A stretch of DNA of 64,000 nt, taken from contig NZ_LT605205.1 of NCBI RefSeq assembly GCF_900095135.1, forward strand, positions 3,782,001 to 3,846,000, read 5' to 3'. The translations under genes were made by a program, and so were the position numbers. Below are positions 1 to 64,000 of the stretch, in pieces. Below the pieces are notes generated by a model that made no database searches, was not told where the DNA came from, and was given only the letters and a program-made list of their open reading frames with translations. Each line of letters starts with the position of its first letter. Positions within the stretch are counted from its first letter, which is position 1. Source of the DNA: Proteiniphilum saccharofermentans. GTDB taxonomy: Bacteria; Bacteroidota; Bacteroidia; Bacteroidales; Dysgonomonadaceae.

Positions 1-937
1 GGGCGGCAGCTCCAATGGTGAATCCCCGGTATGCGCCATCAGACTCTGCCGGAATAGCGTATACGGGAAGCCTTGGGTCGTCCAGTTCAATCAACACGTT
101 GACCAACACATCACTTACCGCATGGTCGTCGCGGCCTTTGTAATCGGTATACCAGGGTTCCTCATAAGGATCGCTCCCCGGCCACCAGAAGAAAGCATTG
201 TCACTGTTACCCTCCATCACAGGATATCTGCCAGGATCTCCTAATATCTCTGACACAGTGGAACTTGCCAGGTTTTGATCTACGGAAGAAATCCTCATCG
301 CCAATCTTAACCGGAGAGAGTTTGCGAACTTTTGCCACTTTTCCGTATCGCCTTCGAAAAGAATATCTCCCTCACCCAATGATCCGCGGCTATTATCGGC
401 AAAAATATCTGCCGCTTCCTTCAATTCACTTAACAGGGCAGGATAAATATCCTCTTGTTTGTCATATTTAGGCAACAGCGTACCCTCTTTCATCTTCAAG
501 GCATCGGTATATGGTATATCTCTCCATGTGTCGGTTGCCGTCTGGAAGATAAAAACCCTTAATATTTTGGCAACTGCGAGCAGATTCTGATTATCATCCG
601 TTTCTGCTTTTGCCATGATTTCATTTACATTGTTCAGCGTCAGATATACATCGTACCATTTAGCTTCAACGATTCCCGGCCTGAAGAGATATCTTGCTTC
701 ATCGATATACTGGATCTTGGCTAAATGCCCCCCATAGGTCGACGGCTCGTTCATATCCGCCCAGACATCATTCAGGTTATCGGGCCAGTTGGTAAGCACG
801 AAAGCCAACACATTGGTTGCCGGTGCATCTTTTGCTCTATCCGGGTCTGTATTGATTTCTTCAAAGCTGTCGGTACATCCGGCCAGAAAAAGTATTGTGA
901 GAAATAACAGGCCAAATTTTGTTATATATTTTTTCAT
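1..937 (-). CDS. SusD/RagB-like outer-membrane lipoprotein, 3' end missing
   Basis: Open reading frame entering from the left edge; its stop lies outside the window. It starts at the ATG at 937. The product begins with a lipoprotein signal (lipobox LFLAGC), then TDSFEEINTDP, a start typical of SusD-like_2 family proteins. Such proteins sit on the outer-membrane surface as the ligand-binding lid of a SusC channel. It follows the susC gene at 1042-4317 by 104 bp on the same strand, so the two form a SusC-SusD pair. The substrate cannot be told from sequence. Confidence 0.85.
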   Translation of the reverse strand, partial: MKKYITKFGLLFLTILFLAGCTDSFEEINTDPDRAKDAPATNVLAFVLTNWPDNLNDVWADMNEPSTYGGHLAKIQYIDEARYLFRPGIVEAKWYDVYLTLNNVNEIMAKAETDDNQNLLAVAKILRVFIFQTATDTWRDIPYTDALKMKEGTLLPKYDKQEDIYPALLSELKEAADIFADNSRGSLGEGDILFEGDTEKWQKFANSLRLRLAMRISSVDQNLASSTVSEILGDPGRYPVMEGNSDNAFFWWPGSDPYEEPWYTDYKGRDDHAVSDVLVNVLIELDDPRLPVYAIPAESDGAYRGFTIGAAA

Positions 938-1041
938 ACGATTATTTTATTTGTTTACATTAATGTGTATGGAACTCGCTATAATCATGTTCCCGGGCGA
1001 GAACGGTTCTCATGCTCATTTCATATTCATCATATATTACA

Positions 1042-4000
1042 TTAGAACTTTAAATTCAACTTTATACCAATACTGCGTGAAGGGGGATAACTCGTTGTTT
1101 CTAATCCGACCCCATTGTTGTCCGCAGTTACCGTATTTTCCGGATCCAAGCCTGCCATATTGGATTTATGCAACCACAGGATAGCCAGATTAGTCCCAAC
1201 CAAAGAGACTGTACCGCCTTTCAGGAAGCCGGTTTCGGAAAACATTTTTTTCGGCAACTGGTACGACAGATAAGCCTCCCTCAATTTCAGGTAGGATCCA
1301 TCGTAAACGGACAACTCCCTGTTGGAGTAATAGGATTGAAAGAAATCCTGGGCACCCGTCACAATATCGTTTTCGGCAAATTGTGAATTTTGAATATCGG
1401 CTTCGTCCAGTTGTGTAATCTTCACAAATTTCTGATCGGTCATGAAATCTTTCCCCAGAATCAATCCATTTTCACGAAAATCATTTCTTGCGGTATATTC
1501 AAGAATACCGGAATAGGCGCCAAACATATTGGAGACGCTGAAAATGTCGCCTCCCTTTCTCATATCGAGCAAAAAGCCAAAACCGAAGTTTTTATAGGTG
1601 AAATCATTGCGTAGTCCACCTGACCAGTCAGGAGTAACATTCCCCAGTTTCATGTTGGTTTGTGTACGCGGGCGACCGGCGTCATTTACGATGATGGCAT
1701 TATCCGATTCCCTTCGAAGCATCCCGGTGCCATAAATTTCCCCCCAGGGAGCCCCGGGCCGGGCCTGAACAAAGGTGCTCCACTGGTTGCCGATCTCATA
1801 AGATTCCAGCTTTTCACCAGTATTAGGATCTGTATATAATTCATTGATCCTGCTTTTGTCCTTCGCCCAGTTAAGTGTCACATTCCATTCGAAATCGGTG
1901 GTTCTTACCGGAGTTCCCGTTAATTGCACTTCCACACCTTTATTGTTGAAGTTCCCGGCATTTACCAACATCGCATCATACCCTGTTGCCTTGGACACGG
2001 TAACCGAAAGTATCTGGTTGGTGGTCGTTTTGTTGTATAAAGCAATATCAAATCCAAGCCGCCCCTTAAACATACTGGCTTCCAAACCTATTTCTGAAGT
2101 TTCCACTTTTTCCGGCTCCAAAGTGGCGGGAGGAAAAGTCCTTGCCTGGTAATATTGGGTAATACCGTAAACGGTTGACGTTTCTGCTGTAAAATAGGGA
2201 TCAATCATATAAGCACCTGTGGCTGAACCTACCTGTGCCCAGGATGCTCTTAATTTCAGGAATGTGAAGAGATCAGAATCAAGATTAAAAGCATCCAGCG
2301 GCAAAAAGCTCATACTAATGGAGGGATAGGAAAACGGTGTCCGTAAAGTGGAAGACCAGTCTTTTCTTAAAGTACCGTCCATATAAATGAAATTTTGATA
2401 CCCTAAAGAGAGGGAAGCATACACACTATTGGTGCGAATCCGGGAATTATCCATGTTGGTGTATGGAGAGCCCTTGGCATTGCTTATCGTGAACAGGTCG
2501 GGGACTGTCAACGAATTAGCTCCAAGAATATTCCTTGACCAGTCTAAATTCCTGTAATTTGCACCGACAAACGCATTCACCGACAATTCCCCAAAATACT
2601 TATTGAAGTAAGCAATAAAATCCAGGTTCACCTCCGTATTTTTTTCATTGATCAGGCGGAACCAACCTCCATCCCACTGGCCTGCTCCGGCTAACATTTC
2701 GTTTGAACGGTAAGTGGTAATCGGATTCATTTCTGAATCATAATAATCTAACCCCATACGGCCTTCGAATCTCAAATATTCGGTCGGCTTAATAAATAAC
2801 GAGGTTTTACCGAACACCCTGTTTTTCTGGACAGAATTGGTGTTCTTATATAAACTCCAGTAAGGATTGTTGTGATAGTTACTGTTCCAGTTGTACGGAT
2901 ACCCGTTGGGCATATCCTCCTGCCAATGCGCTTCCAGATCTTTCATGTCTATCTGACGGCCTGTCCACTGACCGAGAGACTGCATCGGGTTGCTGGCATT
3001 ATACTCGGTGACCGGCAAATTATCGCTTTCCGTACGGGCATAGTTCAACACAAGGTCAAAATCCACCATTTCATGAATCTTCATCATCGAGTTCACATTT
3101 GCATTGTACCGTTTCAGGTCGGTATTCGGCAATGTTCCTTTTTGATCCCGAAAACCCAACGATAAACGCGTGGTAGCCCTCTCGGTGTTTGAAGTCAGCG
3201 AGACATTGTGACTCATGGTGTAACCTGTCCGGTAAAGGTCTTTCACATTATTCGGATTGGAAACCCATGGAGTAGGCTGATAAACACCATTTGCATCTAC
3301 AGGACTGTTGAACTGCGGTATCATCAAACCGATATCAAGGCGGGGACCCCAACTTTCATCCACGCCATCGTTGACGCCTCCTCCTAAACCATTCACATAT
3401 TTAAATCCATAACCGGGATCGTAACCACCCAATGCAAATTCCTGGTAACTACCGGTATAACCGTCCGCCTGGGCTTCCTTATAAAACCATTCATCACCCA
3501 GATAACCCTGCCCGTACTTATTCTGCATCCGCTGGATGCCATAGACCTGATCAGCATTAAAGTTGGCGTCATAGTCCACGGAAATTCCCTGTTTGTCCCT
3601 TGCTCCCGATTTTGTGGTAATTAAAATTACACCATGCCCGGCACGCATACCGTAAAGAGCAGCGGCAGCTCCACCTTTCAATACAGAAACAGATTCTATA
3701 TCCTGCGGATTCACATCGTTCAATCCACTACCAAAATCGACACTGTTTTGACGGGTGGTACTATTGGAAACCGGCACCCCATCTATTACAACAAGAGGCT
3801 GATTATCCCCCAACGAACTATTACCTCTTAATACGATACGCGATGAAGCCCCTAATTGCCCACCAGCCTGATTCACCTGCATCCCTGCAACTTTCCCGCT
3901 CAATGATGAGATAACGTTGGGTGATGCCGCTTTCACCAGTTCATCCGCATTTACGTTTTGCACAGCCGAACCAAGCGATTTTTTCTCTCTTGTAATACCC

Positions 4001-4317
4001 AAGGCGGTCACGATGACCTCATCAAGCATCTCGGCATCCTCACTCAAGACGACCCTTACATTTGCACTAACGGGTACTTCTTGTGTTTGAAATCCCACAT
4101 AGGAGATCACCAATATGCCACCGGCTGGAGCGGACAGGTCGAAATTTCCGTCCATATCGGTTACCGTTCCCTGCACGGTTCCTTTTATCTGGACCGTGGC
4201 ACCGATCACCGGCTCCCCTGCCTCATCCACAACCGTACCACGTACCTGTGTCTGGGCAGTTACAATCCCTATTCCAATAAGGAACAGGGTCAAAAACATA
4301 GTTAGCTTTCTTTTCAT
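1042..4317 (-). CDS. SusC/RagA-type TonB-linked outer-membrane transporter
   Basis: 1091 aa. Signal peptide to about residue 21 (ending VTAQ), a carboxypeptidase-regulatory-like domain (about 25-100, RGTVVDEAGEPVIGATVQ), a TonB-box-like stretch (DEVIVTALGI), a plug domain (VVIDGVPVSN; VSVLKGGAAAALYGMRAGHGVILITTKSG), then a long 22-strand-type beta barrel ending in a C-terminal Phe (IGIKLNLKF). It works with the downstream SusD to bring a bulky nutrient across the outer membrane with TonB/ExbBD energy. The first ~110 residues are very close to those of the SusC at 7332-10505, while the rest is different. Confidence 0.93.
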   Translation of the reverse strand: MKRKLTMFLTLFLIGIGIVTAQTQVRGTVVDEAGEPVIGATVQIKGTVQGTVTDMDGNFDLSAPAGGILVISYVGFQTQEVPVSANVRVVLSEDAEMLDEVIVTALGITREKKSLGSAVQNVNADELVKAASPNVISSLSGKVAGMQVNQAGGQLGASSRIVLRGNSSLGDNQPLVVIDGVPVSNSTTRQNSVDFGSGLNDVNPQDIESVSVLKGGAAAALYGMRAGHGVILITTKSGARDKQGISVDYDANFNADQVYGIQRMQNKYGQGYLGDEWFYKEAQADGYTGSYQEFALGGYDPGYGFKYVNGLGGGVNDGVDESWGPRLDIGLMIPQFNSPVDANGVYQPTPWVSNPNNVKDLYRTGYTMSHNVSLTSNTERATTRLSLGFRDQKGTLPNTDLKRYNANVNSMMKIHEMVDFDLVLNYARTESDNLPVTEYNASNPMQSLGQWTGRQIDMKDLEAHWQEDMPNGYPYNWNSNYHNNPYWSLYKNTNSVQKNRVFGKTSLFIKPTEYLRFEGRMGLDYYDSEMNPITTYRSNEMLAGAGQWDGGWFRLINEKNTEVNLDFIAYFNKYFGELSVNAFVGANYRNLDWSRNILGANSLTVPDLFTISNAKGSPYTNMDNSRIRTNSVYASLSLGYQNFIYMDGTLRKDWSSTLRTPFSYPSISMSFLPLDAFNLDSDLFTFLKLRASWAQVGSATGAYMIDPYFTAETSTVYGITQYYQARTFPPATLEPEKVETSEIGLEASMFKGRLGFDIALYNKTTTNQILSVTVSKATGYDAMLVNAGNFNNKGVEVQLTGTPVRTTDFEWNVTLNWAKDKSRINELYTDPNTGEKLESYEIGNQWSTFVQARPGAPWGEIYGTGMLRRESDNAIIVNDAGRPRTQTNMKLGNVTPDWSGGLRNDFTYKNFGFGFLLDMRKGGDIFSVSNMFGAYSGILEYTARNDFRENGLILGKDFMTDQKFVKITQLDEADIQNSQFAENDIVTGAQDFFQSYYSNRELSVYDGSYLKLREAYLSYQLPKKMFSETGFLKGGTVSLVGTNLAILWLHKSNMAGLDPENTVTADNNGVGLETTSYPPSRSIGIKLNLKF

Positions 4318-4412
4318 ACTCTATTTTTTTAAAATTAAATGATTCAAAAGATATATAATACCTTTTTTCTTTATAAAACCTAAACAATCTACCTTTTTAA
4401 CATTTTAGAGTA

Positions 4413-4420
4413 CAAAAATA
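4413..4420 (-). promoter_or_regulatory. possible -7 element for susC at 4317
   Basis: On the minus strand this reads TATTTTTG, matching the Bacteroidetes -7 consensus TAnnTTTG. It lies about 95 bp upstream of the susC start. No well-spaced -33 TTTG is clear. The rest of the 4318-4671 gap is AT-rich and holds only the terminator at 4556-4591. Confidence 0.35.
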
Positions 4421-4555
4421 AATCATATTAATCAAATAACGCCTATTTAATGTGTTAAAAGGATATTTTTTAACATTAACTTTTTGGAGGGTAATAAGAA
4501 AATTTTGCTTCTCCATCGCTACCCTTTACCTGTGTCTCTGGCTCCGGGTTACCAT

Positions 4556-4591
4556 AAAAAAAACAGGGCGGGGAATCACTCCTGGCCCTGT
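4556..4591 (-). terminator. intrinsic terminator after the susCD-lipoprotein operon
   Basis: Read on the minus strand: ACAGGGC, a 15-nt loop, GCCCTGT, then eight T. It lies about 80 bp after the stop of the lipoprotein gene at 4672, so it should end the 10505-to-4672 transcript before the next susC. Confidence 0.75.
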
Positions 4592-4671
4592 CCGTCCTTT
4601 CAATAGTGTTTAATTTAACGTAGAGTTTATATTAATTGAAAGGGTATCTATATTTCGTGTAATTATAATCC

Positions 4672-5607
4672 TTATTTACCCAACACAATTGTCCAGGTAC
4701 CTGAGAATGTTCCGGCATCAACTGATGCTGTTGCTTCAAAGGAAATCTTTGTATCACAGGCATTCACTATTCCCGTACCATTTCCAAAAGCGAAGTTATT
4801 ATAAGCGGGATTGCCCCACCAAACACCTGAATTTGGCACCAGGATTTGTTTATCAAAGGAGATAGAATAATCCACGGGGTTAACCTTAATAATCAAAGGA
4901 TTAGTTGCTTCCCCATTAAACAAACCCGCAATGCTCAATTCAGTATCTGATATTTTTGTCACTTCCACTTCGTGAGGGACTTCTTCCCACCAGGTATCCT
5001 CAGTGACGATACAAGTTCCGACGAAATCGTCTAAGACCAACTCACACACTACAGAATAACGTACATTGTATGAATATGCTCTACCGTTAACCCTCCAACC
5101 GGTTAATATTCTATTATTAAATCCGGTATGTTCAGTCCAACCGGGAACAACATAATCATCCTTCAATACCGCATTGGTAGTAAAGTAAAGTGTTTCTCCA
5201 ATATCCGGTGTAGTAAGTCCAAATTTGCTATAAACATCGGCCATATCGATAGTAATCTCTGTAGGAAAAGTAGTGATATTGTCTACAACAACTTTAGCAT
5301 CTCTTACAGTCTTGGTCCTATCCGGATTATCTTCGGTAGGGTCTGGAAGAACTCTTTCCAATACAGCAAACAACTGTCCATGTTTCAAGAAAGAATAATC
5401 GCCCTGCTGTTCAGGTATAGACAGCATTACTTTAAAATTCCCATCGGTCTGGCCTCTATATAACACACCATCCGTACCTTCAGAGCGCACTATATCTATT
5501 GCTACTCCTCTTTTTACATCATCAATGGGATAAGGCAATTCCTTGTCACAACTTTGTGCCGCAAAAAGCAAGGGCAGTATGAATAATATCAAATATATTT
5601 TTTTCAT
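4672..5607 (-). CDS. lipoprotein of unknown function in a SusCD operon
   Basis: 311 aa with a clear lipoprotein signal (FAAQSC at about residue 20). I do not recognise the family. The body looks like a surface beta-sandwich protein: many aromatic and Gly/Asp residues, no catalytic motif that I can name, and a C-terminal stretch (FEATASVDAGTFSGTW) like those in accessory surface lipoproteins. It lies 21 bp after the SusD gene and before a terminator, so it is the last gene of the susC-susD operon. By position it is probably a SusE/F-like accessory ligand-binding lipoprotein; this is inference from context only. Confidence 0.7.
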   Translation of the reverse strand: MKKIYLILFILPLLFAAQSCDKELPYPIDDVKRGVAIDIVRSEGTDGVLYRGQTDGNFKVMLSIPEQQGDYSFLKHGQLFAVLERVLPDPTEDNPDRTKTVRDAKVVVDNITTFPTEITIDMADVYSKFGLTTPDIGETLYFTTNAVLKDDYVVPGWTEHTGFNNRILTGWRVNGRAYSYNVRYSVVCELVLDDFVGTCIVTEDTWWEEVPHEVEVTKISDTELSIAGLFNGEATNPLIIKVNPVDYSISFDKQILVPNSGVWWGNPAYNNFAFGNGTGIVNACDTKISFEATASVDAGTFSGTWTIVLGK

Positions 5608-5628
5608 ATTTTCTTTGTTTTTAAATTA

Positions 5629-7317
5629 TTATTTATCCCAGAACACAAGGGGTACTGATACGTCATTCTTTTGCGGCATATTCGGATTTAACTCAGTTTC
5701 CGAATTGGTCGGATAGTAAAGCGAACGCGGGTAAGATGCCGGGGTGGAAAGTTCCACTCTCGCATCCGATTTCTCAGTATCACCACTTGGGTTAACGCCA
5801 TATCCCGGCTCTTGTGTGTTATTGGGATTAAACAATACCGGGTAACCTGTGCGACGATAATCGGTATATGCGTCTATTGGATTCATAAAGTTATGGATCC
5901 ATTTCTGGGTCATCACGATCCTCATTTTTCCTTCCGCATTAGCCGCATCATACTTTGCCAGTATCGCATCAATATATTCCGCTCTATCTTCAGCCGAAAT
6001 CTTAGGGGCAGAGTTATTAGCTTTTTCATTTTCGTCAACCACACTATGGATGTGATCGATGGCTTCACTTATACCTTCACTCAAAAGAGTTCTGGCATCA
6101 CCCGTGGTTTCACCGGCGAGAACAAGCTCCGTCAACATAAATTTAAGAGCAGCATAAGTTATCATTTTATGTGGAGCAATACCTGTAGCATTTGCAAGAG
6201 TAACACTACCTCCGTTACCATCATCATACTTACCACCAATAGGATATACTCCATATTTGGTCATTTGGTTACGATTATCCGCACCTGCGTTAGGCCCCAT
6301 GGTGGCAAAAAATATTGACAAAAAGTTTCCGTTCCGATACTCATAATTATTGGTAGGCACATCACTGTCCTTCATTTGATTATAAAAATAGTAGGGAACC
6401 CGCGGGTCTTTTATCCCCGCGAAAGGATTGTCCGTAGTATTATAGGTCTGACCCATCATCGTTTCATAGAAGAATGGACTGACAAAGTGCGTATGTTGTC
6501 CCGTATACGATGAAAAAGCCGGATGGCGTTCATCTCTGGGACTGGTGTTATTGCTATACCAGAACTGAAAATCTTCATTTTTTCCAATAAATGCATTTTC
6601 TGAGATCAAGGCGTTAAATTTACCTTGCCAGTCTGTGATATCAGATTTCGCTTTACGCGAATGCAATAATAGTCTCAATTTAATGGTGTTATTCAATCTA
6701 ACCCATTTAGCCACATCTCCGCCATAAAAGAAATCGTCTTTGCCCGGCTTTAAAGCGTTGGCTGCACTAGTATTTTGCAAATCTCCACGCCCCTCTTCCA
6801 ACAGTGCAATAAGTGCATTATAAATATCCTTGCTGCTATCCGGCGCTGGCGCTGTGAGTCCGGGAACATTAAACTCTGAGAAAGGGATATCACCCCAAAC
6901 GTCTACCATCACCGAAAAGGCATATGCTTTCAAAGTTTTGGCAATACCGGCATAAATCAGATTTTCATCCGGTTCTGCATATTCTATAATTGCCTCATAA
7001 TCATTCAAAACATAAGTATAAAAATAATTCCATGAATTGAACGGATTATTCGCCGTAGGCCCCATTCCATAATTCGAATCTTCACGGGGATTCAAATAGT
7101 GTACATACGAACTCAAACCATAACCGATAAAATTCCCCTGACTTAATGCCTGCACCATAAAATATTGGCTACCCGAAAGAAGCTGATTCAATTCAGGGGT
7201 CGTTGGGCTATTAGGGCTTTTGTTTATATCAAGGTAGTCTTTTGTACAGCCTCCCAGATATATAACAATGGATAAAGCCAAAAAAAGTTTTACTATATTT
7301 TTCATCTTTATAATCAT
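5629..7317 (-). CDS. SusD/RagB-family nutrient-binding lipoprotein
   Basis: 562 aa at most. The second Met (start at 7305, MKNIVKLF) gives a more usual signal peptide with lipobox IYLGGC. SusD-like features are the N-terminal TKDYLDINKSPN, the helical TPR-like core (YAGIAKTLKAYAFSVMVDVWGDIPFSEF, about 125-150) and the C-terminal TQKWIHNFMNPIDAYTDYRRTGYP segment. It is the lid partner of the SusC encoded 14 bp upstream. It is of the SusD-like_2 type rather than classical SusD. The ligand is unknown. Confidence 0.92.
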   Translation of the reverse strand: MIIKMKNIVKLFLALSIVIYLGGCTKDYLDINKSPNSPTTPELNQLLSGSQYFMVQALSQGNFIGYGLSSYVHYLNPREDSNYGMGPTANNPFNSWNYFYTYVLNDYEAIIEYAEPDENLIYAGIAKTLKAYAFSVMVDVWGDIPFSEFNVPGLTAPAPDSSKDIYNALIALLEEGRGDLQNTSAANALKPGKDDFFYGGDVAKWVRLNNTIKLRLLLHSRKAKSDITDWQGKFNALISENAFIGKNEDFQFWYSNNTSPRDERHPAFSSYTGQHTHFVSPFFYETMMGQTYNTTDNPFAGIKDPRVPYYFYNQMKDSDVPTNNYEYRNGNFLSIFFATMGPNAGADNRNQMTKYGVYPIGGKYDDGNGGSVTLANATGIAPHKMITYAALKFMLTELVLAGETTGDARTLLSEGISEAIDHIHSVVDENEKANNSAPKISAEDRAEYIDAILAKYDAANAEGKMRIVMTQKWIHNFMNPIDAYTDYRRTGYPVLFNPNNTQEPGYGVNPSGDTEKSDARVELSTPASYPRSLYYPTNSETELNPNMPQKNDVSVPLVFWDK

Positions 7318-7331
7318 TTAAAAATTCGTTA

Positions 7332-10300
7332 TCAGAATGTCAATCTCGCATTGAATGCTATCCTTCTTGTGGAAGGGGCACTTTCACGGTCAATACCCTG
7401 TACGTTTCCGCTACCAAAAGCATTGGATCCCGGGTCATAATTGGTATATTTCGGAAATCCGGGAGCAAAATACCAAAGGTTCCTTCCCACCACTGACAGA
7501 TTTACTGAACCGAGGAATGTGTTCCGCAGCCACTTTTCAGGAAGATCATATCCAAACGATACTTCGCTCAGACGGAATACGGTTGCATCAAAAGTATTGA
7601 ATTCATGGACACTATTAATAGAGAATGTATTCCCTTCTGATGGAGAGAACCACAAATCGTTTTCCGACAACTGAATCGTATTTGGTATTTTATTTCCATT
7701 TGCGTCCTTCAAAGGCTCCCTTGTATTTGGGTCACCCAACACACCGGGTAGAATACGCGTACCCAAACGGTCTTCGGTATCCTTAGTCAAACCACGCCCC
7801 AGAAGGTCTGAAGCAGGCCCTGAAGACAAGACACCACCAACCCTGGCGTCAAAAATTACGCCCAAAGAGAATCTTTTGTAGCTAAATGTATTGTTAACCG
7901 ACAGCCTGAAATCGGGATAAGGATCTCCCAAGTCACCCAGTTCGGTTTCTGCTATATAAGCTCCACTATTGGGATTCACAAGCATATTCCCTTCATCATC
8001 CCGGGCAATCACTGTACCACGGAGAAATCCATATGGAAGACCTGGTTTCAAAGTAGGTTGCGGTTCGGAAGTAGAACCCGTGGATAGGGTGATTTGTTCT
8101 ACGCCATCAACCAACGAAATAACTTTACTGATGTTCTTTGTAAAAGTACCGGTTATATCCCATTTGAATGAGTTTCTTAAATTCACCGGCACAAAGTTGA
8201 CCCCTATCTCTACCCCTTTGTTATTCAATTCGCCGAAGTTGGTGTAATAGGTCCTTGATCCTGTGGAAGAGGGTAAACTTAACGGAGCTATCTGATCAGT
8301 CGTTGATCTGTTGTACCATGTGAAATCTATACCAATACGATTCTGGAAAAACCGCAATTCTGCTCCCAACTCAACCTCAGTAGTAAACTCAGGTTTTAAT
8401 TCAGGATCATAAGAAGTTGTGGGCAACAACATGATAGGATTGCCCCCAAATGGAGTATCCTGAAGATAGGTTCCATTTACATAATACGGGGATGCATCGT
8501 TACCCACACGTCCCCAGGCTAAACGCACTTTACCAAAGTCCAGGATATCGGAATTGAGTTCAAAAGCATCACTAAACACAAACGAACCGGTAACTGCCGG
8601 ATAATAGTAACTGTTGTTTTGTATCGGCAAAGTGGAAGAGTGGTCGTTACGCAAAGTAAGATTCAAAAAAGCATAATTCTTGTAATCCAACAAAGCATCA
8701 GCATATATCGCCCATAACCTTCTTTTGCTTGTAGACTCTCCCGCTGTTTGTTCCTGCGTATTACCCACATTATATATGCCTTTGAATATCATTATATTAC
8801 CCTCCTGGTCAGCCCTATGGGTCGTCCGTTGATTGACATTATGTCCAACAGTAACTCTTAAATTATAGTCCTCATTAAACTTATGTTTGAAGGTTAGATT
8901 AAAATTCGACTCGATCTCCTGTGTAGTATAGCTGTCATTGGTAATCTGCCCTTGCCCTGCAAAACCAGAAGGGCCTACTGATCCAATATTGATTACCTGC
9001 TTACGATCCATCTCATATTGATTCCAACCGAATTGATAACCTGCCGACAACCAATCGGTAAAATCATAAGCGGCATTTACCGTACTGACAGTACGATCCA
9101 TCACACTGGTGATAGTATTGTATTTCCAAGACCATAATGGATTGTCAACACCACCGAAAGCCATTAAGTTTCTTCCGTCAGGCGTTTCGTAGGGCAAATT
9201 CGGGAGATCCACATTTCGCGGCACCAACATGGCACGAGCAAAAGAACTCACCGAGCCACCGTAATTTCCGGCACCAAAGAAAGGTCCATTCTGGACTGTC
9301 CTCGAATAGGATACAGTTCCTCCGACGGTAAGGCCATTATCCAGTTTTTGATTTCCCCCTACACTGAATGAGGTACGATCGAATTCGGAATAAGGCACAT
9401 AACCATCCTGAGCAAGATTGGAGACCGTAATACTGAAATTACCTTTATCATTGTAACTCATGATATTCACAGAATTATCCAAAACACTACCATTCCTGAA
9501 CAGATCCTTCACATTATTCGGATATGCCTGATAGGGAATTCTTGGTCCCAATTCTGGATAAACAGCATTAATGGTCGAGTACAAAGGTATGGTTTCATTT
9601 CCTGGAGAACCAAAAGCCGGCCCCCAAGAACCGTTCGCATTGGAATAGGTGAAATTAGATCCTTGTCCATAAGTATTCTGATACTCGGGAAGTGAAGCAA
9701 TCGATTCTGTAGTATAGGAAGAGGTTAATGTTACTTCAAATCCTTTTTGGGATGGACGTACTCTTTTACTTCCTGCTTTTGTGGTGATCAGAATAACACC
9801 ATTGGCGGCACGGCTACCATAAAGGGCTGCAGCGGCGGCACCTTTCAATACGGTCATACTCTCGATATCGTTGGGATCGAGGGTGGCAAGACCAGTTCCG
9901 TATGCACCTGCGGTGGTTAACCTATTCCCTGTAGTTACCTCTGAATTACTGTAAGGAAGACCATCCACAACATATAACGGGTCATTGTTTCCTAAAAATG
10001 AAGAGTTTCCCCTGATCAGTACTTTCGTGGCACTACCGGGCGTAGCCGAAGAGGCTCCCACATGCACACCGGGGATTTTACCATCTAACGAACGGAAAAG
10101 GTCTGGCTCCGCTTTCTGAATAGCTTCAGCCGGATCAACAATCGTCTGTCCATAGCCTGCAGCACGCGGCGGACGTGTTATACCCATGGCTCCCACAATA
10201 ACCACTTCGCTTAGTAATTGTGCATCTGAAACCATTACTACCCGTACACTCGCACTTACCGGTACTTCCTGAGTTTGCATCCCCACATAGGAAATAACCA

Positions 10301-10505
10301 ACGTACCACCCGCAGGGGCCGAGAGGTTAAAATTCCCGTCGATATCGGAAACGGTTCCCTGCGACGTTCCTTTGAGTTGGATGGTAGCACCAATCACAGG
10401 TTCGCCCGTTTCATCCACCACGGTACCCCGTACCTGTGTCTGAGCCGTTACAATCCCTATCCCAATAAAGAACAGGGCTAAAAACATCATTAGCTTTCTT
10501 TTCAT
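7332..10505 (-). CDS. SusC/RagA-type TonB-linked outer-membrane transporter
   Basis: 1057 aa. Signal peptide ending VTAQ, carboxypeptidase-like regulatory domain (about 25-100), TonB-box-like SEVVIVGAMGI, plug (LYVVDGLPYSN; MTVLKGAAAAALYGSRAANGVILITTKAG), then a beta barrel ending AFNARLTF. It heads the operon susC-susD-lipoprotein (7332-10505, 5629-7317, 4672-5607), with very short spacers. Its first ~100 codons nearly duplicate those of the susC at 1042-4317, suggesting duplication or gene conversion of the 5' segment. The substrate is unknown. Confidence 0.94.
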   Translation of the reverse strand: MKRKLMMFLALFFIGIGIVTAQTQVRGTVVDETGEPVIGATIQLKGTSQGTVSDIDGNFNLSAPAGGTLVISYVGMQTQEVPVSASVRVVMVSDAQLLSEVVIVGAMGITRPPRAAGYGQTIVDPAEAIQKAEPDLFRSLDGKIPGVHVGASSATPGSATKVLIRGNSSFLGNNDPLYVVDGLPYSNSEVTTGNRLTTAGAYGTGLATLDPNDIESMTVLKGAAAAALYGSRAANGVILITTKAGSKRVRPSQKGFEVTLTSSYTTESIASLPEYQNTYGQGSNFTYSNANGSWGPAFGSPGNETIPLYSTINAVYPELGPRIPYQAYPNNVKDLFRNGSVLDNSVNIMSYNDKGNFSITVSNLAQDGYVPYSEFDRTSFSVGGNQKLDNGLTVGGTVSYSRTVQNGPFFGAGNYGGSVSSFARAMLVPRNVDLPNLPYETPDGRNLMAFGGVDNPLWSWKYNTITSVMDRTVSTVNAAYDFTDWLSAGYQFGWNQYEMDRKQVINIGSVGPSGFAGQGQITNDSYTTQEIESNFNLTFKHKFNEDYNLRVTVGHNVNQRTTHRADQEGNIMIFKGIYNVGNTQEQTAGESTSKRRLWAIYADALLDYKNYAFLNLTLRNDHSSTLPIQNNSYYYPAVTGSFVFSDAFELNSDILDFGKVRLAWGRVGNDASPYYVNGTYLQDTPFGGNPIMLLPTTSYDPELKPEFTTEVELGAELRFFQNRIGIDFTWYNRSTTDQIAPLSLPSSTGSRTYYTNFGELNNKGVEIGVNFVPVNLRNSFKWDITGTFTKNISKVISLVDGVEQITLSTGSTSEPQPTLKPGLPYGFLRGTVIARDDEGNMLVNPNSGAYIAETELGDLGDPYPDFRLSVNNTFSYKRFSLGVIFDARVGGVLSSGPASDLLGRGLTKDTEDRLGTRILPGVLGDPNTREPLKDANGNKIPNTIQLSENDLWFSPSEGNTFSINSVHEFNTFDATVFRLSEVSFGYDLPEKWLRNTFLGSVNLSVVGRNLWYFAPGFPKYTNYDPGSNAFGSGNVQGIDRESAPSTRRIAFNARLTF

Positions 10506-11107
10506 ACTCTACTACTTTTTTAATTAATAATTCATTCGAAATAAAATTCTGGTTTTATTACAAAAAGTGAGGGTATATACGGCTTCTCTGATTCGTGAAG
10601 ACGCATCATACCCTGTATTATGTTGTTGTGGTTTGTCGGGAAATGTAAAGTTTCAAAGTAAGGCAAAAAGACTGGGGTAATATTTGCTGATATTGTTTCC
10701 AGAAAACACAAAAGGGATTGCCGCCCTGACAAGGCAGACATAGATATACCGACCTTGTTCAAGACCAGCAAAAAAAGATATCGCACGCCGAAAACAGACT
10801 TCGACATGAAACTAAAAAAACAAATAAAACGGGATGATAACCTTTTAAGAAAAAGAGATCGGAGAGACTTTAAGAGGTTATAAAGCGATTTGCCCCCCCC
10901 GTTAAGGTTTGTCAACAAAAAGGGGAGTATTGTATTATTTTCTAACTTTAATCTCATCTGTCTCTACTTTTTCAAATAATTTGTCACAAATTTATATCAT
11001 TCTATTTTAATTTCACAATTTTATTTTATGAAAAATCGTTTTTTAACATATTGGGAAGGCAAATGGGAGAAAAGTGAGCAAATTTCGTTACATTGTGCAA
11101 CATGCTT
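10506..11107. other. 602-bp gap: long 5' leader of susC at 10505
   Basis: No convincing gene. It holds the promoter at 10987-11019 and about 475 nt between the likely transcription start and the susC ATG. The leader contains a run of eight C at 10893-10900. A 141-codon open frame on the minus strand (10532-10957) lies in the leader but looks like chance coding. No terminator hairpin was seen for the tlpA operon ending at 11108. Confidence 0.5.
10987..11019 (-). promoter_or_regulatory. promoter for the susC-susD-lipoprotein operon
   Basis: On the minus strand: ATTG (-33), 21 bp, TAAATTTG (-7). This matches the Bacteroidetes promoter pattern TTG/TTTG with 17-23 bp to TAnnTTTG. It points to the susC starting at 10505 and implies an unusually long untranslated leader. 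Confidence 0.5.
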
Positions 11108-12124
11108 CTAACGGACAGGAGCACTTAACAACTCTTCCAATGTTCTTTGCAAGTCTTCCCCTTTGAGATTTCGCGCTACAATTGCACCTTCTTTATCTAT
11201 AAGGAAGTTCGCAGGAATAAGCCTCACTCCATACTCTTTGACGCCTTGTCCTGCCCAGGCATTCCCATCTATCAGTTGCGGCCAGGCAAGACTATCCGTT
11301 TCTATTGCCTTAAGCCAAGGTGCAGCACTATTATCCAAAGATATCCCCACTATCTCGAAACCTTTGGACTTATATGTATCATAGGCCTTTACTAAATTTG
11401 GATTTTCTTTACGGCACGGCGCACACCATGAAGCCCAAAAATCGACAAGCACATAACCCTGGCCCAAATAGTCCGAAAACTTCACTTTATTGCCATCCCT
11501 GTCGGTTGCTTCAAAGTCGGGCGCTTTTTGTCCAACGGCGACTTTGTCCAATGTGTTTGCCAATTCATCAAGCACTTTCACATAGTCCGTACCTTTTAGC
11601 GAAGGATCGAGCAGATCAATATTAGCCTTTATCTCGTCCGGCGACAAACGATAGGAATAATAACGGTAGAACACATACAGCGCGGCAATAGAAGAGGGAT
11701 TCTCCCTGATCACCTCACTTATATCCGAAACTTTACGGTTTCTGATATCAATAAACAGGTCGTGCTCTTCAGAACCTTTTACTACGGTGTTTTTAAAGCC
11801 GTCAACAGTATCAAGATCCACAGTAATAGGGTTATTGTCGAGAAAAACGAGGTAGGAATAAAAAGGATTCGTTCCCGATCCTTCTAACGACAGACCATAT
11901 ATCTCCGGCAGCTTAACTTGGGTATCGAACTCGAATTTTCCATCTTTTATCTCTGTAGAGTCTATCGTAAAGAAAGATTTATTCTCGTACCGTTGCAGGT
12001 AGATCTTACCCGATGACTCATTCTTTACCGTACCTGAAAGATTTAATTTGTCAGGATTCTTTTCACAGCTCACCATCAATAAGGCCAAAGCTGCAATAGC
12101 GATAGGAAATAGATTCTTCTTCAT
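11108..12124 (-). CDS. TlpA/ResA-like thiol-disulfide oxidoreductase lipoprotein
   Basis: 338 aa. Lipoprotein signal (lipobox LMVSC), an N-terminal DUF4369-like beta domain (about 25-130: LNLSGTVKNESSGKIYLQRY), a helical linker, then a thioredoxin-fold AhpC/TSA-Redoxin domain (about 195-335) with the redox motif WCAPC and the cis-Pro loop RLIPANFLID. It should reduce or exchange disulfides, or act as a peroxiredoxin-like reductant, anchored to a membrane on the periplasmic side. It is the third gene of a susC-susD-tlpA operon (22-bp gap after susD) whose leader encodes Cys/Met-rich peptides, which suggests a thiol-related substrate. Confidence 0.9.
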   Translation of the reverse strand: MKKNLFPIAIAALALLMVSCEKNPDKLNLSGTVKNESSGKIYLQRYENKSFFTIDSTEIKDGKFEFDTQVKLPEIYGLSLEGSGTNPFYSYLVFLDNNPITVDLDTVDGFKNTVVKGSEEHDLFIDIRNRKVSDISEVIRENPSSIAALYVFYRYYSYRLSPDEIKANIDLLDPSLKGTDYVKVLDELANTLDKVAVGQKAPDFEATDRDGNKVKFSDYLGQGYVLVDFWASWCAPCRKENPNLVKAYDTYKSKGFEIVGISLDNSAAPWLKAIETDSLAWPQLIDGNAWAGQGVKEYGVRLIPANFLIDKEGAIVARNLKGEDLQRTLEELLSAPVR

Positions 12125-12145
12125 ATTACTTGTTTTTTAAATTTA

Positions 12146-13627
12146 TTATTCATTTATCAATTCATTGGTCAATATCTCTGAATTCGGAATGGGAAATACA
12201 TAGCCTTCATCGGCCGGACCTACCTGGCGGGCAGTCAGGCTGGCCAGTGAAGGCTTGCCGGGGAACGTCTGCAAATCGCGCAAAATATCGTTTGCCCTGA
12301 AACCTTCGCCCAGAAGTTCGATACGTCTTTCGACCCTGATTGTAGTCAATATCTGATCTTGCGCCAATGCCTGTGCAGGGAAAATATAAGCAGCATCGGA
12401 ACGATTGCGGACAGCCTTCAACAATGCGACCGCCTTATTCAGGTCACCGCTGGTACTGCGGGCTTCAGCCTCTGCATAGTTAAGAAGCACTTCCGGATAA
12501 CGGATTACCGGAATATAATCTATCGCAGGACTCACCTTCGTATACTTGGCTAGCAGATACAACCCGAGACTACTGTTATATGAGACAAAATTGCGCCGCG
12601 CGTCGGATTCCCGCCATTCGGTATCGGATATTATCCCTGCAGGCTCTGTGTTAAGCACAAAATCAGGCGCACTGTAATATACATTTGCCAAAGCAGCGCC
12701 ACCGGGAGGATCCGCAACGGTCATAGGCATGGAGAACACCGATTCGGTTGTTGTATAATCGGCATTGAAAATAGTGGTGATATCCGCATTCAATGCATGT
12801 GTGACACCTGTCGTAGCTGAAAACGGCGCTTCATCCTGGGGAACTATCTTTTTAGCTTCTTCTATCACCTTGTCAAACTCGCCTTTATTCAAATAGACTC
12901 TTGTCTTCAAAGCAATCGCCGTATTTTTATGAGCACGGGTAGTATTCAGCAGAGCCGATGAATAACTTTCCGGCAAATTGACTTCGGCATAATCAAGATC
13001 CTCGATTATTTGCTTATACACATCAAATACCGTACTACGGGCCAGATTATTATTCGCCGATGACACCTCAGCCTGCAATCTTAAAGGCACAGCCTTGTCC
13101 TGGCCCCCGCTTTCGATATAAGGCCGGCCATAAAAAGTAACCAGATGGAAATAAGCCAATCCCCTCAGGAACCTTGCCTCTGCAATATAATTGCGTTTTT
13201 GCCCGTCGCTGATAACACCCTCCGACCTGTCCAACCCTTCTATCAGGACATTGGCATTGTTTATCACAACATAGGCTTGCTCCCATACACTGTTTATATC
13301 ACCGGTAAGGTTTGTAAAACTATTGGCCCACACATATCCCCCTGCCAAGGCATTTTCGGTGCGGATGACAAAATCTTCGCCACGCAGGTCTCCATACTGT
13401 ACCAGGCGCCCGCTATACAGGTTGGCACTCTTCAGCGACCGGTACGCTCCATTCACCAACCCTTCTATACGGGCAGGGGTGTCAAAGATCGTTGCCGAAC
13501 TGAGGGATGTTTGGGAAGTCTGATCGAGAAGGTCGTCACAGGAACTCACAAAGCCTAATGAGACAAGAACGGCTGCAATCACTATATTTCGTTGTATATG
13601 CTTATATTTATATATAGAAGTATTCAT
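12146..13627 (-). CDS. SusD/RagB-family lipoprotein
   Basis: 493 aa with signal and lipobox (LGFVSSC). Classical RagB/SusD layout: N-terminal DDLLDQTSQTSLSSATIF, the helical TPR-like core (RNYIAEARFLRGLAYFHLVTFYG, about 125-150) and C-terminal SusD segment (PVIRYPEVLLNYAEAEARS; IRVERRIELLGEGFRANDILR). It is partner of the SusC whose gene ends 22 bp upstream. Genes of this type next to TlpA-like proteins are common in Bacteroidetes; the ligand is not known. Confidence 0.93.
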   Translation of the reverse strand: MNTSIYKYKHIQRNIVIAAVLVSLGFVSSCDDLLDQTSQTSLSSATIFDTPARIEGLVNGAYRSLKSANLYSGRLVQYGDLRGEDFVIRTENALAGGYVWANSFTNLTGDINSVWEQAYVVINNANVLIEGLDRSEGVISDGQKRNYIAEARFLRGLAYFHLVTFYGRPYIESGGQDKAVPLRLQAEVSSANNNLARSTVFDVYKQIIEDLDYAEVNLPESYSSALLNTTRAHKNTAIALKTRVYLNKGEFDKVIEEAKKIVPQDEAPFSATTGVTHALNADITTIFNADYTTTESVFSMPMTVADPPGGAALANVYYSAPDFVLNTEPAGIISDTEWRESDARRNFVSYNSSLGLYLLAKYTKVSPAIDYIPVIRYPEVLLNYAEAEARSTSGDLNKAVALLKAVRNRSDAAYIFPAQALAQDQILTTIRVERRIELLGEGFRANDILRDLQTFPGKPSLASLTARQVGPADEGYVFPIPNSEILTNELINE

Positions 13628-13649
13628 AATTGTATCTTTTTAGTTTGTT

Positions 13650-16600
13650 TTAGAATGTAACATTCACTCCGAAGGTAAAGGTCCGTCCCAAACCGGCGGT
13701 GTTATATTCAACACCCGGTGCGGTATTTGAATTCCCGTTTGCCGACACTTCCGGATCGATACCACTGTAACCGGTTATAATGAACGCATTGGTTACTTGC
13801 CCGTAAACCCTTACCGCACTAAGCCTTGAAAAACCAAGAGCACTCTCAGGCAGGTTATAGGCGAATACCACATTCTGCAGGCGAAGGAAATCACCTTTTT
13901 CCACATGCTCTGAGATAGGGACCGATCCACCGAAGGAGATCCTGTCCCCATTTATGATCCTAGGGATATCGGTCTGCTGCCCGGGAGAAGTCCAACGTCG
14001 TAAAATATCGGTAGAATTGTTGAAAAATATCTGGTCGGTCAAGGTGGACCTGGTCCTGTTCATCACATAATTCCCTCCGGCATAGGTAAAGTTCAGATTG
14101 AGTTCAAAGTCTTTGTACGTAAGATTACTTGCCAATCCTCCGTACCACTTGGGAAGAGCATTTCCCAAAACATAAAAGTCATCTCCCGAAAGAGCTTCTG
14201 CCGTAGATCCGTCAAGATACGTCCACCTGTTCAAGCCGTTATATTGCACCTCTTCCCCTTTTCCATTAAGGAATACACGCTGGCCATTCTCCGGATTCAC
14301 ATACAGGGTTTTAAGACCATAAAGGCTCCCTATCGGTTCCCCTACACGGGTTATATTGGTGTTACCGCTACCGGTGGAAGCGATGATATCCTGATTTTCA
14401 TCCGCAAGGGATGTCACTTTGTTGCGTAGATTGGTATAATTGAAATTCAGGTTCCATGTAAGATCTTTTCTTCGGATCACTTCATATCCTATACCAAACT
14501 CAATACCTCTGTTGTACATGGACCCTACATTGGCAAGGATAGAATTTCCCGGTATTCCTTTCGATGGGGACTGTGCCACACTCAGGATCAACCCGTTCAC
14601 ATTGTTATTGAAATAGGTCAGTTCGGCATTGAGGCGGTTCGTAAAGGCACTCACTTCGATTCCCACATTGGTCTGTTCACTGGTTTCCCAGCTGAGATCC
14701 GGATTTCCCTGTTGTGTAATACTCCAGGTCGCGGCGCTGCCATAGAGGTAGGAAGAGTATAGGTCGTACGAACTATAATCGTTTTCAAGATTACCGTTAC
14801 CTACCTGCCCCCAGCTGGCATTCAATTTCACATTGTCGAATGTACGGGCCAAGGGGGATGACTTGAAGAAACTTTCTTCAGACAGCAGCCAACCACCCGA
14901 CACACCGCCGAAGTTCCCGTATTTACGGCCTTCCGCCAGGGCAGAATTTCCGTCCCTCCGGAAGTTACCGGTAAGAAAGTAACGCCCTTTGAGATCATAA
15001 CTAAGACGGGAGAAAAGAGAGGCAAAGACCCTTGTACCTTTCCTGTTTCCGGAAGCAACCACATTAGCCCATCCTCCCTGATAGTACTCGAAAAAATCAT
15101 CGGAAGCATTGGTGGCATTGGCACCCCACGCCGACAGTTCATTGTACTGGATGTCCGTTCCAAGCAGTGCCGACAGGTGATGATCTTTCAGAAAAGTTTC
15201 ATTGAACGAAAGCGTATTCGTCCATGCCTGATTCTGGCGTGTAATTGTCACGTTGGTCACCGACCCGCCACTGTTATAGCCACTCGAACCAAGTTCTGGA
15301 CTTAGAAAAGTGATATTTTCGGTCTTCACACGATCAATCGCATAAGTCGTTGTCAGTTCCACCTGTTTTACGGGTCTGATGCTCGCGCTTATATTGCTTA
15401 TCACGTGGTCATTCTGGGAAGTGTAACGGGACAAATCGAACAAAGCCGCAGGATTGTAAAGGGGGATGGTCGTCTTGTTGTTTCCCGATCCCAGTGTGCC
15501 GCTATTGGGATTTAAGTGGTAACTGCCATCGTCATTATATGCACCTACATTGGGTGGCAAGACCAGCGCAAGACGGGCCGCACCCGTTGTGGTCATGGAG
15601 GCCCCCGGAAGACTGCCCGTGTCGTAGGATTTGTTTTCGCTTACATTATACACTGCACCTGCCGTTAATTTAAGCCAGTCGGTGACCCTGTTATCCAGGT
15701 TGAAGCGGATTCCCTTTCTCTGGAAATCATTACCAACCAGAATCCCTTCCTGGTCGGAATAATTCAGCGACAAATAGTAATTCACCTTCTCCGAACCTCC
15801 CGCCACACTCAGTGAATGATTGTGTGAGACCGCTGTCCTGTATATATAGTCCCTCCAGTTTGTATCGACAATACTTCCGTCAGGATTGTAAGACAAAAAA
15901 TAGACCGGCTCTCTCTGCGTTCCATCTATCGCCGTTGCATTGGCTATCGATTCGTTCTTAATATCGGTATACTGTTGCGCATTCAACACGTTGGGCAATC
16001 GGGTGGCATTTGTAAATCCTACCCAGCTTTCATAGTGAGTAGTGGCATGTCCCGCTTTACCTCTCTTGGTGGTTACCAGTATTACGCCACCGGCAGCCTT
16101 CGACCCGTAAATGGCGGTCGATGCCGCATCCTTCAGGATGTCAATGGAAGCAATATCGGCCGGGTTTATATCTCCCAACGGGTTGTTTGCCGCACGGTTG
16201 GTAGAAATATCACCTGTACTTAACGGAATCCCATCCACCACGATCAGAGGGTAAGAACTCAATGAAATTGAATTAACGCCCCTTATGCGTATCACCGCCG
16301 GAGCATTCAACTGTCCGTTAGGCAAAGCAATACTTACACCGGCGGCCTTACCTTGCAGCGCCTGATCGAAACTCTGCACCGGCAGCTCTTTCACGAGATC
16401 GCCACTGATAGAGGCCACCGAACCCGTAAACTCCCGTCGGGATTGGGTCCCGTAACCAATAACCACCACTTCATTCAATATATTACGCTCTTCGGCCAGG
16501 GTCACAATGACAGGCTCCCCGGAATCATAGACATCAATTTCCTGTGCCGTATAACCGATAAAGCTCACCTCCAGCGTAACCGGCAACGACTGATCGATGG

Positions 16601-16829
16601 TAAGATTGAAATTACCTTCTTCATCACTCACTGTTCCGGTATTTGTTGACTTTATCATTATCGTGGCTCCCGGCAACGGGTTATTGTCCCTGTCAACCAC
16701 CGTTCCCTGTATCGCGTTTTGTCCATAAGCAAGGAAAGAAAAAAGGAAAAATACTAAAAAAACAGCCATCGGTTTTATTAGTATCGTGTATACATTGTTA
16801 TTCCTGAAAAAAAATTCTGATCGTTTCAT
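13650..16829 (-). CDS. SusC/RagA-type TonB-linked outer-membrane transporter
   Basis: 1059 aa. The N-terminus is long before the hydrophobic stretch (signal ends FLAYGQ, about residue 37); the internal Met at residue 21 could be the true start. Then come a carboxypeptidase-like domain (about 40-115), TonB-box-like NEVVVIGYGTQ, plug (PLIVVDGIPLSTG; IDILKDAASTAIYGSKAAGGVILVTTKRG) and a barrel ending FTFGVNVTF. It heads susC-susD-tlpA. Its transcription probably starts at 17362-17392 and must pass two peptide-hairpin units before this gene. Confidence 0.94.
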   Translation of the reverse strand: MKRSEFFFRNNNVYTILIKPMAVFLVFFLFSFLAYGQNAIQGTVVDRDNNPLPGATIMIKSTNTGTVSDEEGNFNLTIDQSLPVTLEVSFIGYTAQEIDVYDSGEPVIVTLAEERNILNEVVVIGYGTQSRREFTGSVASISGDLVKELPVQSFDQALQGKAAGVSIALPNGQLNAPAVIRIRGVNSISLSSYPLIVVDGIPLSTGDISTNRAANNPLGDINPADIASIDILKDAASTAIYGSKAAGGVILVTTKRGKAGHATTHYESWVGFTNATRLPNVLNAQQYTDIKNESIANATAIDGTQREPVYFLSYNPDGSIVDTNWRDYIYRTAVSHNHSLSVAGGSEKVNYYLSLNYSDQEGILVGNDFQRKGIRFNLDNRVTDWLKLTAGAVYNVSENKSYDTGSLPGASMTTTGAARLALVLPPNVGAYNDDGSYHLNPNSGTLGSGNNKTTIPLYNPAALFDLSRYTSQNDHVISNISASIRPVKQVELTTTYAIDRVKTENITFLSPELGSSGYNSGGSVTNVTITRQNQAWTNTLSFNETFLKDHHLSALLGTDIQYNELSAWGANATNASDDFFEYYQGGWANVVASGNRKGTRVFASLFSRLSYDLKGRYFLTGNFRRDGNSALAEGRKYGNFGGVSGGWLLSEESFFKSSPLARTFDNVKLNASWGQVGNGNLENDYSSYDLYSSYLYGSAATWSITQQGNPDLSWETSEQTNVGIEVSAFTNRLNAELTYFNNNVNGLILSVAQSPSKGIPGNSILANVGSMYNRGIEFGIGYEVIRRKDLTWNLNFNYTNLRNKVTSLADENQDIIASTGSGNTNITRVGEPIGSLYGLKTLYVNPENGQRVFLNGKGEEVQYNGLNRWTYLDGSTAEALSGDDFYVLGNALPKWYGGLASNLTYKDFELNLNFTYAGGNYVMNRTRSTLTDQIFFNNSTDILRRWTSPGQQTDIPRIINGDRISFGGSVPISEHVEKGDFLRLQNVVFAYNLPESALGFSRLSAVRVYGQVTNAFIITGYSGIDPEVSANGNSNTAPGVEYNTAGLGRTFTFGVNVTF

Positions 16830-16922
16830 ATTCTAATGCAAAAAATAATAATTCACTATATTCCAATTGGTGTATATATTTTATATTTGAATTGTAAAGA
16901 TTTCCCAAGCCGGACATACACC

Positions 16923-16959
16923 TAAAAAAACTCCCCCGAAGATATATCGGAGGAGTTTT
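16923..16959 (-). terminator. terminator/attenuator hairpin B before susC
   Basis: On the minus strand: AAACTCC, an inner CCGA/TCGG stem with a small loop, GGAGTTT, then T-rich sequence. It starts about 25 nt after the stop of Cys/Met-rich ORF B and about 100 bp before susC. Its 5' arm (TCCGATAT, plus 16944-16951) can instead pair with GTATCGGA at the end of ORF B (plus 16987-16994), so folding may be exclusive. Its sequence resembles hairpin A at 17144-17178, including a shared TTTTTAGGT after the stem. Confidence 0.75.
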
Positions 16960-16983
16960 CCCATATTTACAGTATGCACTCTT

Positions 16984-17103
16984 CTATCCGATACGTTGTC
17001 GTGGCAAACACATGCACATAGACATACATCCACAACAACAGGCAGCCACAAACGATGTGGAAGAGAGTATAGAGGAGCACTGGATATTTATTGAAGTCAG
17101 CAT
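16984..17103 (-). CDS. Cys/Met-rich 39-aa leader peptide B
   Basis: ATG at 17103, TAG at 16984-16986. It starts MLTSINIQCSS and carries the core CCCGCMSMCMC, then a short basic tail PRQRIG. Nine of 39 residues would be chance-unlikely to cluster so: seven Cys and three Met lie in or near the core. It aligns with peptide A (shared S-I-x-I-Q start, then a Cys cluster), so the pair is a tandem duplication. It lies between hairpin A and hairpin B, stop to hairpin about 25 nt. The Cys codon run (TTGTTGTGG) can pair with CCACGACAA just before the stop. Most likely a regulatory leader peptide; a soft-metal-binding peptide is the alternative. I know no family for it. Confidence 0.6.
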   Translation of the reverse strand: MLTSINIQCSSILSSTSFVAACCCGCMSMCMCLPRQRIG

Positions 17104-17143
17104 TGGCGATTTCTTTGAAAGTCAATATACTTTAATTTAAACC

Positions 17144-17178
17144 TAAAAAGCCCTCTCGACATGTATCGGGAGGGCTTT
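17144..17178 (-). terminator. terminator/attenuator hairpin A between the two leader peptides
   Basis: Perfect 9-bp arms on the minus strand (AAAGCCCTC with GAGGGCTTT) around a 14-nt centre, followed by TTTTTAGG. It begins about 30 nt after the stop of peptide A. Its 5' side (CCGATACA, plus 17162-17169) is complementary, with one G-U pair, to TGTGTCGG at the end of peptide A (plus 17212-17219). Confidence 0.75.
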
Positions 17179-17207
17179 CATATTCTTTATTTATCAAATA
17201 TCTTAGC

Positions 17208-17309
17208 TTATCCGACACAACAGTGTCCGAACATCATACACATAGGGCAACACATTGCGCTAAATGCATTCATGTTCAAACTGTTATATTGGATATAAAT
17301 ACTTTTCAT
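17208..17309 (-). CDS. Cys/Met-rich 33-aa leader peptide A
   Basis: ATG at 17309, TAA at 17208-17210; an in-frame ATG at 17273 would give 21 aa. The start MKSIYIQYNS parallels MLTSINIQCSS of peptide B, and the end is MCCPMCMMFGHCCVG: five Cys, four Met and one His in the last 15 residues. It lies about 45 nt after the predicted transcription start and about 30 nt before hairpin A, the usual geometry of a leader-peptide attenuator. A copper- or iron-binding role for the peptide itself cannot be excluded. Confidence 0.6.
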   Translation of the reverse strand: MKSIYIQYNSLNMNAFSAMCCPMCMMFGHCCVG

Positions 17310-17361
17310 TATCTATCAAAGTTAGACTATCTCAAAAGTTTATCCTTTCAGGAGTCCGGGA

Positions 17362-17392
17362 CAAAAGTAAAATTTAATATTATACAAGCAAA
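17362..17392 (-). promoter_or_regulatory. promoter for leader peptides and susC-susD-tlpA
   Basis: On the minus strand: TTTG (17389-17392), 19 bp, TACTTTTG (17362-17369). Both elements match the Bacteroidetes housekeeping consensus and the spacing is ideal. Transcription would start near 17355, just before peptide A. Confidence 0.7.
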
Positions 17393-17511
17393 ACAAAGAA
17401 TAACTATTTAACATTAATTAAAGGCAACTCGCTTTCATTTTAACACCAAACCTGCGCCTATCGTTTACTTTTGCCATTAATCATGTCTTTATAGTTAGCT
17501 TTTAATATTCA

Positions 17512-18402
17512 TTACCCGCCGACCCGTGTAAGTTCCTTTTTGATCTTTTCAAGTGTTTTTTCACTCACAGGAACCAGCGGCAGGCGGAGCTTGTTGTGGA
17601 TCATGCCTTTTAAATGGAGCAGGCATTTTACCCCTGCCGGATTGCCTTCTACAAACATAAGATGGAATAATGTCTCAAAATCGGCATTCATCTTACGGCG
17701 CGCATCAGCAGCATTGCCTTCCAGGGCATTCTTCACCAACCATACCATTTCAACCGGAAAAGCATTGGCAAATACCGAGATCACTCCTATCCCGCCAAGC
17801 GCAATCACATCAGTAGTAATGGCATCATCCCCTGAAATAACGTCAAACCCTTCAGGAGCCTTGTCTATGATCTCCTTGATCTGATTGAGATCGCCCGAAG
17901 CCTCTTTCACCGCTACAATATTGCCACAGTCTTTCGCCAAACGTAATGTAGTTTCGGCCGTCATATTCACACCCGTCCTTCCGGGCACATTATAAAGTAT
18001 GACAGGTAGCGGGGAGGCCTGAGACAAAACACAGTAATGTTGATAGAGGCCTTCCTGTGTAGGCTTATTATAATAAGGTGTGACGGATAGAATGGCGCTT
18101 ATCCCTGAAAAATCGGTACTTTCCAAGTCATTTACCAAGTCGGCGGTATTGTTACCTCCTATCCCCATCACTACCGGAATTTTACCGTTCACCTGTTCTA
18201 CTATAAAACGCACCACTTCGTGCTTCTCCTTCTTTGAAAGTGTGGGAGTCTCGGCCGTGGTACCCAAAGCCACAATATAGTCTGTGCCGCTCTCCAGATG
18301 AAATTGCACCAACCGGGAAAGTGCTTCATAATCTATGGAATTATCCTCTTTAAAAGGGGTGATTAGGGCCACCCCCAAGCCTCTGAGATCAACTTTTGAC
18401 AT
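17512..18402 (-). CDS. dapA: 4-hydroxy-tetrahydrodipicolinate synthase
   Basis: 296 aa, the usual length. Cytoplasmic class I aldolase-type TIM barrel that condenses pyruvate with aspartate semialdehyde in lysine/diaminopimelate synthesis. Seen: GLGVALITPFKEDNSIDY at the N-terminus, GTTAETPTL (substrate loop, about 45-53), the YNVPGRTG motif with the catalytic Tyr (about 135-142) and the Schiff-base Lys in VAVKEASGD (about 160-168). It is transcribed alone, divergently from hydG, with a -7 element at 18472-18479. Confidence 0.95.
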   Translation of the reverse strand: MSKVDLRGLGVALITPFKEDNSIDYEALSRLVQFHLESGTDYIVALGTTAETPTLSKKEKHEVVRFIVEQVNGKIPVVMGIGGNNTADLVNDLESTDFSGISAILSVTPYYNKPTQEGLYQHYCVLSQASPLPVILYNVPGRTGVNMTAETTLRLAKDCGNIVAVKEASGDLNQIKEIIDKAPEGFDVISGDDAITTDVIALGGIGVISVFANAFPVEMVWLVKNALEGNAADARRKMNADFETLFHLMFVEGNPAGVKCLLHLKGMIHNKLRLPLVPVSEKTLEKIKKELTRVGG

Positions 18403-18471
18403 GAAAGGTATATTTTTTCCAGCAGTTTATTCACGGAACACTCATTTAAAAAACAAAATGATTCCGAATCA

Positions 18472-18479
18472 CAAAGGTA
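18472..18479 (-). promoter_or_regulatory. -7 element of dapA promoter
   Basis: Minus strand TACCTTTG, a full match to TAnnTTTG, 70 bp upstream of the dapA start in the divergent dapA/hydG intergenic region. No clear -33 element at the usual distance. Confidence 0.5.
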
Positions 18480-18542
18480 TATATTTTTAATTAAGTCAGA
18501 AATTTTATTCACGGTGATAGAATAAAATCGTTCTGATAATGT

Positions 18543-18550
18543 TATCTTTG
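18543..18550 (+). promoter_or_regulatory. -7 element of hydG-hydF promoter
   Basis: TATCTTTG, a full match to TAnnTTTG, 26 bp before the hydG ATG, implying a leader of about 20 nt. No good -33 element is seen, which may mean activator dependence. Confidence 0.5.
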
Positions 18551-18576
18551 CGGTGAAGTGAGTAAATAGTAATCGT

Positions 18577-19998
18577 ATGCAATTTAACCCTGAAACATAC
18601 CGTATGCCGGATATCCCTATGCAGCCGTTTATCGACACGGCTGAGATATGGGATTATCTGAATAATACCCCTTCCTCACCCGAAAAAGTACGGCGGATCA
18701 TCGATAAGTCGCTGGCAAAGAATCGCCTGAACCTGAAGGAGACAGCGACCCTTATCAATGCGAACGACGAAGAATCAATAAGACTTATCAAAGAGGGAGC
18801 CAAAGCACTCAAGACAAAGATATACGGCAACCGTATCGTACTGTTTGCGCCCCTTTACGTAGGCAATAAGTGTGCTAATGACTGCATTTATTGTGGTTTC
18901 AGGGTCTCAAACAGGGAACAGGTGAGGAAAACACTTTCCAGGGATGAATTGATAAAAGAGATCGAAGCCCTGGAAGAGAGTGGACAGAAAAGGTTGATAC
19001 TGGTCTTCGGAGAGCATGCCGAATACAATCCCGGATTTATCGCGGAGACGGTGAAAACAGCCTATAGCGTAAAAAAGGGGCGCGGTGAAATCCGGCGGGT
19101 GAATATCAATGCGGCTCCGCTGGATATAGAAGGATTCCGCATGGTGAAAGAGGCGGGCATCGGCACCTATCAGGTATTTCAGGAGACTTATCACCGGGAA
19201 GCATATAAAAATTATCATCTATGGGGAAAGAAAGCCGATTATGACTACCGGCTCACTTCACTCGACCGGGCACAAGAGGCCGGTCTGGATGATGTAGGTA
19301 TCGGCGCGTTGATCGGCCTTTATGACTGGCGCTTCGAAGTGATGGGACTGGTACGCCATACCAATCATTTGGAGGCATGCTATAACGTAGGGCCGCATAC
19401 CATCTCTTTTCCCAGGATTAAAGATGCTTCGATGCTCAGGATAGGGAAGCATTATTTCGCTTCCGATGAAGAATTTACCCGTCTGGTAGCAATCCTGCGT
19501 CTGGCTGTGCCTTATACAGGCATGATCCTTACCGCCCGCGAACCGGCAACACTGCGTAATGAACTGATACAATATGGTGTGTCACAAATTGACGGCGGAA
19601 CAAAAATAGAATTGGGCAGTTATGTTTCCCAACAGAAGAATCTCGACCTGAACAGGAGCCAGTTCCATATCAACGACGACCGTTCACTCAATGAGGTCAT
19701 CGAAGAGTTGCTGCAACAGGGGATGCTCCCTTCGTTCTGCACTGCCTGCTATCGTCTCGGCAGAACCGGTGAACACTTCATGGAGTTTTCAGTCCCGGGT
19801 TTTATCAAACGGTTCTGCACACCCAATGCGATACTCACACTGGCAGAATATCTGGAAGACTATGCACCCGAAACAACCGCGCAAAAAGGATGGAAAGTGA
19901 TAGAGAAAAATATGGATGAACTGAATGAAAAAATGCAGAATGAGGTGAGGGATAAAATCGCCAGGATCAAACAGGGAGAGAGGGATCTATATCGTTAA
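18577..19998 (+). CDS. hydG: [FeFe] hydrogenase maturase HydG (radical SAM tyrosine lyase)
   Basis: 473 aa, typical for HydG. It cleaves tyrosine to make the CO and CN ligands of the H-cluster. The radical-SAM cluster motif is CANDCIYC (about residues 92-99). The C-terminal CX2CX22C motif (CTAC... RFC, about 387-413), which binds the auxiliary Fe-S cluster, separates HydG from the thiamine enzyme ThiH. ERYH-like FQETYH and LTAREP segments fit the BATS/ThiH-type barrel. It sits 2 bp before hydF in one operon, convergent with the first hydrogenase gene set. Confidence 0.95.
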   Translation: MQFNPETYRMPDIPMQPFIDTAEIWDYLNNTPSSPEKVRRIIDKSLAKNRLNLKETATLINANDEESIRLIKEGAKALKTKIYGNRIVLFAPLYVGNKCANDCIYCGFRVSNREQVRKTLSRDELIKEIEALEESGQKRLILVFGEHAEYNPGFIAETVKTAYSVKKGRGEIRRVNINAAPLDIEGFRMVKEAGIGTYQVFQETYHREAYKNYHLWGKKADYDYRLTSLDRAQEAGLDDVGIGALIGLYDWRFEVMGLVRHTNHLEACYNVGPHTISFPRIKDASMLRIGKHYFASDEEFTRLVAILRLAVPYTGMILTAREPATLRNELIQYGVSQIDGGTKIELGSYVSQQKNLDLNRSQFHINDDRSLNEVIEELLQQGMLPSFCTACYRLGRTGEHFMEFSVPGFIKRFCTPNAILTLAEYLEDYAPETTAQKGWKVIEKNMDELNEKMQNEVRDKIARIKQGERDLYR

Positions 19999-20000
19999 TT

Positions 20001-21224
20001 ATGAGCATAAACAGTTTACATATCGGTATATTCGGCCGTAGAAATACGGGCAAGAGTTCGTTAATCAACATGCTCACCGGACAAGATATCTCCATTGTGT
20101 CTAACTTCCCGGGAACGACGACCGATCCAGTAAAAAAATCGGTGGAGATCTTCAATATCGGGCCGGCCATACTGATCGATACTGCCGGAATAGATGATCT
20201 GGGAGAGATCGGAAACAAAAAAATCCGGAAATCACAGGAAGTAATCCGGAAAGTCGATTGTGCCATCCTTCTGATTGCCGGTAATCAGTTTGGCGATTAT
20301 GAGGTGCAACTGATCGAACAATTTAAAAAGAATGAGGTACCTTATCTTTTCGCCCATAACAAAAACGATATCGACAAAATCGCCGCCATCACCGTAACCG
20401 CCATTAAACAGCACTCCAATGCGGAGATCATCGATTTCAGTACTATCAATCCGGCCGATAAAGACAGGTTAATCACCGCATTAAAACGGATCATTCCTGC
20501 AACGGCTTTTCAAAGGAGTTCATTGATCGGCGACCTGGTACGCCCAAAAGATGTGGTACTACTCGTCACACCCATCGATAGCGAAGCACCGGAAGGGCGA
20601 ATGATCCTACCACAAAATCAAACAATCCGTGATGCACTCGACAACCAGTGTGTGACAGTAGTAGTAAGGGAGAGCGAGATCCCCGACTTTCTACAATTAG
20701 GCATCAAGCCTGCATTGGCAATTACCGACAGTTCGGTGTTCGGGATTGTGGCTGAAGCACTCCCGGAAGAAATCCCTCTAACCAGTTTCAGCATTCTCTT
20801 CGCCCGTATGAAAGGTAATTTCACGGCATTTTTGGAAGGTACGCCACATATCTCCCGGCTCAAAGACGGCGACCATATCCTTTTACTGGAAAGTTGTACA
20901 CATCAGACCAGTTGTGACGATATAGGCAGGGTGAAAATCCCGAAGTTGCTACAGCAATTCACCGGAAAACGACTCCATTTCACGGTCGTTTCGGGGCTCT
21001 CAGAACTTCCCTCGAATATACGGAATTTTTCCCTCGTCATCCAATGCGGCGGCTGCATGATCACCCGCAAGCAGTTGCTCAACCGGCTTCACCCCTTTAT
21101 TCAACAGGGTGTACCGGTAACCAATTACGGGATGGTGCTGGCATATATCCATGGGATTTTCAGGAGGGCGACCAAGATGCTCGAAAAGGAACCAGTGAAC
21201 CTGCCCCTGTTTCCCGACAACTGA
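20001..21224 (+). CDS. hydF: [FeFe] hydrogenase maturation GTPase HydF
   Basis: 407 aa. HydF is the scaffold that receives the HydE/HydG products and delivers the 2Fe subcluster to HydA. GTPase motifs: GRRNTGKSS (G1, about 10-18), FPGTTTDP (G2), DTAGIDD (G3), NKND (G4). The C-terminal cluster-binding region has CTH (about 299-301) and CGGC (about 350-353). The residue before CGGC is Gln, where the canonical motif CxHx(46-53)HCxxC has His. HydE, which completes the maturation set, is not in the window. Confidence 0.94.
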   Translation: MSINSLHIGIFGRRNTGKSSLINMLTGQDISIVSNFPGTTTDPVKKSVEIFNIGPAILIDTAGIDDLGEIGNKKIRKSQEVIRKVDCAILLIAGNQFGDYEVQLIEQFKKNEVPYLFAHNKNDIDKIAAITVTAIKQHSNAEIIDFSTINPADKDRLITALKRIIPATAFQRSSLIGDLVRPKDVVLLVTPIDSEAPEGRMILPQNQTIRDALDNQCVTVVVRESEIPDFLQLGIKPALAITDSSVFGIVAEALPEEIPLTSFSILFARMKGNFTAFLEGTPHISRLKDGDHILLLESCTHQTSCDDIGRVKIPKLLQQFTGKRLHFTVVSGLSELPSNIRNFSLVIQCGGCMITRKQLLNRLHPFIQQGVPVTNYGMVLAYIHGIFRRATKMLEKEPVNLPLFPDN

Positions 21225-21296
21225 AACAGCACATAAAAAAGACAATGCTCAGGATAGTCATTTCTTTTACAAAAGACCTTATCAAGAGAAACCATA

Positions 21297-21848
21297 TTAC
21301 TTTTTATACTCCGCAATGATCGCCTTCACTCCATCGGGTGACACCCGTCCGTACACTTTCTCACCTACCAACACTACCGGCGCCAGGCCGCAAGCACCCA
21401 CACAACGGAGGCAATTGATGGAGAATTTCCCATCAGAGGTAGTCTCTCCTACCTCCACTCCCAGTTCTTTCCTGAACTCCTCCAGCACCCTCTCGGCTCC
21501 ACGGACATAACAGGCTGTACCGGTACAGACAGAGACAGGATGCTCTCCTTTGGGGATCATCGAGAAAAAAGTGTAGAAAGTAACTACACCATATACCTGT
21601 GCAACAGGCAGGTGCAGATTGTGAGCCACCACATCCTGCACTTCTGCAGGTATGTAACCGAACGTATGTTGTATTTCGTGCAATACATTAATCAATTCTC
21701 CGGAATCATTGTTGAAAGCATCGCAAATCTCATTGATCTTCCCGATCTTCTCCTTCGGAAGATTCACTCTCACCTCTACACCGTCGGAGCCAGTCACCTT
21801 CTCCATATACTCAAACACCGCAGGCGCTATATTTATTTTCTGATTCAT
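21297..21848 (-). CDS. hydC: bifurcating [FeFe] hydrogenase subunit HydC (NuoE-like), complex 1
   Basis: 183 aa from the ATG at 21848; the open frame reaches to a TTG at 21872, but that extension is not conserved-looking. Thioredoxin-like [2Fe-2S] subunit of the NuoE/HndA family, with cluster Cys in VCTGTACYVRGA (about 100) and NCLRCVGACGLAP (about 140-150). It carries electrons within the HydABC complex. It is the last gene of the hyd cluster, after hydA across a 100-bp spacer filled with degenerate repeats. It converges on hydF without an obvious terminator. Confidence 0.9.
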   Translation of the reverse strand: MNQKINIAPAVFEYMEKVTGSDGVEVRVNLPKEKIGKINEICDAFNNDSGELINVLHEIQHTFGYIPAEVQDVVAHNLHLPVAQVYGVVTFYTFFSMIPKGEHPVSVCTGTACYVRGAERVLEEFRKELGVEVGETTSDGKFSINCLRCVGACGLAPVVLVGEKVYGRVSPDGVKAIIAEYKK

Positions 21849-21950
21849 AACTATTTCAGATTTAAAATTCAAGATTCAAAATTTGGAATCTTGTCAACTT
21901 TCCATTGTCAATTGTCCATTTTCAATTCTCATCCCACCTTTCCACTTTCT

Positions 21951-23723
21951 TTAACCATGTAAATGGATAGTAACCTCGTTACTCTTCGGGAAATACTCGG
22001 TATGGAGCAGTTGGTGCGCTTTATGGCTGCCGGGCTTACCCAGATACTCTTCATAAAGCCTGATGATGGATGGGTTTTCATGTGATTTCCGGATCACTTT
22101 ACGCTTATCTTCAGTGTAGATGGCCGCAATCCGTTTACTAAGTATCTCACTGTTACCATGATGATAAGGCTGTCCCCCGCCACCAATACATCCTCCCGGG
22201 CAGGCCATGATTTCAATCGCATGGTACTGCGACTTGCCGGCCTTTACATCATTCAGCAGCTTACGGGCATTCCCCAGACCATGCGCTATACCTATATTAA
22301 GTTGCAATCCGTCGAAATCGACTGTCGCGGAACGGATACCTTCCATGCCCCGCAGCGCATGAAAATCGACTTTTTCCAATGTCTTGCCGGTATAGAGCTC
22401 GTATGCCGTACGGCAAGCCGCCTCAATCACTCCTCCGGTATTACCGAAGATCACACCTGCACCGGATGATTCTCCCAGCGGGTCGTCAAAATTCCCATCG
22501 GGAAGATTAAGGAAATCTATATTGGCCTGCTTGATAAACGCAGCCAGTTCACGGGTAGAGATGGAATAATCTACGTCGGGGTTACCGTCTGCCTTGAACT
22601 CATCGCGCTGGCACTCATATTTCTTTGCCAGACAAGGCATAATGGAGACCACGATCATATCTTTCCGGTTCACTCCTATCTTTTCGGCAAAATAAGACTT
22701 GGCGATGGCACCGAACATCTGTTGCGGCGATTTTGCCGTAGAGGGTACATCCAGCAGATCGGGGAAATTATGTTCAAAGAAGTTCACCCATCCCGGACAG
22801 CATGATGTGAGGATCGGCAGCCGCACTTCCGTATCTCCTGCCAGATACTGCTGAAGGCGTTGCAGCAACTCTGTCCCCTCCTCCATGATGGTCAGGTCGG
22901 CACTGAAGTCGGTATCGAATATGTAATCGAATCCCAGTTCACGAAGGGCAGAGACCATTTTTCCGGTGACCAGCGTACCGGGTGGCAGGCCGAATTCCTC
23001 TCCCAAGGCAGCGCGTACGGCAGGAGCCGTCTGCACCACTACTGTTTTAGTGGGATCACTCAAAGCACGGATGATATCGTTGGTATGATCCACCTCGGTC
23101 AGTGCGCCGGTCGGACAAACCGACACACACTGTCCGCAATAGGTACAGGGTGAGTCTTCGAGGTTCATCTCGAAAGCAGGTGCCACCACTGACATGAACC
23201 CACGGTTCACGGCTGAGAGCGCACCTACAGTCTGCACTTCATTGCACATCATCTCGCACCTGCGGCACATGATACATTTGTCCACATCGCGGATGATGGA
23301 AGGAGAAGTATCTTTCCGGTACCGGGATTGCTCACCTTCATACGGCTGGCTTCTGATACCGAACTGTATGGCTAGACTTTGCAGTTCGCATTGTCCCGAT
23401 TTGGCGCAGACCAGGCAATCGAAAGGATGGTCGGAGATGATCAGTTTGAGCACTGTCGTCCTCGCATTCAACACCCTTATATTGTGGGTATGGATCACCA
23501 TTCCGTTTTGTGCTTCAGTCATACATGAAGGCGCCAGATTACGGCGTCCTTCCACCTCCACCACACAAATGCGGCATCCGCCCGGTTTATTCTCGATACC
23601 CATGTCGCACAGTTCAAAGTGACATAGCGTAGGTATTTCTACACCCGCTTCCCGGGCTGCTTTCAGGATGGTAGTACCCTCTTCTACCTGTACCTTTTTA
23701 TTATCTATTGTCAGTTCAATCAT
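21951..23723 (-). CDS. hydA: [FeFe] hydrogenase catalytic subunit HydA, complex 1
   Basis: 590 aa from the ATG at 23723 (an upstream TTG at 23744 is unlikely). It reduces protons to H2 in the cytoplasm. Order: N-terminal [2Fe-2S] ferredoxin domain (about 1-75), Cys/His [4Fe-4S] segment (HPFDCLVCAKSGQCEL, about 90-105), two [4Fe-4S] motifs (CIMCRRCEMMC; CTYCGQCVSVCP, about 140-205), then the H-cluster domain with all three signatures: TSCCPGW, MPCLAKKYE, and MACPGGCIGGGGQP. A small-subunit-like tail (KVIRKSHENPSIIRLY) closes it. This is the M3-type layout of trimeric, NAD-linked bifurcating enzymes. Confidence 0.96.
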   Translation of the reverse strand: MIELTIDNKKVQVEEGTTILKAAREAGVEIPTLCHFELCDMGIENKPGGCRICVVEVEGRRNLAPSCMTEAQNGMVIHTHNIRVLNARTTVLKLIISDHPFDCLVCAKSGQCELQSLAIQFGIRSQPYEGEQSRYRKDTSPSIIRDVDKCIMCRRCEMMCNEVQTVGALSAVNRGFMSVVAPAFEMNLEDSPCTYCGQCVSVCPTGALTEVDHTNDIIRALSDPTKTVVVQTAPAVRAALGEEFGLPPGTLVTGKMVSALRELGFDYIFDTDFSADLTIMEEGTELLQRLQQYLAGDTEVRLPILTSCCPGWVNFFEHNFPDLLDVPSTAKSPQQMFGAIAKSYFAEKIGVNRKDMIVVSIMPCLAKKYECQRDEFKADGNPDVDYSISTRELAAFIKQANIDFLNLPDGNFDDPLGESSGAGVIFGNTGGVIEAACRTAYELYTGKTLEKVDFHALRGMEGIRSATVDFDGLQLNIGIAHGLGNARKLLNDVKAGKSQYHAIEIMACPGGCIGGGGQPYHHGNSEILSKRIAAIYTEDKRKVIRKSHENPSIIRLYEEYLGKPGSHKAHQLLHTEYFPKSNEVTIHLHG

Positions 23724-23845
23724 AATTTCAAATTCAAGATTCAAGATTTAGCTTTGCTGATTTTTAATTTATAATTATACGATTTCATGATTTGACTACG
23801 TCGATTTGCAATTCACAATTTCATGATTTATGCCCTACTGATTCA

Positions 23846-23887
23846 TTAGTCATTGGTAATTAGTCATTGGTAATTAGTCATTGGTAA
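23846..23887. repeat. three perfect tandem copies of a 14-bp unit
   Basis: TTAGTCATTGGTAA repeated three times without a break, followed by a decayed fourth copy that contains the hydB stop codon. It lies in the hydB-hydA spacer, next to other low-complexity intergenic repeats of the TTCAAGATTCAAAATTC kind. Confidence 0.9.
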
Positions 23888-25720
23888 TTAGTAATTACTA
23901 ATTTCAACACTCGCTCTCGGGTAATCATTCATCAGGCTGATGGCATCAAACTGGCATTTCTCCATACAGGCGCCGCATTTGATACATATCTCCTGATTGA
24001 TAACATGGACCTCTTTCTTTTCACCGCTGATGGCATGTGTGGGGCACACCCTCTTACAGGCCATACATCCGATACAATCCTTCTCCGATATCACATAATA
24101 GAGCAAGTCTCTACATTGACCTGAACGGCATTTCTTATCATGCACATGCTCCAGGTACTCATCCATAAAATTATCGAGAGTGGAGAGTACCGGATTGGGG
24201 GATGTTTGCCCCAGCCCGCATAATGAAGTATCTTTGATGACACTACCCAAATTTCTGAGTTTCTCGATATCTTCCTGCATCCCTTTCCCATCGGTGATTC
24301 TACCGAGGGTTTCATGCAACCGCTTATTACCGATGCGGCAAGGAGCGCATTTTCCGCAGGATTCCTCCACAATAAATCCAAGGTAGAACTTTGCCACCGA
24401 TACCATACAATCATCCTCATCCAACACGATCATCCCCCCCGACCCCATCATGGAGCCGGCTGCAGTCAGGCTTTCGTAGTCAATAGGCGTGTCGAGATGC
24501 TTTTCGGTAAGACAGCCTCCCGACGGCCCTCCGGTCTGCACCGCTTTGAATTTCTTCCCATTCTTGATACCTCCTCCGATCTCATAAATGATCTCCCGGA
24601 GTGTAATACCCATAGGTACCTCTATCAACCCCACATTATTGATCTTACCCGCCAGGGCAAATACTTTTGTTCCTTTCGACCGCTCCGTGCCGATAGAGGA
24701 AAACCATTCAGCTCCTTTAAGTATAATCACCGGTATATTGGCCAGTGTCTCCACATTGTTCACATTGGTCGGTTTCCCCATGTATCCGCTCTGCGCAGGG
24801 AAGGGTGGCTTGTTGGACGGTTCGCCCCGTTTCCCTTCCATGGAATGGATAAGTGCTGTTTCTTCACCGCAGACAAACGCACCGGCACCATATCTCAATT
24901 GGATATCGAAACTAAAACCGGTACCAAAGATCTGATCTCCCAGCAATCCATATTCACGCGCCTGAGCGATGGCAATTTTCAACCGCTTAATGGCCAATGG
25001 GTATTCCGCCCGGATATAGACCACCCCTTTTGTAGCACCAATGCAATAACCACAGATAGCCATCGCCTCAAGGATAGAGTGCGGGTCACCTTCCAGGATG
25101 GAACGATCCATAAATGCTCCGGGATCCCCTTCATCGGCATTGCAGACCACATACTTCTGACTGGCGTCATTCCGGGCAGCGATCTCCCATTTCAATCCGG
25201 TTGGGAAACCGGCTCCGCCGCGGCCGCGTAGTCCCGATCGTTTGACCAGATCGATAGTTTGCCGAGGAGTATATTCAGTGAGCACTTTCCCCAACGCCTG
25301 ATAAGCATCTCGCGCGATCGACTCATCGATATTCTCCGGATCGACGGTACCACAATTACGAAGTGCTATGCGTAATTGCTTTTTATAGAACCCCATATGT
25401 TTCGAATCAGGGACATGCTCTTCCGTCTCGGGATCGGTATAAAGCAGCCGGTATACCCGCCGCCCCTTGATAATATGCTCGTCGATGATCTCTTTGGCGT
25501 CAACCGGTTTGACCTGCGTGTAAAAAGTGTTATCAGGCAGTATCTTCAGGATAGGGCCTTTTTCACAAAAGCCGAAACATCCGGTGCGAATGATCTGCAC
25601 CTCCTTCTCCATCCCTTTTCTTTCCACTTCGTCACAAAGCATCTCATATACCAGATTGCTTTCGGATGAATGGCAACCGGTACCTCCACAAACAAGCAAG
25701 TGCATTTTGTATTGGCTCAT
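23888..25720 (-). CDS. hydB: bifurcating [FeFe] hydrogenase subunit HydB (NuoF-like), complex 1
   Basis: 610 aa from the ATG at 25720 (MSQYKMHLLVC). The frame is open up to 25954, but that stretch overlaps the gene upstream and is not part of the family. Order: thioredoxin-like [2Fe-2S] domain (about 1-105: VCGGTGCHSSES, GCFGFC), NuoF core binding FMN and NADH (about 130-480: GRGGAGFPTGLKWE, NADEGDPGAFMDRS, GAGAFVCGEETAL), the [4Fe-4S] motif ESCGKCAPCRIG (about 475), and two C-terminal ferredoxin motifs (CIGCMACKRVCP, CIKCGACMEKC). It is the flavin site where NADH and ferredoxin electrons meet. Confidence 0.95.
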   Translation of the reverse strand: MSQYKMHLLVCGGTGCHSSESNLVYEMLCDEVERKGMEKEVQIIRTGCFGFCEKGPILKILPDNTFYTQVKPVDAKEIIDEHIIKGRRVYRLLYTDPETEEHVPDSKHMGFYKKQLRIALRNCGTVDPENIDESIARDAYQALGKVLTEYTPRQTIDLVKRSGLRGRGGAGFPTGLKWEIAARNDASQKYVVCNADEGDPGAFMDRSILEGDPHSILEAMAICGYCIGATKGVVYIRAEYPLAIKRLKIAIAQAREYGLLGDQIFGTGFSFDIQLRYGAGAFVCGEETALIHSMEGKRGEPSNKPPFPAQSGYMGKPTNVNNVETLANIPVIILKGAEWFSSIGTERSKGTKVFALAGKINNVGLIEVPMGITLREIIYEIGGGIKNGKKFKAVQTGGPSGGCLTEKHLDTPIDYESLTAAGSMMGSGGMIVLDEDDCMVSVAKFYLGFIVEESCGKCAPCRIGNKRLHETLGRITDGKGMQEDIEKLRNLGSVIKDTSLCGLGQTSPNPVLSTLDNFMDEYLEHVHDKKCRSGQCRDLLYYVISEKDCIGCMACKRVCPTHAISGEKKEVHVINQEICIKCGACMEKCQFDAISLMNDYPRASVEISNY

Positions 25721-25730
25721 AAGCATCGAT

Positions 25731-26120
25731 TTAAATGGTATTATAATTTTGCGGGATGATGCCATCCACCAATTCCCCTTCTTTGATATAACGCTCGATA
25801 ATCTCGTCGGCTTTTTCTCTATCCACATAACCGAATACCATAGGCTCCTTACCCGGCAAGGTAATCTCCACGGTAGGTTCTGCGAAGCAGTACCCCATAC
25901 ATCCTGTCTGTGTGACAACCGCATCGATCCTTCTTTTATCGAGCTCCTCCACAAAGAACTCCATCACCTCTTTGGCACCGGAAGCAATACCGCAGGTGGC
26001 CATTGCCACTTTCACCTGAACCAGCGATTCGGGATCCTCCGCCCTATCCCTCAGACTCATGCGGGACATTACTTCTTCCTGTCTCTTTTTCAAGTCGGCA
26101 AGTGTTTTGATTTCTGTCAT
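25731..26120 (-). CDS. [2Fe-2S] thioredoxin-like hydrogenase subunit (HndB/NuoE C-terminal type)
   Basis: 129 aa from the ATG at 26120 (MTEIKTLADLKK); a TTG at 26165 is a less likely start. Single thioredoxin-like [2Fe-2S] ferredoxin domain with Cys in VAMATCGIASGAKEV and VTQTGCMGYCFAEP (about 38-80). Genes like this lie between the GHKL ATPase and NuoF-like genes in clostridial hydrogenase clusters. It ends 10 bp before hydB and probably forms a fourth small subunit of complex 1. Confidence 0.85.
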   Translation of the reverse strand: MTEIKTLADLKKRQEEVMSRMSLRDRAEDPESLVQVKVAMATCGIASGAKEVMEFFVEELDKRRIDAVVTQTGCMGYCFAEPTVEITLPGKEPMVFGYVDREKADEIIERYIKEGELVDGIIPQNYNTI

Positions 26121-26315
26121 ATTATTTAAAGTTAATTGTTTATACTTTCTTCGTTCAAGATTCAAAATTCAAGATTTCAGACCTGACTACGTCGATTTAC
26201 AATTCAGATCCCAGGTTCAAGGTTCCACATCACCCTCTCTCCCAATTTCCCCAGTCTCCCAGTCTCAGTATCTTACCTAACCACATCATCTTTATTCTTT
26301 GCTCTTTATTCTTAC

Positions 26316-26882
26316 TTATAAGCATAAAAAGTTGTGCGACGACCGTTTTTTATAAATTTCTCTCAAATTCTCCCGGATATATTCCCTTACCGCACCCAGC
26401 ATCCGGGGATGTTGTAATTCAATTCCCTGTTTCTTCAACTCATCGGAATCCAGTATAAATTCTGTTTCATCAATTCGACAGGTAAACCGGAAGCAGACAT
26501 GGGGATTTGCTCTCAATAAAAGAGCAAGATATCCTCCCATATCGCCCAACGGCAGACAGTCGGGATGATCGGTATGGTAGATCGCTTCCATCTCACTGCC
26601 TCGGCCTTTTTCCGAAAACACTTTCAGTCTTCCGTCTGTCTGTTCACAGGTCATTTTCAAAAAGGGAACTCCCAAACCGACTTTTCGGGTGGTACGGGTG
26701 GTAAAGAAAGGATCGTCCAGTTTCTTCACCGTCTCCGCATCCATACCGGCACCATCATCTTTTATGCGGAACAGCAACGTGTGATCGCGACTATTCACCA
26801 TCAGGTCGATCTCGATTCTCTGCGCACCGGCACGCAGGGAATTCTGTACGATATCCATCATATGCATCGCCAGATCAATCAT
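26316..26882 (-). CDS. GHKL-type ATP-binding protein, histidine-kinase-like ATPase domain
   Basis: 188 aa from the ATG at 26882, which overlaps the end of the PHP gene by 8 bp (translational coupling). N box ALHMMDIVQNSLRAGA-like (about 5-18: AMHMMDIVQNSLRAGA), G1 box IKDDGAGMD (about 38-46), a G2-type VGLGVPFLK (about 65-73). It is the ATP-binding domain only, with no dimerisation or receiver domain, like stand-alone sensor-ATPases found beside [FeFe] hydrogenase genes in Clostridia. It may phosphorylate a partner or act as a switch; target unknown. Confidence 0.82.
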   Translation of the reverse strand: MIDLAMHMMDIVQNSLRAGAQRIEIDLMVNSRDHTLLFRIKDDGAGMDAETVKKLDDPFFTTRTTRKVGLGVPFLKMTCEQTDGRLKVFSEKGRGSEMEAIYHTDHPDCLPLGDMGGYLALLLRANPHVCFRFTCRIDETEFILDSDELKKQGIELQHPRMLGAVREYIRENLREIYKKRSSHNFLCL

Positions 26883-27591
26883 AACGTAAATAAAAAAATG
26901 CATCTGTAAAACTCTCCCAAGTCGGCTCCTTCATATCAAACCATGTATAGGCACAGGCAATATCCTCCGGATAATGGGCATCTGAACTTTGCAGAAAACG
27001 CTTTCCCACCAGTTCGGGATGACTCCTGAGAAATGCGCCCGGGGTTGTCGCCTTCGAAATCTCCAGCGCTTCATATTTCAGGTCAAAAGGAACAAAGCCG
27101 AGTTGACTGATCAGGCTGTTCTTCGGCCGGTCGATATGTGCCGGCACAAAAACACCACCCAACCGGTGCACCTGTTCCGCCACATCCTCTATACCATCCT
27201 CTATACTCATAAACAACGATCGCTCTTCTTCATAGACGATCCGGTCGTTTTCATCCACTGCGACCTGATATCCAAAGCGAACCGGATCGTTTTTCATATT
27301 TGTCATCCGTTCATCCAGATAAGACTGAAACGCTTCCACCGCCCGCAGATGGGGAAAATAACAGAGTGTATGCACCTCTTCCCGTGTATTCACCTCACAT
27401 CCGGGAATAACATATAGCCCTGCCTTTTCACCCAATTCCATACATGCCCGCACATTCCTTGTGCTGTTATGATCGGTAATGCCGATTATCTGCAACCCTT
27501 TCTCCTTCGCAATACGGATAATATTACGAGGACTCATATCCAGATCCCCGCAGGGAGAAAGACAGGTATGTATATGTAAATCGGCGTTCAT
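26875..27591 (-). CDS. PHP-domain phosphoesterase
   Basis: 238 aa. PHP metal-binding motifs: DLHIHTCLSPCG (motif 1, about 4-15), GITDHNS (motif 2, about 37-43), PGCEVNTRE (motif 3, about 63-71), VPAHIDRP (about 155) and SSDAHYPEDI (motif 4, about 205). Family members hydrolyse phosphate esters with a trinuclear metal site. In this cluster it is placed to remove phosphate from a signalling protein or metabolite. It is coupled to the downstream ATPase gene and follows the DRTGG gene by 41 bp. Confidence 0.88.
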   Translation of the reverse strand: MNADLHIHTCLSPCGDLDMSPRNIIRIAKEKGLQIIGITDHNSTRNVRACMELGEKAGLYVIPGCEVNTREEVHTLCYFPHLRAVEAFQSYLDERMTNMKNDPVRFGYQVAVDENDRIVYEEERSLFMSIEDGIEDVAEQVHRLGGVFVPAHIDRPKNSLISQLGFVPFDLKYEALEISKATTPGAFLRSHPELVGKRFLQSSDAHYPEDIACAYTWFDMKEPTWESFTDAFFYLRYD

Positions 27592-27632
27592 ATTTGCTTA
27601 CTCCGTGTTAGTAATGAACAAAAACCGAACAA

Positions 27633-27971
27633 CTACTGAATAACCCGAAACAGTTCTCCCGCCGTTTCGAAGGCAGGCTTCTTCGATGCAAGGATGACCA
27701 CCTCTTCCAATTCGGCCTGCTCCAGCACATCCAGATCCACTTTCCGTTCGTTCACCACGATGATGGCACTCAACTCCTTCAACGAAGCAACCGCTACGAT
27801 ATTTTTGTGCACCTGTGAGGTAATCCAGAGCATACCGGACTGCGCCTTGCCCATCACATCACTTAGCAAATCGGAGACATAAGCGCCGTCCACAACCCTG
27901 TCGAGCCATATTTCACCGGACAGGCACTCATAATTCAATTTTTCTTTCAGGTTATTTAGGCTTATTTTCAT
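27633..27971 (-). CDS. DRTGG-domain protein (first copy by coordinate)
   Basis: 112 aa, a single DRTGG domain of the kind found in HPr kinase N-termini and in phosphotransacetylase. Seen: YVSDLLSDVMGKAQSGMLWIT (about 31-51, ligand-pocket-like) and ELEEVVILASKKPAFETAGELF (about 87-108). It lacks any catalytic domain and probably binds a small ligand such as a nucleotide. A homologue at 29944-30288 lies in the same cluster; the order is DRTGG, RsbW, HydS-like, DRTGG, PHP, ATPase. Confidence 0.82.
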   Translation of the reverse strand: MKISLNNLKEKLNYECLSGEIWLDRVVDGAYVSDLLSDVMGKAQSGMLWITSQVHKNIVAVASLKELSAIIVVNERKVDLDVLEQAELEEVVILASKKPAFETAGELFRVIQ

Positions 27972-28036
27972 AACTCATAATTCATAATTTATTTTTCACC
28001 TTCCTACTCCCCACTCTCCCAGTCCTCCCAGTCTTT

Positions 28037-29401
28037 CTACACCTTATCCACATATTTATCGAGCCGTCCCTTCCCCCATATTTTCTCTATAACTACAAAG
28101 GCCTGGTCGGGACTCAGTTTATAATTCTTCTCCATCACACGCTGCACAAACACACAGTGCGAGATACTGGCCTTCCCTTGCACAATGTCCTCCGCAAGGT
28201 TTCTACAACCGGGTGCGCCACAGGCACCGCAATCGAAACCGGGGAAATAGGTCCTCAGCCTCTCTATGCGTTGCAGTTTGATAAGGGCTTTTTCTATATC
28301 CTCATCCAGCAGCAGGCCGTCGCGCGGATAAACGGGATCGACACCCGACATTGTATGAAGTATCTTCTCGTATTCCATCAGAGGGTTTCTCACCCTTCCG
28401 TTATCGGCATCTTTCAGTTTTTGCAATCTCTTCTGCCGATGTTCCAACCGCTCCACTGCCAGAAATCGGTTCCCGGGACAGAGAATACCACCCGCACAAC
28501 CCTGGTCGCAGGCACGCATCTCCAAAAAATCGATATCGGAAACATGTCCCGATTCAAGTTTTTCCAGAAACTCGATCACATTATCCATCCCGTCGATGGC
28601 AAGCCCTCTTCCGGGGAAATATTTTTTTTCGGTTCCCGATAACGACCAGTTGACGGAATCGGGTCTCATATTGGCGAAGGTTTTATGTAATCCCGGTTTT
28701 TTAAAGCCGTACAATATCTTGGATGCTTTATTGTAAACTGCCGTCATATTGACAGTCCCGTTGATAGGTGATTTCTCTTCTCCTACCGGTGCACGGGCAG
28801 CCACAGTTTTCGCAGCACAGGGAGTAACATAATAAATGGATAACTTTTCCGGGGCGAGGCCTTCTTTCTCTTTTGATCTCCGGAGATAAAGTGCGGCAAT
28901 ATCATGAGGCGCTTTCAACCGCATGATCTGCCCGGTGAGTGAAGGATACTGCACCTGGATAAGTCGTACAACCGCAGGACAATAGGAACTGATAAGCGGA
29001 TGCGAAGGATTTTGTTGCGCCACGGCCTGATAAGCTTCCTTCATGAAATCCACGGCCTGCTCTACTTCGAATACCTCATCAAACCCAACCTGTTTCACGG
29101 CACTCAAAACCTGGGTAGCTGAATATTCCGAAGGGAACTGGCCGATAAAAACGGAGGGTACAAGCGCGATCTTATAGTTTTCCGGCGGAAGGGTGCCAAG
29201 ACCATCATCCTTGGCATAGATGGCCCGCTGCGGACAGACACGGAAACACTCACCGCAATCGACACATCTTTCGGGTTGTATACGCGCATATCCGCCCATG
29301 ATCCGGATAGCCTGTGTGGAACACACACGCATACAATGGGAACATCCGGTACACCTGTCAGGATCGATCTGTATGGAATGTGTGTAGTTCCTGTCTTTCA
29401 T
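28037..29401 (-). CDS. sensory-type [FeFe] hydrogenase homologue
   Basis: 454 aa. Two N-terminal [4Fe-4S] ferredoxin motifs (CTGCSHCMRVC; CVDCGECFRVCP, about 15-60), an H-cluster-like domain (about 85-345), and a C-terminal [4Fe-4S] motif of the CGACGAPGC...C type (about 395-415). The H-cluster loops are degenerate but keep the key ligands: SSYCPAVV for TSCCPGW, TPCAAKTVA for MPCLAKKYE, RACDQGCAGG for MACPGGCIGG. The proton-transfer Cys is Tyr. No PAS domain is present, unlike group C HydS. Role inferred: H2 or redox sensing rather than bulk catalysis, with the kinase and phosphatase genes around it. Confidence 0.85.
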   Translation of the reverse strand: MKDRNYTHSIQIDPDRCTGCSHCMRVCSTQAIRIMGGYARIQPERCVDCGECFRVCPQRAIYAKDDGLGTLPPENYKIALVPSVFIGQFPSEYSATQVLSAVKQVGFDEVFEVEQAVDFMKEAYQAVAQQNPSHPLISSYCPAVVRLIQVQYPSLTGQIMRLKAPHDIAALYLRRSKEKEGLAPEKLSIYYVTPCAAKTVAARAPVGEEKSPINGTVNMTAVYNKASKILYGFKKPGLHKTFANMRPDSVNWSLSGTEKKYFPGRGLAIDGMDNVIEFLEKLESGHVSDIDFLEMRACDQGCAGGILCPGNRFLAVERLEHRQKRLQKLKDADNGRVRNPLMEYEKILHTMSGVDPVYPRDGLLLDEDIEKALIKLQRIERLRTYFPGFDCGACGAPGCRNLAEDIVQGKASISHCVFVQRVMEKNYKLSPDQAFVVIEKIWGKGRLDKYVDKV

Positions 29402-29413
29402 AACAGTACCTCA

Positions 29414-29836
29414 TCAAATATTAACTATAAATTCCAGCCGTGTGCCCACACCGGGGATGGAAGTAAGCGTCATCTCGTCACTGTTCTTTTTGATGTTGGG
29501 CAGTCCCATTCCCGCTCCGAATCCCATCTGGCGAACCTCTTCCGTGGCCGTAGAAAACCCCTCTTCCATGGCTTTTTCAATATCTTCAATACCGGGACCT
29601 TCATCTTCAACCACAACATGGATACAGAACGGTTGAATATCCACACTCATGACACCCCGGCAAGCATGAGCTACTACGTTCATCTCTGCCTCATAAAGCG
29701 CTATCGCGATCCTTCGCAACAAAAGCGGGGAAATATTGAACTGTTTCAACGTTTTCTTCACTTCCGAACTCGCACTACCTGCGGCACTGAAATTACTCCC
29801 CTCTATGTGGTGCTCTATTTTCAATTGATCTTTCAA
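29414..29836 (-). CDS. RsbW-like anti-sigma-type serine kinase
   Basis: 140 aa. GHKL ATPase fold: N box IAIALYEAEMNVVAHA (about 43-58), G1 VEDEGPGIED (about 76-85), G2 MGFGAGMGLPNIKK (about 103-116). It resembles RsbW/SpoIIAB-type kinases that bind sigma or anti-anti-sigma proteins, although no partner of that type is in the window. The frame has a TAA directly before the TTG at 29836, so that TTG, or another non-ATG codon just inside, is the start. It lies 12 bp before the HydS-like gene. Confidence 0.82.
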   Translation of the reverse strand: MKDQLKIEHHIEGSNFSAAGSASSEVKKTLKQFNISPLLLRRIAIALYEAEMNVVAHACRGVMSVDIQPFCIHVVVEDEGPGIEDIEKAMEEGFSTATEEVRQMGFGAGMGLPNIKKNSDEMTLTSIPGVGTRLEFIVNI

Positions 29837-29879
29837 TTATTCATTGTCAATTGTCAAAATCAGTACATCATCACTACTT

Positions 29880-29916
29880 CCCGATAAATCGGGACAAGTT
29901 GTCCCGACTAGTCGGG
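29880..29916. repeat. three overlapping palindromes in a DRTGG-rsbW spacer
   Basis: Consecutive perfect or near-perfect inverted repeats sharing their ends: CCCGATAAATCGGG (29880-29893), GGGACAAGTTGTCCC (29891-29905) and CCCGACTAGTCGGG (29903-29916). The transcript can fold in alternative ways. No T-tract follows on either strand, so it is not a standard terminator; it may be a REP-like element or an RNA-processing site. Confidence 0.8.
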
Positions 29917-29943
29917 ATCATTAAATCGACTTTTATACCCATT

Positions 29944-30288
29944 TCATTCCCGAACCGGTTTCAATCCGTTTTGATAAAGCCTGCCGGCAATTTCAAACAC
30001 AGTCAATCCGGATTCAATGATCGCTATATTGTTTTCTTTCGCCAGTTGAAGCATCTCGTCCGATATCCGTTTACCGCGAGCGAAAATAATACAGGAAATA
30101 TTGGATATCTCCGCAGTACGGATCGCCTGCAGAGTGCACAATCCTGTTATCAGGAGCGTGTTTTCCATATAATAACGCAGTACATCGCTCATCAGATCTG
30201 AAGCGAAAACATTTGTGTAATCGTGGAATGTATTACAATCGAGTTGAATTGTACCGTTAATAATTTCGTTTACCTGGTGTAAATTCAT
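29944..30288 (-). CDS. DRTGG-domain protein (second copy by coordinate)
   Basis: 114 aa from the ATG at 30288 (MNLHQVNEIING); a TTG at 30300 would add four residues. A single DRTGG domain: VFASDLMSDVLRYYMENTLLIT (about 29-50) and ENNIAIIESGLTVFEIAGRLY (about 84-104). It is homologous in layout to the protein at 27633-27971. It is the first gene of the signalling block, 250 bp after hydA of complex 2. That spacer shows no good promoter. Confidence 0.82.
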   Translation of the reverse strand: MNLHQVNEIINGTIQLDCNTFHDYTNVFASDLMSDVLRYYMENTLLITGLCTLQAIRTAEISNISCIIFARGKRISDEMLQLAKENNIAIIESGLTVFEIAGRLYQNGLKPVRE

Positions 30289-30537
30289 TTTTTGTTTCAA
30301 ACAATGTACGAAAACAGCTATCCTTATGTTTCCTGAAAGTGTTATTTCGCAACTATTTATATCATATTACTACTATTTTATCAGAAACAACCTCGTAAAA
30401 GTAATATTGCGGAGCAAAAGACATCTTTTTAATAATTTGATTATTAGATAATTAAAACAATTCCCCGCTACATTTCACAAAGTAAAACATTTTCCTTAGA
30501 TTAAAGAAATTTTTCAGTAATTAAATTCAATAAATTT

Positions 30538-32295
30538 TTAATATCCTCTTTCCACATAGTGCGTATGCAAGAGATGATGTGACTTCTCACCCAGGGGTTC
30601 ATTGAGAAAATCCTTATATAGCCTTGCTATTTCCGGATTTTCGTGTGACTTACGTATCGCCTTATGTTCATCTTCAAAATAAATGGATGCGGCACGCCTT
30701 TCACGTATTTCCGCATTGGTCGGTATGGGTTGGCCTCCTCCCCCCAAACAACCACCCGGGCATGTCATCACCTCGATGAAAGCATACGCAGATGTGCCAT
30801 TTTTAATCTGATCCAACAATATACCGGCGTTTTTTAGTGTGTGGGCAACCGCCACTTTCAATATGGTTCCATTCAAATTGACGTCGGCTTCTTTTATCCC
30901 CTGCAAGCCCCGGACCGACCTGAAATCGATATTGTCCAGCCTTTTTCCTGTGTAAAGCTCATAGGCAGTTCTCAATGCCGCTTCCATTACACCGCCCGTG
31001 GAGCCGAATATAACTGCCGCACCGGTAGATTCGCCCAACGGGCTGTCGAATTCCTCTTCCGGAAGTTGTGTGAATTCAATCCCGGTTTCACGAAACATAC
31101 GTGCCAGCTCCCGGGTTGTGAGGGAGTAATCCACATCAAAAAAGCGTTCTTTTTCCGTAAGGTTCAATTTTTCTTTCCAGTATTGGAATGCGCCGTCCAT
31201 TTCAGGCCTGCGTGCTTCATATTTTTTGGCGGTACAGGGCATGATGGATACCACTACGATATCCCGCGGATCAATACCTGTCATTTCTGCATAATAGGTT
31301 TTGGCTACCGCGCCGAACATCTGTTGTGGAGATTTACAGGTGGACAAATGCCCCAATAGTTCCGGATAAAAATGCTCGATAAATTTTATCCATCCAGGTG
31401 AACAGGAAGTGATCATCGGCAATGTGCCACCGTTTTTTATCCTATGGAGCAATTCGTTTCCCTCTTCCACAATAGTGAGGTCTGCCGCGAAATTGGTATC
31501 GAAGACCCGTGAGAATCCAAGCCGCCTCAGGCCGGCCACCATCTGTCCCGTGACCAGGCTCCCATAGGGCATGCCCATTGCTTCTCCGATGCCCACACGG
31601 ACAGCCGGTGCAGTCTGCACCAGCACTACCTTTTCCGGATCCTGCAACGCTGCCCACACTTCGCTTACCGAACTTTTTTCAGTGATAGCTCCCGTTGGAC
31701 AAACCAAGGCACACTGGCCGCAATTTGTACAGACGACATTCCCCAATCCTTTATCGAGAAAAGCAGATACCTTTGTTTTCAACCCTCGTCCCGAGAAATC
31801 GATCGCTTTTACATCCTGTATATTGTTGCAGACGGCAACACAACGTCCGCAAAGGATACATTTTTCAGGATCACGGACCAGAGAAAGAGAGGAATCATCT
31901 TTTGCGTAATACTCTTTGCGGGTCCGTACAAACCGTTTCGAATTGATACCCAATGTAAAGGTCAACTGCTGCAGTTCACAGTTTCCGTTCCGGTCGCAGA
32001 CCAGGCAATCCTGCGGATGGTTGGCCAATAACAGTTCAACATTCAATTTCCGGGCTTCCATCGCACGCAGGCTGTTGGTCGATATCTCCATCCCTTCGGT
32101 AACTTTTGTGATACAGGAGCGCAACAAAGACCTGGCCCCTTTCACCTCTACTACACATACTCCGCAGGATGCATTTTGAGATACATCCTTCAGATAACAC
32201 AAAGAAGGCACATGAATGCCCACCGAACGGCAGGCTTGCCAGATGGTACATCCTTCGGCTACCTGAACAACCCGGTTATTTATCCTGATTTCCAT
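30538..32295 (-). CDS. hydA: [FeFe] hydrogenase catalytic subunit HydA, complex 2
   Basis: 585 aa. Same layout as complex 1 HydA: [2Fe-2S] domain (1-75), HPQDCLVCDRNGNCEL (about 92-106), two [4Fe-4S] motifs (CILCGRCVAVC; CTNCGQCALVCP), and the H domain. Loop signatures: TSCSPGW, MPCTAKKYE, MTCPGGCLGGGGQP. In the first loop the second Cys of the common TSCCPGW, a cubane ligand in CpI numbering, is Ser here, unlike in complex 1. Otherwise the protein looks intact. It is the third gene of hydC2-hydB2-hydA2 (16-bp gap after hydB2). Confidence 0.95.
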   Translation of the reverse strand: MEIRINNRVVQVAEGCTIWQACRSVGIHVPSLCYLKDVSQNASCGVCVVEVKGARSLLRSCITKVTEGMEISTNSLRAMEARKLNVELLLANHPQDCLVCDRNGNCELQQLTFTLGINSKRFVRTRKEYYAKDDSSLSLVRDPEKCILCGRCVAVCNNIQDVKAIDFSGRGLKTKVSAFLDKGLGNVVCTNCGQCALVCPTGAITEKSSVSEVWAALQDPEKVVLVQTAPAVRVGIGEAMGMPYGSLVTGQMVAGLRRLGFSRVFDTNFAADLTIVEEGNELLHRIKNGGTLPMITSCSPGWIKFIEHFYPELLGHLSTCKSPQQMFGAVAKTYYAEMTGIDPRDIVVVSIMPCTAKKYEARRPEMDGAFQYWKEKLNLTEKERFFDVDYSLTTRELARMFRETGIEFTQLPEEEFDSPLGESTGAAVIFGSTGGVMEAALRTAYELYTGKRLDNIDFRSVRGLQGIKEADVNLNGTILKVAVAHTLKNAGILLDQIKNGTSAYAFIEVMTCPGGCLGGGGQPIPTNAEIRERRAASIYFEDEHKAIRKSHENPEIARLYKDFLNEPLGEKSHHLLHTHYVERGY

Positions 32296-32310
32296 AATAT
32301 GCGATTTTAC

Positions 32311-35300
32311 CTATTGACATTTGACATCACACCTCAGGCACCTCTCCACTTCGTTACGGGCCTGTTCACCCGTAAATCCGAATGAGATCTCATTGAAATT
32401 ATTCATTCTGTCTTTCACCGAGAGTCTTCTGGCCACGTTTTTCGGGCTTGGCTTCGGATTCATGGGCACCTGATTTCCATAATGGAATTCACGCGACAAA
32501 AGCTGGAATCTCTCTTCGTTCATCAGCGCCTTGTCAATAGAGGCAGCGGCTTTCTTTGCCATCCCCATTGCCTCTGCGGCGGTTGAAGGACCGCTGACAG
32601 CATCGCCGCCGGCATAGATCTTCGGATCAGATGTTTGACAGGTGAACGCATCCACCTTTATTCTGCCATCTTTTTCCATATCCAGACTGTCCCCCAAACT
32701 CTTTGAGTCGACCTGCTCCCCGATAGCCAGAATAATGGAATCACAGGGAATTTCTTCCAATATCCCGGTTGGAACAGGTTTCCTTCTTCCCGAACGGTCA
32801 ATGCCTCCCCGTGACATTTTTTCGATCCGCAGCGCCCTGACCTGTCCGGAGGTATCGGCAATGATCTCATGGGGAGATGAGAGGAATCGATATTTTATTT
32901 TTTCTTCTTCCGACTCGGATATCTCAACGGCATTGGCTGGCATGTCACTCTTTTCGCGTCGGTACACAATAGTCACATCCCTACCCATTCGCAGGATACT
33001 GCGGGCAGCATCGATGGCTACGTTACCGGCACCGATGATCACTACATGCCGGCCGAGCCCGGGGACTTTACCTGATGCGATCTTTTTTAAAACCTCAGTG
33101 CCGGCAAGGACACCCTTTGTATCTTCACCCGGAATATTCAAATCGACATCTTTCCATGCTCCAATCGCCATATAAATAGCGTCAGACTCTTTTCTCAGAT
33201 CCGTCAACGAGAGATTATTTCCCAATCGTTGATTGAATTTGAATTGAACCCCCAGCTTCTTAATTACCTTTATCTCTTTCTGCAGAAGCTCTTTAGGTAA
33301 ACGATATTGCGGAATGCCAAAGCGAAGCACTCCGCCGGCCTCCGGCAAGGCGTCGTAAACGATAACCTCATGCCCTAAGCGTACGAGATAAAATGCGGCC
33401 GTAAGCCCGGCAGGTCCGGCGCCCACTATGGCGATCCGTTTTCCGGTAGGAGGTAGTTTCTCTTTGACCAACTTCCGATAGATCTCATTCTCTTTCCCGA
33501 GTTGATACATGGTGTCCGCCAGATAGCGGTGGATCTCTCCCTGTGAAACCGGCTGATCCAGCATCTCACGCCGGCAACGCATCTGGCAATGGAAGTGGCA
33601 TATCCTGCCAATCGTTCCCGGCAGCGGATTATCGCGCAGTGTAAGCTCAAAAGCATCCTCATATCTGCCTTCTTTTATCAGTTCGATATAGCCGGGGATG
33701 TTCATGTGCAACGGGCAGCTGTTTTCACACAATGCCATATACAACGATTCGCACGTTCCTGCATGACAACGTTTTTCTCTGATATGCTCCTCGTATTCGT
33801 GCCTGAAATATCTCAATGTGGTCAGGATCGGATTGGGTGTGGTCTGCCCGAGCGCACAAAGCGACGAATCTTTGATGACACCGCTAAGGAGCTCCAGCAC
33901 GGCCAAATCGGCAGGAGTCCCTTGCCCCCTTGTGATGCGGGTAAGGATAGCGAGTGCCTGTGCGGATCCTTCGCGGCAGGGTGTACATTTTCCGCACGAT
34001 TCCCCGGCATTGAATTCGAGAAAATAACGTGCCACATCTACCATGCAGTTGTCCTGGTCCATCACGACCATACCGCCGGAACCCATGATGGCACCTATGC
34101 TGTTCAAAGACTCGTAGTCGACAGGTGTGGAAAAATACTCCAACGGTATGCAGCCTCCCGAAGGGCCGCCTGTCTGTACCGCTTTTACCCGCTTGGAAGT
34201 GCCTGTCCCTTCACCTATACCGAAGACAAACTGTTCCAGTTTAGAGCCCAGCGGAAGTTCCACCAGTCCGGTATTCTTCACTTTTCCGACCAGCGAAAAT
34301 ACTTTTGTACCGGTACTTTTCTCCGTACCGATGGCGCTGAACCATTCACTCCCTTTCTCTATGATGACAGGTATATTGCACCATGTCTCCACGTTGTTAA
34401 TGTTCGTGGGCTTTCCATACAATCCCCTGCTTGCAGGATAGGGAGGGCGGGGCATCGGGCGTCCGGCCTTTCCTTCAATGGAAGCGATCAGTGCCGTCTC
34501 TTCACCACAAACAAATGCTCCGGCGCCTTCCACAATATCCAGACTAAAGCTGAAGCCGGAATCCAGGATATTTTCACCCAACAGCCCAAATTCTTCAGCC
34601 TGCCTGATGGCACTTTTGAGGCGTTTCACGGCAAGCGGATATTCGGCTCTCACATACGCTATCCCTTTATCGGCTCCCATGGCGTATGCACCTATCAACA
34701 TGCCCTCGATCAGCATGTGCGGGTCGCTCTCGATCTCATTGCGGTTCATATAGGCACCCGGGTCGCCCTCATCTGCATTGCAGATAATATATTTCTGACC
34801 GGATTCCTGTTTTTGCATGATCGACCACTTTCTACCGGTAGGGAAACCCGCGCCTCCGCGGCCGCGGAGCTTCGCCTCCATCACCTCGCTGATCACGTCA
34901 GCCGGCTCAAAACCGGCAAGCACCTTGACGAGGGCATTGTATCCTCCTACGGCAATATAATCGAGGATATCTTCGGGATCAATGAGTCCGGCATGGCGTA
35001 ACACTACTTTCTGCTGCCCTTTAAAAAAAGGGATCTCGTCCCAATGCGGAATATCTTGATACCCTTTACCAAATTTCACTTCTGAAGTCAGGAAATCCCA
35101 TTCGTCTATCCTGCACAAAAGCTTGTTACGGCAGATCGTATTCTTCACCAGGCTTTCGATGATATGTTTTACGTCTTTTTCGTTCACTTTGCTGTAGACC
35201 AGCATCGGTTTACCGGGCTGGTAAAGCATTACCATCGGCTCTTCGGCGCAAAAACCGAAACATCCTGTCTGTTTGAGTTTACAATCGATCCCGGTATCTG

Positions 35301-35448
35301 TGATTTGCTTCCGGATCTGACGATAAACCGTATCAGCTCCATTGCCAATGCCGCAAGTCCCCATCCCTACCAGTATCATTGGCATGGCAGGAAGTATTCT
35401 TTCCTGATGCTGCTGCTCTTTTATTAGTTTGATCTCGGACGGTCTCAT
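32311..35448 (-). CDS. HydB (NuoF-like) fused to a GltD/NfnB-like NAD(P)H oxidoreductase, complex 2
   Basis: 1045 aa, nearly twice a normal HydB. Order: thioredoxin-like [2Fe-2S] domain (about 25-95: GMGTCGIGNG, GCFGFCAEEP), NuoF core with FMN/NADH site (about 130-500: GRGGAGFPTGRKWS, NADEGDPGAYMNRN, GAGAFVCGEETAL), ESCGKCTPCREG (about 497). Then, in place of the usual two-ferredoxin tail, comes a DPYD/GltD-type Fe-S domain (CENSCPLHMNIPG; CHFHCQMRCRR, about 580-640). After it lies an FAD/NAD(P) pyridine-nucleotide oxidoreductase (about 655-1000: GKRIAIVGAGPAGLTAAFYL; HVVIIGAGNVAIDAARS; YAGGDAVSGPSTAAEAMGMG-like). The end is CLRCDVKC. The fusion suggests a second pyridine-nucleotide site, perhaps NADPH. 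Confidence 0.93.
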   Translation of the reverse strand: MRPSEIKLIKEQQHQERILPAMPMILVGMGTCGIGNGADTVYRQIRKQITDTGIDCKLKQTGCFGFCAEEPMVMLYQPGKPMLVYSKVNEKDVKHIIESLVKNTICRNKLLCRIDEWDFLTSEVKFGKGYQDIPHWDEIPFFKGQQKVVLRHAGLIDPEDILDYIAVGGYNALVKVLAGFEPADVISEVMEAKLRGRGGAGFPTGRKWSIMQKQESGQKYIICNADEGDPGAYMNRNEIESDPHMLIEGMLIGAYAMGADKGIAYVRAEYPLAVKRLKSAIRQAEEFGLLGENILDSGFSFSLDIVEGAGAFVCGEETALIASIEGKAGRPMPRPPYPASRGLYGKPTNINNVETWCNIPVIIEKGSEWFSAIGTEKSTGTKVFSLVGKVKNTGLVELPLGSKLEQFVFGIGEGTGTSKRVKAVQTGGPSGGCIPLEYFSTPVDYESLNSIGAIMGSGGMVVMDQDNCMVDVARYFLEFNAGESCGKCTPCREGSAQALAILTRITRGQGTPADLAVLELLSGVIKDSSLCALGQTTPNPILTTLRYFRHEYEEHIREKRCHAGTCESLYMALCENSCPLHMNIPGYIELIKEGRYEDAFELTLRDNPLPGTIGRICHFHCQMRCRREMLDQPVSQGEIHRYLADTMYQLGKENEIYRKLVKEKLPPTGKRIAIVGAGPAGLTAAFYLVRLGHEVIVYDALPEAGGVLRFGIPQYRLPKELLQKEIKVIKKLGVQFKFNQRLGNNLSLTDLRKESDAIYMAIGAWKDVDLNIPGEDTKGVLAGTEVLKKIASGKVPGLGRHVVIIGAGNVAIDAARSILRMGRDVTIVYRREKSDMPANAVEISESEEEKIKYRFLSSPHEIIADTSGQVRALRIEKMSRGGIDRSGRRKPVPTGILEEIPCDSIILAIGEQVDSKSLGDSLDMEKDGRIKVDAFTCQTSDPKIYAGGDAVSGPSTAAEAMGMAKKAAASIDKALMNEERFQLLSREFHYGNQVPMNPKPSPKNVARRLSVKDRMNNFNEISFGFTGEQARNEVERCLRCDVKCQ

Positions 35449-35458
35449 ATGGTTAAAA

Positions 35459-36001
35459 CTATGTTAAGTTATTTTTACCGGTTCTTCGGGACTTTCCTCT
35501 TTTCAGTTTGTCCAGTATATTCAGCAATTTCTGTGAATTCACATTGCTGTGAATAATCCCATCCACTTCAACAACAGGAGATTGGGCGCACTGCCCGAAG
35601 CAAGCTACCGTTTTGATGGTAAACAGATTGTCGGGAGTGGTATAAGAGGATTCCGTATCGTCTTCATCCCTTTTAAAACCCAGAATAGCGGCGATATCAT
35701 CCAGCAGGGCTTTCGACCCTTTGGTATGACAAGCTGTACCCCTGCAGACAACAACAGTGTGCTTGCCTTGTGGTTTTAAGTTGAAGTAAGAATAAAAGGA
35801 GGCTACACTATATACCTGCGTATAAGGTATTTTCATTTTTCTTGAGATCTCAGCCAACGTTTCGCCGGGAAGATATTTCAGGTGGTTTTTCTCTTGTATC
35901 TCTTCCAGCGTCGTAAGCAGCATCCCTGGTTTTCCCCGGTGCTTTTCAATGATCTCATCGAGGAGAGCTTCTGAAACAGGAACATAGGTCAGTGTTTTCA
36001 T
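35459..36001 (-). CDS. hydC: bifurcating [FeFe] hydrogenase subunit HydC (NuoE-like), complex 2
   Basis: 180 aa. NuoE-family [2Fe-2S] thioredoxin-like protein: helical N-terminus (LLTTLEEIQEKNHLKYLP), YSVASFYSYF, and cluster Cys in CRGTACHTKGS (about 85-95) and VACFGQCAQSP (about 132-142). It is the first gene of the hydC2-hydB2-hydA2 operon (10 bp before hydB2), whereas hydC comes last in complex 1. The two gene sets therefore did not arise by simple tandem duplication. Confidence 0.92.
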   Translation of the reverse strand: MKTLTYVPVSEALLDEIIEKHRGKPGMLLTTLEEIQEKNHLKYLPGETLAEISRKMKIPYTQVYSVASFYSYFNLKPQGKHTVVVCRGTACHTKGSKALLDDIAAILGFKRDEDDTESSYTTPDNLFTIKTVACFGQCAQSPVVEVDGIIHSNVNSQKLLNILDKLKRGKSRRTGKNNLT

Positions 36002-36090
36002 AAAGACAGATTTTTATTATGTATATACAATACAACCGACAATTATACCGGGCAGACGGCTTCTTTGGCTTAACCATACTATTACACCTA

Positions 36091-36098
36091 CAAATATA
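36091..36098 (-). promoter_or_regulatory. -7 element upstream of hydC2-hydB2-hydA2
   Basis: Minus strand TATATTTG, matching TAnnTTTG, 90 bp before the hydC2 start. The -33 region has no TTTG at the usual distance. Confidence 0.4.
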
Positions 36099-36384
36099 AT
36101 ACACTTATATCGATTAAAGAAATTTTTCTTTAATTATTTTCCGGTAAATTCCCCAATCTTACACAACAGACATAATATATCTGATAATCTACTATTTAAT
36201 CCGAGGTTCAATGCCATTATCTATGGTGTATAAAAACCATAAGAACAAGGCTCCTCCGAAATTGGCATGGTTAATCTTTTCAAACCGGATAAAATAAAGC
36301 AATTCGCTTAATAAACAATAAACAGAAACAAATCTGTTTGACAATGTTATAGCAAATATCTATGTTTATTTATGAATTATTTTG

Positions 36385-36392
36385 TACTTTTG
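36385..36392 (+). promoter_or_regulatory. -7 element of the lysS promoter
   Basis: TACTTTTG, a full match to TAnnTTTG, 110 bp before the lysS ATG. TTTA or TTAT sequence lies where a -33 box would be. Confidence 0.55.
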
Positions 36393-36502
36393 CAGCCAAA
36401 GAGCCATCATCTATCCGCACACATTCAAAGATGATTTATTTCGCTATGTGTGAATGGAATAAATTTATTTGGAATAAAAATGGCTGAGAAAAGACCCTAT
36501 TT

Positions 36503-38236
36503 ATGCATAATTCAGAACTGAGTGAACAGGAAATCATACGCAGGCAAAGCCTGGAAGAGTTGAGAGCACTGGGAGTGGAACCTTATCCCGCCGCACTGTA
36601 TAATGTAAATGCCTATTCCACCGAGATAAAAGATGAATTCAACGACGACGCCGAGCAGCGTAAAGTAAGTATTGCCGGACGGATCATGAGCCGCCGGATC
36701 ATGGGGAAAGCATCCTTTATTGAGTTAATGGACTCCAAAGGTCGTATTCAGGTCTATATTACGCGCGACAATATTTGCCCTGATGAAGATAAAGAATTCT
36801 ATAACACCGTCTTCAAAAGACTGACTGATATAGGTGATTTCGTCGGAATTGAGGGTTTCGTTTTCCGCACCAAAACAGGGGAGATCTCCGTACATGCAGA
36901 AAAACTCACCTTGTTGTCAAAATCATTGAGACCGCTGCCTGTCGTGAAAATGAAAGACGGCGTGGCGTACGATAAATTCTCCGATCCCGAATTACGGTAC
37001 CGCAGGCGGTATGTAGACTTGTTAGTGAATGACGGTATAAAAGATATTTTCGTAAAGCGTACCCGCATCTTCGATGCCATGCGTGAATTCTTTAACGGCT
37101 ATGGCTATCTGGAAGTAGATACCCCCGTACTGCAAAATATTCCCGGTGGAGCTGCAGCGAGACCATTCATCACCCACATGAATGCACTCGATATCGAACT
37201 CTATCTCCGGATCGCCAATGAACTTTATCTGAAACGGTTGATCGTGGGCGGACTTGAGGGTGTTTATGAGTTCTCACGCAACTTCCGCAATGAGGGGATG
37301 GATCGGACGCACAATCCGGAATTCACGGTAATGGAAATATACGTTTCCTATAAAGATTATAAGTGGATGATGGAGTTCACCGAACAGATGCTGGAGCACG
37401 TTACGATGAAAGTACTCGGGACGACAAAAGCGAAAGTGGGTGATACGGAGATCGATTTCAAAGCGCCCTATCGACGGGTTACCATGATCGACGCCATCAA
37501 GGAACACACCGGCATTGATATCAGTGGAATGGACGAGGCTCAACTGCGTGATATATGTAAACAGCTGGATGTGGAACAGGACGAGACCATGGGTAAAGGC
37601 AAACTGATCGACGAGATCTTCGGTGAAAAAGCCGAAGGAAAATATATACAGCCTACCTTTATCATCGACTATCCCATCGAGATGTCACCACTCTGTAAAC
37701 GCCATCGTGAAAATCCTGACCTGACCGAACGGTTTGAACTGATGGTCAACGGGAAAGAGCTGGCCAACGCCTATACGGAACTGAATGATCCGATTGACCA
37801 GCGTGAACGATTTGAAGAGCAACTCCGGCTCTCGGAGAAAGGAGACGATGAAGCAATGTTCATAGACCAGGATTTCCTGCGCGCCTTAGAATACGGCATG
37901 CCCCCCACATCAGGGATGGGTATCGGGATGGACAGGCTTGCCATGTTGCTTACGGGACAAACCTCTATACAGGAAGTGCTGCTTTTCCCGATGATGCGTC
38001 CGGAAAAAACAGTCAAAAAAGATGCCGCATCACATTATACCGACATCGGTATCCCGCAGGAGTGGGTCGATCCGCTTCAGCAGGCGGGATATATCCGGGT
38101 AAAAAGTCTCAAAGAACTGAATCCCAACAAACTCCATCAGGAGATATGTGGATTGAATAAAAAATTCAAACTGAATTTGGTCAATCCTACTCCTGATGAG
38201 GTAAAAACATGGGTAGCTAATGCCTCGGAACTTTAA
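36503..38236 (+). CDS. lysS: lysyl-tRNA synthetase, class II
   Basis: 577 aa. It charges tRNA-Lys. OB-fold anticodon-binding domain (about 55-150: [21 protein letters not shown]), class II core with motif 2 [20 protein letters not shown] (about 258-277) and motif 3 [15 protein letters not shown] (about 470-484). After motif 3 and a normal end near residue 500 there is an extra ~75-residue tail ([27 protein letters not shown]...), which I recall in Bacteroidetes LysRS. It is followed 24 bp later by gpsA. Confidence 0.97.
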
Positions 38237-38260
38237 AGCCTGATTGTAAAAAAACATATA

Positions 38261-39256
38261 ATGGATTCTATCGGCAAAATTTGTATTCTGGGCGGCGGAA
38301 CATGGGGAACGGCGCTGGCAAAAATCGTACTGATGAACCAGAAGCATATGAACTGGTTCATCCGGCGGGATGATCAGATAGAGGGTTTTTATAAGCTCGG
38401 CCACAACCCCGGCTATCTGCCCAATGTGAAATTCAACCTGGCCCAGATCACCTTCTATTCGAATCTGGAAAAGGCAATCAAGGACTCCGACACCATCATC
38501 ATCGCTATCCCTTCTCCCTATGTGAAACAATATTTCCGGCGTATCTGGAACAATACCTTCAAAGGAAAATTCATGGTATCGGCACTGAAAGGGATCATTC
38601 CAAACGACAACATGGTGATGAGTGAATTCCTTGCCAGTAATTTTAAGATTCCTATCGAAAATACAGGCGTGCTTTCCGGCCCCTGCCATGCCGAAGAGGT
38701 GGCATTGGAACGGCTCTCATTCCTGACCGTTGCCAGCAAAGACCAGACAAAGGCGAAACTGCTTTCGGAAGCCATCAACTCGAGAATACTCAAGGCTGCC
38801 GTCTCGGATGATGTGGTGGGTATTGAACTGGCTGCCGTACTGAAGAACATCTACGCCATCGCTGCAGGTATCTGCCAGGGATTGTTGTATGGCGATAATT
38901 TCCAGGCGGTGCTGATGAGCAACTGCGCCAAGGAGATGTCGCGATTCCTCAATGGAGTGATTCCGCTTGAACGCAACATCACCGAACAGCACTACCTTGG
39001 AGACATGCTTGTGACAGGCTATTCACAGTTCAGTAGGAACAGAACGCTCGGAGCAATGATCGGGAAAGGCTATTCCGTGAAGTCAGCGCAACTGGAAATG
39101 GAGATGATTGCGGAAGGATACTACGGGGCAAAGTGTATCCATGAATTGAACAGCCGCTTCAACATCGATATCCCCATTGCAGAAACGGTCTACCGGATAC
39201 TTTACGAAAAGCTCTCCCCACAAAATGGCATTAAGAAGCTGATCGACTTCTTCTGA
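38261..39256 (+). CDS. gpsA: glycerol-3-phosphate dehydrogenase [NAD(P)+]
   Basis: 331 aa. It makes sn-glycerol-3-phosphate from dihydroxyacetone phosphate for phospholipids. N-terminal Rossmann motif ILGGGTWGTALAKI (about 7-20), LSGPCHAEEVALERLS (about 137-152, usually GPSHAEEV), and the catalytic-Lys region ELAAVLKNIYAIAAGICQGL (about 190-209). It sits between lysS and pgi on one strand, probably co-transcribed with lysS. Confidence 0.95.
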   Translation: MDSIGKICILGGGTWGTALAKIVLMNQKHMNWFIRRDDQIEGFYKLGHNPGYLPNVKFNLAQITFYSNLEKAIKDSDTIIIAIPSPYVKQYFRRIWNNTFKGKFMVSALKGIIPNDNMVMSEFLASNFKIPIENTGVLSGPCHAEEVALERLSFLTVASKDQTKAKLLSEAINSRILKAAVSDDVVGIELAAVLKNIYAIAAGICQGLLYGDNFQAVLMSNCAKEMSRFLNGVIPLERNITEQHYLGDMLVTGYSQFSRNRTLGAMIGKGYSVKSAQLEMEMIAEGYYGAKCIHELNSRFNIDIPIAETVYRILYEKLSPQNGIKKLIDFF

Positions 39257-39439
39257 AAAATCAGAGGAAGAGCGGAAAAGTGACCGGGGAGACCGGGTGA
39301 ATGGGAGACCGGGGAGAAGGCCCCTAAGTGGGAAGCGAAGGAATTTAATAAGACTAAATAATGAAGAATTATTATTCTTGACTTCTCAACTTCAGACTTC
39401 TAATTTCTAGTTTCAATCAAATAAACAAATCAACAAAAA

Positions 39440-40789
39440 ATGGATACGATTCAATTACAGATTAAAGATCTCTCCGGATTCCTTTCGGAAGAGGATATTC
39501 TGAAACAGTCGGCACAGGCAGCAGCCTGCAACCAGGCGCTCCATAACGGCTCCCGCGAGGGGAATGATTTCTTGGGATGGGTAGACCTACCTTCTTCAAT
39601 TACTGATCAGGTATTGAGAGAAATTGAAGATGCAGCCACAGTACTCCGCACTCACTGCGATGCTGTGGTAGTAGTGGGTATTGGCGGAAGTTACCTCGGC
39701 GCCCGTGCGGTGATCGACGCGCTCTCCTCTTCATTCGACTGGTTACAGGAAAAAGAAGACCGCAAAAATCCTGTCATCCTTTATGCCGGGAACAATATCA
39801 GCGAAGACTACCTTTACGAACTGATGCGGTACCTCAATGACAAGCGATTCGGTATCATCAATATCTCGAAATCGGGTACAACCACCGAACCGGCCATCGC
39901 TTTCCGGTTACTGAAAGACCAACTGGAGGAGAAGGTGGGCAAAGAGGAAGCCAGAAAACGGATTGTAGCCATCACCGATGCATCGAAAGGTGCGCTTCGG
40001 ACCTTGGCCGACACCGAAGGATACAAAACATTTGTTATCCCCGATAATGTAGGAGGGCGTTACTCCGTACTCACACCGGTGGGATTACTTCCGATTGCCG
40101 TAGCAGGAATAGATATCCGTAAACTGGTAGCCGGAGCTGTGGAGATAGAAAAGGCTACCGTGCCTTCCACTTCGTTCGATTACAATCTCCCCGCCATCTA
40201 CGCGGTAATCCGCAATGAACTATATAAACGGGGTAAGAAGATCGAGATCCTGGTGAATTATCACCCCAAACTCCACTTCCTGGCCGAGTGGTGGAAACAA
40301 CTCTACGGCGAAAGTGAAGGAAAAGAGAATGTGGGTATCTTTCCGGCTGCGGTCGATTTCACTACCGACCTGCACTCCATGGGTCAGTGGATACAGGAAG
40401 GTGAACGCACCATCTTCGAAACGGTGATAACGATTGGAGAAGCCAACGAGAAAGTACAGATTCCCCATGATGACAAGGACCTCGACGGGTTGAACTACTT
40501 AGAGGGAAAACGGGTGGATGAAGTCAACAAGATGGCGGAACTGGGCACCCGCATCGCCCATGTGGATGGAGGCGTCCCCAACCTCACAATAGAGATACCC
40601 AAGTTGAACGAAAAGTATATCGGACAATTGATCTATTTTTTCGAAAAAGCGTGCGGCATCAGCGGCTATCTACTCGGGATCAACCCCTTCGACCAACCGG
40701 GAGTAGAAGCTTACAAAAAGAATATGTTCGCCCTGCTGGAAAAACCGGGCTTCGAAGAAGCAACCAAAGCAATCAAAGCAAGGTTATAA
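39440..40789 (+). CDS. pgi: glucose-6-phosphate isomerase
   Basis: 449 aa, the short bacterial form. It interconverts glucose-6-phosphate and fructose-6-phosphate. Sugar-isomerase phosphate-binding motifs [17 protein letters not shown] (about 74-90) and [15 protein letters not shown] (about 141-155); PGI signature region [14 protein letters not shown] (about 203-216). The catalytic Glu region SEGKENVG and the His/Lys end [12 protein letters not shown] are present. A 183-bp low-complexity spacer (G-rich GGGAGACCGGGG repeats) separates it from gpsA; a strong terminator follows. Confidence 0.96.
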
Positions 40790-40808
40790 GCCAACAATCA
40801 CCTATTGG

Positions 40809-40849
40809 AAAATCGGACAAGCCCATGTTTGTCCGATTTTTTGTTTTTT
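40809..40849 (+). terminator. intrinsic terminator after pgi
   Basis: Perfect 12-bp stem AAAATCGGACAA / TTGTCCGATTTT with an 8-nt loop, then TTTTGTTTTTT. It begins 20 bp after the pgi stop. Confidence 0.92.
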
Positions 40850-40905
40850 CAATGGGTCAGGAGGGATTTTTCATCTATCTATATGGTTTTCAAAAGAAAA
40901 TCATC

Positions 40906-40913
40906 TATATTTG
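40906..40913 (+). promoter_or_regulatory. -7 element before the 42-aa ORF
   Basis: TATATTTG, matching TAnnTTTG, ending 17 bp before the ATG at 40931; the transcript would have almost no leader. Confidence 0.4.
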
Positions 40914-40930
40914 GAGAAAAATCAGAAACA

Positions 40931-41059
40931 ATGTCAACCGCTGAATTAAAATTACAAATATTCCCACAGGTAGATTCCCTTGACCAAAAGAGTCTGGAAA
41001 AGTTGCATCATATTGTGGATACACTTATTGATCGTCTATATAATAGCATAATACATTAG
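40931..41059 (+). CDS. small protein, 42 aa, antitoxin-like N-terminus
   Basis: Starts MSTAELKLQIFPQVDSLDQ. From memory this resembles short Bacteroidetes proteins (T-A-x-L-K-L-x-I-F start) that precede RelE-like toxins. No toxin follows, and the protein is shorter than those. The frame is open further upstream (to 40805), but that part overlaps the pgi terminator, so I place the start at 40931, next to a -7 element. It may be an orphan antitoxin or a remnant. Confidence 0.5.
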   Translation: MSTAELKLQIFPQVDSLDQKSLEKLHHIVDTLIDRLYNSIIH

Positions 41060-41111
41060 CAGGGATAGCAATCAGCGTTCCGAAATACTTCAGAAAAAGG
41101 TATTATTATTT

Positions 41112-42419
41112 TTATTTGGTAGCGTCTGTTGGATTGTTAATCGGCCCAATGTATTCTTTTGCGACAACCAAATTTGCAAATTTGATGTAGCTGGAAGGGG
41201 CGTTGGGATCATCATGAAAAAACTCGAACCAAAGCCAGTTGATGTTCAGATCAACATCTGTTCTCCATTGAAACCCTTCGAATGGAGTACCAGCAGGGTT
41301 GTTATACCATTTATCCCTTAACCAGTAGCCATTCGGGAAACCAGGTCCCCAGTGACCGACAGGAACACCATCTTGCCAGACTTTCAATTCACCATTATGG
41401 GCGGTAACCGGATCATTCAATTTGATCATTATTTCAATACACATCCATTCGTCAAACGTGACTACTGGAGCTTCTTCGGAGGCAGGCGAGTTATAACCTG
41501 CACGACCTTCATTAATCGTTGTATTTCCATAACAGTTTTCTCCTTCATTGAAGCTACGCATGCCTCCCCAATAAAGATAGGTATCCATTCCCTCCGGAGC
41601 CTGGGAATTTCTCCAAACAGGTTCGTAGGAGATAATCAACCTGCTGTCTCCCAAACCACAGGTGCCTGCTCTGGGAAATGTGTACGAAGTTGAAGGATTG
41701 TGACCACCAAACCATACACTCTCATGATGAAAATATCCATTTGACGATGTTGGATATTTCACATAGTAGCGGACATAAATAATGTTGTTAAATCCCGGTG
41801 AAAATTTTTTGAACAAATGACCACCATTATTTACCCCGCCGCTTATACTGGTCATTTTTAAAGAATACGATTCCTTACTTCCTGTAGGTACGTCTACCTC
41901 GTCTATCGACATTCCTTCAGGATTCAATTTATCATCATATCGACTAAGAATGTTTGTCATCCCGTTGTTAAACTTTTCAACATAAAGAACGTTAGCGTCA
42001 TTTTCAATTCCTATGTCATTTGGATAAGAATCTGCAAGTGATACATTGGTAAAAGTAACAATCACTTTAATAACTGTTGATTTATTTTGTCCATCGGTCA
42101 CTGTGACAACTGTTTCGCCAACATTTACTCCTTTTATGATAATCGTTGTTTCCTTTACAGTGGCAGTAACCTTTGTCTCATCGGCAGATTGTATAGAATA
42201 ATTTCCGTTGCCGGTTTTAATCTTAACTTGAGCCTCTTCTCCCACTTTTACTGAAATTTCAGCCTTATCCACAGTCAGTTCTATGCTTGAATTCCCACTT
42301 CCGTACGAAACAAGCACAACAATCAGGTTTATTGCTAATAATATGCTTAGCGCTCTTTTCACAATTATTTTAATATTGATGTATCTAATTACAGTAATTG
42401 GTAAATCATATAATCTCAT
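41112..42419 (-). CDS. secreted protein with Ig-like (Big_2) domain and lyase-like beta-sandwich
   Basis: 435 aa. An N-terminal hydrophobic segment (about 20-40) ends LVVLVSYGSGNSS. The sequence has the shape of a lipobox, but the expected Cys is Tyr (codon TAC). Then comes a bacterial Ig-like domain (about 45-120: IELTVDKAEISVKVGEEAQV), and a long beta-rich domain (about 165-430) with aromatic-rich strands (YVRYYVKYP; HHESVWFGGHN; FDEWMCIEIMIKLND; WRTDVDLNINWLWFEFFHDD). It looks like a concanavalin-type polysaccharide lyase or binding domain. Substrate not known. Placed at the PUL edge with an operator-like site upstream. Confidence 0.65.
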   Translation of the reverse strand: MRLYDLPITVIRYINIKIIVKRALSILLAINLIVVLVSYGSGNSSIELTVDKAEISVKVGEEAQVKIKTGNGNYSIQSADETKVTATVKETTIIIKGVNVGETVVTVTDGQNKSTVIKVIVTFTNVSLADSYPNDIGIENDANVLYVEKFNNGMTNILSRYDDKLNPEGMSIDEVDVPTGSKESYSLKMTSISGGVNNGGHLFKKFSPGFNNIIYVRYYVKYPTSSNGYFHHESVWFGGHNPSTSYTFPRAGTCGLGDSRLIISYEPVWRNSQAPEGMDTYLYWGGMRSFNEGENCYGNTTINEGRAGYNSPASEEAPVVTFDEWMCIEIMIKLNDPVTAHNGELKVWQDGVPVGHWGPGFPNGYWLRDKWYNNPAGTPFEGFQWRTDVDLNINWLWFEFFHDDPNAPSSYIKFANLVVAKEYIGPINNPTDATK

Positions 42420-42493
42420 AAAACCATTGGATTACAGTTCTGATTTATGAATTACTCTTAGGTTAAGACGTATTTATATTACCGATGAATATA

Positions 42494-42509
42494 TTTTTCG
42501 AAATTTTTC
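42494..42509. promoter_or_regulatory. weak DeoR-operator-like site upstream of 41112-42419
   Basis: TTTTTCGAAATTTTTC, related to the perfect TTTCGAAATATTTCGAAA sites in this PUL. It lies 75 bp upstream of the gene start. Confidence 0.3.
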
Positions 42510-42615
42510 TCATAACATAATTATTTTGTACTATTTTAATTGCAAATAAACAAAAAGTAAACAAGGAGACGTAACAATAATCAACTACTGCAAAACAAAA
42601 AATCATATTATACGG

Positions 42616-44079
42616 CTATAATAACCGTTTGTCAAGGTTATTCTTCCCCGGTACAGGATAATTAAAAGCAGCGTCATCCAACACAAGTATCCAGTCAGTT
42701 AACTCTCCCTTATCGGGCGAAATAAATGTTCTTTTATCCTGCACATTTTCAAATGTATCAAAAAGGGTTGCTTCTCCATTCCGCGGATTATACCACCATG
42801 CTTTTATCTTTATTCCTTTTATGACTTTCATATTGACAGTAAAAGCACGTCCCACAGGACAGTAAATCATCACGTAAGTACCATCCGTATCCCGGGTTGC
42901 CACGAACCGGTAACGACCCTCCCCGGGAACTGAAGTCGGGATCTCTCCCTTCACTATAATTGAGGGATCAGGTATTCTCGTAAGGAAAGGACGCGATTCC
43001 ATCAGTCTCTTTCCATAGATCATCTGCGAAGCTCCCGGTTGGTCAAGCGCATCTTTCCACGACATTAACGGATTATTGATAGGACGTCTTTCTTTTTCAG
43101 GATCGTACATCTGCCATATCGAATGATGCCCATAGGTATGACCGAATGCACCATCAAAAAGGTTCCAGTACAGTGTCCTTCTCACATCGGCAGCTATAGA
43201 ATGCCCCTGATTGGCAGCATCAAAATGTATGGGATGATCTTCATATAAGGGTTCCCCATCGAATACCGGTTTAATAGGTTCCCTGTTATAATCATTCAGT
43301 GTTTTACTATACTTGCTTGTATAATCAGGGGTATGTCCGTTCTGACGCATATTGAAATCCAACCAGGCATCGTTATGGAATGATTCTGCAGAACCTCTTC
43401 CACCACGCGGATGAAAACTCAGAAGATGTGTTCCGTCATCACCCGCTTTAATGCCTTCAGCCATTGCCCTTGTTATTTCATAATGGAGGTCGCTGGTTAC
43501 AAACCTGTCACCTCCTAATATCCATATTACATTTTTATCTTTATACCGTCTTCCTAAAAACTCACCGTAAATCCGGGCATTTTCGGGTGTGAAAATCAGG
43601 AATTTCTCATCATGCCAGTAACGTCCCCATGTAGGAAGGAAACCAATGTACATTCCGAGATCATTTGCCCTATCAACAATATAGTCTACATGGTCCCAAT
43701 AATCGTTATCAGGATCCTCTTTTACGGCCGGTTGTGCAGGATCCAGATCATTAAGCGGCAGATGACCGTAAGGGTTTGGCACGGTATGTCCATCCAATTC
43801 CGCCAATGCCACTGCCTGGATAACATTAAAACCTTTTTCCGCTCTGTCTTCCAGATATTTATTGACCTCTTCCCTATTCAGGCGGTGAAAAAGCTCCCAG
43901 GCGGTATCACCAAGATAGAAAAAAGGAGTGCCATCCTCATGTTGCAGAAAACGTTTATTCTCCGAAACTTCTAATTTTCCACGAGAAAAAACATCCTGTT
44001 CCGGCTGTTTCGGATTTACAGTAGAACATGAAAATAAAACCGCAAGAAGTAGGAAATTAGATAAAATTCGTAAGATCAT
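42616..44079 (-). CDS. GH140-like glycosidase (DUF4038, apiosidase-like) lipoprotein
   Basis: 487 aa, lipobox VLFSCS. Catalytic TIM-barrel domain of the DUF4038 family (about 30-395): [22 protein letters not shown] near the start, [39 protein letters not shown] (candidate acid/base region), and [12 protein letters not shown] (candidate nucleophile region). The C-terminal ~90 residues are the collagen-binding-like domain (PF12904 type; [16 protein letters not shown]). Characterised GH140 enzymes cleave apiose from pectic rhamnogalacturonan II. It is 50 bp after the DUF1593 gene, so in one operon with it. Confidence 0.85.
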
Positions 44080-44129
44080 AAGCTTCAGAGTTGAAATTAA
44101 TTTATAACTATTAGAAAACTCACATTATG

Positions 44130-45464
44130 TCAATCATTAACATGTATAACAATACGTTTGTATGAAGTCAAAGACGGAATTCCATTATCGGTCACTTCCA
44201 ATATTAGATGAATAGTTCTACCTGCTTGATGTGGAGGGATTACTATACTACAATAACTTCCATCTGCGCAATAATCTACTGACATACAATCGGTATTACT
44301 TATTTCGTTATAGAAAAACCAGCAGAACGATAAAGAATCTCCATCCGGATCATACGTTCCTGTAGTTTTAAAAGTTAGTTTTTCTTCTCCATCCGCTTTT
44401 ATTTCCAATGCCTGTTTTCCAGAAATACCATTAACGACTATTACTGGGTTATGATTTGCATTATCAAATGGTTCAACACACCATTTTAACCTTGTCATAA
44501 AATCATGTTGAAATGAAGGCCTCCATCTTGAAACTGTATGTCGTTCATTAAGTGTGCCATTCAAAAAATCTTGTGCATCAGTATAAAGGTGATTACGCAA
44601 CAACCTATACCGTCCGCCCCATCCTCCCCAATCGGGTTTTTCGGGAATATTTAACCCGTTTTGAATCAAACCGAGAAATGATGGGGAGTCACCTTCCTTC
44701 ATTCCATCTGTACCGTGCCCATCCAACGGATAACAATCACTTAAAGCTCCATGTCCGTGAATACTTGTTTTAACCCATTCTCTATTTTGAATTGATGTGT
44801 TACCTGTCATATACATCCCTCTGTAAACAGAAACTTCTCTTAGTCCAAAATTATCGGGAAACATATATCCACTGGCAATATAACGGATATTTCTAAAATT
44901 ATTTATTATCCAATTACGATGCTTATCCTGATCTCCAATTGCGTAAACTTGTATTTTTTTGATAAATTGCCTAACTTCCGCTTCTGTTCTTATTTCTTTT
45001 ACATTCCAGAGAGCTTGAGCCAATTCACGTTGTCCTCCCCAAATTAAAATATGTATTGTATTTTCTGCATTATCGATTGTTTCAATTATAAAATCAGATG
45101 CCTCTGATTCATAACCGTCTCCAATATTAAATTGATCACCTTGCCCATTTTTAACTATTGAAGTCAAGTAATCTGGAGAAAGAAAATTTGAAGAATGAAG
45201 TAACAAATTAGGATATACCGAACGGTATGCTTGAATTTGTTTATATATAAGTTCCGGTTTTGTATCTTGTCCATGTCCGAGACGACTGGTGGCACAAATA
45301 GCTTTTATATTTAAATAATCTGAATAGAGTAGCAATCTCACCAAACTTTGTTCATCGTCTGTATCACCACCTATGTCAGTAAGAACTATTACTTTGGGGT
45401 TTTCGTCAGCATTACTCAATAATGCAGATAGGATAAAAATAAATATTAAAAAAAATATTTTCAT
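44130..45464 (-). CDS. DUF1593 nucleoside-hydrolase-like secreted protein (Sde182 type)
   Basis: 444 aa with signal peptide (to about residue 19). N-terminal nucleoside-hydrolase-like domain with the Asp-rich motif VLTDIGGDTDDEQSLVRLL (about 27-45; binds Ca in relatives) and ILIWGGQRELAQAL (about 140). The C-terminal Ig-like domain (about 345-440: KADGEEKLTFKTTGTYDPDGD) is typical of the Sde182 family. Such proteins occur in polysaccharide-degrading loci; the substrate is unclear. First gene of an operon with the GH140-like gene, with operator-like sequences around its promoter. Confidence 0.85.
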   Translation of the reverse strand: MKIFFLIFIFILSALLSNADENPKVIVLTDIGGDTDDEQSLVRLLLYSDYLNIKAICATSRLGHGQDTKPELIYKQIQAYRSVYPNLLLHSSNFLSPDYLTSIVKNGQGDQFNIGDGYESEASDFIIETIDNAENTIHILIWGGQRELAQALWNVKEIRTEAEVRQFIKKIQVYAIGDQDKHRNWIINNFRNIRYIASGYMFPDNFGLREVSVYRGMYMTGNTSIQNREWVKTSIHGHGALSDCYPLDGHGTDGMKEGDSPSFLGLIQNGLNIPEKPDWGGWGGRYRLLRNHLYTDAQDFLNGTLNERHTVSRWRPSFQHDFMTRLKWCVEPFDNANHNPVIVVNGISGKQALEIKADGEEKLTFKTTGTYDPDGDSLSFCWFFYNEISNTDCMSVDYCADGSYCSIVIPPHQAGRTIHLILEVTDNGIPSLTSYKRIVIHVND

Positions 45465-45628
45465 AATTCATTTTATTTCTACTTTGACAGATTCGGATTT
45501 TACATAAGATATGCACTATTAATGTCCTGTTGTCGTCGAATATGTCGGTGAATGATCTTATGATACAGCTGTTCATCAGTCATTTGTTTATAGAAATATA
45601 ATCTACCAAAGTAGAGTTAATATTTTAT

Positions 45629-45657
45629 CAAAAATAATTTATTCCGAAATATCCAAA
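45629..45657 (-). promoter_or_regulatory. promoter for DUF1593-GH140 operon, overlapped by operator half-sites
   Basis: Minus strand TTTG (45654-45657), 17 bp, TATTTTTG (45629-45636). Degenerate operator half-sites (TTCCGAAAT at 45642 and TTCGAAAG at 45661) flank the -33 box, a good place for a repressor. Confidence 0.45.
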
Positions 45658-45752
45658 AACTTCGAAAGATATGTTGTAAAACATTATTTACTCATATATA
45701 TATAATTAACTGTATAACAGCATTATGTATTACAAAGAGCACCCGATTGGCG

Positions 45753-45770
45753 TTTCGAAATATTTCGAAA
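45753..45770. promoter_or_regulatory. candidate DeoR operator (perfect copy 1)
   Basis: TTTCGAAATATTTCGAAA, identical to the sites at 46857 and 51057: two TTTCGAAA palindromes separated by TA. It lies about 290 bp upstream of the DUF1593 gene. Confidence 0.6.
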
Positions 45771-45994
45771 AATTGTTCTATCTCCCGTTGCCTCTTAATT
45801 CGTCCAGAAACCACCTTGCAAAAATGATAACCTACAGGGCCGGAACCACCCGACCAATAATCTAGCACCCTACTATAGCGGGGGGGGGGGGGATGAGATC
45901 AGGTCGTTAATAAAGGCGGGATAACAAACTCCCGGTTGATCTGATCCCGGCCATAAAAAAAGAGCTAAACATCATTTTATCCAATTTTATTGCC

Positions 45995-46780
45995 TTATTG
46001 ATATGAAGCGATATGAACCTTAATATTCCTACTTGTCAATTCAGATATTATTTTGGGGGGTATGTCTTCGTCTGTAACAATTGCGTCAATATCTTTCACT
46101 TGCGCTATAAATGCAAAACTTCTTTTGTCAAACTTGGAAGAATCAAATACAGCAATAGATTCTTTTGCCATGGATATCATCGTTTGATTAATATTTGCCT
46201 CTTCGAGATTGGGTGTAGAAATACCCTTTTCTATCGAAAAACTGTCGACACCCAAAAAGAGCTTGTCACAATAACATACTTTCAATACAGATTCAGCCAA
46301 AGGGCCAACGATCGACAGAGAGGATTCTCTCAGGTGACCACCTAATAAGATAACATTAAATCTGTCATATTTAGACACTTCCAATGCAATATCTATCGCA
46401 TTGGTCACTACAGTGAGGTTATGGAATTTATGCAGATTTTTAGCAATTTCCATGGTCGTTGTCCCAGAGTCTATAATAATAGTCTCATTCTCATTAATCA
46501 ATGATGCAGCTACACGTCCAATCGCTCTTTTCTGTTTATAATAGAAGAGCCTTTTTGCCTCTACACGCGCATCATTACCGTCAACCGTCGACGGTATACG
46601 AATTGCTCCTCCCCGGATTCTGAAAAGTAAATTACGTTTTTTTAAAATTTCTAGATCCTTCCGTATAGTCACCTCCGACAAGCCATACCTTTCGCATAGT
46701 TCCGAAATCATCACCCTCTCTTTTTGATTAAGTATCTGGATGATATCAGCCCTTCTCTCGTTAGTTGAATAGTTCTCCAT
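45995..46780 (-). CDS. DeoR/GlpR-family transcriptional regulator
   Basis: 261 aa. N-terminal DeoR winged helix (about 8-60: RADIIQILNQKERVMISELCE; LSEVTIRKDLEILKKRNLLFRIRGG), C-terminal DeoRC sugar-phosphate sensor (about 80-240: IIDSGTTTMEIAKNL; VTNAIDIALEVSKY; LLGGHLRESSLSIVGP; FLGVDSFSIEKGIST). Family members usually repress sugar catabolic genes and release DNA on binding a phosphorylated sugar. It sits inside the PUL, and a perfect operator-like site lies 77 bp upstream, suggesting autoregulation. Confidence 0.93.
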   Translation of the reverse strand: MENYSTNERRADIIQILNQKERVMISELCERYGLSEVTIRKDLEILKKRNLLFRIRGGAIRIPSTVDGNDARVEAKRLFYYKQKRAIGRVAASLINENETIIIDSGTTTMEIAKNLHKFHNLTVVTNAIDIALEVSKYDRFNVILLGGHLRESSLSIVGPLAESVLKVCYCDKLFLGVDSFSIEKGISTPNLEEANINQTMISMAKESIAVFDSSKFDKRSFAFIAQVKDIDAIVTDEDIPPKIISELTSRNIKVHIASYQ

Positions 46781-46856
46781 CGTTTTTTATTTGCAAATAT
46801 AATACTTTTGCTTAGAAACGAAATATATTGAAAGACATATTAAATAAAATAGCTTA

Positions 46857-46874
46857 TTTCGAAATATTTCGAAA
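46857..46874. promoter_or_regulatory. candidate DeoR operator (perfect copy 2)
   Basis: TTTCGAAATATTTCGAAA between deoR (minus) and the divergent BNR-protein gene (plus). A -7 match for deoR (TATATTTG, minus, 46794-46801) lies between the site and the gene. The rest of the 46781-47231 gap is AT-rich with no gene. Confidence 0.6.
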
Positions 46875-46972
46875 TAAAAATCAAAAATAAAATATAAATA
46901 TAAATAGCTATTTATCAATTATTTAAAATGCATCCACCCGGATATATGTTTTACAACATACATTTGTATTAT

Positions 46973-47001
46973 TTTGGATCTTTCGATTGAAACTAATTTT
47001 G
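46973..47001 (+). promoter_or_regulatory. possible promoter for the BNR-protein gene
   Basis: TTTG (46973-46976), 17 bp, TAATTTTG (46994-47001). This would give a leader of about 225 nt before the ATG at 47232. Confidence 0.35.
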
Positions 47002-47231
47002 ATACAAGTAATCAAATCAAAATCAAGCGACAATATGAGAGCAGTTAATGAACATTTTTTCCAACCGCCATCAATGTCCTGCTGGTGATGTAAAAAAGAT
47101 TATCAATATCCATATAGTCCAGGGGTCTGATCTATTTTCTCTTCAATAATCATATTTACTACAATAGAGTTCAAAGAAAGACTAAATATTTCATATAAAT
47201 TTAAATAAAACATTCCATAAAAAATATCTAT

Positions 47232-49673
47232 ATGAAACTGAATTTTCCAATTGTGCTCACAAGTTTTTTAGCGCTCATATTTTTTACTACAAATTGCAAA
47301 AACAAACCCCATCAACACTCCGGATTTTATGATTCGACTGAATGGAAGGTTGTCGGTCCAGGCGGTGGTGGAGGGGTATTTAGTCCCACAATCAGTCCGT
47401 TTAATGACGACTTTGTGATTACTCATTGCGATATGACAGGTATTTATATTTCATGCGATGGAGGTAAGAACTGGAGTATGAAAAATCTTTGGAATGTTCC
47501 TGTTGATTTTGAGTTTGATCCAACTGATCAAAACACTTTATATGTGGCAACACGAGGATTTAGATACAGTGAAGACAGAGGTTCCGGATTAAGTCTGTTG
47601 TATCGGTCATCTAACAAGGGTGAAAGCTGGGAAATCATATACCCGGATGTTGGCAAAGCAAAAGAAGGCTTAGAACGATTACAGAGTTATGATTATCTTC
47701 CTTCAGATATTATTGATAATGCTATAAATGGAACAATAGATAAGGTTGTTGTTGACCCATCAGATAATAACAGAATATATTTAGGTCTTGCCCCACTGGA
47801 AGTGTATATATCACAAAGTAATTCTTCCCAGAATAGAGATTCCACCTTTATAGTTATTTCTGATAATAGAGGTGAGAGTTGGGAATTATTATCAACACTT
47901 CCGGGTAAGAGAATTAAAGCGATTTTTCCAATACGTAAAAGAGAAATGAAAGATATGATTCTCGTTTTTACTAACAATGGGGGGTTTCATGTTAACAAGA
48001 TAACCGGAGAAGTAAAACAATTAAAATTGCCGATAGATAACTTAATTATAGTGGAAGGAGGAAAAGGAAAAGAAGGGAGTCTAATATATATTCAGTCAGC
48101 ATTTATAAATGAAAATGGAAAATTTAGCGGAGGTATGTTTATATCTTCAGATCAAGGTGATACTTGGGAACAAATTAATACAGGAATTACTAAATCAATA
48201 GCAGATGGCACTGTACCTATTTTTCGTGAAGGATTGGCCGTTTGTGAAACTCAACCGAAAATCGCATATATTTCTTTTACATCTTCAGAAAAAAACAGAA
48301 ATGGTGAAATTGAGCAAATTTACAACATTTATAAAACTATAAATTCTGGGAAAGAATGGGAACCTGTACTTAAGGCATCAACATCCGGGGGCTATATTAC
48401 TAATAATTTCGAGGGTTCATGGATGGAAGAGAGCTTTGACCCAGGTTGGGGTGGAGCAGCCCTCAATTTAGGTGTTGCACCAAAAAATCCTGATATATGT
48501 TTTGCTGGTGATAATGGCAGAGCTTATAAAACAATTGACGGGGGGAAAAACTGGAAGCAGACTTACAGCCACAATCAACCTGATGGCTCTTATTCTAGCG
48601 GAGGATTAAATGTAACTACCTGTTATGGTGTACACTTTGATCCATTCGACAGTGAACACTATTTTATATGTTACACTGATATAGGACTATTCCATACATA
48701 TAACAGAGGCGAAAGTTGGTTTCATTCTTTGACTAATATTCCCCATTCCTGGCAAAATACGTGTTATGATTTGAAATTTGATCCTGAAATAAAAGACAAG
48801 GTTTGGTCTGTTTGGGGAAATGCACATGATCTACCAAGGGAAAAAATGTTTAGTTTGAGAGGATTTGATCATTACAGCGGTGGTATTGCCTTATCAATAG
48901 ATGGGGGTAAAACTTGGAGTAAAAGTAATAATGGAATGCCAGAAAACTCTGTCTGTACAAGTATTCTAATCGATCCATCCACTCCAGCAAATAAAAGAAC
49001 TCTATATGTTACTGTGTTTGACAAAGGAGTTTACAAGTCTATAAATGACGGTCAAAACTGGATTGAAGTAAATAACGGCTTGAAAGATAACTTATATGCC
49101 TGGCAAATTCGCAGAAATACAAATGGTATCTTGTACCTGTTATGTTGTCGTGGCAAAAGCAGAGGGGAACAAATCGATGGAGTTTTGTACTATAGTGAAG
49201 ATGATGCTGCCACCTGGAAATCTTTAGCTCTACCGGAAGGAGTGAATGGGCCTCATGATCTGTTAATTGATCAAAATAATGAACAAATAATGTACCTAAG
49301 TTGCTGGCCGAGAAAAACAACAAATGGTGATAAGAATGGGGGTATTTATAAGACCATCGATGGAGGATTAAACTGGTATCAGATATTTGATGAACGAGTA
49401 AGAGTAAATTCAGCCGCCACAGGTTACGAGAATTCAGATATAATTTTTATTAATACGTTTCAGGATGCAGCATACAGAAGTGACGATGCAGGTGAAAACT
49501 GGCTAAGATTAAATGGATACCGTTTTAAATGGGGACAAAAACCTATACCAGACCCTAATAATTCTAGAATGTTGTTTCTGACAACTTTCGGCGGTAGCGT
49601 TTTTTATGGTCCTGCAGAAGGGACTGAAAATACATTTGAAGGGATTGTAAATATGCCTGAAGATTGGTGGTAA
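47232..49673 (+). CDS. BNR-repeat beta-propeller lipoprotein (sialidase/GH74-like fold)
   Basis: 813 aa, lipobox FFTTNC. Many BNR/Asp-box repeats, S-x-D-x-G-x-x-W, run through the whole protein: SCDGGKNWS, SNKGESWE, SDNRGESWE, SSDQGDTWE, TIDGGKNWK, SIDGGKTWS, SINDGQNWI, SEDDAATWK, TIDGGLNWY, SDDAGENWL. This is the two-propeller layout of GH74 xyloglucanases or VPS10/sortilin-like proteins. I cannot assign catalytic Asp residues, so glycosidase activity is not claimed. Start of a plus-strand run of PUL genes. Confidence 0.8.
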   Translation: MKLNFPIVLTSFLALIFFTTNCKNKPHQHSGFYDSTEWKVVGPGGGGGVFSPTISPFNDDFVITHCDMTGIYISCDGGKNWSMKNLWNVPVDFEFDPTDQNTLYVATRGFRYSEDRGSGLSLLYRSSNKGESWEIIYPDVGKAKEGLERLQSYDYLPSDIIDNAINGTIDKVVVDPSDNNRIYLGLAPLEVYISQSNSSQNRDSTFIVISDNRGESWELLSTLPGKRIKAIFPIRKREMKDMILVFTNNGGFHVNKITGEVKQLKLPIDNLIIVEGGKGKEGSLIYIQSAFINENGKFSGGMFISSDQGDTWEQINTGITKSIADGTVPIFREGLAVCETQPKIAYISFTSSEKNRNGEIEQIYNIYKTINSGKEWEPVLKASTSGGYITNNFEGSWMEESFDPGWGGAALNLGVAPKNPDICFAGDNGRAYKTIDGGKNWKQTYSHNQPDGSYSSGGLNVTTCYGVHFDPFDSEHYFICYTDIGLFHTYNRGESWFHSLTNIPHSWQNTCYDLKFDPEIKDKVWSVWGNAHDLPREKMFSLRGFDHYSGGIALSIDGGKTWSKSNNGMPENSVCTSILIDPSTPANKRTLYVTVFDKGVYKSINDGQNWIEVNNGLKDNLYAWQIRRNTNGILYLLCCRGKSRGEQIDGVLYYSEDDAATWKSLALPEGVNGPHDLLIDQNNEQIMYLSCWPRKTTNGDKNGGIYKTIDGGLNWYQIFDERVRVNSAATGYENSDIIFINTFQDAAYRSDDAGENWLRLNGYRFKWGQKPIPDPNNSRMLFLTTFGGSVFYGPAEGTENTFEGIVNMPEDWW

Positions 49674-49775
49674 GTAAAGCTGCTGATTAGTTCTAATCGA
49701 TATATAATCATAAGGTTACTGGAGTACATTTTAGGTCGAAACATCTATGATAATGTAATTTACTTATAACAAACA

Positions 49776-50879
49776 ATGAAAACTATATCATTACTAATCG
49801 TTACAATAAATTTATTAATGCCTTGTTGCAATAACAAGAAGTATATTCAAATTGCAGTAGATAATCCAGAGTTCAAGCCTAATACTGTCTTCTCTGGATC
49901 AGAAGATTTAACTTCTCCAAAGTTTAATCATCTAATTGAAAAATATCAGCTGGATACTGTTTTTCAGGGTGAAACAGATGAGTTAAGTCGTATCCTTTTA
50001 TTACGCCACTGGATAAAATCTAAAGTTAGAATATCAGATTTTGAAGAAAGTTATCCCGGTGAAGGTGATGTGGAAAAAATGCTAGATTATGCATTATCCG
50101 GACAAGGCTACCATTGTGGACATTACATGAAAATTCAAAATGCAATAATGAATGCTTATGGTTATGTAACTCGTACTCTAGGCGCAGGTCCTGGCGTTAA
50201 AGGAGGTCCTGACGGATACCATGGAATTAATGAAATATGGCTGAATGACTTCAATAAATGGTTTTTATCCGATGCTAAATATGATCACCATTTTGAAAAA
50301 AATGGAATTCCACTATCAGCTATGCAAATTCGTGATGAATATTTGAAAAACAAGGCTGCTGAAATTGTTGTAGTAAAAGGACCAGACCGAATTATAACCG
50401 AGATTGACCCTGAAACAGGAACTAAACGCGAACGAAGAGCACAAACATATACTTGGGTAGAGTTTCATGGATATAATAATATGTTCACTGCCTGGCCGGC
50501 ACATAAAGAAATGAATATTATGCAGGAAGATGATTTTACAAAAAATAATATATGGTTCAGAGATGGCAATCCTCACTGGGCATACGAAAAACCAGAGTAC
50601 CGAAAGTGGGTTAAAAACAGAGATGACATTGAATGGACTCCTAATACAATAAATTCAAATGTTGAAATTAATAGGAATAAAGTTTCGATAAAACTAATGT
50701 CCAACACGCCAAATCTTAGTAGATATGAAATGAAAGACTCTGCTTCGGGGATTTGGCAACAGATAGGAGATTCAATTGAGATTAACTTAAATAAAAGTAG
50801 ATACGTGCTTATTTTCCGTACTGCAAATATAGCTGGAGTCACCGGTCCAGAACACAAAATCATCCTATCTGAAAAGTAG
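49776..50879 (+). CDS. transglutaminase-like domain lipoprotein
   Basis: 367 aa, lipobox LMPCC. Transglutaminase-core features: WIKSKVRISDF before the domain, the nucleophile region GQGYHCGHYMKIQNA (Cys about 115), GYHGINEIWLND (His about 150) and KWFLSDAKYDHHF (Asp about 164), giving a Cys-His-Asp triad. The C-terminal part (about 290-365) looks like a beta domain. In PULs such proteins are rare; peptidase or amidase action on a glycopeptide is possible. It follows the BNR gene by 102 bp. Confidence 0.8.
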   Translation: MKTISLLIVTINLLMPCCNNKKYIQIAVDNPEFKPNTVFSGSEDLTSPKFNHLIEKYQLDTVFQGETDELSRILLLRHWIKSKVRISDFEESYPGEGDVEKMLDYALSGQGYHCGHYMKIQNAIMNAYGYVTRTLGAGPGVKGGPDGYHGINEIWLNDFNKWFLSDAKYDHHFEKNGIPLSAMQIRDEYLKNKAAEIVVVKGPDRIITEIDPETGTKRERRAQTYTWVEFHGYNNMFTAWPAHKEMNIMQEDDFTKNNIWFRDGNPHWAYEKPEYRKWVKNRDDIEWTPNTINSNVEINRNKVSIKLMSNTPNLSRYEMKDSASGIWQQIGDSIEINLNKSRYVLIFRTANIAGVTGPEHKIILSEK

Positions 50880-51056
50880 TTGTTGAAAATCAGACATATC
50901 ATCCATTAAAATAAAAACAATCCTAAAATAATTTTATCAACTCATATGTTTATAATTCCCGATAATTAAAAGTATGTTTATGAAAACTATTATTCCTATA
51001 AAGAAAATCTTTATTGAGACCCTAAGTTTTTCGAAAAAATACTTCGATTCTAACAA

Positions 51057-51074
51057 TTTCGAAATATTTCGAAA
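51057..51074. promoter_or_regulatory. candidate DeoR operator (perfect copy 3)
   Basis: TTTCGAAATATTTCGAAA, about 250 bp upstream of the DUF4832 gene and about 115 bp upstream of its likely -33 region. Confidence 0.6.
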
Positions 51075-51168
51075 TATTTTTTTCAAAAAGGATAATTTTT
51101 AATACACTGATATTATGATCATTAACTAAATATAATGAAAACATGTTTTATAACAGATATTCCGATAG

Positions 51169-51197
51169 TTTCGAAAAAAATCAGTAAATTAATTTTG
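51169..51197 (+). promoter_or_regulatory. possible promoter for the DUF4832-susCD genes
   Basis: TTTC (51169-51172), 17 bp, TAATTTTG (51190-51197). The TTTC is part of an operator-like half-site TTTCGAAA, so repressor and polymerase would compete. Confidence 0.35.
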
Positions 51198-51326
51198 TGA
51201 TATATTATCAAACAATTTAAATTGTATACTCTTATCTCATTATAGCATATAAATATCCCGAAGAACTTAAATTTTGTAAACCTAACGTAGGCGGGTTTTG
51301 GAGCTTACGAAAGTTGAATTCTAAAT

Positions 51327-52772
51327 ATGTCATATTCTTTAAAACTAATTTCGATTCTATTTCTGGTTCTATTATCTATTAAATCTTTTTCTCAGAATCC
51401 AGATAACCTTGTGATTGTAAAGCCAAAAGAGATTGACAAAGTACTCAACAATCCGGGGAAAGGCTTTATGACTTTTCAAAGATTTAATGGAGATGATTTG
51501 AATAGGGGAAGTTACTGGACTGAGGGTTATCCTATTGATTATCAGCAATTAGATGGCAATCTTACTAATTCGGACTATCCTTCAACAACGATTGCTTACT
51601 GGCGTGTTTATTGGAAATTTGTAAATCCTGAAAAGGATGTGTATCGATGGGATATGCTCGATAAGGCTCTAGAGATTGCAGAGAATAGGGGGCAAACGCT
51701 TTTAATACGAATTGCACCTTATGGAACCGGCACGGAAAGGGATGTCCCAAATTGGTATAGGGAAATGGTTGGACCAAATGTTGATTGGGAATACAATAAT
51801 CCCGTAAATAAGTGGGTTGTGGATCCTGAGGATCCACGTTATGGGAAGTATTTTGGTGGATTTATACGTAAAATGGGAGAGCGATATGATGGTCACCCCA
51901 GTCTGGAAGCAGTTGATCTTTCAATTGTAGGAGCATGGGGAGAAGGAGCTGGTTCGGAACTGTTAAGTCAATCGGCCCGTGAGGAACTTGTTAATGCATA
52001 TACCGATTCTTTCGTTAAGACTCCTTTGATAGCTTTATTAATGGACGAAAAAACGAATAAGTATGCTAACTCTAAAATTCCTGTGGGATGGAGGGTTGAT
52101 TGTATTGGTGATTTGGGATTTTGGGCAAATGAACAAAACGGATGGACACATATGTATGACTTTTATCCCCGTGAAATCATTAATTGTGAAGTTCAAGACA
52201 GTTGGAAAAAATCACCCGTAAGTTTTGAAATATGCGGTACTTTTTTAACGTGGCGCGACAATCACGGTTATGGAAGGGAAGAAGTCAAGTATATTTTTGA
52301 TCAGTCTTTAAAATGGCATATGTCTTCTTTTAATGCAAAATCCTCTCCAGTACCTGAAGAGTGGGAGGATTTGGTTAATGACTGGATAAAAAAGATGGGC
52401 TATCGTTTTGTTTTAAGAAGATTTACATATGCGCCTGAAATCAAACGAAATGGGAAATTATCATTTACTTCCTGGTGGGAGAACAAAGGTGTGGCTCCTT
52501 GTTACAAAGACTTTATTCCTGCAATAAGATTAACATCAGACGAGCATGAAGCAATCATGGTTGTTTCAAACTTTGATTTAAAAGAATGGCTACCAGGCGA
52601 CATCGTCTTTGATAATGATGTTTTTGTTCCATTGGATCTTCCCTTAGGTTCATACAATCTTCAGATTGCCTTGGTTGACCGACTTGAACACAAACCTCGT
52701 ATAAAACTTGCTTTCGAAGGTGAAGTGGAAGACGGATGGTATCAACTTGGTGAAATTAAAGTTATTAATTAA
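51327..52772 (+). CDS. DUF4832 secreted protein, GH-like barrel
   Basis: 481 aa, signal peptide ending SFSQ. N-terminal barrel of GH42/GH-A-like look: NPGKGFMTFQRF (about 42-53), STTIAYWRVYWKFVNPEKDVYRWDMLDKAL (about 86-115), LEAVDLSIVGAWGEG (about 195-209, with a candidate catalytic Glu). The C-terminal DUF4832 beta domain (about 370-480: YAPEIKRNGKLSFTSWWENKGVAPCY) is of the kind often attached to such barrels. Likely acts on an oligosaccharide; specificity unknown. It precedes susC by 90 bp. Confidence 0.78.
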   Translation: MSYSLKLISILFLVLLSIKSFSQNPDNLVIVKPKEIDKVLNNPGKGFMTFQRFNGDDLNRGSYWTEGYPIDYQQLDGNLTNSDYPSTTIAYWRVYWKFVNPEKDVYRWDMLDKALEIAENRGQTLLIRIAPYGTGTERDVPNWYREMVGPNVDWEYNNPVNKWVVDPEDPRYGKYFGGFIRKMGERYDGHPSLEAVDLSIVGAWGEGAGSELLSQSAREELVNAYTDSFVKTPLIALLMDEKTNKYANSKIPVGWRVDCIGDLGFWANEQNGWTHMYDFYPREIINCEVQDSWKKSPVSFEICGTFLTWRDNHGYGREEVKYIFDQSLKWHMSSFNAKSSPVPEEWEDLVNDWIKKMGYRFVLRRFTYAPEIKRNGKLSFTSWWENKGVAPCYKDFIPAIRLTSDEHEAIMVVSNFDLKEWLPGDIVFDNDVFVPLDLPLGSYNLQIALVDRLEHKPRIKLAFEGEVEDGWYQLGEIKVIN

Positions 52773-52862
52773 TAGAAATGCTAAGGGTTGAATCAGAAAA
52801 AATAACAAAATTTCTATTCTTATCACTGGTCATATCTATTTTAAATTTCAATTATTTTTTAA

Positions 52863-55800
52863 ATGAAAAAAAGATTTATGAAAAAAAAGATTTTCGCAAC
52901 ATTTATGACAGTATTATTTTTACTGGGAAATGTTTTTGCGCAGCGTAGTAGTACAATAACGGGAACTGTAACATCGGCATCAGATAATTTGCCTTTGCCA
53001 GGTGTCACAGTGGTCTTACAAGACTCTCCTACTGTTGGCACTATAACCGATGTGGATGGTGAATTTTCCCTTATGGTACCGGATGGCTCTAAGACTTTAG
53101 TATTTTCTTTCATTGGAATGGAAACACAAACAGTCAATATTACTTCATCAAAAGTCATAAATGTTATTATGGAAGCTTCTAGTGAAATGCTGGAAGAAAT
53201 TGTTGTTACAGCCTTTGGTATTGAAAGAGAGAAAAAAGCTTTAGGATACTCTATGCAGGAGGTTAGACCGGAGGATTTAACCGAAGCCAGAGAGGTTAAC
53301 GTTGCTAATGCCTTGAAAGGAAAAGTTGCTGGTGTTCATATTAATCCTTCTTCAGCTGGAGGGGCTGCTGGCTCTTCATATGTAAATATTCGGGGAAATA
53401 GCTCTTTGACTGGAGATAATAAACCGATGTTTGTTGTAGATGGTGTTCCCATAGATAATCAGACCATTGACAAACCCAATGATTTTGATGGATTTGATTT
53501 TGGGGATGGAGTTGGTAATATAAATCCGGATAATATTGCCAGTATGTCAGTACTTAAAGGACCTGCTGCAGCTGCTTTATATGGTTCCCGTGGCGCAAAT
53601 GGAGTCATCCTTATTACAACAAAAACTGGTGTACTTAAAAAAGGAGTAGGAGTTGAATTAAACTCCAATTTTACTTTCGACACACCAAATGTTCATCCCA
53701 CTTTTCAAAACACATGGGGTGGTGGATATGACGGGGACTACAATTCATTTGATACAAAAATTATAGACGGACAGGAAGTTTCAGTGTGGCCTGCATGGTT
53801 GATTGATAACTGGGGGGGACGTATGGACGGACGGCCCATTATGTATGAATATGCACCTGAATGGGGTGTTCAGCCGTATACAGCACAACCGACAGACAAT
53901 ATTGCAAACTTTTTCAGAACAGGAACTACATTTACTAATACAGTTGCCATCTCTGGAGGAACTGACAGGAATACTTTACGTCTTTCGCTTTCAGATATGA
54001 GAAATCAAAGTATAGTTCCAAATTCTTCCCTAAATAGACAAAGTGTATCTATAAGAGCTAACTCGCAGGTTTCTGAAAAATTATTTGTGGATGCGAAGGT
54101 AGATTATATAAGACAGGAAGGAAACAATAGAATTCAGAATGGTATAGCTCTTATAAATCTTCCATCAAGCCTAGGGGTATTGCCACGGAGTGTTGATCTT
54201 GAATGGATGAAAGATTACAGAAAAGAGGATGGACGAATGCAGAGTTATAAATCCGGATCACCTTATAATCCTTATTGGATAACCGAACGGTTCAAGAATA
54301 ATGATGTAAGGGATCGTATCATGGGGTTTGTACTTACTAGTTACGATATAACTAACTGGTTGAGTATTCAGGGTAGAATTGGTACCGATTTTTACACTGA
54401 CAAAAGATTTGCAATCATACCACAAGGTACACCCGGAGCGGCAAATATTAATGGCCAGGTAAATAATACAATGTGGAAGGTAAGAGAAGATAATAGTGAT
54501 CTATTGCTTACAGCTTCTGGTAACTTATTTAGTGATTTGTCGGGTTCATTTCTTTTAGGTACTAACCATATGAATAGAGAGCAAGAGGTTGTAGGTATAC
54601 GTGGAGAGAACTTGTCTATTCCTGAATTATACCATATAAATTTTGCAGCACAAAAATTTCCAAGAAATTACTATGAGAAAAAACAAACAAACTCGGTTTT
54701 TTTCTCTGGTCAACTCGGATACAAAAACTACTTATACCTTGATATAACAGGGAGGAACGACTGGTCCTCAACCTTAGGACTTAATAATCAGTCATTTTTT
54801 TATCCATCTGTCAGTCTGAGCTATGTATTCACCGAAACATTTAATACTAATACCGACTTTATTACTTTTGGGAAATTGCGTGCTTCATATGCGCAAGCAG
54901 GTAATGATGCTAATCCTTATCAAACAAAAGCCGGTTATTCATATGATGCTATTTCATTCAATGGACTAAGAATGGGGACAATAAATAGTACGATACCTCT
55001 GTTGGATTTAAAGAATGAATTAACTGAGTCATTTGAAATTGGTATGGATTTAAGTCTATTTAACAACAGATTGGGTATCGATTTTACCTATTATAATCAA
55101 TCCACAACAAATCAAATTATACCAATAGAGGTCTCCGCTGCTACAGGATTCTCAAACAGGATGATTAATGCGGGTGAAATTCGAAATAACGGACTTGAAT
55201 TAATGATTAACACCGTTATCCTGGATATGGGTCAATTCCGATGGAATATGGACTTAAATTTGTCACATAACAAGTCAAAGGTGGTTTCTTTAGTTCCCGG
55301 GATAGATAGCCACACTCTACTTGGTGGCTCGGCTACAATTGAGGCACGTGTTGGAGAGCCTTATGGTAACATAGTTGGATATAGAGTAAAAAGAAATGAG
55401 GCTGGTCAGGCTGTTGTAGATGAAAACGGAAAATGGCAAAGAGGTGATAATATTGAGGTCCTGGGAAATATCCAACCCGATTTTTTGGGTGGACTCACTA
55501 ACACTCTCTCTTATAAAGGAATAACTTTAAGCGGAATGATTGACTTTAGAGTTGGGGGGCAGATATTTTCATTTAATAAATATGACCAAATGGCCAAAGG
55601 TACAGGCAAATTTACAGAAGCAAGAGCTCCTGAAGATTTAATTGTTGATGGCGTTATAGAAGATCCGAATGGTGATATTGAAGTTGGAGGTATAAAATAT
55701 AGAAAAAATGATATTTCCTTGCTGCCTCATCAATATTATGCAGAACAAGGGCCTTGGGGCGAAATTTCTGAAACTATGGTCATTGATGCAGATTATGTAA

Positions 55801-56045
55801 GTTTAAGAGAGATTTCATTGGGATACACCTTACCTTCTCGTCTTTTAGAAAAAACATTCCTGAATAATGTGAAGATATCAATCGTGGGAAGGAACCTACT
55901 TTACTTGTATCGGGATCCTGAATTTAAGTTGATGGGAATAAGTCCTGAATCGGCATTCAACACAGAAGCATACGCACAAGGTGTTGAAGCAAGGGGGCTT
56001 CCTTCAACCAGAAGCATTGGTTTTAATTTATTTGTATCCTTTTAA
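52863..56045 (+). CDS. SusC/RagA-type TonB-linked outer-membrane transporter (PUL)
   Basis: 1060 aa; an internal Met at residue 6 (MKKKIFATF) may be the true start. Signal ends VFAQ; carboxypeptidase-like domain (about 30-105), TonB-box-like EEIVVTAFGI, plug (MFVVDGVPIDN; MSVLKGPAAAALYGSRGANGVILITTKTG), barrel ending GFNLFVSF. It pairs with the SusD 20 bp downstream. The gene is clearly AT-richer than the three susC genes at the left of the window. Confidence 0.94.
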   Translation: MKKRFMKKKIFATFMTVLFLLGNVFAQRSSTITGTVTSASDNLPLPGVTVVLQDSPTVGTITDVDGEFSLMVPDGSKTLVFSFIGMETQTVNITSSKVINVIMEASSEMLEEIVVTAFGIEREKKALGYSMQEVRPEDLTEAREVNVANALKGKVAGVHINPSSAGGAAGSSYVNIRGNSSLTGDNKPMFVVDGVPIDNQTIDKPNDFDGFDFGDGVGNINPDNIASMSVLKGPAAAALYGSRGANGVILITTKTGVLKKGVGVELNSNFTFDTPNVHPTFQNTWGGGYDGDYNSFDTKIIDGQEVSVWPAWLIDNWGGRMDGRPIMYEYAPEWGVQPYTAQPTDNIANFFRTGTTFTNTVAISGGTDRNTLRLSLSDMRNQSIVPNSSLNRQSVSIRANSQVSEKLFVDAKVDYIRQEGNNRIQNGIALINLPSSLGVLPRSVDLEWMKDYRKEDGRMQSYKSGSPYNPYWITERFKNNDVRDRIMGFVLTSYDITNWLSIQGRIGTDFYTDKRFAIIPQGTPGAANINGQVNNTMWKVREDNSDLLLTASGNLFSDLSGSFLLGTNHMNREQEVVGIRGENLSIPELYHINFAAQKFPRNYYEKKQTNSVFFSGQLGYKNYLYLDITGRNDWSSTLGLNNQSFFYPSVSLSYVFTETFNTNTDFITFGKLRASYAQAGNDANPYQTKAGYSYDAISFNGLRMGTINSTIPLLDLKNELTESFEIGMDLSLFNNRLGIDFTYYNQSTTNQIIPIEVSAATGFSNRMINAGEIRNNGLELMINTVILDMGQFRWNMDLNLSHNKSKVVSLVPGIDSHTLLGGSATIEARVGEPYGNIVGYRVKRNEAGQAVVDENGKWQRGDNIEVLGNIQPDFLGGLTNTLSYKGITLSGMIDFRVGGQIFSFNKYDQMAKGTGKFTEARAPEDLIVDGVIEDPNGDIEVGGIKYRKNDISLLPHQYYAEQGPWGEISETMVIDADYVSLREISLGYTLPSRLLEKTFLNNVKISIVGRNLLYLYRDPEFKLMGISPESAFNTEAYAQGVEARGLPSTRSIGFNLFVSF

Positions 56046-56065
56046 TCAATTTAATAATAAATATT

Positions 56066-57571
56066 ATGCGAGAAAATATGATATTAAAAAAAATTGCAAC
56101 TATCATTATTGTAGTTTTAGCAATAGGTGCTTGTACAAGTGATTTTGAGGAAATAAATACAAATCCGATATTAATCACCGATGATGTAATTAATCCATCA
56201 GTTATTTTTACAGGTGTATTAAAGAACTCAATATTTGCTTCTTACGGAGATACCGGCGGGATAATTGGCGAATTTTCACAGTATTTTGCAAGCGTATCCA
56301 GTGGAAATCTGCTTCGTCAATCAAATTACACTTCTCCTTTCAACTGGTATAGGAACTATGTGATAAATATTAATGAAGTGATCAGGCTTACTTCTGAAGA
56401 CCCAAGAAAAAATGATCAAAATGCTATGGCAAGGATATGGAAAGCGTGGATCTATCACATGATGACTGACGCATATGGAGATATACCATATTCAGAAGCG
56501 GCTATAGGTGTTGATGCCATCAATCAACCTAAATATGACACACAAGAAACAATTTACACGGACATGCTCAATGAATTAAAACTTGCATCTGCCCAGCTGG
56601 GATCAATAGGTGATCAGGAATCGTTTGGTAATGCCGATATATTGTATAAAGGTGATGTGGATAATTGGAGAAAATTTGCTAACTCATTACGTCTACGATT
56701 GGCAATACGTGTTAGGTTCGCAAATGAATCTCTTGCTAGTCAACATATAAAAGATGTTATTAATGCTCCTCTTATTGATGAAAATAGTGAAAATGCATCC
56801 TTAAAGACTCTCCCACCAAGTGCATCAGAAAATGCATCGAATGTCAATTTCGTATATAACCATTATCAAACAAATATAACCCCAATGTATGTGGGATTTG
56901 CCATCACGGACGTTATGATTCCAACAGATGATCCAAGAATGCCTATTTTTTTCACTCCTTCTCAACATCCAGAAAGTCCATACCGTGGACGCCCCATCCA
57001 ACTTACTCAAGAACAAAAAGTTCCTTACGAAGAAGTTGCCACCATGGGACCACTTTTAAAAGCAGATACATACGAGATAATCGTTATGAATGCTGCAGAG
57101 GTCTATTTCTTGAGGTCTGAAGCCGCATTTGCCAATATCACAAATGAATCAACTGAGAATTTATATATTACAGGAATAGAGCGATCTATGGAACAATATA
57201 ATGTGGATGAAGCTGATGTTACTGATTTTTTGAATCACGAAAAAGTTGTACTTAATGGTACAAATGAAGAACAGTTCGAAAAAATTTCAACACAGAAATA
57301 TATATCTATGTTCTTTCAGGGACATCAGGGTTGGGCAGAAATGAGAAGAACAGGTTACCCAAAAGTGTGGTTAGGAAATGAATTGGGAGTTATTGATTAT
57401 ATTCCCAGAAGATTTACATATCCAAATGATGAGTATCTTAAAAACGAATCGAATGTTAGCGCAGCGGCTTCTAACATTGGAGGTGATAAATTAGAGACAA
57501 GAGTTTGGTGGGATAAACGTCCCGGATTACCATTCAGGCATCCACTACAAGATGTTTTTCCTCCAAACTAA
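56066..57571 (+). CDS. SusD/RagB-like lipoprotein (PUL)
   Basis: 501 aa; Met at residue 5 may be the start. Lipobox AIGAC, then TSDFEEINTNP, as in the SusD-like_2 protein at the left edge. Core: MARIWKAWIYHMMTDAYGDIPYSEA (about 118-142), C-terminal TQKYISMFFQGHQGWAEMRRTGYP (about 410-433). It is the glycan-binding lid for the SusC just upstream. Last gene before the IS3 element. Confidence 0.93.
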   Translation: MRENMILKKIATIIIVVLAIGACTSDFEEINTNPILITDDVINPSVIFTGVLKNSIFASYGDTGGIIGEFSQYFASVSSGNLLRQSNYTSPFNWYRNYVININEVIRLTSEDPRKNDQNAMARIWKAWIYHMMTDAYGDIPYSEAAIGVDAINQPKYDTQETIYTDMLNELKLASAQLGSIGDQESFGNADILYKGDVDNWRKFANSLRLRLAIRVRFANESLASQHIKDVINAPLIDENSENASLKTLPPSASENASNVNFVYNHYQTNITPMYVGFAITDVMIPTDDPRMPIFFTPSQHPESPYRGRPIQLTQEQKVPYEEVATMGPLLKADTYEIIVMNAAEVYFLRSEAAFANITNESTENLYITGIERSMEQYNVDEADVTDFLNHEKVVLNGTNEEQFEKISTQKYISMFFQGHQGWAEMRRTGYPKVWLGNELGVIDYIPRRFTYPNDEYLKNESNVSAAASNIGGDKLETRVWWDKRPGLPFRHPLQDVFPPN

Positions 57572-57839
57572 TAATGATTTCATTAAACTTATTTATAACA
57601 ACAATACCTAGGTAAATATTTATTAGACAATTAATATTCAGATATATATAAATATAGTTTATGTAAAGGAATATCCAAATGGGCTGGTATCTAGCAGCTT
57701 TAGGTGTATCAAAACAATAATGTGTTGAAAAGTATCAGCCTGTTTGACCAATATAAGGGTGTTTGTAATGAGTTATTGTGGAGTTACTAACTTTGCTGGG
57801 ACAAAAAGTTAAGCATAAAAAACTTACATTTGTCAAAGT

Positions 57840-58139
57840 ATGAGAAAACAAAGAACACATTATGACAAGGCATTTAAAGATAATGCCGTCAAATTAAGTT
57901 TCGAGCGGAAGAATGTTTCCGAACTCGCACACGAATTGGGCATATCACCTGCACTATTGTATCGCTGGTGCAAAGAGTACCGGGAACGTGGGGAAAGCAG
58001 TTTCCCGGGCAACGGAGTCCGTTCTCGTGAAAGAGAAGCCGGAAGGGTTGCAGAACTGGAAAAACGCCTTAAAGAGGCTGAAACAGAGCGTGACATATTA
58101 AAAAAAGCCTTAGGCATCATCTCCACGAGCGATCGTTGA
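57840..58139 (+). CDS. IS3-family transposase OrfA
   Basis: 99 aa. HTH of the IS3 OrfA type (DKAFKDNAVKLSFERKN; ELAHELGISPALLYRWCKEY), then a leucine-zipper-like coiled coil (VAELEKRLKEAETERDILKK). Near its end the run A AAA AAA G (58100-58107) in phase is a -1 slippery site; the -1 frame stays open from there into orfB. Confidence 0.92.
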   Translation: MRKQRTHYDKAFKDNAVKLSFERKNVSELAHELGISPALLYRWCKEYRERGESSFPGNGVRSREREAGRVAELEKRLKEAETERDILKKALGIISTSDR

Positions 58140-59029
58140 TTTATCAATTTATAAAGGATTACAACTCGAGGGAGTGGACGATTGGGATGATGTGCAGAGT
58201 ATTGAGTGTATCTCGCAGCAGTTATTACCGTTGGATTAAGAACCCTATAAATAAACGAGAACAAAAGCATATGGAACTTAGCCGAGAGATTAAAGATGCA
58301 TACTTCGATGCCAAGGGGCGCAACGGCAGTCCCAGGTTGGCTAAAGATTTGCAAGCATCCGGAGTCAATGTTTCCAGAACAACTGTTGCCCGTCATATGA
58401 GAAATATGGGATTGCGCAGCAAGCTTTCTAAGAAGTTTAGGGTAACCACTGATGCATCCCACAATTACAATGTAGCGCCTAATTTGCTTAACCGTGAGTT
58501 CAATCAAAAAGAACCAATGAGGGCTTGTGTGTCCGACATTACTTACATCTGCTGTAAGGATGGATTCCTTTACCTTACGTGCGTGATTGATCTTTTTGAT
58601 CGAAAACTCATTGGGTGGTCTATCAGCGATAATTTGACTGCTTCCGGCACTGTCATACCGGCTATCAGGATGGCCAACCGAAACAGACCGTTTAAAGAAG
58701 GGATGATCTTTCACTCTGACAGGGGCATTCAATATGCCTGCAAACAGACCGTTAATTTGTTGCAGTACCATAGGGTAGAGCAAAGCATGAGCGGGAAAGG
58801 CAACTGTTGGGATAATGCGGTGGCTGAAAGTTTCTTTAAATCTTTCAAAACCGAGTTGATTTATGGTACCAAGCTTAAAACAAAAGAGCAGATGTGCTTG
58901 GATGTATTTGAATATATTGAATCCTGGTATAATCATAAAAGAAGATTCTCAGCATTGGGTAATTTGACTATTGATGAATTTTGGAAACAGTACAATATTA
59001 AAAAACAATTAATTAAAAATGTTGCTTAA
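58136..59029 (+). CDS. IS3-family transposase OrfB (DDE integrase)
   Basis: 297 aa as an open frame beginning at a TTG that overlaps the orfA stop (TTGA). It is normally made as an OrfAB fusion by -1 frameshift at 58100-58106. HTH_21 region (MCRVLSVSRSSYYRWIKNP), then the rve core with the DDE triad: SDITYI, FHSDRGIQYA, and NCWDNAVAESFFKSFK. It looks intact. The stop codon lies within the right inverted repeat. Confidence 0.92.
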   Translation: MIYQFIKDYNSREWTIGMMCRVLSVSRSSYYRWIKNPINKREQKHMELSREIKDAYFDAKGRNGSPRLAKDLQASGVNVSRTTVARHMRNMGLRSKLSKKFRVTTDASHNYNVAPNLLNREFNQKEPMRACVSDITYICCKDGFLYLTCVIDLFDRKLIGWSISDNLTASGTVIPAIRMANRNRPFKEGMIFHSDRGIQYACKQTVNLLQYHRVEQSMSGKGNCWDNAVAESFFKSFKTELIYGTKLKTKEQMCLDVFEYIESWYNHKRRFSALGNLTIDEFWKQYNIKKQLIKNVA

Positions 59030-59092
59030 CTTATTGTCTCAAATAAGTTGGCAATTCCATTGATCTTATTTTTCAAGTTAATATTCAGTTCA

Positions 59093-60529
59093 ATGCGTAT
59101 TAAAACTTTTAATTATTTAACGATTATTTTTTTCATGGCATGTCAAATGGGCTTTTCGCAGAATTTTAATATTCAACCCATCATGAGTATAAAGCTTGCT
59201 GACAAGTTCGGTCAGCTCCGTGCAGTACCTGTAAGTTTAGGAATAAATCAACCTAGAGCGATAGCAGTGATGTATTCGGAAGAAGCCGAAGTCGATCCTT
59301 GGGAGGGCATGTTCTTTTTCCCGAAACACACCCTTAAATTAGCCGTATTAAATGTAGAGGGAAAATTGCTCTGGAAAAAGGATCTGGGTGAAGGTGTGGT
59401 ACCAGGTATATGGTTTAGCCCCTTGTTTGCATTCGACCTCGATCAGGACGGGATGGATGAACTATGGATCATCAATAATCAGGATCCGGAACATCCGCTT
59501 AATTTTGCCCATTATGTGCTACAAAAGCTTCATCCTGAAACCGGTAATATACTGTCGGAAATTCCATGGCCCCGGCCCGAAGTGCCCCAGGGAATGTCGG
59601 CACTTTACCGGCATTTTATAATGGGTGGCTATGCAAGAGGAGAGCCTGTCCTGCTAACGGCACAAGGGACCTATGGCCCTATGCGGCTCCAAGCGTGGAA
59701 CAAAGATCTTGAGCAACGCTGGGAACATTATATCCCTGCAGATGCTAAAGGTGCTCAGGGAAGCCACGTAACCCCGGTGGTTGACATCAATAACGACGGG
59801 ATTGACGAACTCCTGTGGGGAGAGCGCACGATTGAACTTGACAAAGGAGAGCAATTATTTTGTGCCGACGAAGATAGTTGGGAAGGGCATTCAGACATTA
59901 TCCAGCCCATTTTCAATTATGCGGACAATACCTGGACAATATTCACCTGCAGGGAAACACATAAACCTACCTACCCCCGGGTAGTACTGTATGACCAAGA
60001 GGGTAAACGGATATGGGCAGATCTCGAAAACGGGCATATGGATACAGGTTGGGCAGCTAGACTGGGTGATGATGGGGAACACTATGTACTTGGTGTGAAA
60101 GTAGGTGTGAAAACCAGGACTGCTGAAGGAGAAGTACGTACCGACGTAACCGAATATACCTACAAAGCTTATAACGGAGAAAGGATAAACCTCGGATTTG
60201 ACGTCTATACCACCATTCCGGTTGATCTCAACGGTGATGGCATTCATGAATTGGTGAAAGGTTATTTTGAAGGAAACGGCGATATTCTGGATAGGAAAGG
60301 AAATGTGATCGGAAATATTGGAGGATTATCCGCTATGGCATCAAAGTTCACCGATTTACCGGGGGAACAAATCCTTTCCTACTCAAAAGACGGATGGCTC
60401 CGTATTTGGGCTGATAAAAATGCCGAGGATGCTCCAAATGCGCTCCGCAGGTACAACCATCCCTTTTATAAAACCAACAGAAATCAGACTGGAAATGGAT
60501 ATAACCTGTTTAACTTAGGCGGTATCTAA
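59093..60529 (+). CDS. secreted FG-GAP-type beta-propeller protein, rhamnogalacturonan-lyase-like
   Basis: 478 aa from the ATG at 59093; the frame is open to a TTG at 59048 next to the IS, but the signal peptide (ending GFSQ) fits the ATG. Repeats with Ca-binding Asp loops: FDLDQDGMDELW, VDINNDGIDELLWG, VDLNGDGIHELVKG, and a last blade SKDGWLRIW. These are the FG-GAP-like loops seen in family PL11 rhamnogalacturonan lyases; the match is partial and I do not claim activity. The IS3 end lies 52 bp upstream, so its native promoter may be lost. Confidence 0.7.
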   Translation: MRIKTFNYLTIIFFMACQMGFSQNFNIQPIMSIKLADKFGQLRAVPVSLGINQPRAIAVMYSEEAEVDPWEGMFFFPKHTLKLAVLNVEGKLLWKKDLGEGVVPGIWFSPLFAFDLDQDGMDELWIINNQDPEHPLNFAHYVLQKLHPETGNILSEIPWPRPEVPQGMSALYRHFIMGGYARGEPVLLTAQGTYGPMRLQAWNKDLEQRWEHYIPADAKGAQGSHVTPVVDINNDGIDELLWGERTIELDKGEQLFCADEDSWEGHSDIIQPIFNYADNTWTIFTCRETHKPTYPRVVLYDQEGKRIWADLENGHMDTGWAARLGDDGEHYVLGVKVGVKTRTAEGEVRTDVTEYTYKAYNGERINLGFDVYTTIPVDLNGDGIHELVKGYFEGNGDILDRKGNVIGNIGGLSAMASKFTDLPGEQILSYSKDGWLRIWADKNAEDAPNALRRYNHPFYKTNRNQTGNGYNLFNLGGI

Positions 60530-60663
60530 TTAAAAGAATATAAATAGAATTTAATTTTACACATCTGATTGTCAATTATATTACTTCTTAATCAATATAA
60601 TGTCCAGTAATAATAATAATTATTATTTGTAGATTCAAAGGTTTGTTATAAAGAAAATTCAAT

Positions 60664-61014
60664 ATGTTTAAGACAAAACTCACTGTTCATCTGTTTTTGA
60701 CCATTATTCTCATCATGTGTGGAACTGGTAAGGCTATCAGCCAGGCTTTACTGAACCAACCTGGCGAGGATCTTGCAAGAATGGCTTTGGCCAAAAGCAG
60801 GGATGGGACTTTTGCCGTAGTGTATATTCCTGCACAGGGTAGTGCCAAGATTGACATGTCGTTTTTTAAGTCGAATATACGCGTACAGTGGTTTGACCCC
60901 CGTAATAACGATTATTATCCTGTTGAAGGGCTATTTGATAATAGGGACAGTGTACATTTTAGTCCGTCACAGAACAATGATGAAGATTGGGTATTGCTTA
61001 TGCGATGTGACTGA
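60664..61014 (+). CDS. small secreted protein: solo collagen-binding-like C-terminal domain
   Basis: 116 aa. Signal peptide (to about residue 27, ending KAISQ) followed almost directly by an ~80-residue domain: LAKSRDGTFAVVYIPAQG, VQWFDPRNNDYYPV, DWVLLMRC. This is the same domain as the C-terminus of the GH140-like enzyme at 42616-44079 ([28 protein letters not shown]), but without its catalytic barrel. It may be an internal-deletion remnant of a GH140-type gene or a real stand-alone binding protein. Confidence 0.65.
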   Translation: MFKTKLTVHLFLTIILIMCGTGKAISQALLNQPGEDLARMALAKSRDGTFAVVYIPAQGSAKIDMSFFKSNIRVQWFDPRNNDYYPVEGLFDNRDSVHFSPSQNNDEDWVLLMRCD

Positions 61015-61114
61015 TTATTTATATTCAGATATAAAGTCAAAAATGTGATATCATTAAACTAAAATGCAAAGTAGAAAAATTAGTCATAGTTTAAATCATT
61101 TAAAGTAAATTGTC

Positions 61115-63139
61115 ATGAAAAGACAGAGTTTAGTATTCTACATATGTGTAATTTTTATTATTGGACATTCCGGGATACATCACGTCTATGGTCAGAATGT
61201 TATAAGAGAGAACAATATTCGGGATTATCTCTCTAAAGTTGCCTGTCAAATAACAAATAACGCATTATCTGATATTCATTCTAAGGATGATTTGGAAAAT
61301 GTCAGAGAACAACGGCACAAAGAATTTATTGAGATGATGGGTATTCAGGATTATTTTTACGAAGAAAGAACCGACCTTAATGTACAGTATACCGGTACCA
61401 TTCAGCAAGATGGGTATAGAATTGAGAAAATTTATTATGAATCATTACCCGATTTGTATGTTCCCGCTCATCTTTATATTCCAGACAATATAAAGACCCC
61501 GAAACCTGCAGTACTTTACGTAAATGGACACTCTAGAACCCAAAACGTGGGTTATCAGGCATATCCGGCTAAACTGGCCAAACTAGGGTTCATTTGTTTG
61601 ATTATTGAAAATATCCAATTTGGAGAGGTTCATGGCCATCATTGGGGACCATATTCCAAAGGTTGGTTTAATTGGTATAGTCGTGGATATAACCCAGGTG
61701 GCGTTGAACTTTGGAACGCAATCCGTGGAATTGATCTTTTGAGTTCTTTACCGATAGTGGATATGGATAATTTAGGTGTTACTGGAATTTCAGGAGGAGG
61801 CTCGCAAAGTTGGTATATTGCTGCTGCTGATACACGGATTAAAGCAGTAGCTCCGGTTTGTGGGGCCAGCACCTTACAAGATCAAGTGGGAAAACGGACT
61901 ATTGATGGGCATTGTGACTGTATGATGCCAACTAATACTTACCAGATCGACTTTCAGGATATAGGAGCCTTAATTTCTCCCAGACCTCTATTAATTGCAC
62001 AAGCAAATCGTGATGGACTTAATACGATTGAGTCAGTAAAAAAACTATATTTGGATATCAAAAAGATTTACAATTTATATGGTATGTCTGAAAATATAAG
62101 ATTGATAGAAACACCCGGCGGACACTCATACCATGAAATATCCAGAAAAAATATACATGCTTTTTTTATAAAACATCTAATGAATAAGGATGTTACGACT
62201 GATGAAGCTGGAGATATCAGTCTTGATGAAAATAATTTGCTTAGCGCAAATGAGTTAAAAGTCTATCTGAACGGAGTCCCTAAGAATGACCGCACTACAA
62301 CAATTCAAGATTCATTTATAAAATTGTCACAACCTCCCCAAATATATTCCAAAGAAGAAATGTTTTCACACCGAGATAAGGTGAAGAATTTTTTGACTAA
62401 TAAAACATTTGGAGCGTTTCCCAGTGCTGAGACACCTTTTGATAGTAAAATAGAATTTCGTTCACTTGATGGAGCAAAATTTGGATGGAATATACACAGT
62501 TTTGTACCTGAAGAAGGTTGGCGGTTAAAAATTAATTTTTACTGGAGACAGGACACAACACAAAGAAAACCTTTATTGATTGTCCTTAAAAACTACGATG
62601 AGGAACGCAATGAATCGCAGGGCTTCGTTTCTGAATTAGAAACTGATTGGAATATTGCATATTTTGAACCTCGAGGTATTGGTGAAACTGGTTGGGATCC
62701 GGGCCTACAGTGGCATATACGAAGATCTGCAGCTTGGACAGGCAGAACAATCGCTTCAATGCAAGTATATGATCTTCTAAGATGTATAGAATATTGCAGG
62801 ACTTTACCGGAAGTTGATCCATTGAAAATCGGGATTGCCGCACAGAATGAAAACGTAGTTGTAGCATTATATGCAGCATTATTAGACAATAAATGCGAAT
62901 GGCTCGCACTAAAAAATCCTCCTGCAACACAGGATGTTTCAAGTCAGCAAGATGGCAAAGGATATGCCATTGAAATGCTGAACTGCTTGCGCGTAACTGA
63001 CGTATACCAACTACCAGCCCTAATTTACCCAACAAAAGTTTCATTATTTGGCGATATTCCTAAAAATTATAGCTGGTCCGAAGATCTGATTCGACATTTT
63101 GAAAATACTAACCAAAATGTTTTACTATTGCGAAATTAA
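61115..63139 (+). CDS. two-domain alpha/beta-hydrolase, acetyl-xylan-esterase-like
   Basis: 674 aa with signal peptide (ending VYGQ). First hydrolase domain (about 95-360): PAVLYVNGHSRT, nucleophile elbow GISGGGSQSW (Ser about 231), RPLLIAQANRDGLNT (acid region) and ETPGGHSYHEIS (His about 343). The second half (about 385-670) repeats the fold (LLIVLKNYDEERNE; FEPRGIGETGWDPG), but its elbow reads GIAAQNENVV, with no Ser, so it is probably inactive. Likely removes ester groups from a plant glycan. Last PUL gene before the IS4 element. Confidence 0.8.
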   Translation: MKRQSLVFYICVIFIIGHSGIHHVYGQNVIRENNIRDYLSKVACQITNNALSDIHSKDDLENVREQRHKEFIEMMGIQDYFYEERTDLNVQYTGTIQQDGYRIEKIYYESLPDLYVPAHLYIPDNIKTPKPAVLYVNGHSRTQNVGYQAYPAKLAKLGFICLIIENIQFGEVHGHHWGPYSKGWFNWYSRGYNPGGVELWNAIRGIDLLSSLPIVDMDNLGVTGISGGGSQSWYIAAADTRIKAVAPVCGASTLQDQVGKRTIDGHCDCMMPTNTYQIDFQDIGALISPRPLLIAQANRDGLNTIESVKKLYLDIKKIYNLYGMSENIRLIETPGGHSYHEISRKNIHAFFIKHLMNKDVTTDEAGDISLDENNLLSANELKVYLNGVPKNDRTTTIQDSFIKLSQPPQIYSKEEMFSHRDKVKNFLTNKTFGAFPSAETPFDSKIEFRSLDGAKFGWNIHSFVPEEGWRLKINFYWRQDTTQRKPLLIVLKNYDEERNESQGFVSELETDWNIAYFEPRGIGETGWDPGLQWHIRRSAAWTGRTIASMQVYDLLRCIEYCRTLPEVDPLKIGIAAQNENVVVALYAALLDNKCEWLALKNPPATQDVSSQQDGKGYAIEMLNCLRVTDVYQLPALIYPTKVSLFGDIPKNYSWSEDLIRHFENTNQNVLLLRN

Positions 63140-63275
63140 ATTCAATCATTAGTGGGCACTTAAATAAAAAAATAGTTCTTTGAAATCTTTTGTAGATCGC
63201 AGTTTTGAGAAATTTTAGTTGTGTGACGATTTGAAATGCGATGATTATATTTTACTTTGCCCAAAAGTAAAAATC

Positions 63276-64000
63276 ATGAATCAAGGCAAATATATTTTCG
63301 CGCAGCTTACAGATTTTCTACCACGCAGGGTATTTGACAATATCGTATCCAGACACGATGGAAACAAGAAAGTCCGAAGTTTCACCTGCTGGAACCAGAT
63401 GCTATGCATGATCTTTGGACAATTGACAGCCCGTGACAGTATGCGGGACTTGATGCTGAGCCTGGAAGCCCATCAATCCAAATATTACCATTTGGGACTG
63501 GGGGCAAGCGTAACCCGGACAAATCTGGGTAAAGCCAATCGTAACCGTAGCTATAAAATCTTTGAGGATTTTGCCTATGTGATGATGGACAAGGCCCGTC
63601 AAAGTCATTACAGGGAGGACTTCGAAGTCAAGGTGGACGGGAACGTCTATGCCTTTGACTCCTCCACCATCGACCTGTGCCTGAGTGTCTTCTGGTGGGC
63701 GGAGTTCCGCAAGCACAAGGGAGGCATCAAGTTGCATACATTGTATGACCTGAAGACTTCCATTCCGACTTTCGTGTTGATCACCAGCGCAAAGGTCAAT
63801 GATATGAACGCGATGGATTATCTTCATTATGAATCCGGGAGCTTTTATATCTTCGACCGCGGATACGTGGACTTTGACAGGTTGTACCGGGTGAATGAAT
63901 CCGAAGCCTGGTTTGTCACGCGGGCCAAGAAGAACTTCAAGTTCCGCAGGATGTATTCCCGGGAAGTTGACAAGTCGACGGGCGTGCAATGCGACCAGAT
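63276..64000 (+). CDS. IS4-family transposase, 3' end cut by window edge
   Basis: 241 codons from the ATG at 63276 with no stop before the edge. N-terminal DUF4372-like start (QLTDFLPRRVFDNIV), SFTCWNQMLCMIFGQLTARDSMRDL, then the DDE core: first Asp in VYAFDSSTIDLCLSVF, second in FYIFDRGYVDFDRLY; the Glu lies beyond the window. The left end of the element was not resolved; it is probably within 63160-63250. Its GC-richer composition contrasts with the PUL before it. Confidence 0.88.
   Translation, partial: MNQGKYIFAQLTDFLPRRVFDNIVSRHDGNKKVRSFTCWNQMLCMIFGQLTARDSMRDLMLSLEAHQSKYYHLGLGASVTRTNLGKANRNRSYKIFEDFAYVMMDKARQSHYREDFEVKVDGNVYAFDSSTIDLCLSVFWWAEFRKHKGGIKLHTLYDLKTSIPTFVLITSAKVNDMNAMDYLHYESGSFYIFDRGYVDFDRLYRVNESEAWFVTRAKKNFKFRRMYSREVDKSTGVQCDQ

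Follow-up and report, generated by a model that had tools for sequence, protein, structure and literature searches.

What is the role of two short open reading frames, rich in Cys and Met codons and each followed by a hairpin and a run of T, that lie upstream of a susC-susD-tlpA operon in Proteiniphilum saccharofermentans? The locus is part of a stretch of 64,000 nucleotides (the window) from a complete genome of 4,414,963 bp, and the order on its minus strand is dapA, promoter, uORF1, terminator 1, uORF2, terminator 2 and susC-susD-tlpA. In our analysis it is very likely a tandem, ribosome-mediated, cysteine-responsive transcription attenuator of the trp-leader type. This reading draws on the leaders, terminators, antiterminator complementarity, homology, gene contexts and partial coding constraint that we computed; the signal and direction of the attenuator are what we infer.

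The Bacteroidota-type promoter lies at 17362..17392 (-), with TTTG at 17392-17389, a 19-nt spacer and the box TACTTTTG at 17369-17362, named by what we take to be the Bacteroidota -7 consensus. It had been proposed in a sequence-only reading of the locus and holds up in the wider family: in 14 of 18 leaders the 120 nt ahead of the first uORF contain TAnnTTTG, 39-92 nt away from the ORF, where the expectation is 0.058 per 120 nt. Transcription would start near 17355. A second TAnnTTTG box, TAACTTTG (17317..17324, -), is only 15 nt ahead of ORF1 and is a possible alternative, nearly leaderless start; two boxes are also present in the homologous leader K_G005, as in the first window unit (W1). 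Neither this promoter nor a minus-strand terminator came up in a consensus scan of 16800-18500, whose totals (8 promoter-like sites, and 1 terminator-like site on the plus strand) were in no clear excess over shuffles (5.1 and 1.5). A separate scan detects both minus-strand terminators.

Leader ORF1, MKSIYIQYNSLNMNAFSAMCCPMCMMFGHCCVG (17309-17208, -), has 33 codons, five of them for Cys, and has homologous leaders in relatives. Its first Cys codons (TGT TGC) are at 17247..17252 (-), and another follows in PMCMM. Terminator 1, a stem-loop with a T run at 17145..17178 (-), has a folding energy of -20.9 kcal/mol (z -5.7). Leader ORF2, MLTSINIQCSSILSSTSFVAACCCGCMSMCMCLPRQRIG (17103-16984, -), has 39 codons with seven Cys, including the CCCGC cluster at 17026..17040 (-), and terminator 2, again a stem-loop with a T run, occupies 16924..16959 (-; -23.2 kcal/mol, z -5.1). 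For each terminator none of 200 shuffles was equally stable, in agreement with the two ORF-hairpin units first read from the letters. When the window was filtered for short ORFs (12-90 aa, at least five Cys, a CC or CxCxC cluster) four passed, namely ORF1, ORF2, an overlapping frame of ORF2 and an other-frame ORF inside susD. No Rfam family reached its gathering score in the window, and the known cis-regulatory families (S-box, T-box, SAM riboswitches) were not found in it.

The operon consists of susC (13650..16829, -), a SusC/RagA TonB-linked outer membrane transporter (TIGR04056, 749.6 bits), susD (12146..13627, -), a SusD-family lipoprotein (PF14322, PF07980), and a gene for a TlpA-like lipoprotein (11108..12124, -) with DUF4369 (PF14289), AhpC-TSA (PF00578) and a WCAPC motif; the intergenic gaps are 22 and 21 nt. 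Two further proteins encoded among SusCD genes of the window, of 141 and 311 aa (10532-10957 and 4672-5607, -), have no Pfam match at 0.001 and no NCBIfam match at 0.1.

The complementarity expected of an attenuator is located at the end of the uORF. Its consensus, TGTATCGG, can base-pair with CCGATACA in the terminator's 5' arm and loop, and a stretch able to pair in this manner is present in 24 of 24 units from the window and relatives, a set into which units were admitted only with a terminator. In the window, antiterminator strand 1, GTGTCGGA (17211..17218, -), pairs with CCGATAC of terminator 1 (-14.7 kcal/mol, p 0.017 versus shuffles), and strand 2, GTATCGGA (16987..16994, -), pairs with TCCGATAT of terminator 2 (-12.7 kcal/mol, p 0.022). 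The first 15 units were used for per-unit geometry, folding and the first covariation tests, and all 24 for the later covariation and duplex tests. The terminator helix is paired in 98.1% of cells over the 24 units, with 36 cells changed on both sides, a result found in 0 of 500 shuffles. The antiterminator helix is 89.5% paired, compared to 24-50% when slid, and six cells have double changes (5 of 500 shuffles); the tlp and metN rows are misaligned in this helix and count against it. Its covariation score was not above shuffles, being reached by 71 of 500 with 24 units and by 116 of 500 with the first 15. The free duplex outperformed its shuffles (p<0.05) in 15 of the 24 units, including the two from the window, and was not significant in nine. 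The Fisher value over 15 representatives, p ~1e-8, is not a true probability because the representatives are related. In the unit metN_G102 the pairing strand comes after the stop codon.

A further candidate hairpin, P1, is made of Met codons. In unit 2 it spans 16995..17039 (-), with 17039-17030 pairing with 17004-16995 (-17.1 kcal/mol, z -2.9). Across units it is 79% paired and its covariation score is reached by 3 of 500 shuffles, with single-unit z-scores that are mostly weak. It is a candidate pause hairpin, and could account for the Met codons without any Met sensing. P1 did not clearly compete with the antiterminator, which counts against the attenuator model.

The folding test, in 15 units, modelled a ribosome sitting at the Cys cluster of a transcript that ends at the terminator loop. 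The antiterminator had a probability of at least 0.73 in 13 of them; in the window the value was 0.82 for W1 and only 0.29 for W2, and it was 0.46 for S_G102. Once the 3' arm was present, the terminator won at equilibrium in all 15, and therefore the switch must be kinetic, as holds for trp too. The E. coli trp leader gave 0.71 for the antiterminator and 0.98 for the terminator in the same test, so the folding pattern matches that of a proven attenuator. The spacing was judged by the size of the ribosome footprint. From the Cys cluster to the end of the antiterminator strand there are 40-64 nt, and from the strand to the end of the ORF 4-14 nt, or 30 in cysK_G102 (15 units); from the stop codon to the end of the T run there are 58-77 nt (sd 5, 24 units). 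This geometry fits a ribosome that frees the antiterminator strand when at the Cys codons and covers it when at the stop codon.

Constraint on the peptides themselves was estimated from ortholog pairs. The pooled pN/pS over seven pairs is 0.52, with six pairs at 0.16-0.52 and one at 1.85; nine pairs were computed, and the two left out of the pool gave 0.59 and 0.46. Conservation is 42 of 52 for Cys positions versus 128 of 191 for other residues, and 31 of 38 for Met positions versus 139 of 205. The C-terminal codons (CC[IV]G, IVLDRG) are also constrained by RNA pairing. These values lend modest support to translation of the leader ORFs. Of the coding conservation and covariation for which the sequence-only reading had proposed to test relatives, the covariation of the terminator is evident and the coding signal is modest; the antiterminator score alone fell short. 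Values of pN/pS below 1 in six of seven pairs, together with ORF starts such as IQYN that are conserved in several leaders, would also suit functional small Cys-rich proteins, with terminators that just end short transcripts and a susC that has its own promoter. We consider this very improbable, given that the C termini of the peptides track the RNA pairing, the distance from stop codon to terminator is almost constant, the only TAnnTTTG boxes on the minus strand between 17460 and 16800 are the two ahead of ORF1, and the leaders follow sulfur genes rather than one operon.

A second instance of the arrangement exists in the same genome. The leader DNA has one other match there, at a distance of 0.9 Mb, and the matching part is 36 nt of the second hairpin. 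Read by eye, this locus is again a double leader, VRIFLQDTAATICNTSVKRGCCMCMCMDMCMSFRRCCVGVE, terminator, MNKYFIQYNDNTCTTCCMTMCCCMAMCMVRNHIVLDRGK and terminator, and downstream of it are genes for a solute-binding-like (SBP-like) protein, SusC, SusD, TlpA and an M14 carboxypeptidase. Tandem duplication of the whole unit, as had been surmised from the window alone, is borne out by the relatedness of the units and by this recurrence. Between the two leader-bearing operons TlpA is 52% identical, SusC 32% and SusD 26%, and the thiol-disulfide protein is therefore the best-kept partner. The 313-aa SBP-like protein that heads the second operon (L033:10793-11734) is conserved along with the operon (to 42% in Parabacteroides). 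Its AlphaFold model is of low confidence (mean pLDDT 51.2) and its family signals are weak, with PF01547 in 4 of 9 members (best E 0.00067) and a best PDB sequence match at E 0.099. In species with a single unit a GH123-type glycoside hydrolase gene (PF13320) is divergent beside the second leader locus (L035:6-1784, L036:62-1861), and N termini similar to that of this enzyme are found in L015 and L151. The cysE and cysK genes of the window genome itself have no leader of this sort, a point against the attenuator reading.

A peptide profile, applied to 39 genomes of the genus, picked out the second-locus leader in seven more. Ten genomes have the second locus, with two units in six and one unit in four; G035 and G009 were added to these later, by covariance model. 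When the second-locus protein was compared with named genomes, five loci were obtained, including Proteiniphilum acetatigenes DSM 18083 and a Proteiniphilum MAG, the best match being labelled a Paludibacter MAG. Two covariance models were built, R1 from 15 units and R2 from 24. Leaders found with R1 and confirmed by reading are present in at least 12 of 101 family genomes, a lower bound because only some candidates per genome were scored. Cys-rich ORFs with a hairpin, for which the sequence-only reading had suggested a search of relatives, are found there upstream of both SusC/TlpA and sulfur genes. The double leader at the second SusCD-TlpA operon and the occurrence in at least 12 of 101 genomes indicate that the leader is not a product of chance. 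Nor does it simply travel with SusC, since distant SusC homologues in the genus (L004-L011, 35-39% identity) had no comparable leader by the short-ORF filter; L004 and L005 are near contig starts.

The gene contexts that came up in relatives are decisive. The 24 units precede SBP/SusC/TlpA operons in 19 cases, cysK in one, a PLP enzyme in two and metNI in one, and one is at a contig end (beside dapA, G032). The count excludes the K-locus units of G021, whose DNA is identical to that of G000, and a lone G021 leader by dapA (L054) without a terminator; the named contigs L148-L151, which repeat K leaders, were omitted. In G102, of another genus, leaders precede cysK (TIGR01139, 462.9 bits, cut-off 350.95), metN-metI (MetI 367 bits, cut-off 212; MetN 417.6 bits, under its cut-off of 499.7), a TlpA-like gene with SusC 640 nt further, and another SusC. 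In G007 and G021 a leader is ahead of a PLP enzyme of Cys/Met metabolism (PF01053, 419.9 bits), a gene for which the window genome yields nothing at E<=1e-60. Lone unit-1-like leaders by dapA, the site of the window leader, occur in G021 (L054:1501-1602), with no visible terminator, and in G032 (L155:515-622), at the contig end; they may be what is left of the window locus, or that locus in a broken assembly. In Parabacteroides massiliensis a Cys-rich uORF, MERSRKLNQSRWQTTYVCSHVCMRMCRQAQL (L152:5804-5899), is ahead of a distant (42%) homologue of the SBP-SusC-SusD operon and has no R1 match. It is directly downstream of a PF01053 Cys/Met PLP enzyme gene and a PF00155 aminotransferase I/II-like gene, which we take to be MalY-like, and is perhaps an independent Cys leader.

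All 24 units have 3-9 Cys codons. A Cys- and Met-rich sequence of this kind is compatible with a nascent peptide that takes up copper or some other soft metal while still being made, halts or frees the ribosome and in this way sets termination; metal-responsive Cys-rich uORFs of the CruR and CopL types are known in other bacteria. The sequence-only reading had kept a metal-binding peptide as its alternative, and the genes that the family precedes (cysK, the Cys/Met PLP enzyme, metN-metI and TlpA/SusC operons, with no metal transporter among them) now disfavour it, to the point that we assign it hardly any weight. The Cys spacing is not fixed either, with four patterns among the leaders (CCP-MCM, CCCGCMSMCMC, CCMCMCMDMCM and CCCxMxMCM), and the cysE leaders of other families described below have little in common but Cys runs. 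Adjacent metal-homeostasis genes and fixed Cys spacing, which we take to be traits of CruR and CopL, are not found here.

A still less probable reading, which we regard as close to negligible, is that these are plain 5' UTR terminators accompanied by chance ORFs, with no regulation. Terminators are common, and the 12 weak model matches that we read (five R1, seven R2; two R2 matches, L179 and L181, and other weak R1 matches were left out) had no Cys leader: the five R1 matches (L160-L164) and seven R2 matches (L168-L170, L172-L174, L178) look like ordinary terminators after genes. A peptide HMM run over 393 Bacteroidales genomes had strong matches only in the window genome, with 12 weak loci (L055-L066); the six that were inspected, L055-L060, showed no Cys leader ahead of a gene, the Cys-rich frame of L055 being within a coding gene. 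Chance ORFs are hard to square with homologous Cys leaders in 12 or more of the 101 genomes, the covarying terminators and the sulfur-gene contexts.

Beyond the leader family, the attenuator reading is supported by unrelated poly-Cys leaders before cysE in several other families of Bacteroidales. Over the same 393 Bacteroidales genomes, R2 gave three weak matches (E 1e-5 to 8e-5). In each, a Cys-rich uORF (MLKRIVKHMFCCCMASQTGLCFDLYD, MRNIESIAATWCCMWYRFVPQGNCYARC or MLVNKGFMHLCCICCWLPTSVGGGMSYVNRIEA) and a terminator immediately precede the gene for a serine O-acetyltransferase, and cysK comes next. The acetyltransferases score 143-169 bits with cysE TIGR01172, under its cut-off of 210.65, and two of the three are over the EpsC (NF041874) cut-off of 150; the L175 enzyme matches solved serine O-acetyltransferases at E 4e-55. 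The best match of the cysK genes, on fragments cut by locus ends, is TIGR01139/TIGR01136. A Cys-run uORF was found before cysE in 12 of 45 Bacteroidales loci (L217 is doubtful, with a misread cysE start), where dinucleotide shuffles predict 0.12; this is an association and not a prevalence, because the loci were picked by similarity to leader-bearing CysE. The spacing to a terminator was correct in 9 of 45. These 45 were the automatically readable loci of 50, and two of the five left out (L193, L205, L208, L210, L231) had Cys-run uORFs on inspection. Of 143 other gene starts 23 were positive: 19 known leader genes (redundant loci), three cysE missed by the filter (L171, L205, L208) and one cysK (L192). 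Apart from G102, none of 29 cysK upstream regions of the family has a Cys-run uORF, and 20 further cysK stretches read by eye, with the cysK start recognised in 11, had no poly-Cys uORF near cysK. The uORF MRHLFFIISIWFHTCCCPSSEG upstream of cysK in L192 (2069-2137), with no terminator detected, is possibly another form of Cys control.

Attenuation through Cys codons, the central proposal of the sequence-only reading, thus gains support from related leaders before cysK, the PLP enzyme and metN-metI, from unrelated poly-Cys leaders before cysE(-cysK), from the antiterminator at the uORF end and from the trp-like folding. As for Met, which the sequence-only reading had placed beside Cys in the signal, its role is uncertain, since some of the Met-codon pattern falls within P1, which shows some covariation. 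The Met codons may add Met sensing or may belong to that hairpin.

In the mechanism that we infer, which extends to uORF translation, stalling, the direction of the response and the substrate, RNA polymerase would start near 17355 with a ribosome trailing through the Cys-rich uORF. With ample Cys-tRNA(Cys), the ribosome would reach the stop codon and cover the end of the uORF, the terminator would form and transcription would halt. With scarce Cys-tRNA, the ribosome would stall on the Cys cluster, which begins 35 nt (unit 1) or 47 nt (unit 2) before the pairing strand; the freed uORF end would pair with the emerging 5' arm and loop of the terminator, and polymerase would read through. Stalling on the last Cys codons of type-1 units should not help, because those codons sit at the antiterminator strand. 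In series, the read-through probabilities of the two units would multiply, and the switch should therefore be tighter. The predicted output of susC-susD-tlpA is import of cysteine, cystine or Cys-containing peptides, with TlpA reducing disulfides. The regulated genes in relatives (cysK, cysE-cysK, metNI, PF01053) do serve the sensed amino acid, and the window operon presumably does as well.

For Bacteroidales more broadly, we lean towards a cysteine regulon run by poly-Cys leaders and intrinsic terminators, in which leaders of separate origin came to stand before cysE-cysK several times. One family, in Proteiniphilum and its relatives, would be a spreading, duplicating cassette that puts SusCD-TlpA(-carboxypeptidase), cysK, metNI and a transsulfuration-type gene under the control of tRNA(Cys) charging, its serial copies forming a cascaded attenuator and the SusCD-TlpA systems acting as outer-membrane importers of cystine or Cys-rich peptides. 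The substrates of SusCD systems are usually guessed from neighbouring enzymes, and a Cys-sensing leader offers an independent, testable prediction of the cargo of an orphan transporter. The natural duplication, single in some species and double in others, is a way to ask what serial attenuation buys, and the leader family with models R1 and R2 can be used to map sulfur-amino-acid regulons in the Bacteroidales group.

A literature search judged from its listings, covering few subscription papers, turned up neither a Cys attenuator in Bacteroidota nor attenuation of a SusCD system. Attenuation and Cys uORFs (in Actinobacteria) are already known, and the intrinsic-terminator form in Bacteroidales, its duplication and the control of SusCD were not found in the searchable literature. 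Within the phylum, the available text on Flavobacterium psychrophilum reports signs of leader-peptide attenuation before amino-acid biosynthesis operons and names no cysteine leader or SusCD operon (PMC9723704), and that on Bacteroides thetaiotaomicron describes sORFs reminiscent of leader peptides (PMC7366714). The available text of a broad attenuator survey does not mention 'bacteroid' (PMC2965389).

The closest mechanistic likeness is E. coli trpL, which has a uORF with regulatory codons, an antiterminator that uses the 5' arm of the terminator, an intrinsic terminator and the same behaviour in our folding test. Compared to trpL, the leader described here would sense Cys (perhaps Met), the end of its uORF is the antiterminator strand, two full units are in series, and an outer-membrane transporter is controlled. 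In Salmonella, the two mgtCBR leader ORFs respond to different signals, ATP and proline. As far as the available parts of the sources tell, Cys leader peptides have been predicted before cys operons of Mycobacterium and others (Seliverstov 2005, PMC1262725), Cys-rich uORFs with ribosome occupancy have been reported in mycobacteria (Shell 2015, PMC4633059), and cysteine-responsive, leaderless polycysteine attenuators have been described there (Canestrari 2020). These actinobacterial leaders are alike in being short uORFs with runs of Cys codons upstream of cys genes. In the same sources the mycobacterial leaders have no conserved terminator hairpin (PMC1262725) and are leaderless (Canestrari 2020), whereas each unit here has an intrinsic terminator and an antiterminator. 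As to leaderless transcripts, 14 of the 18 leaders have the -7 box at 39-92 nt from the ORF, and in the window the second box, 15 nt from ORF1, could give a nearly leaderless one. Cysteine attenuation, reported from Actinobacteria in the literature found, would thereby extend to Bacteroidales with intrinsic terminators. For the tandem arrangement, the available text on Salmonella mgtCBR describes a leader with a pair of short ORFs that govern how a transporter operon is transcribed (PMC3641672); compared to that leader, both units of the present one are copies of a single module with the same kind of codons.
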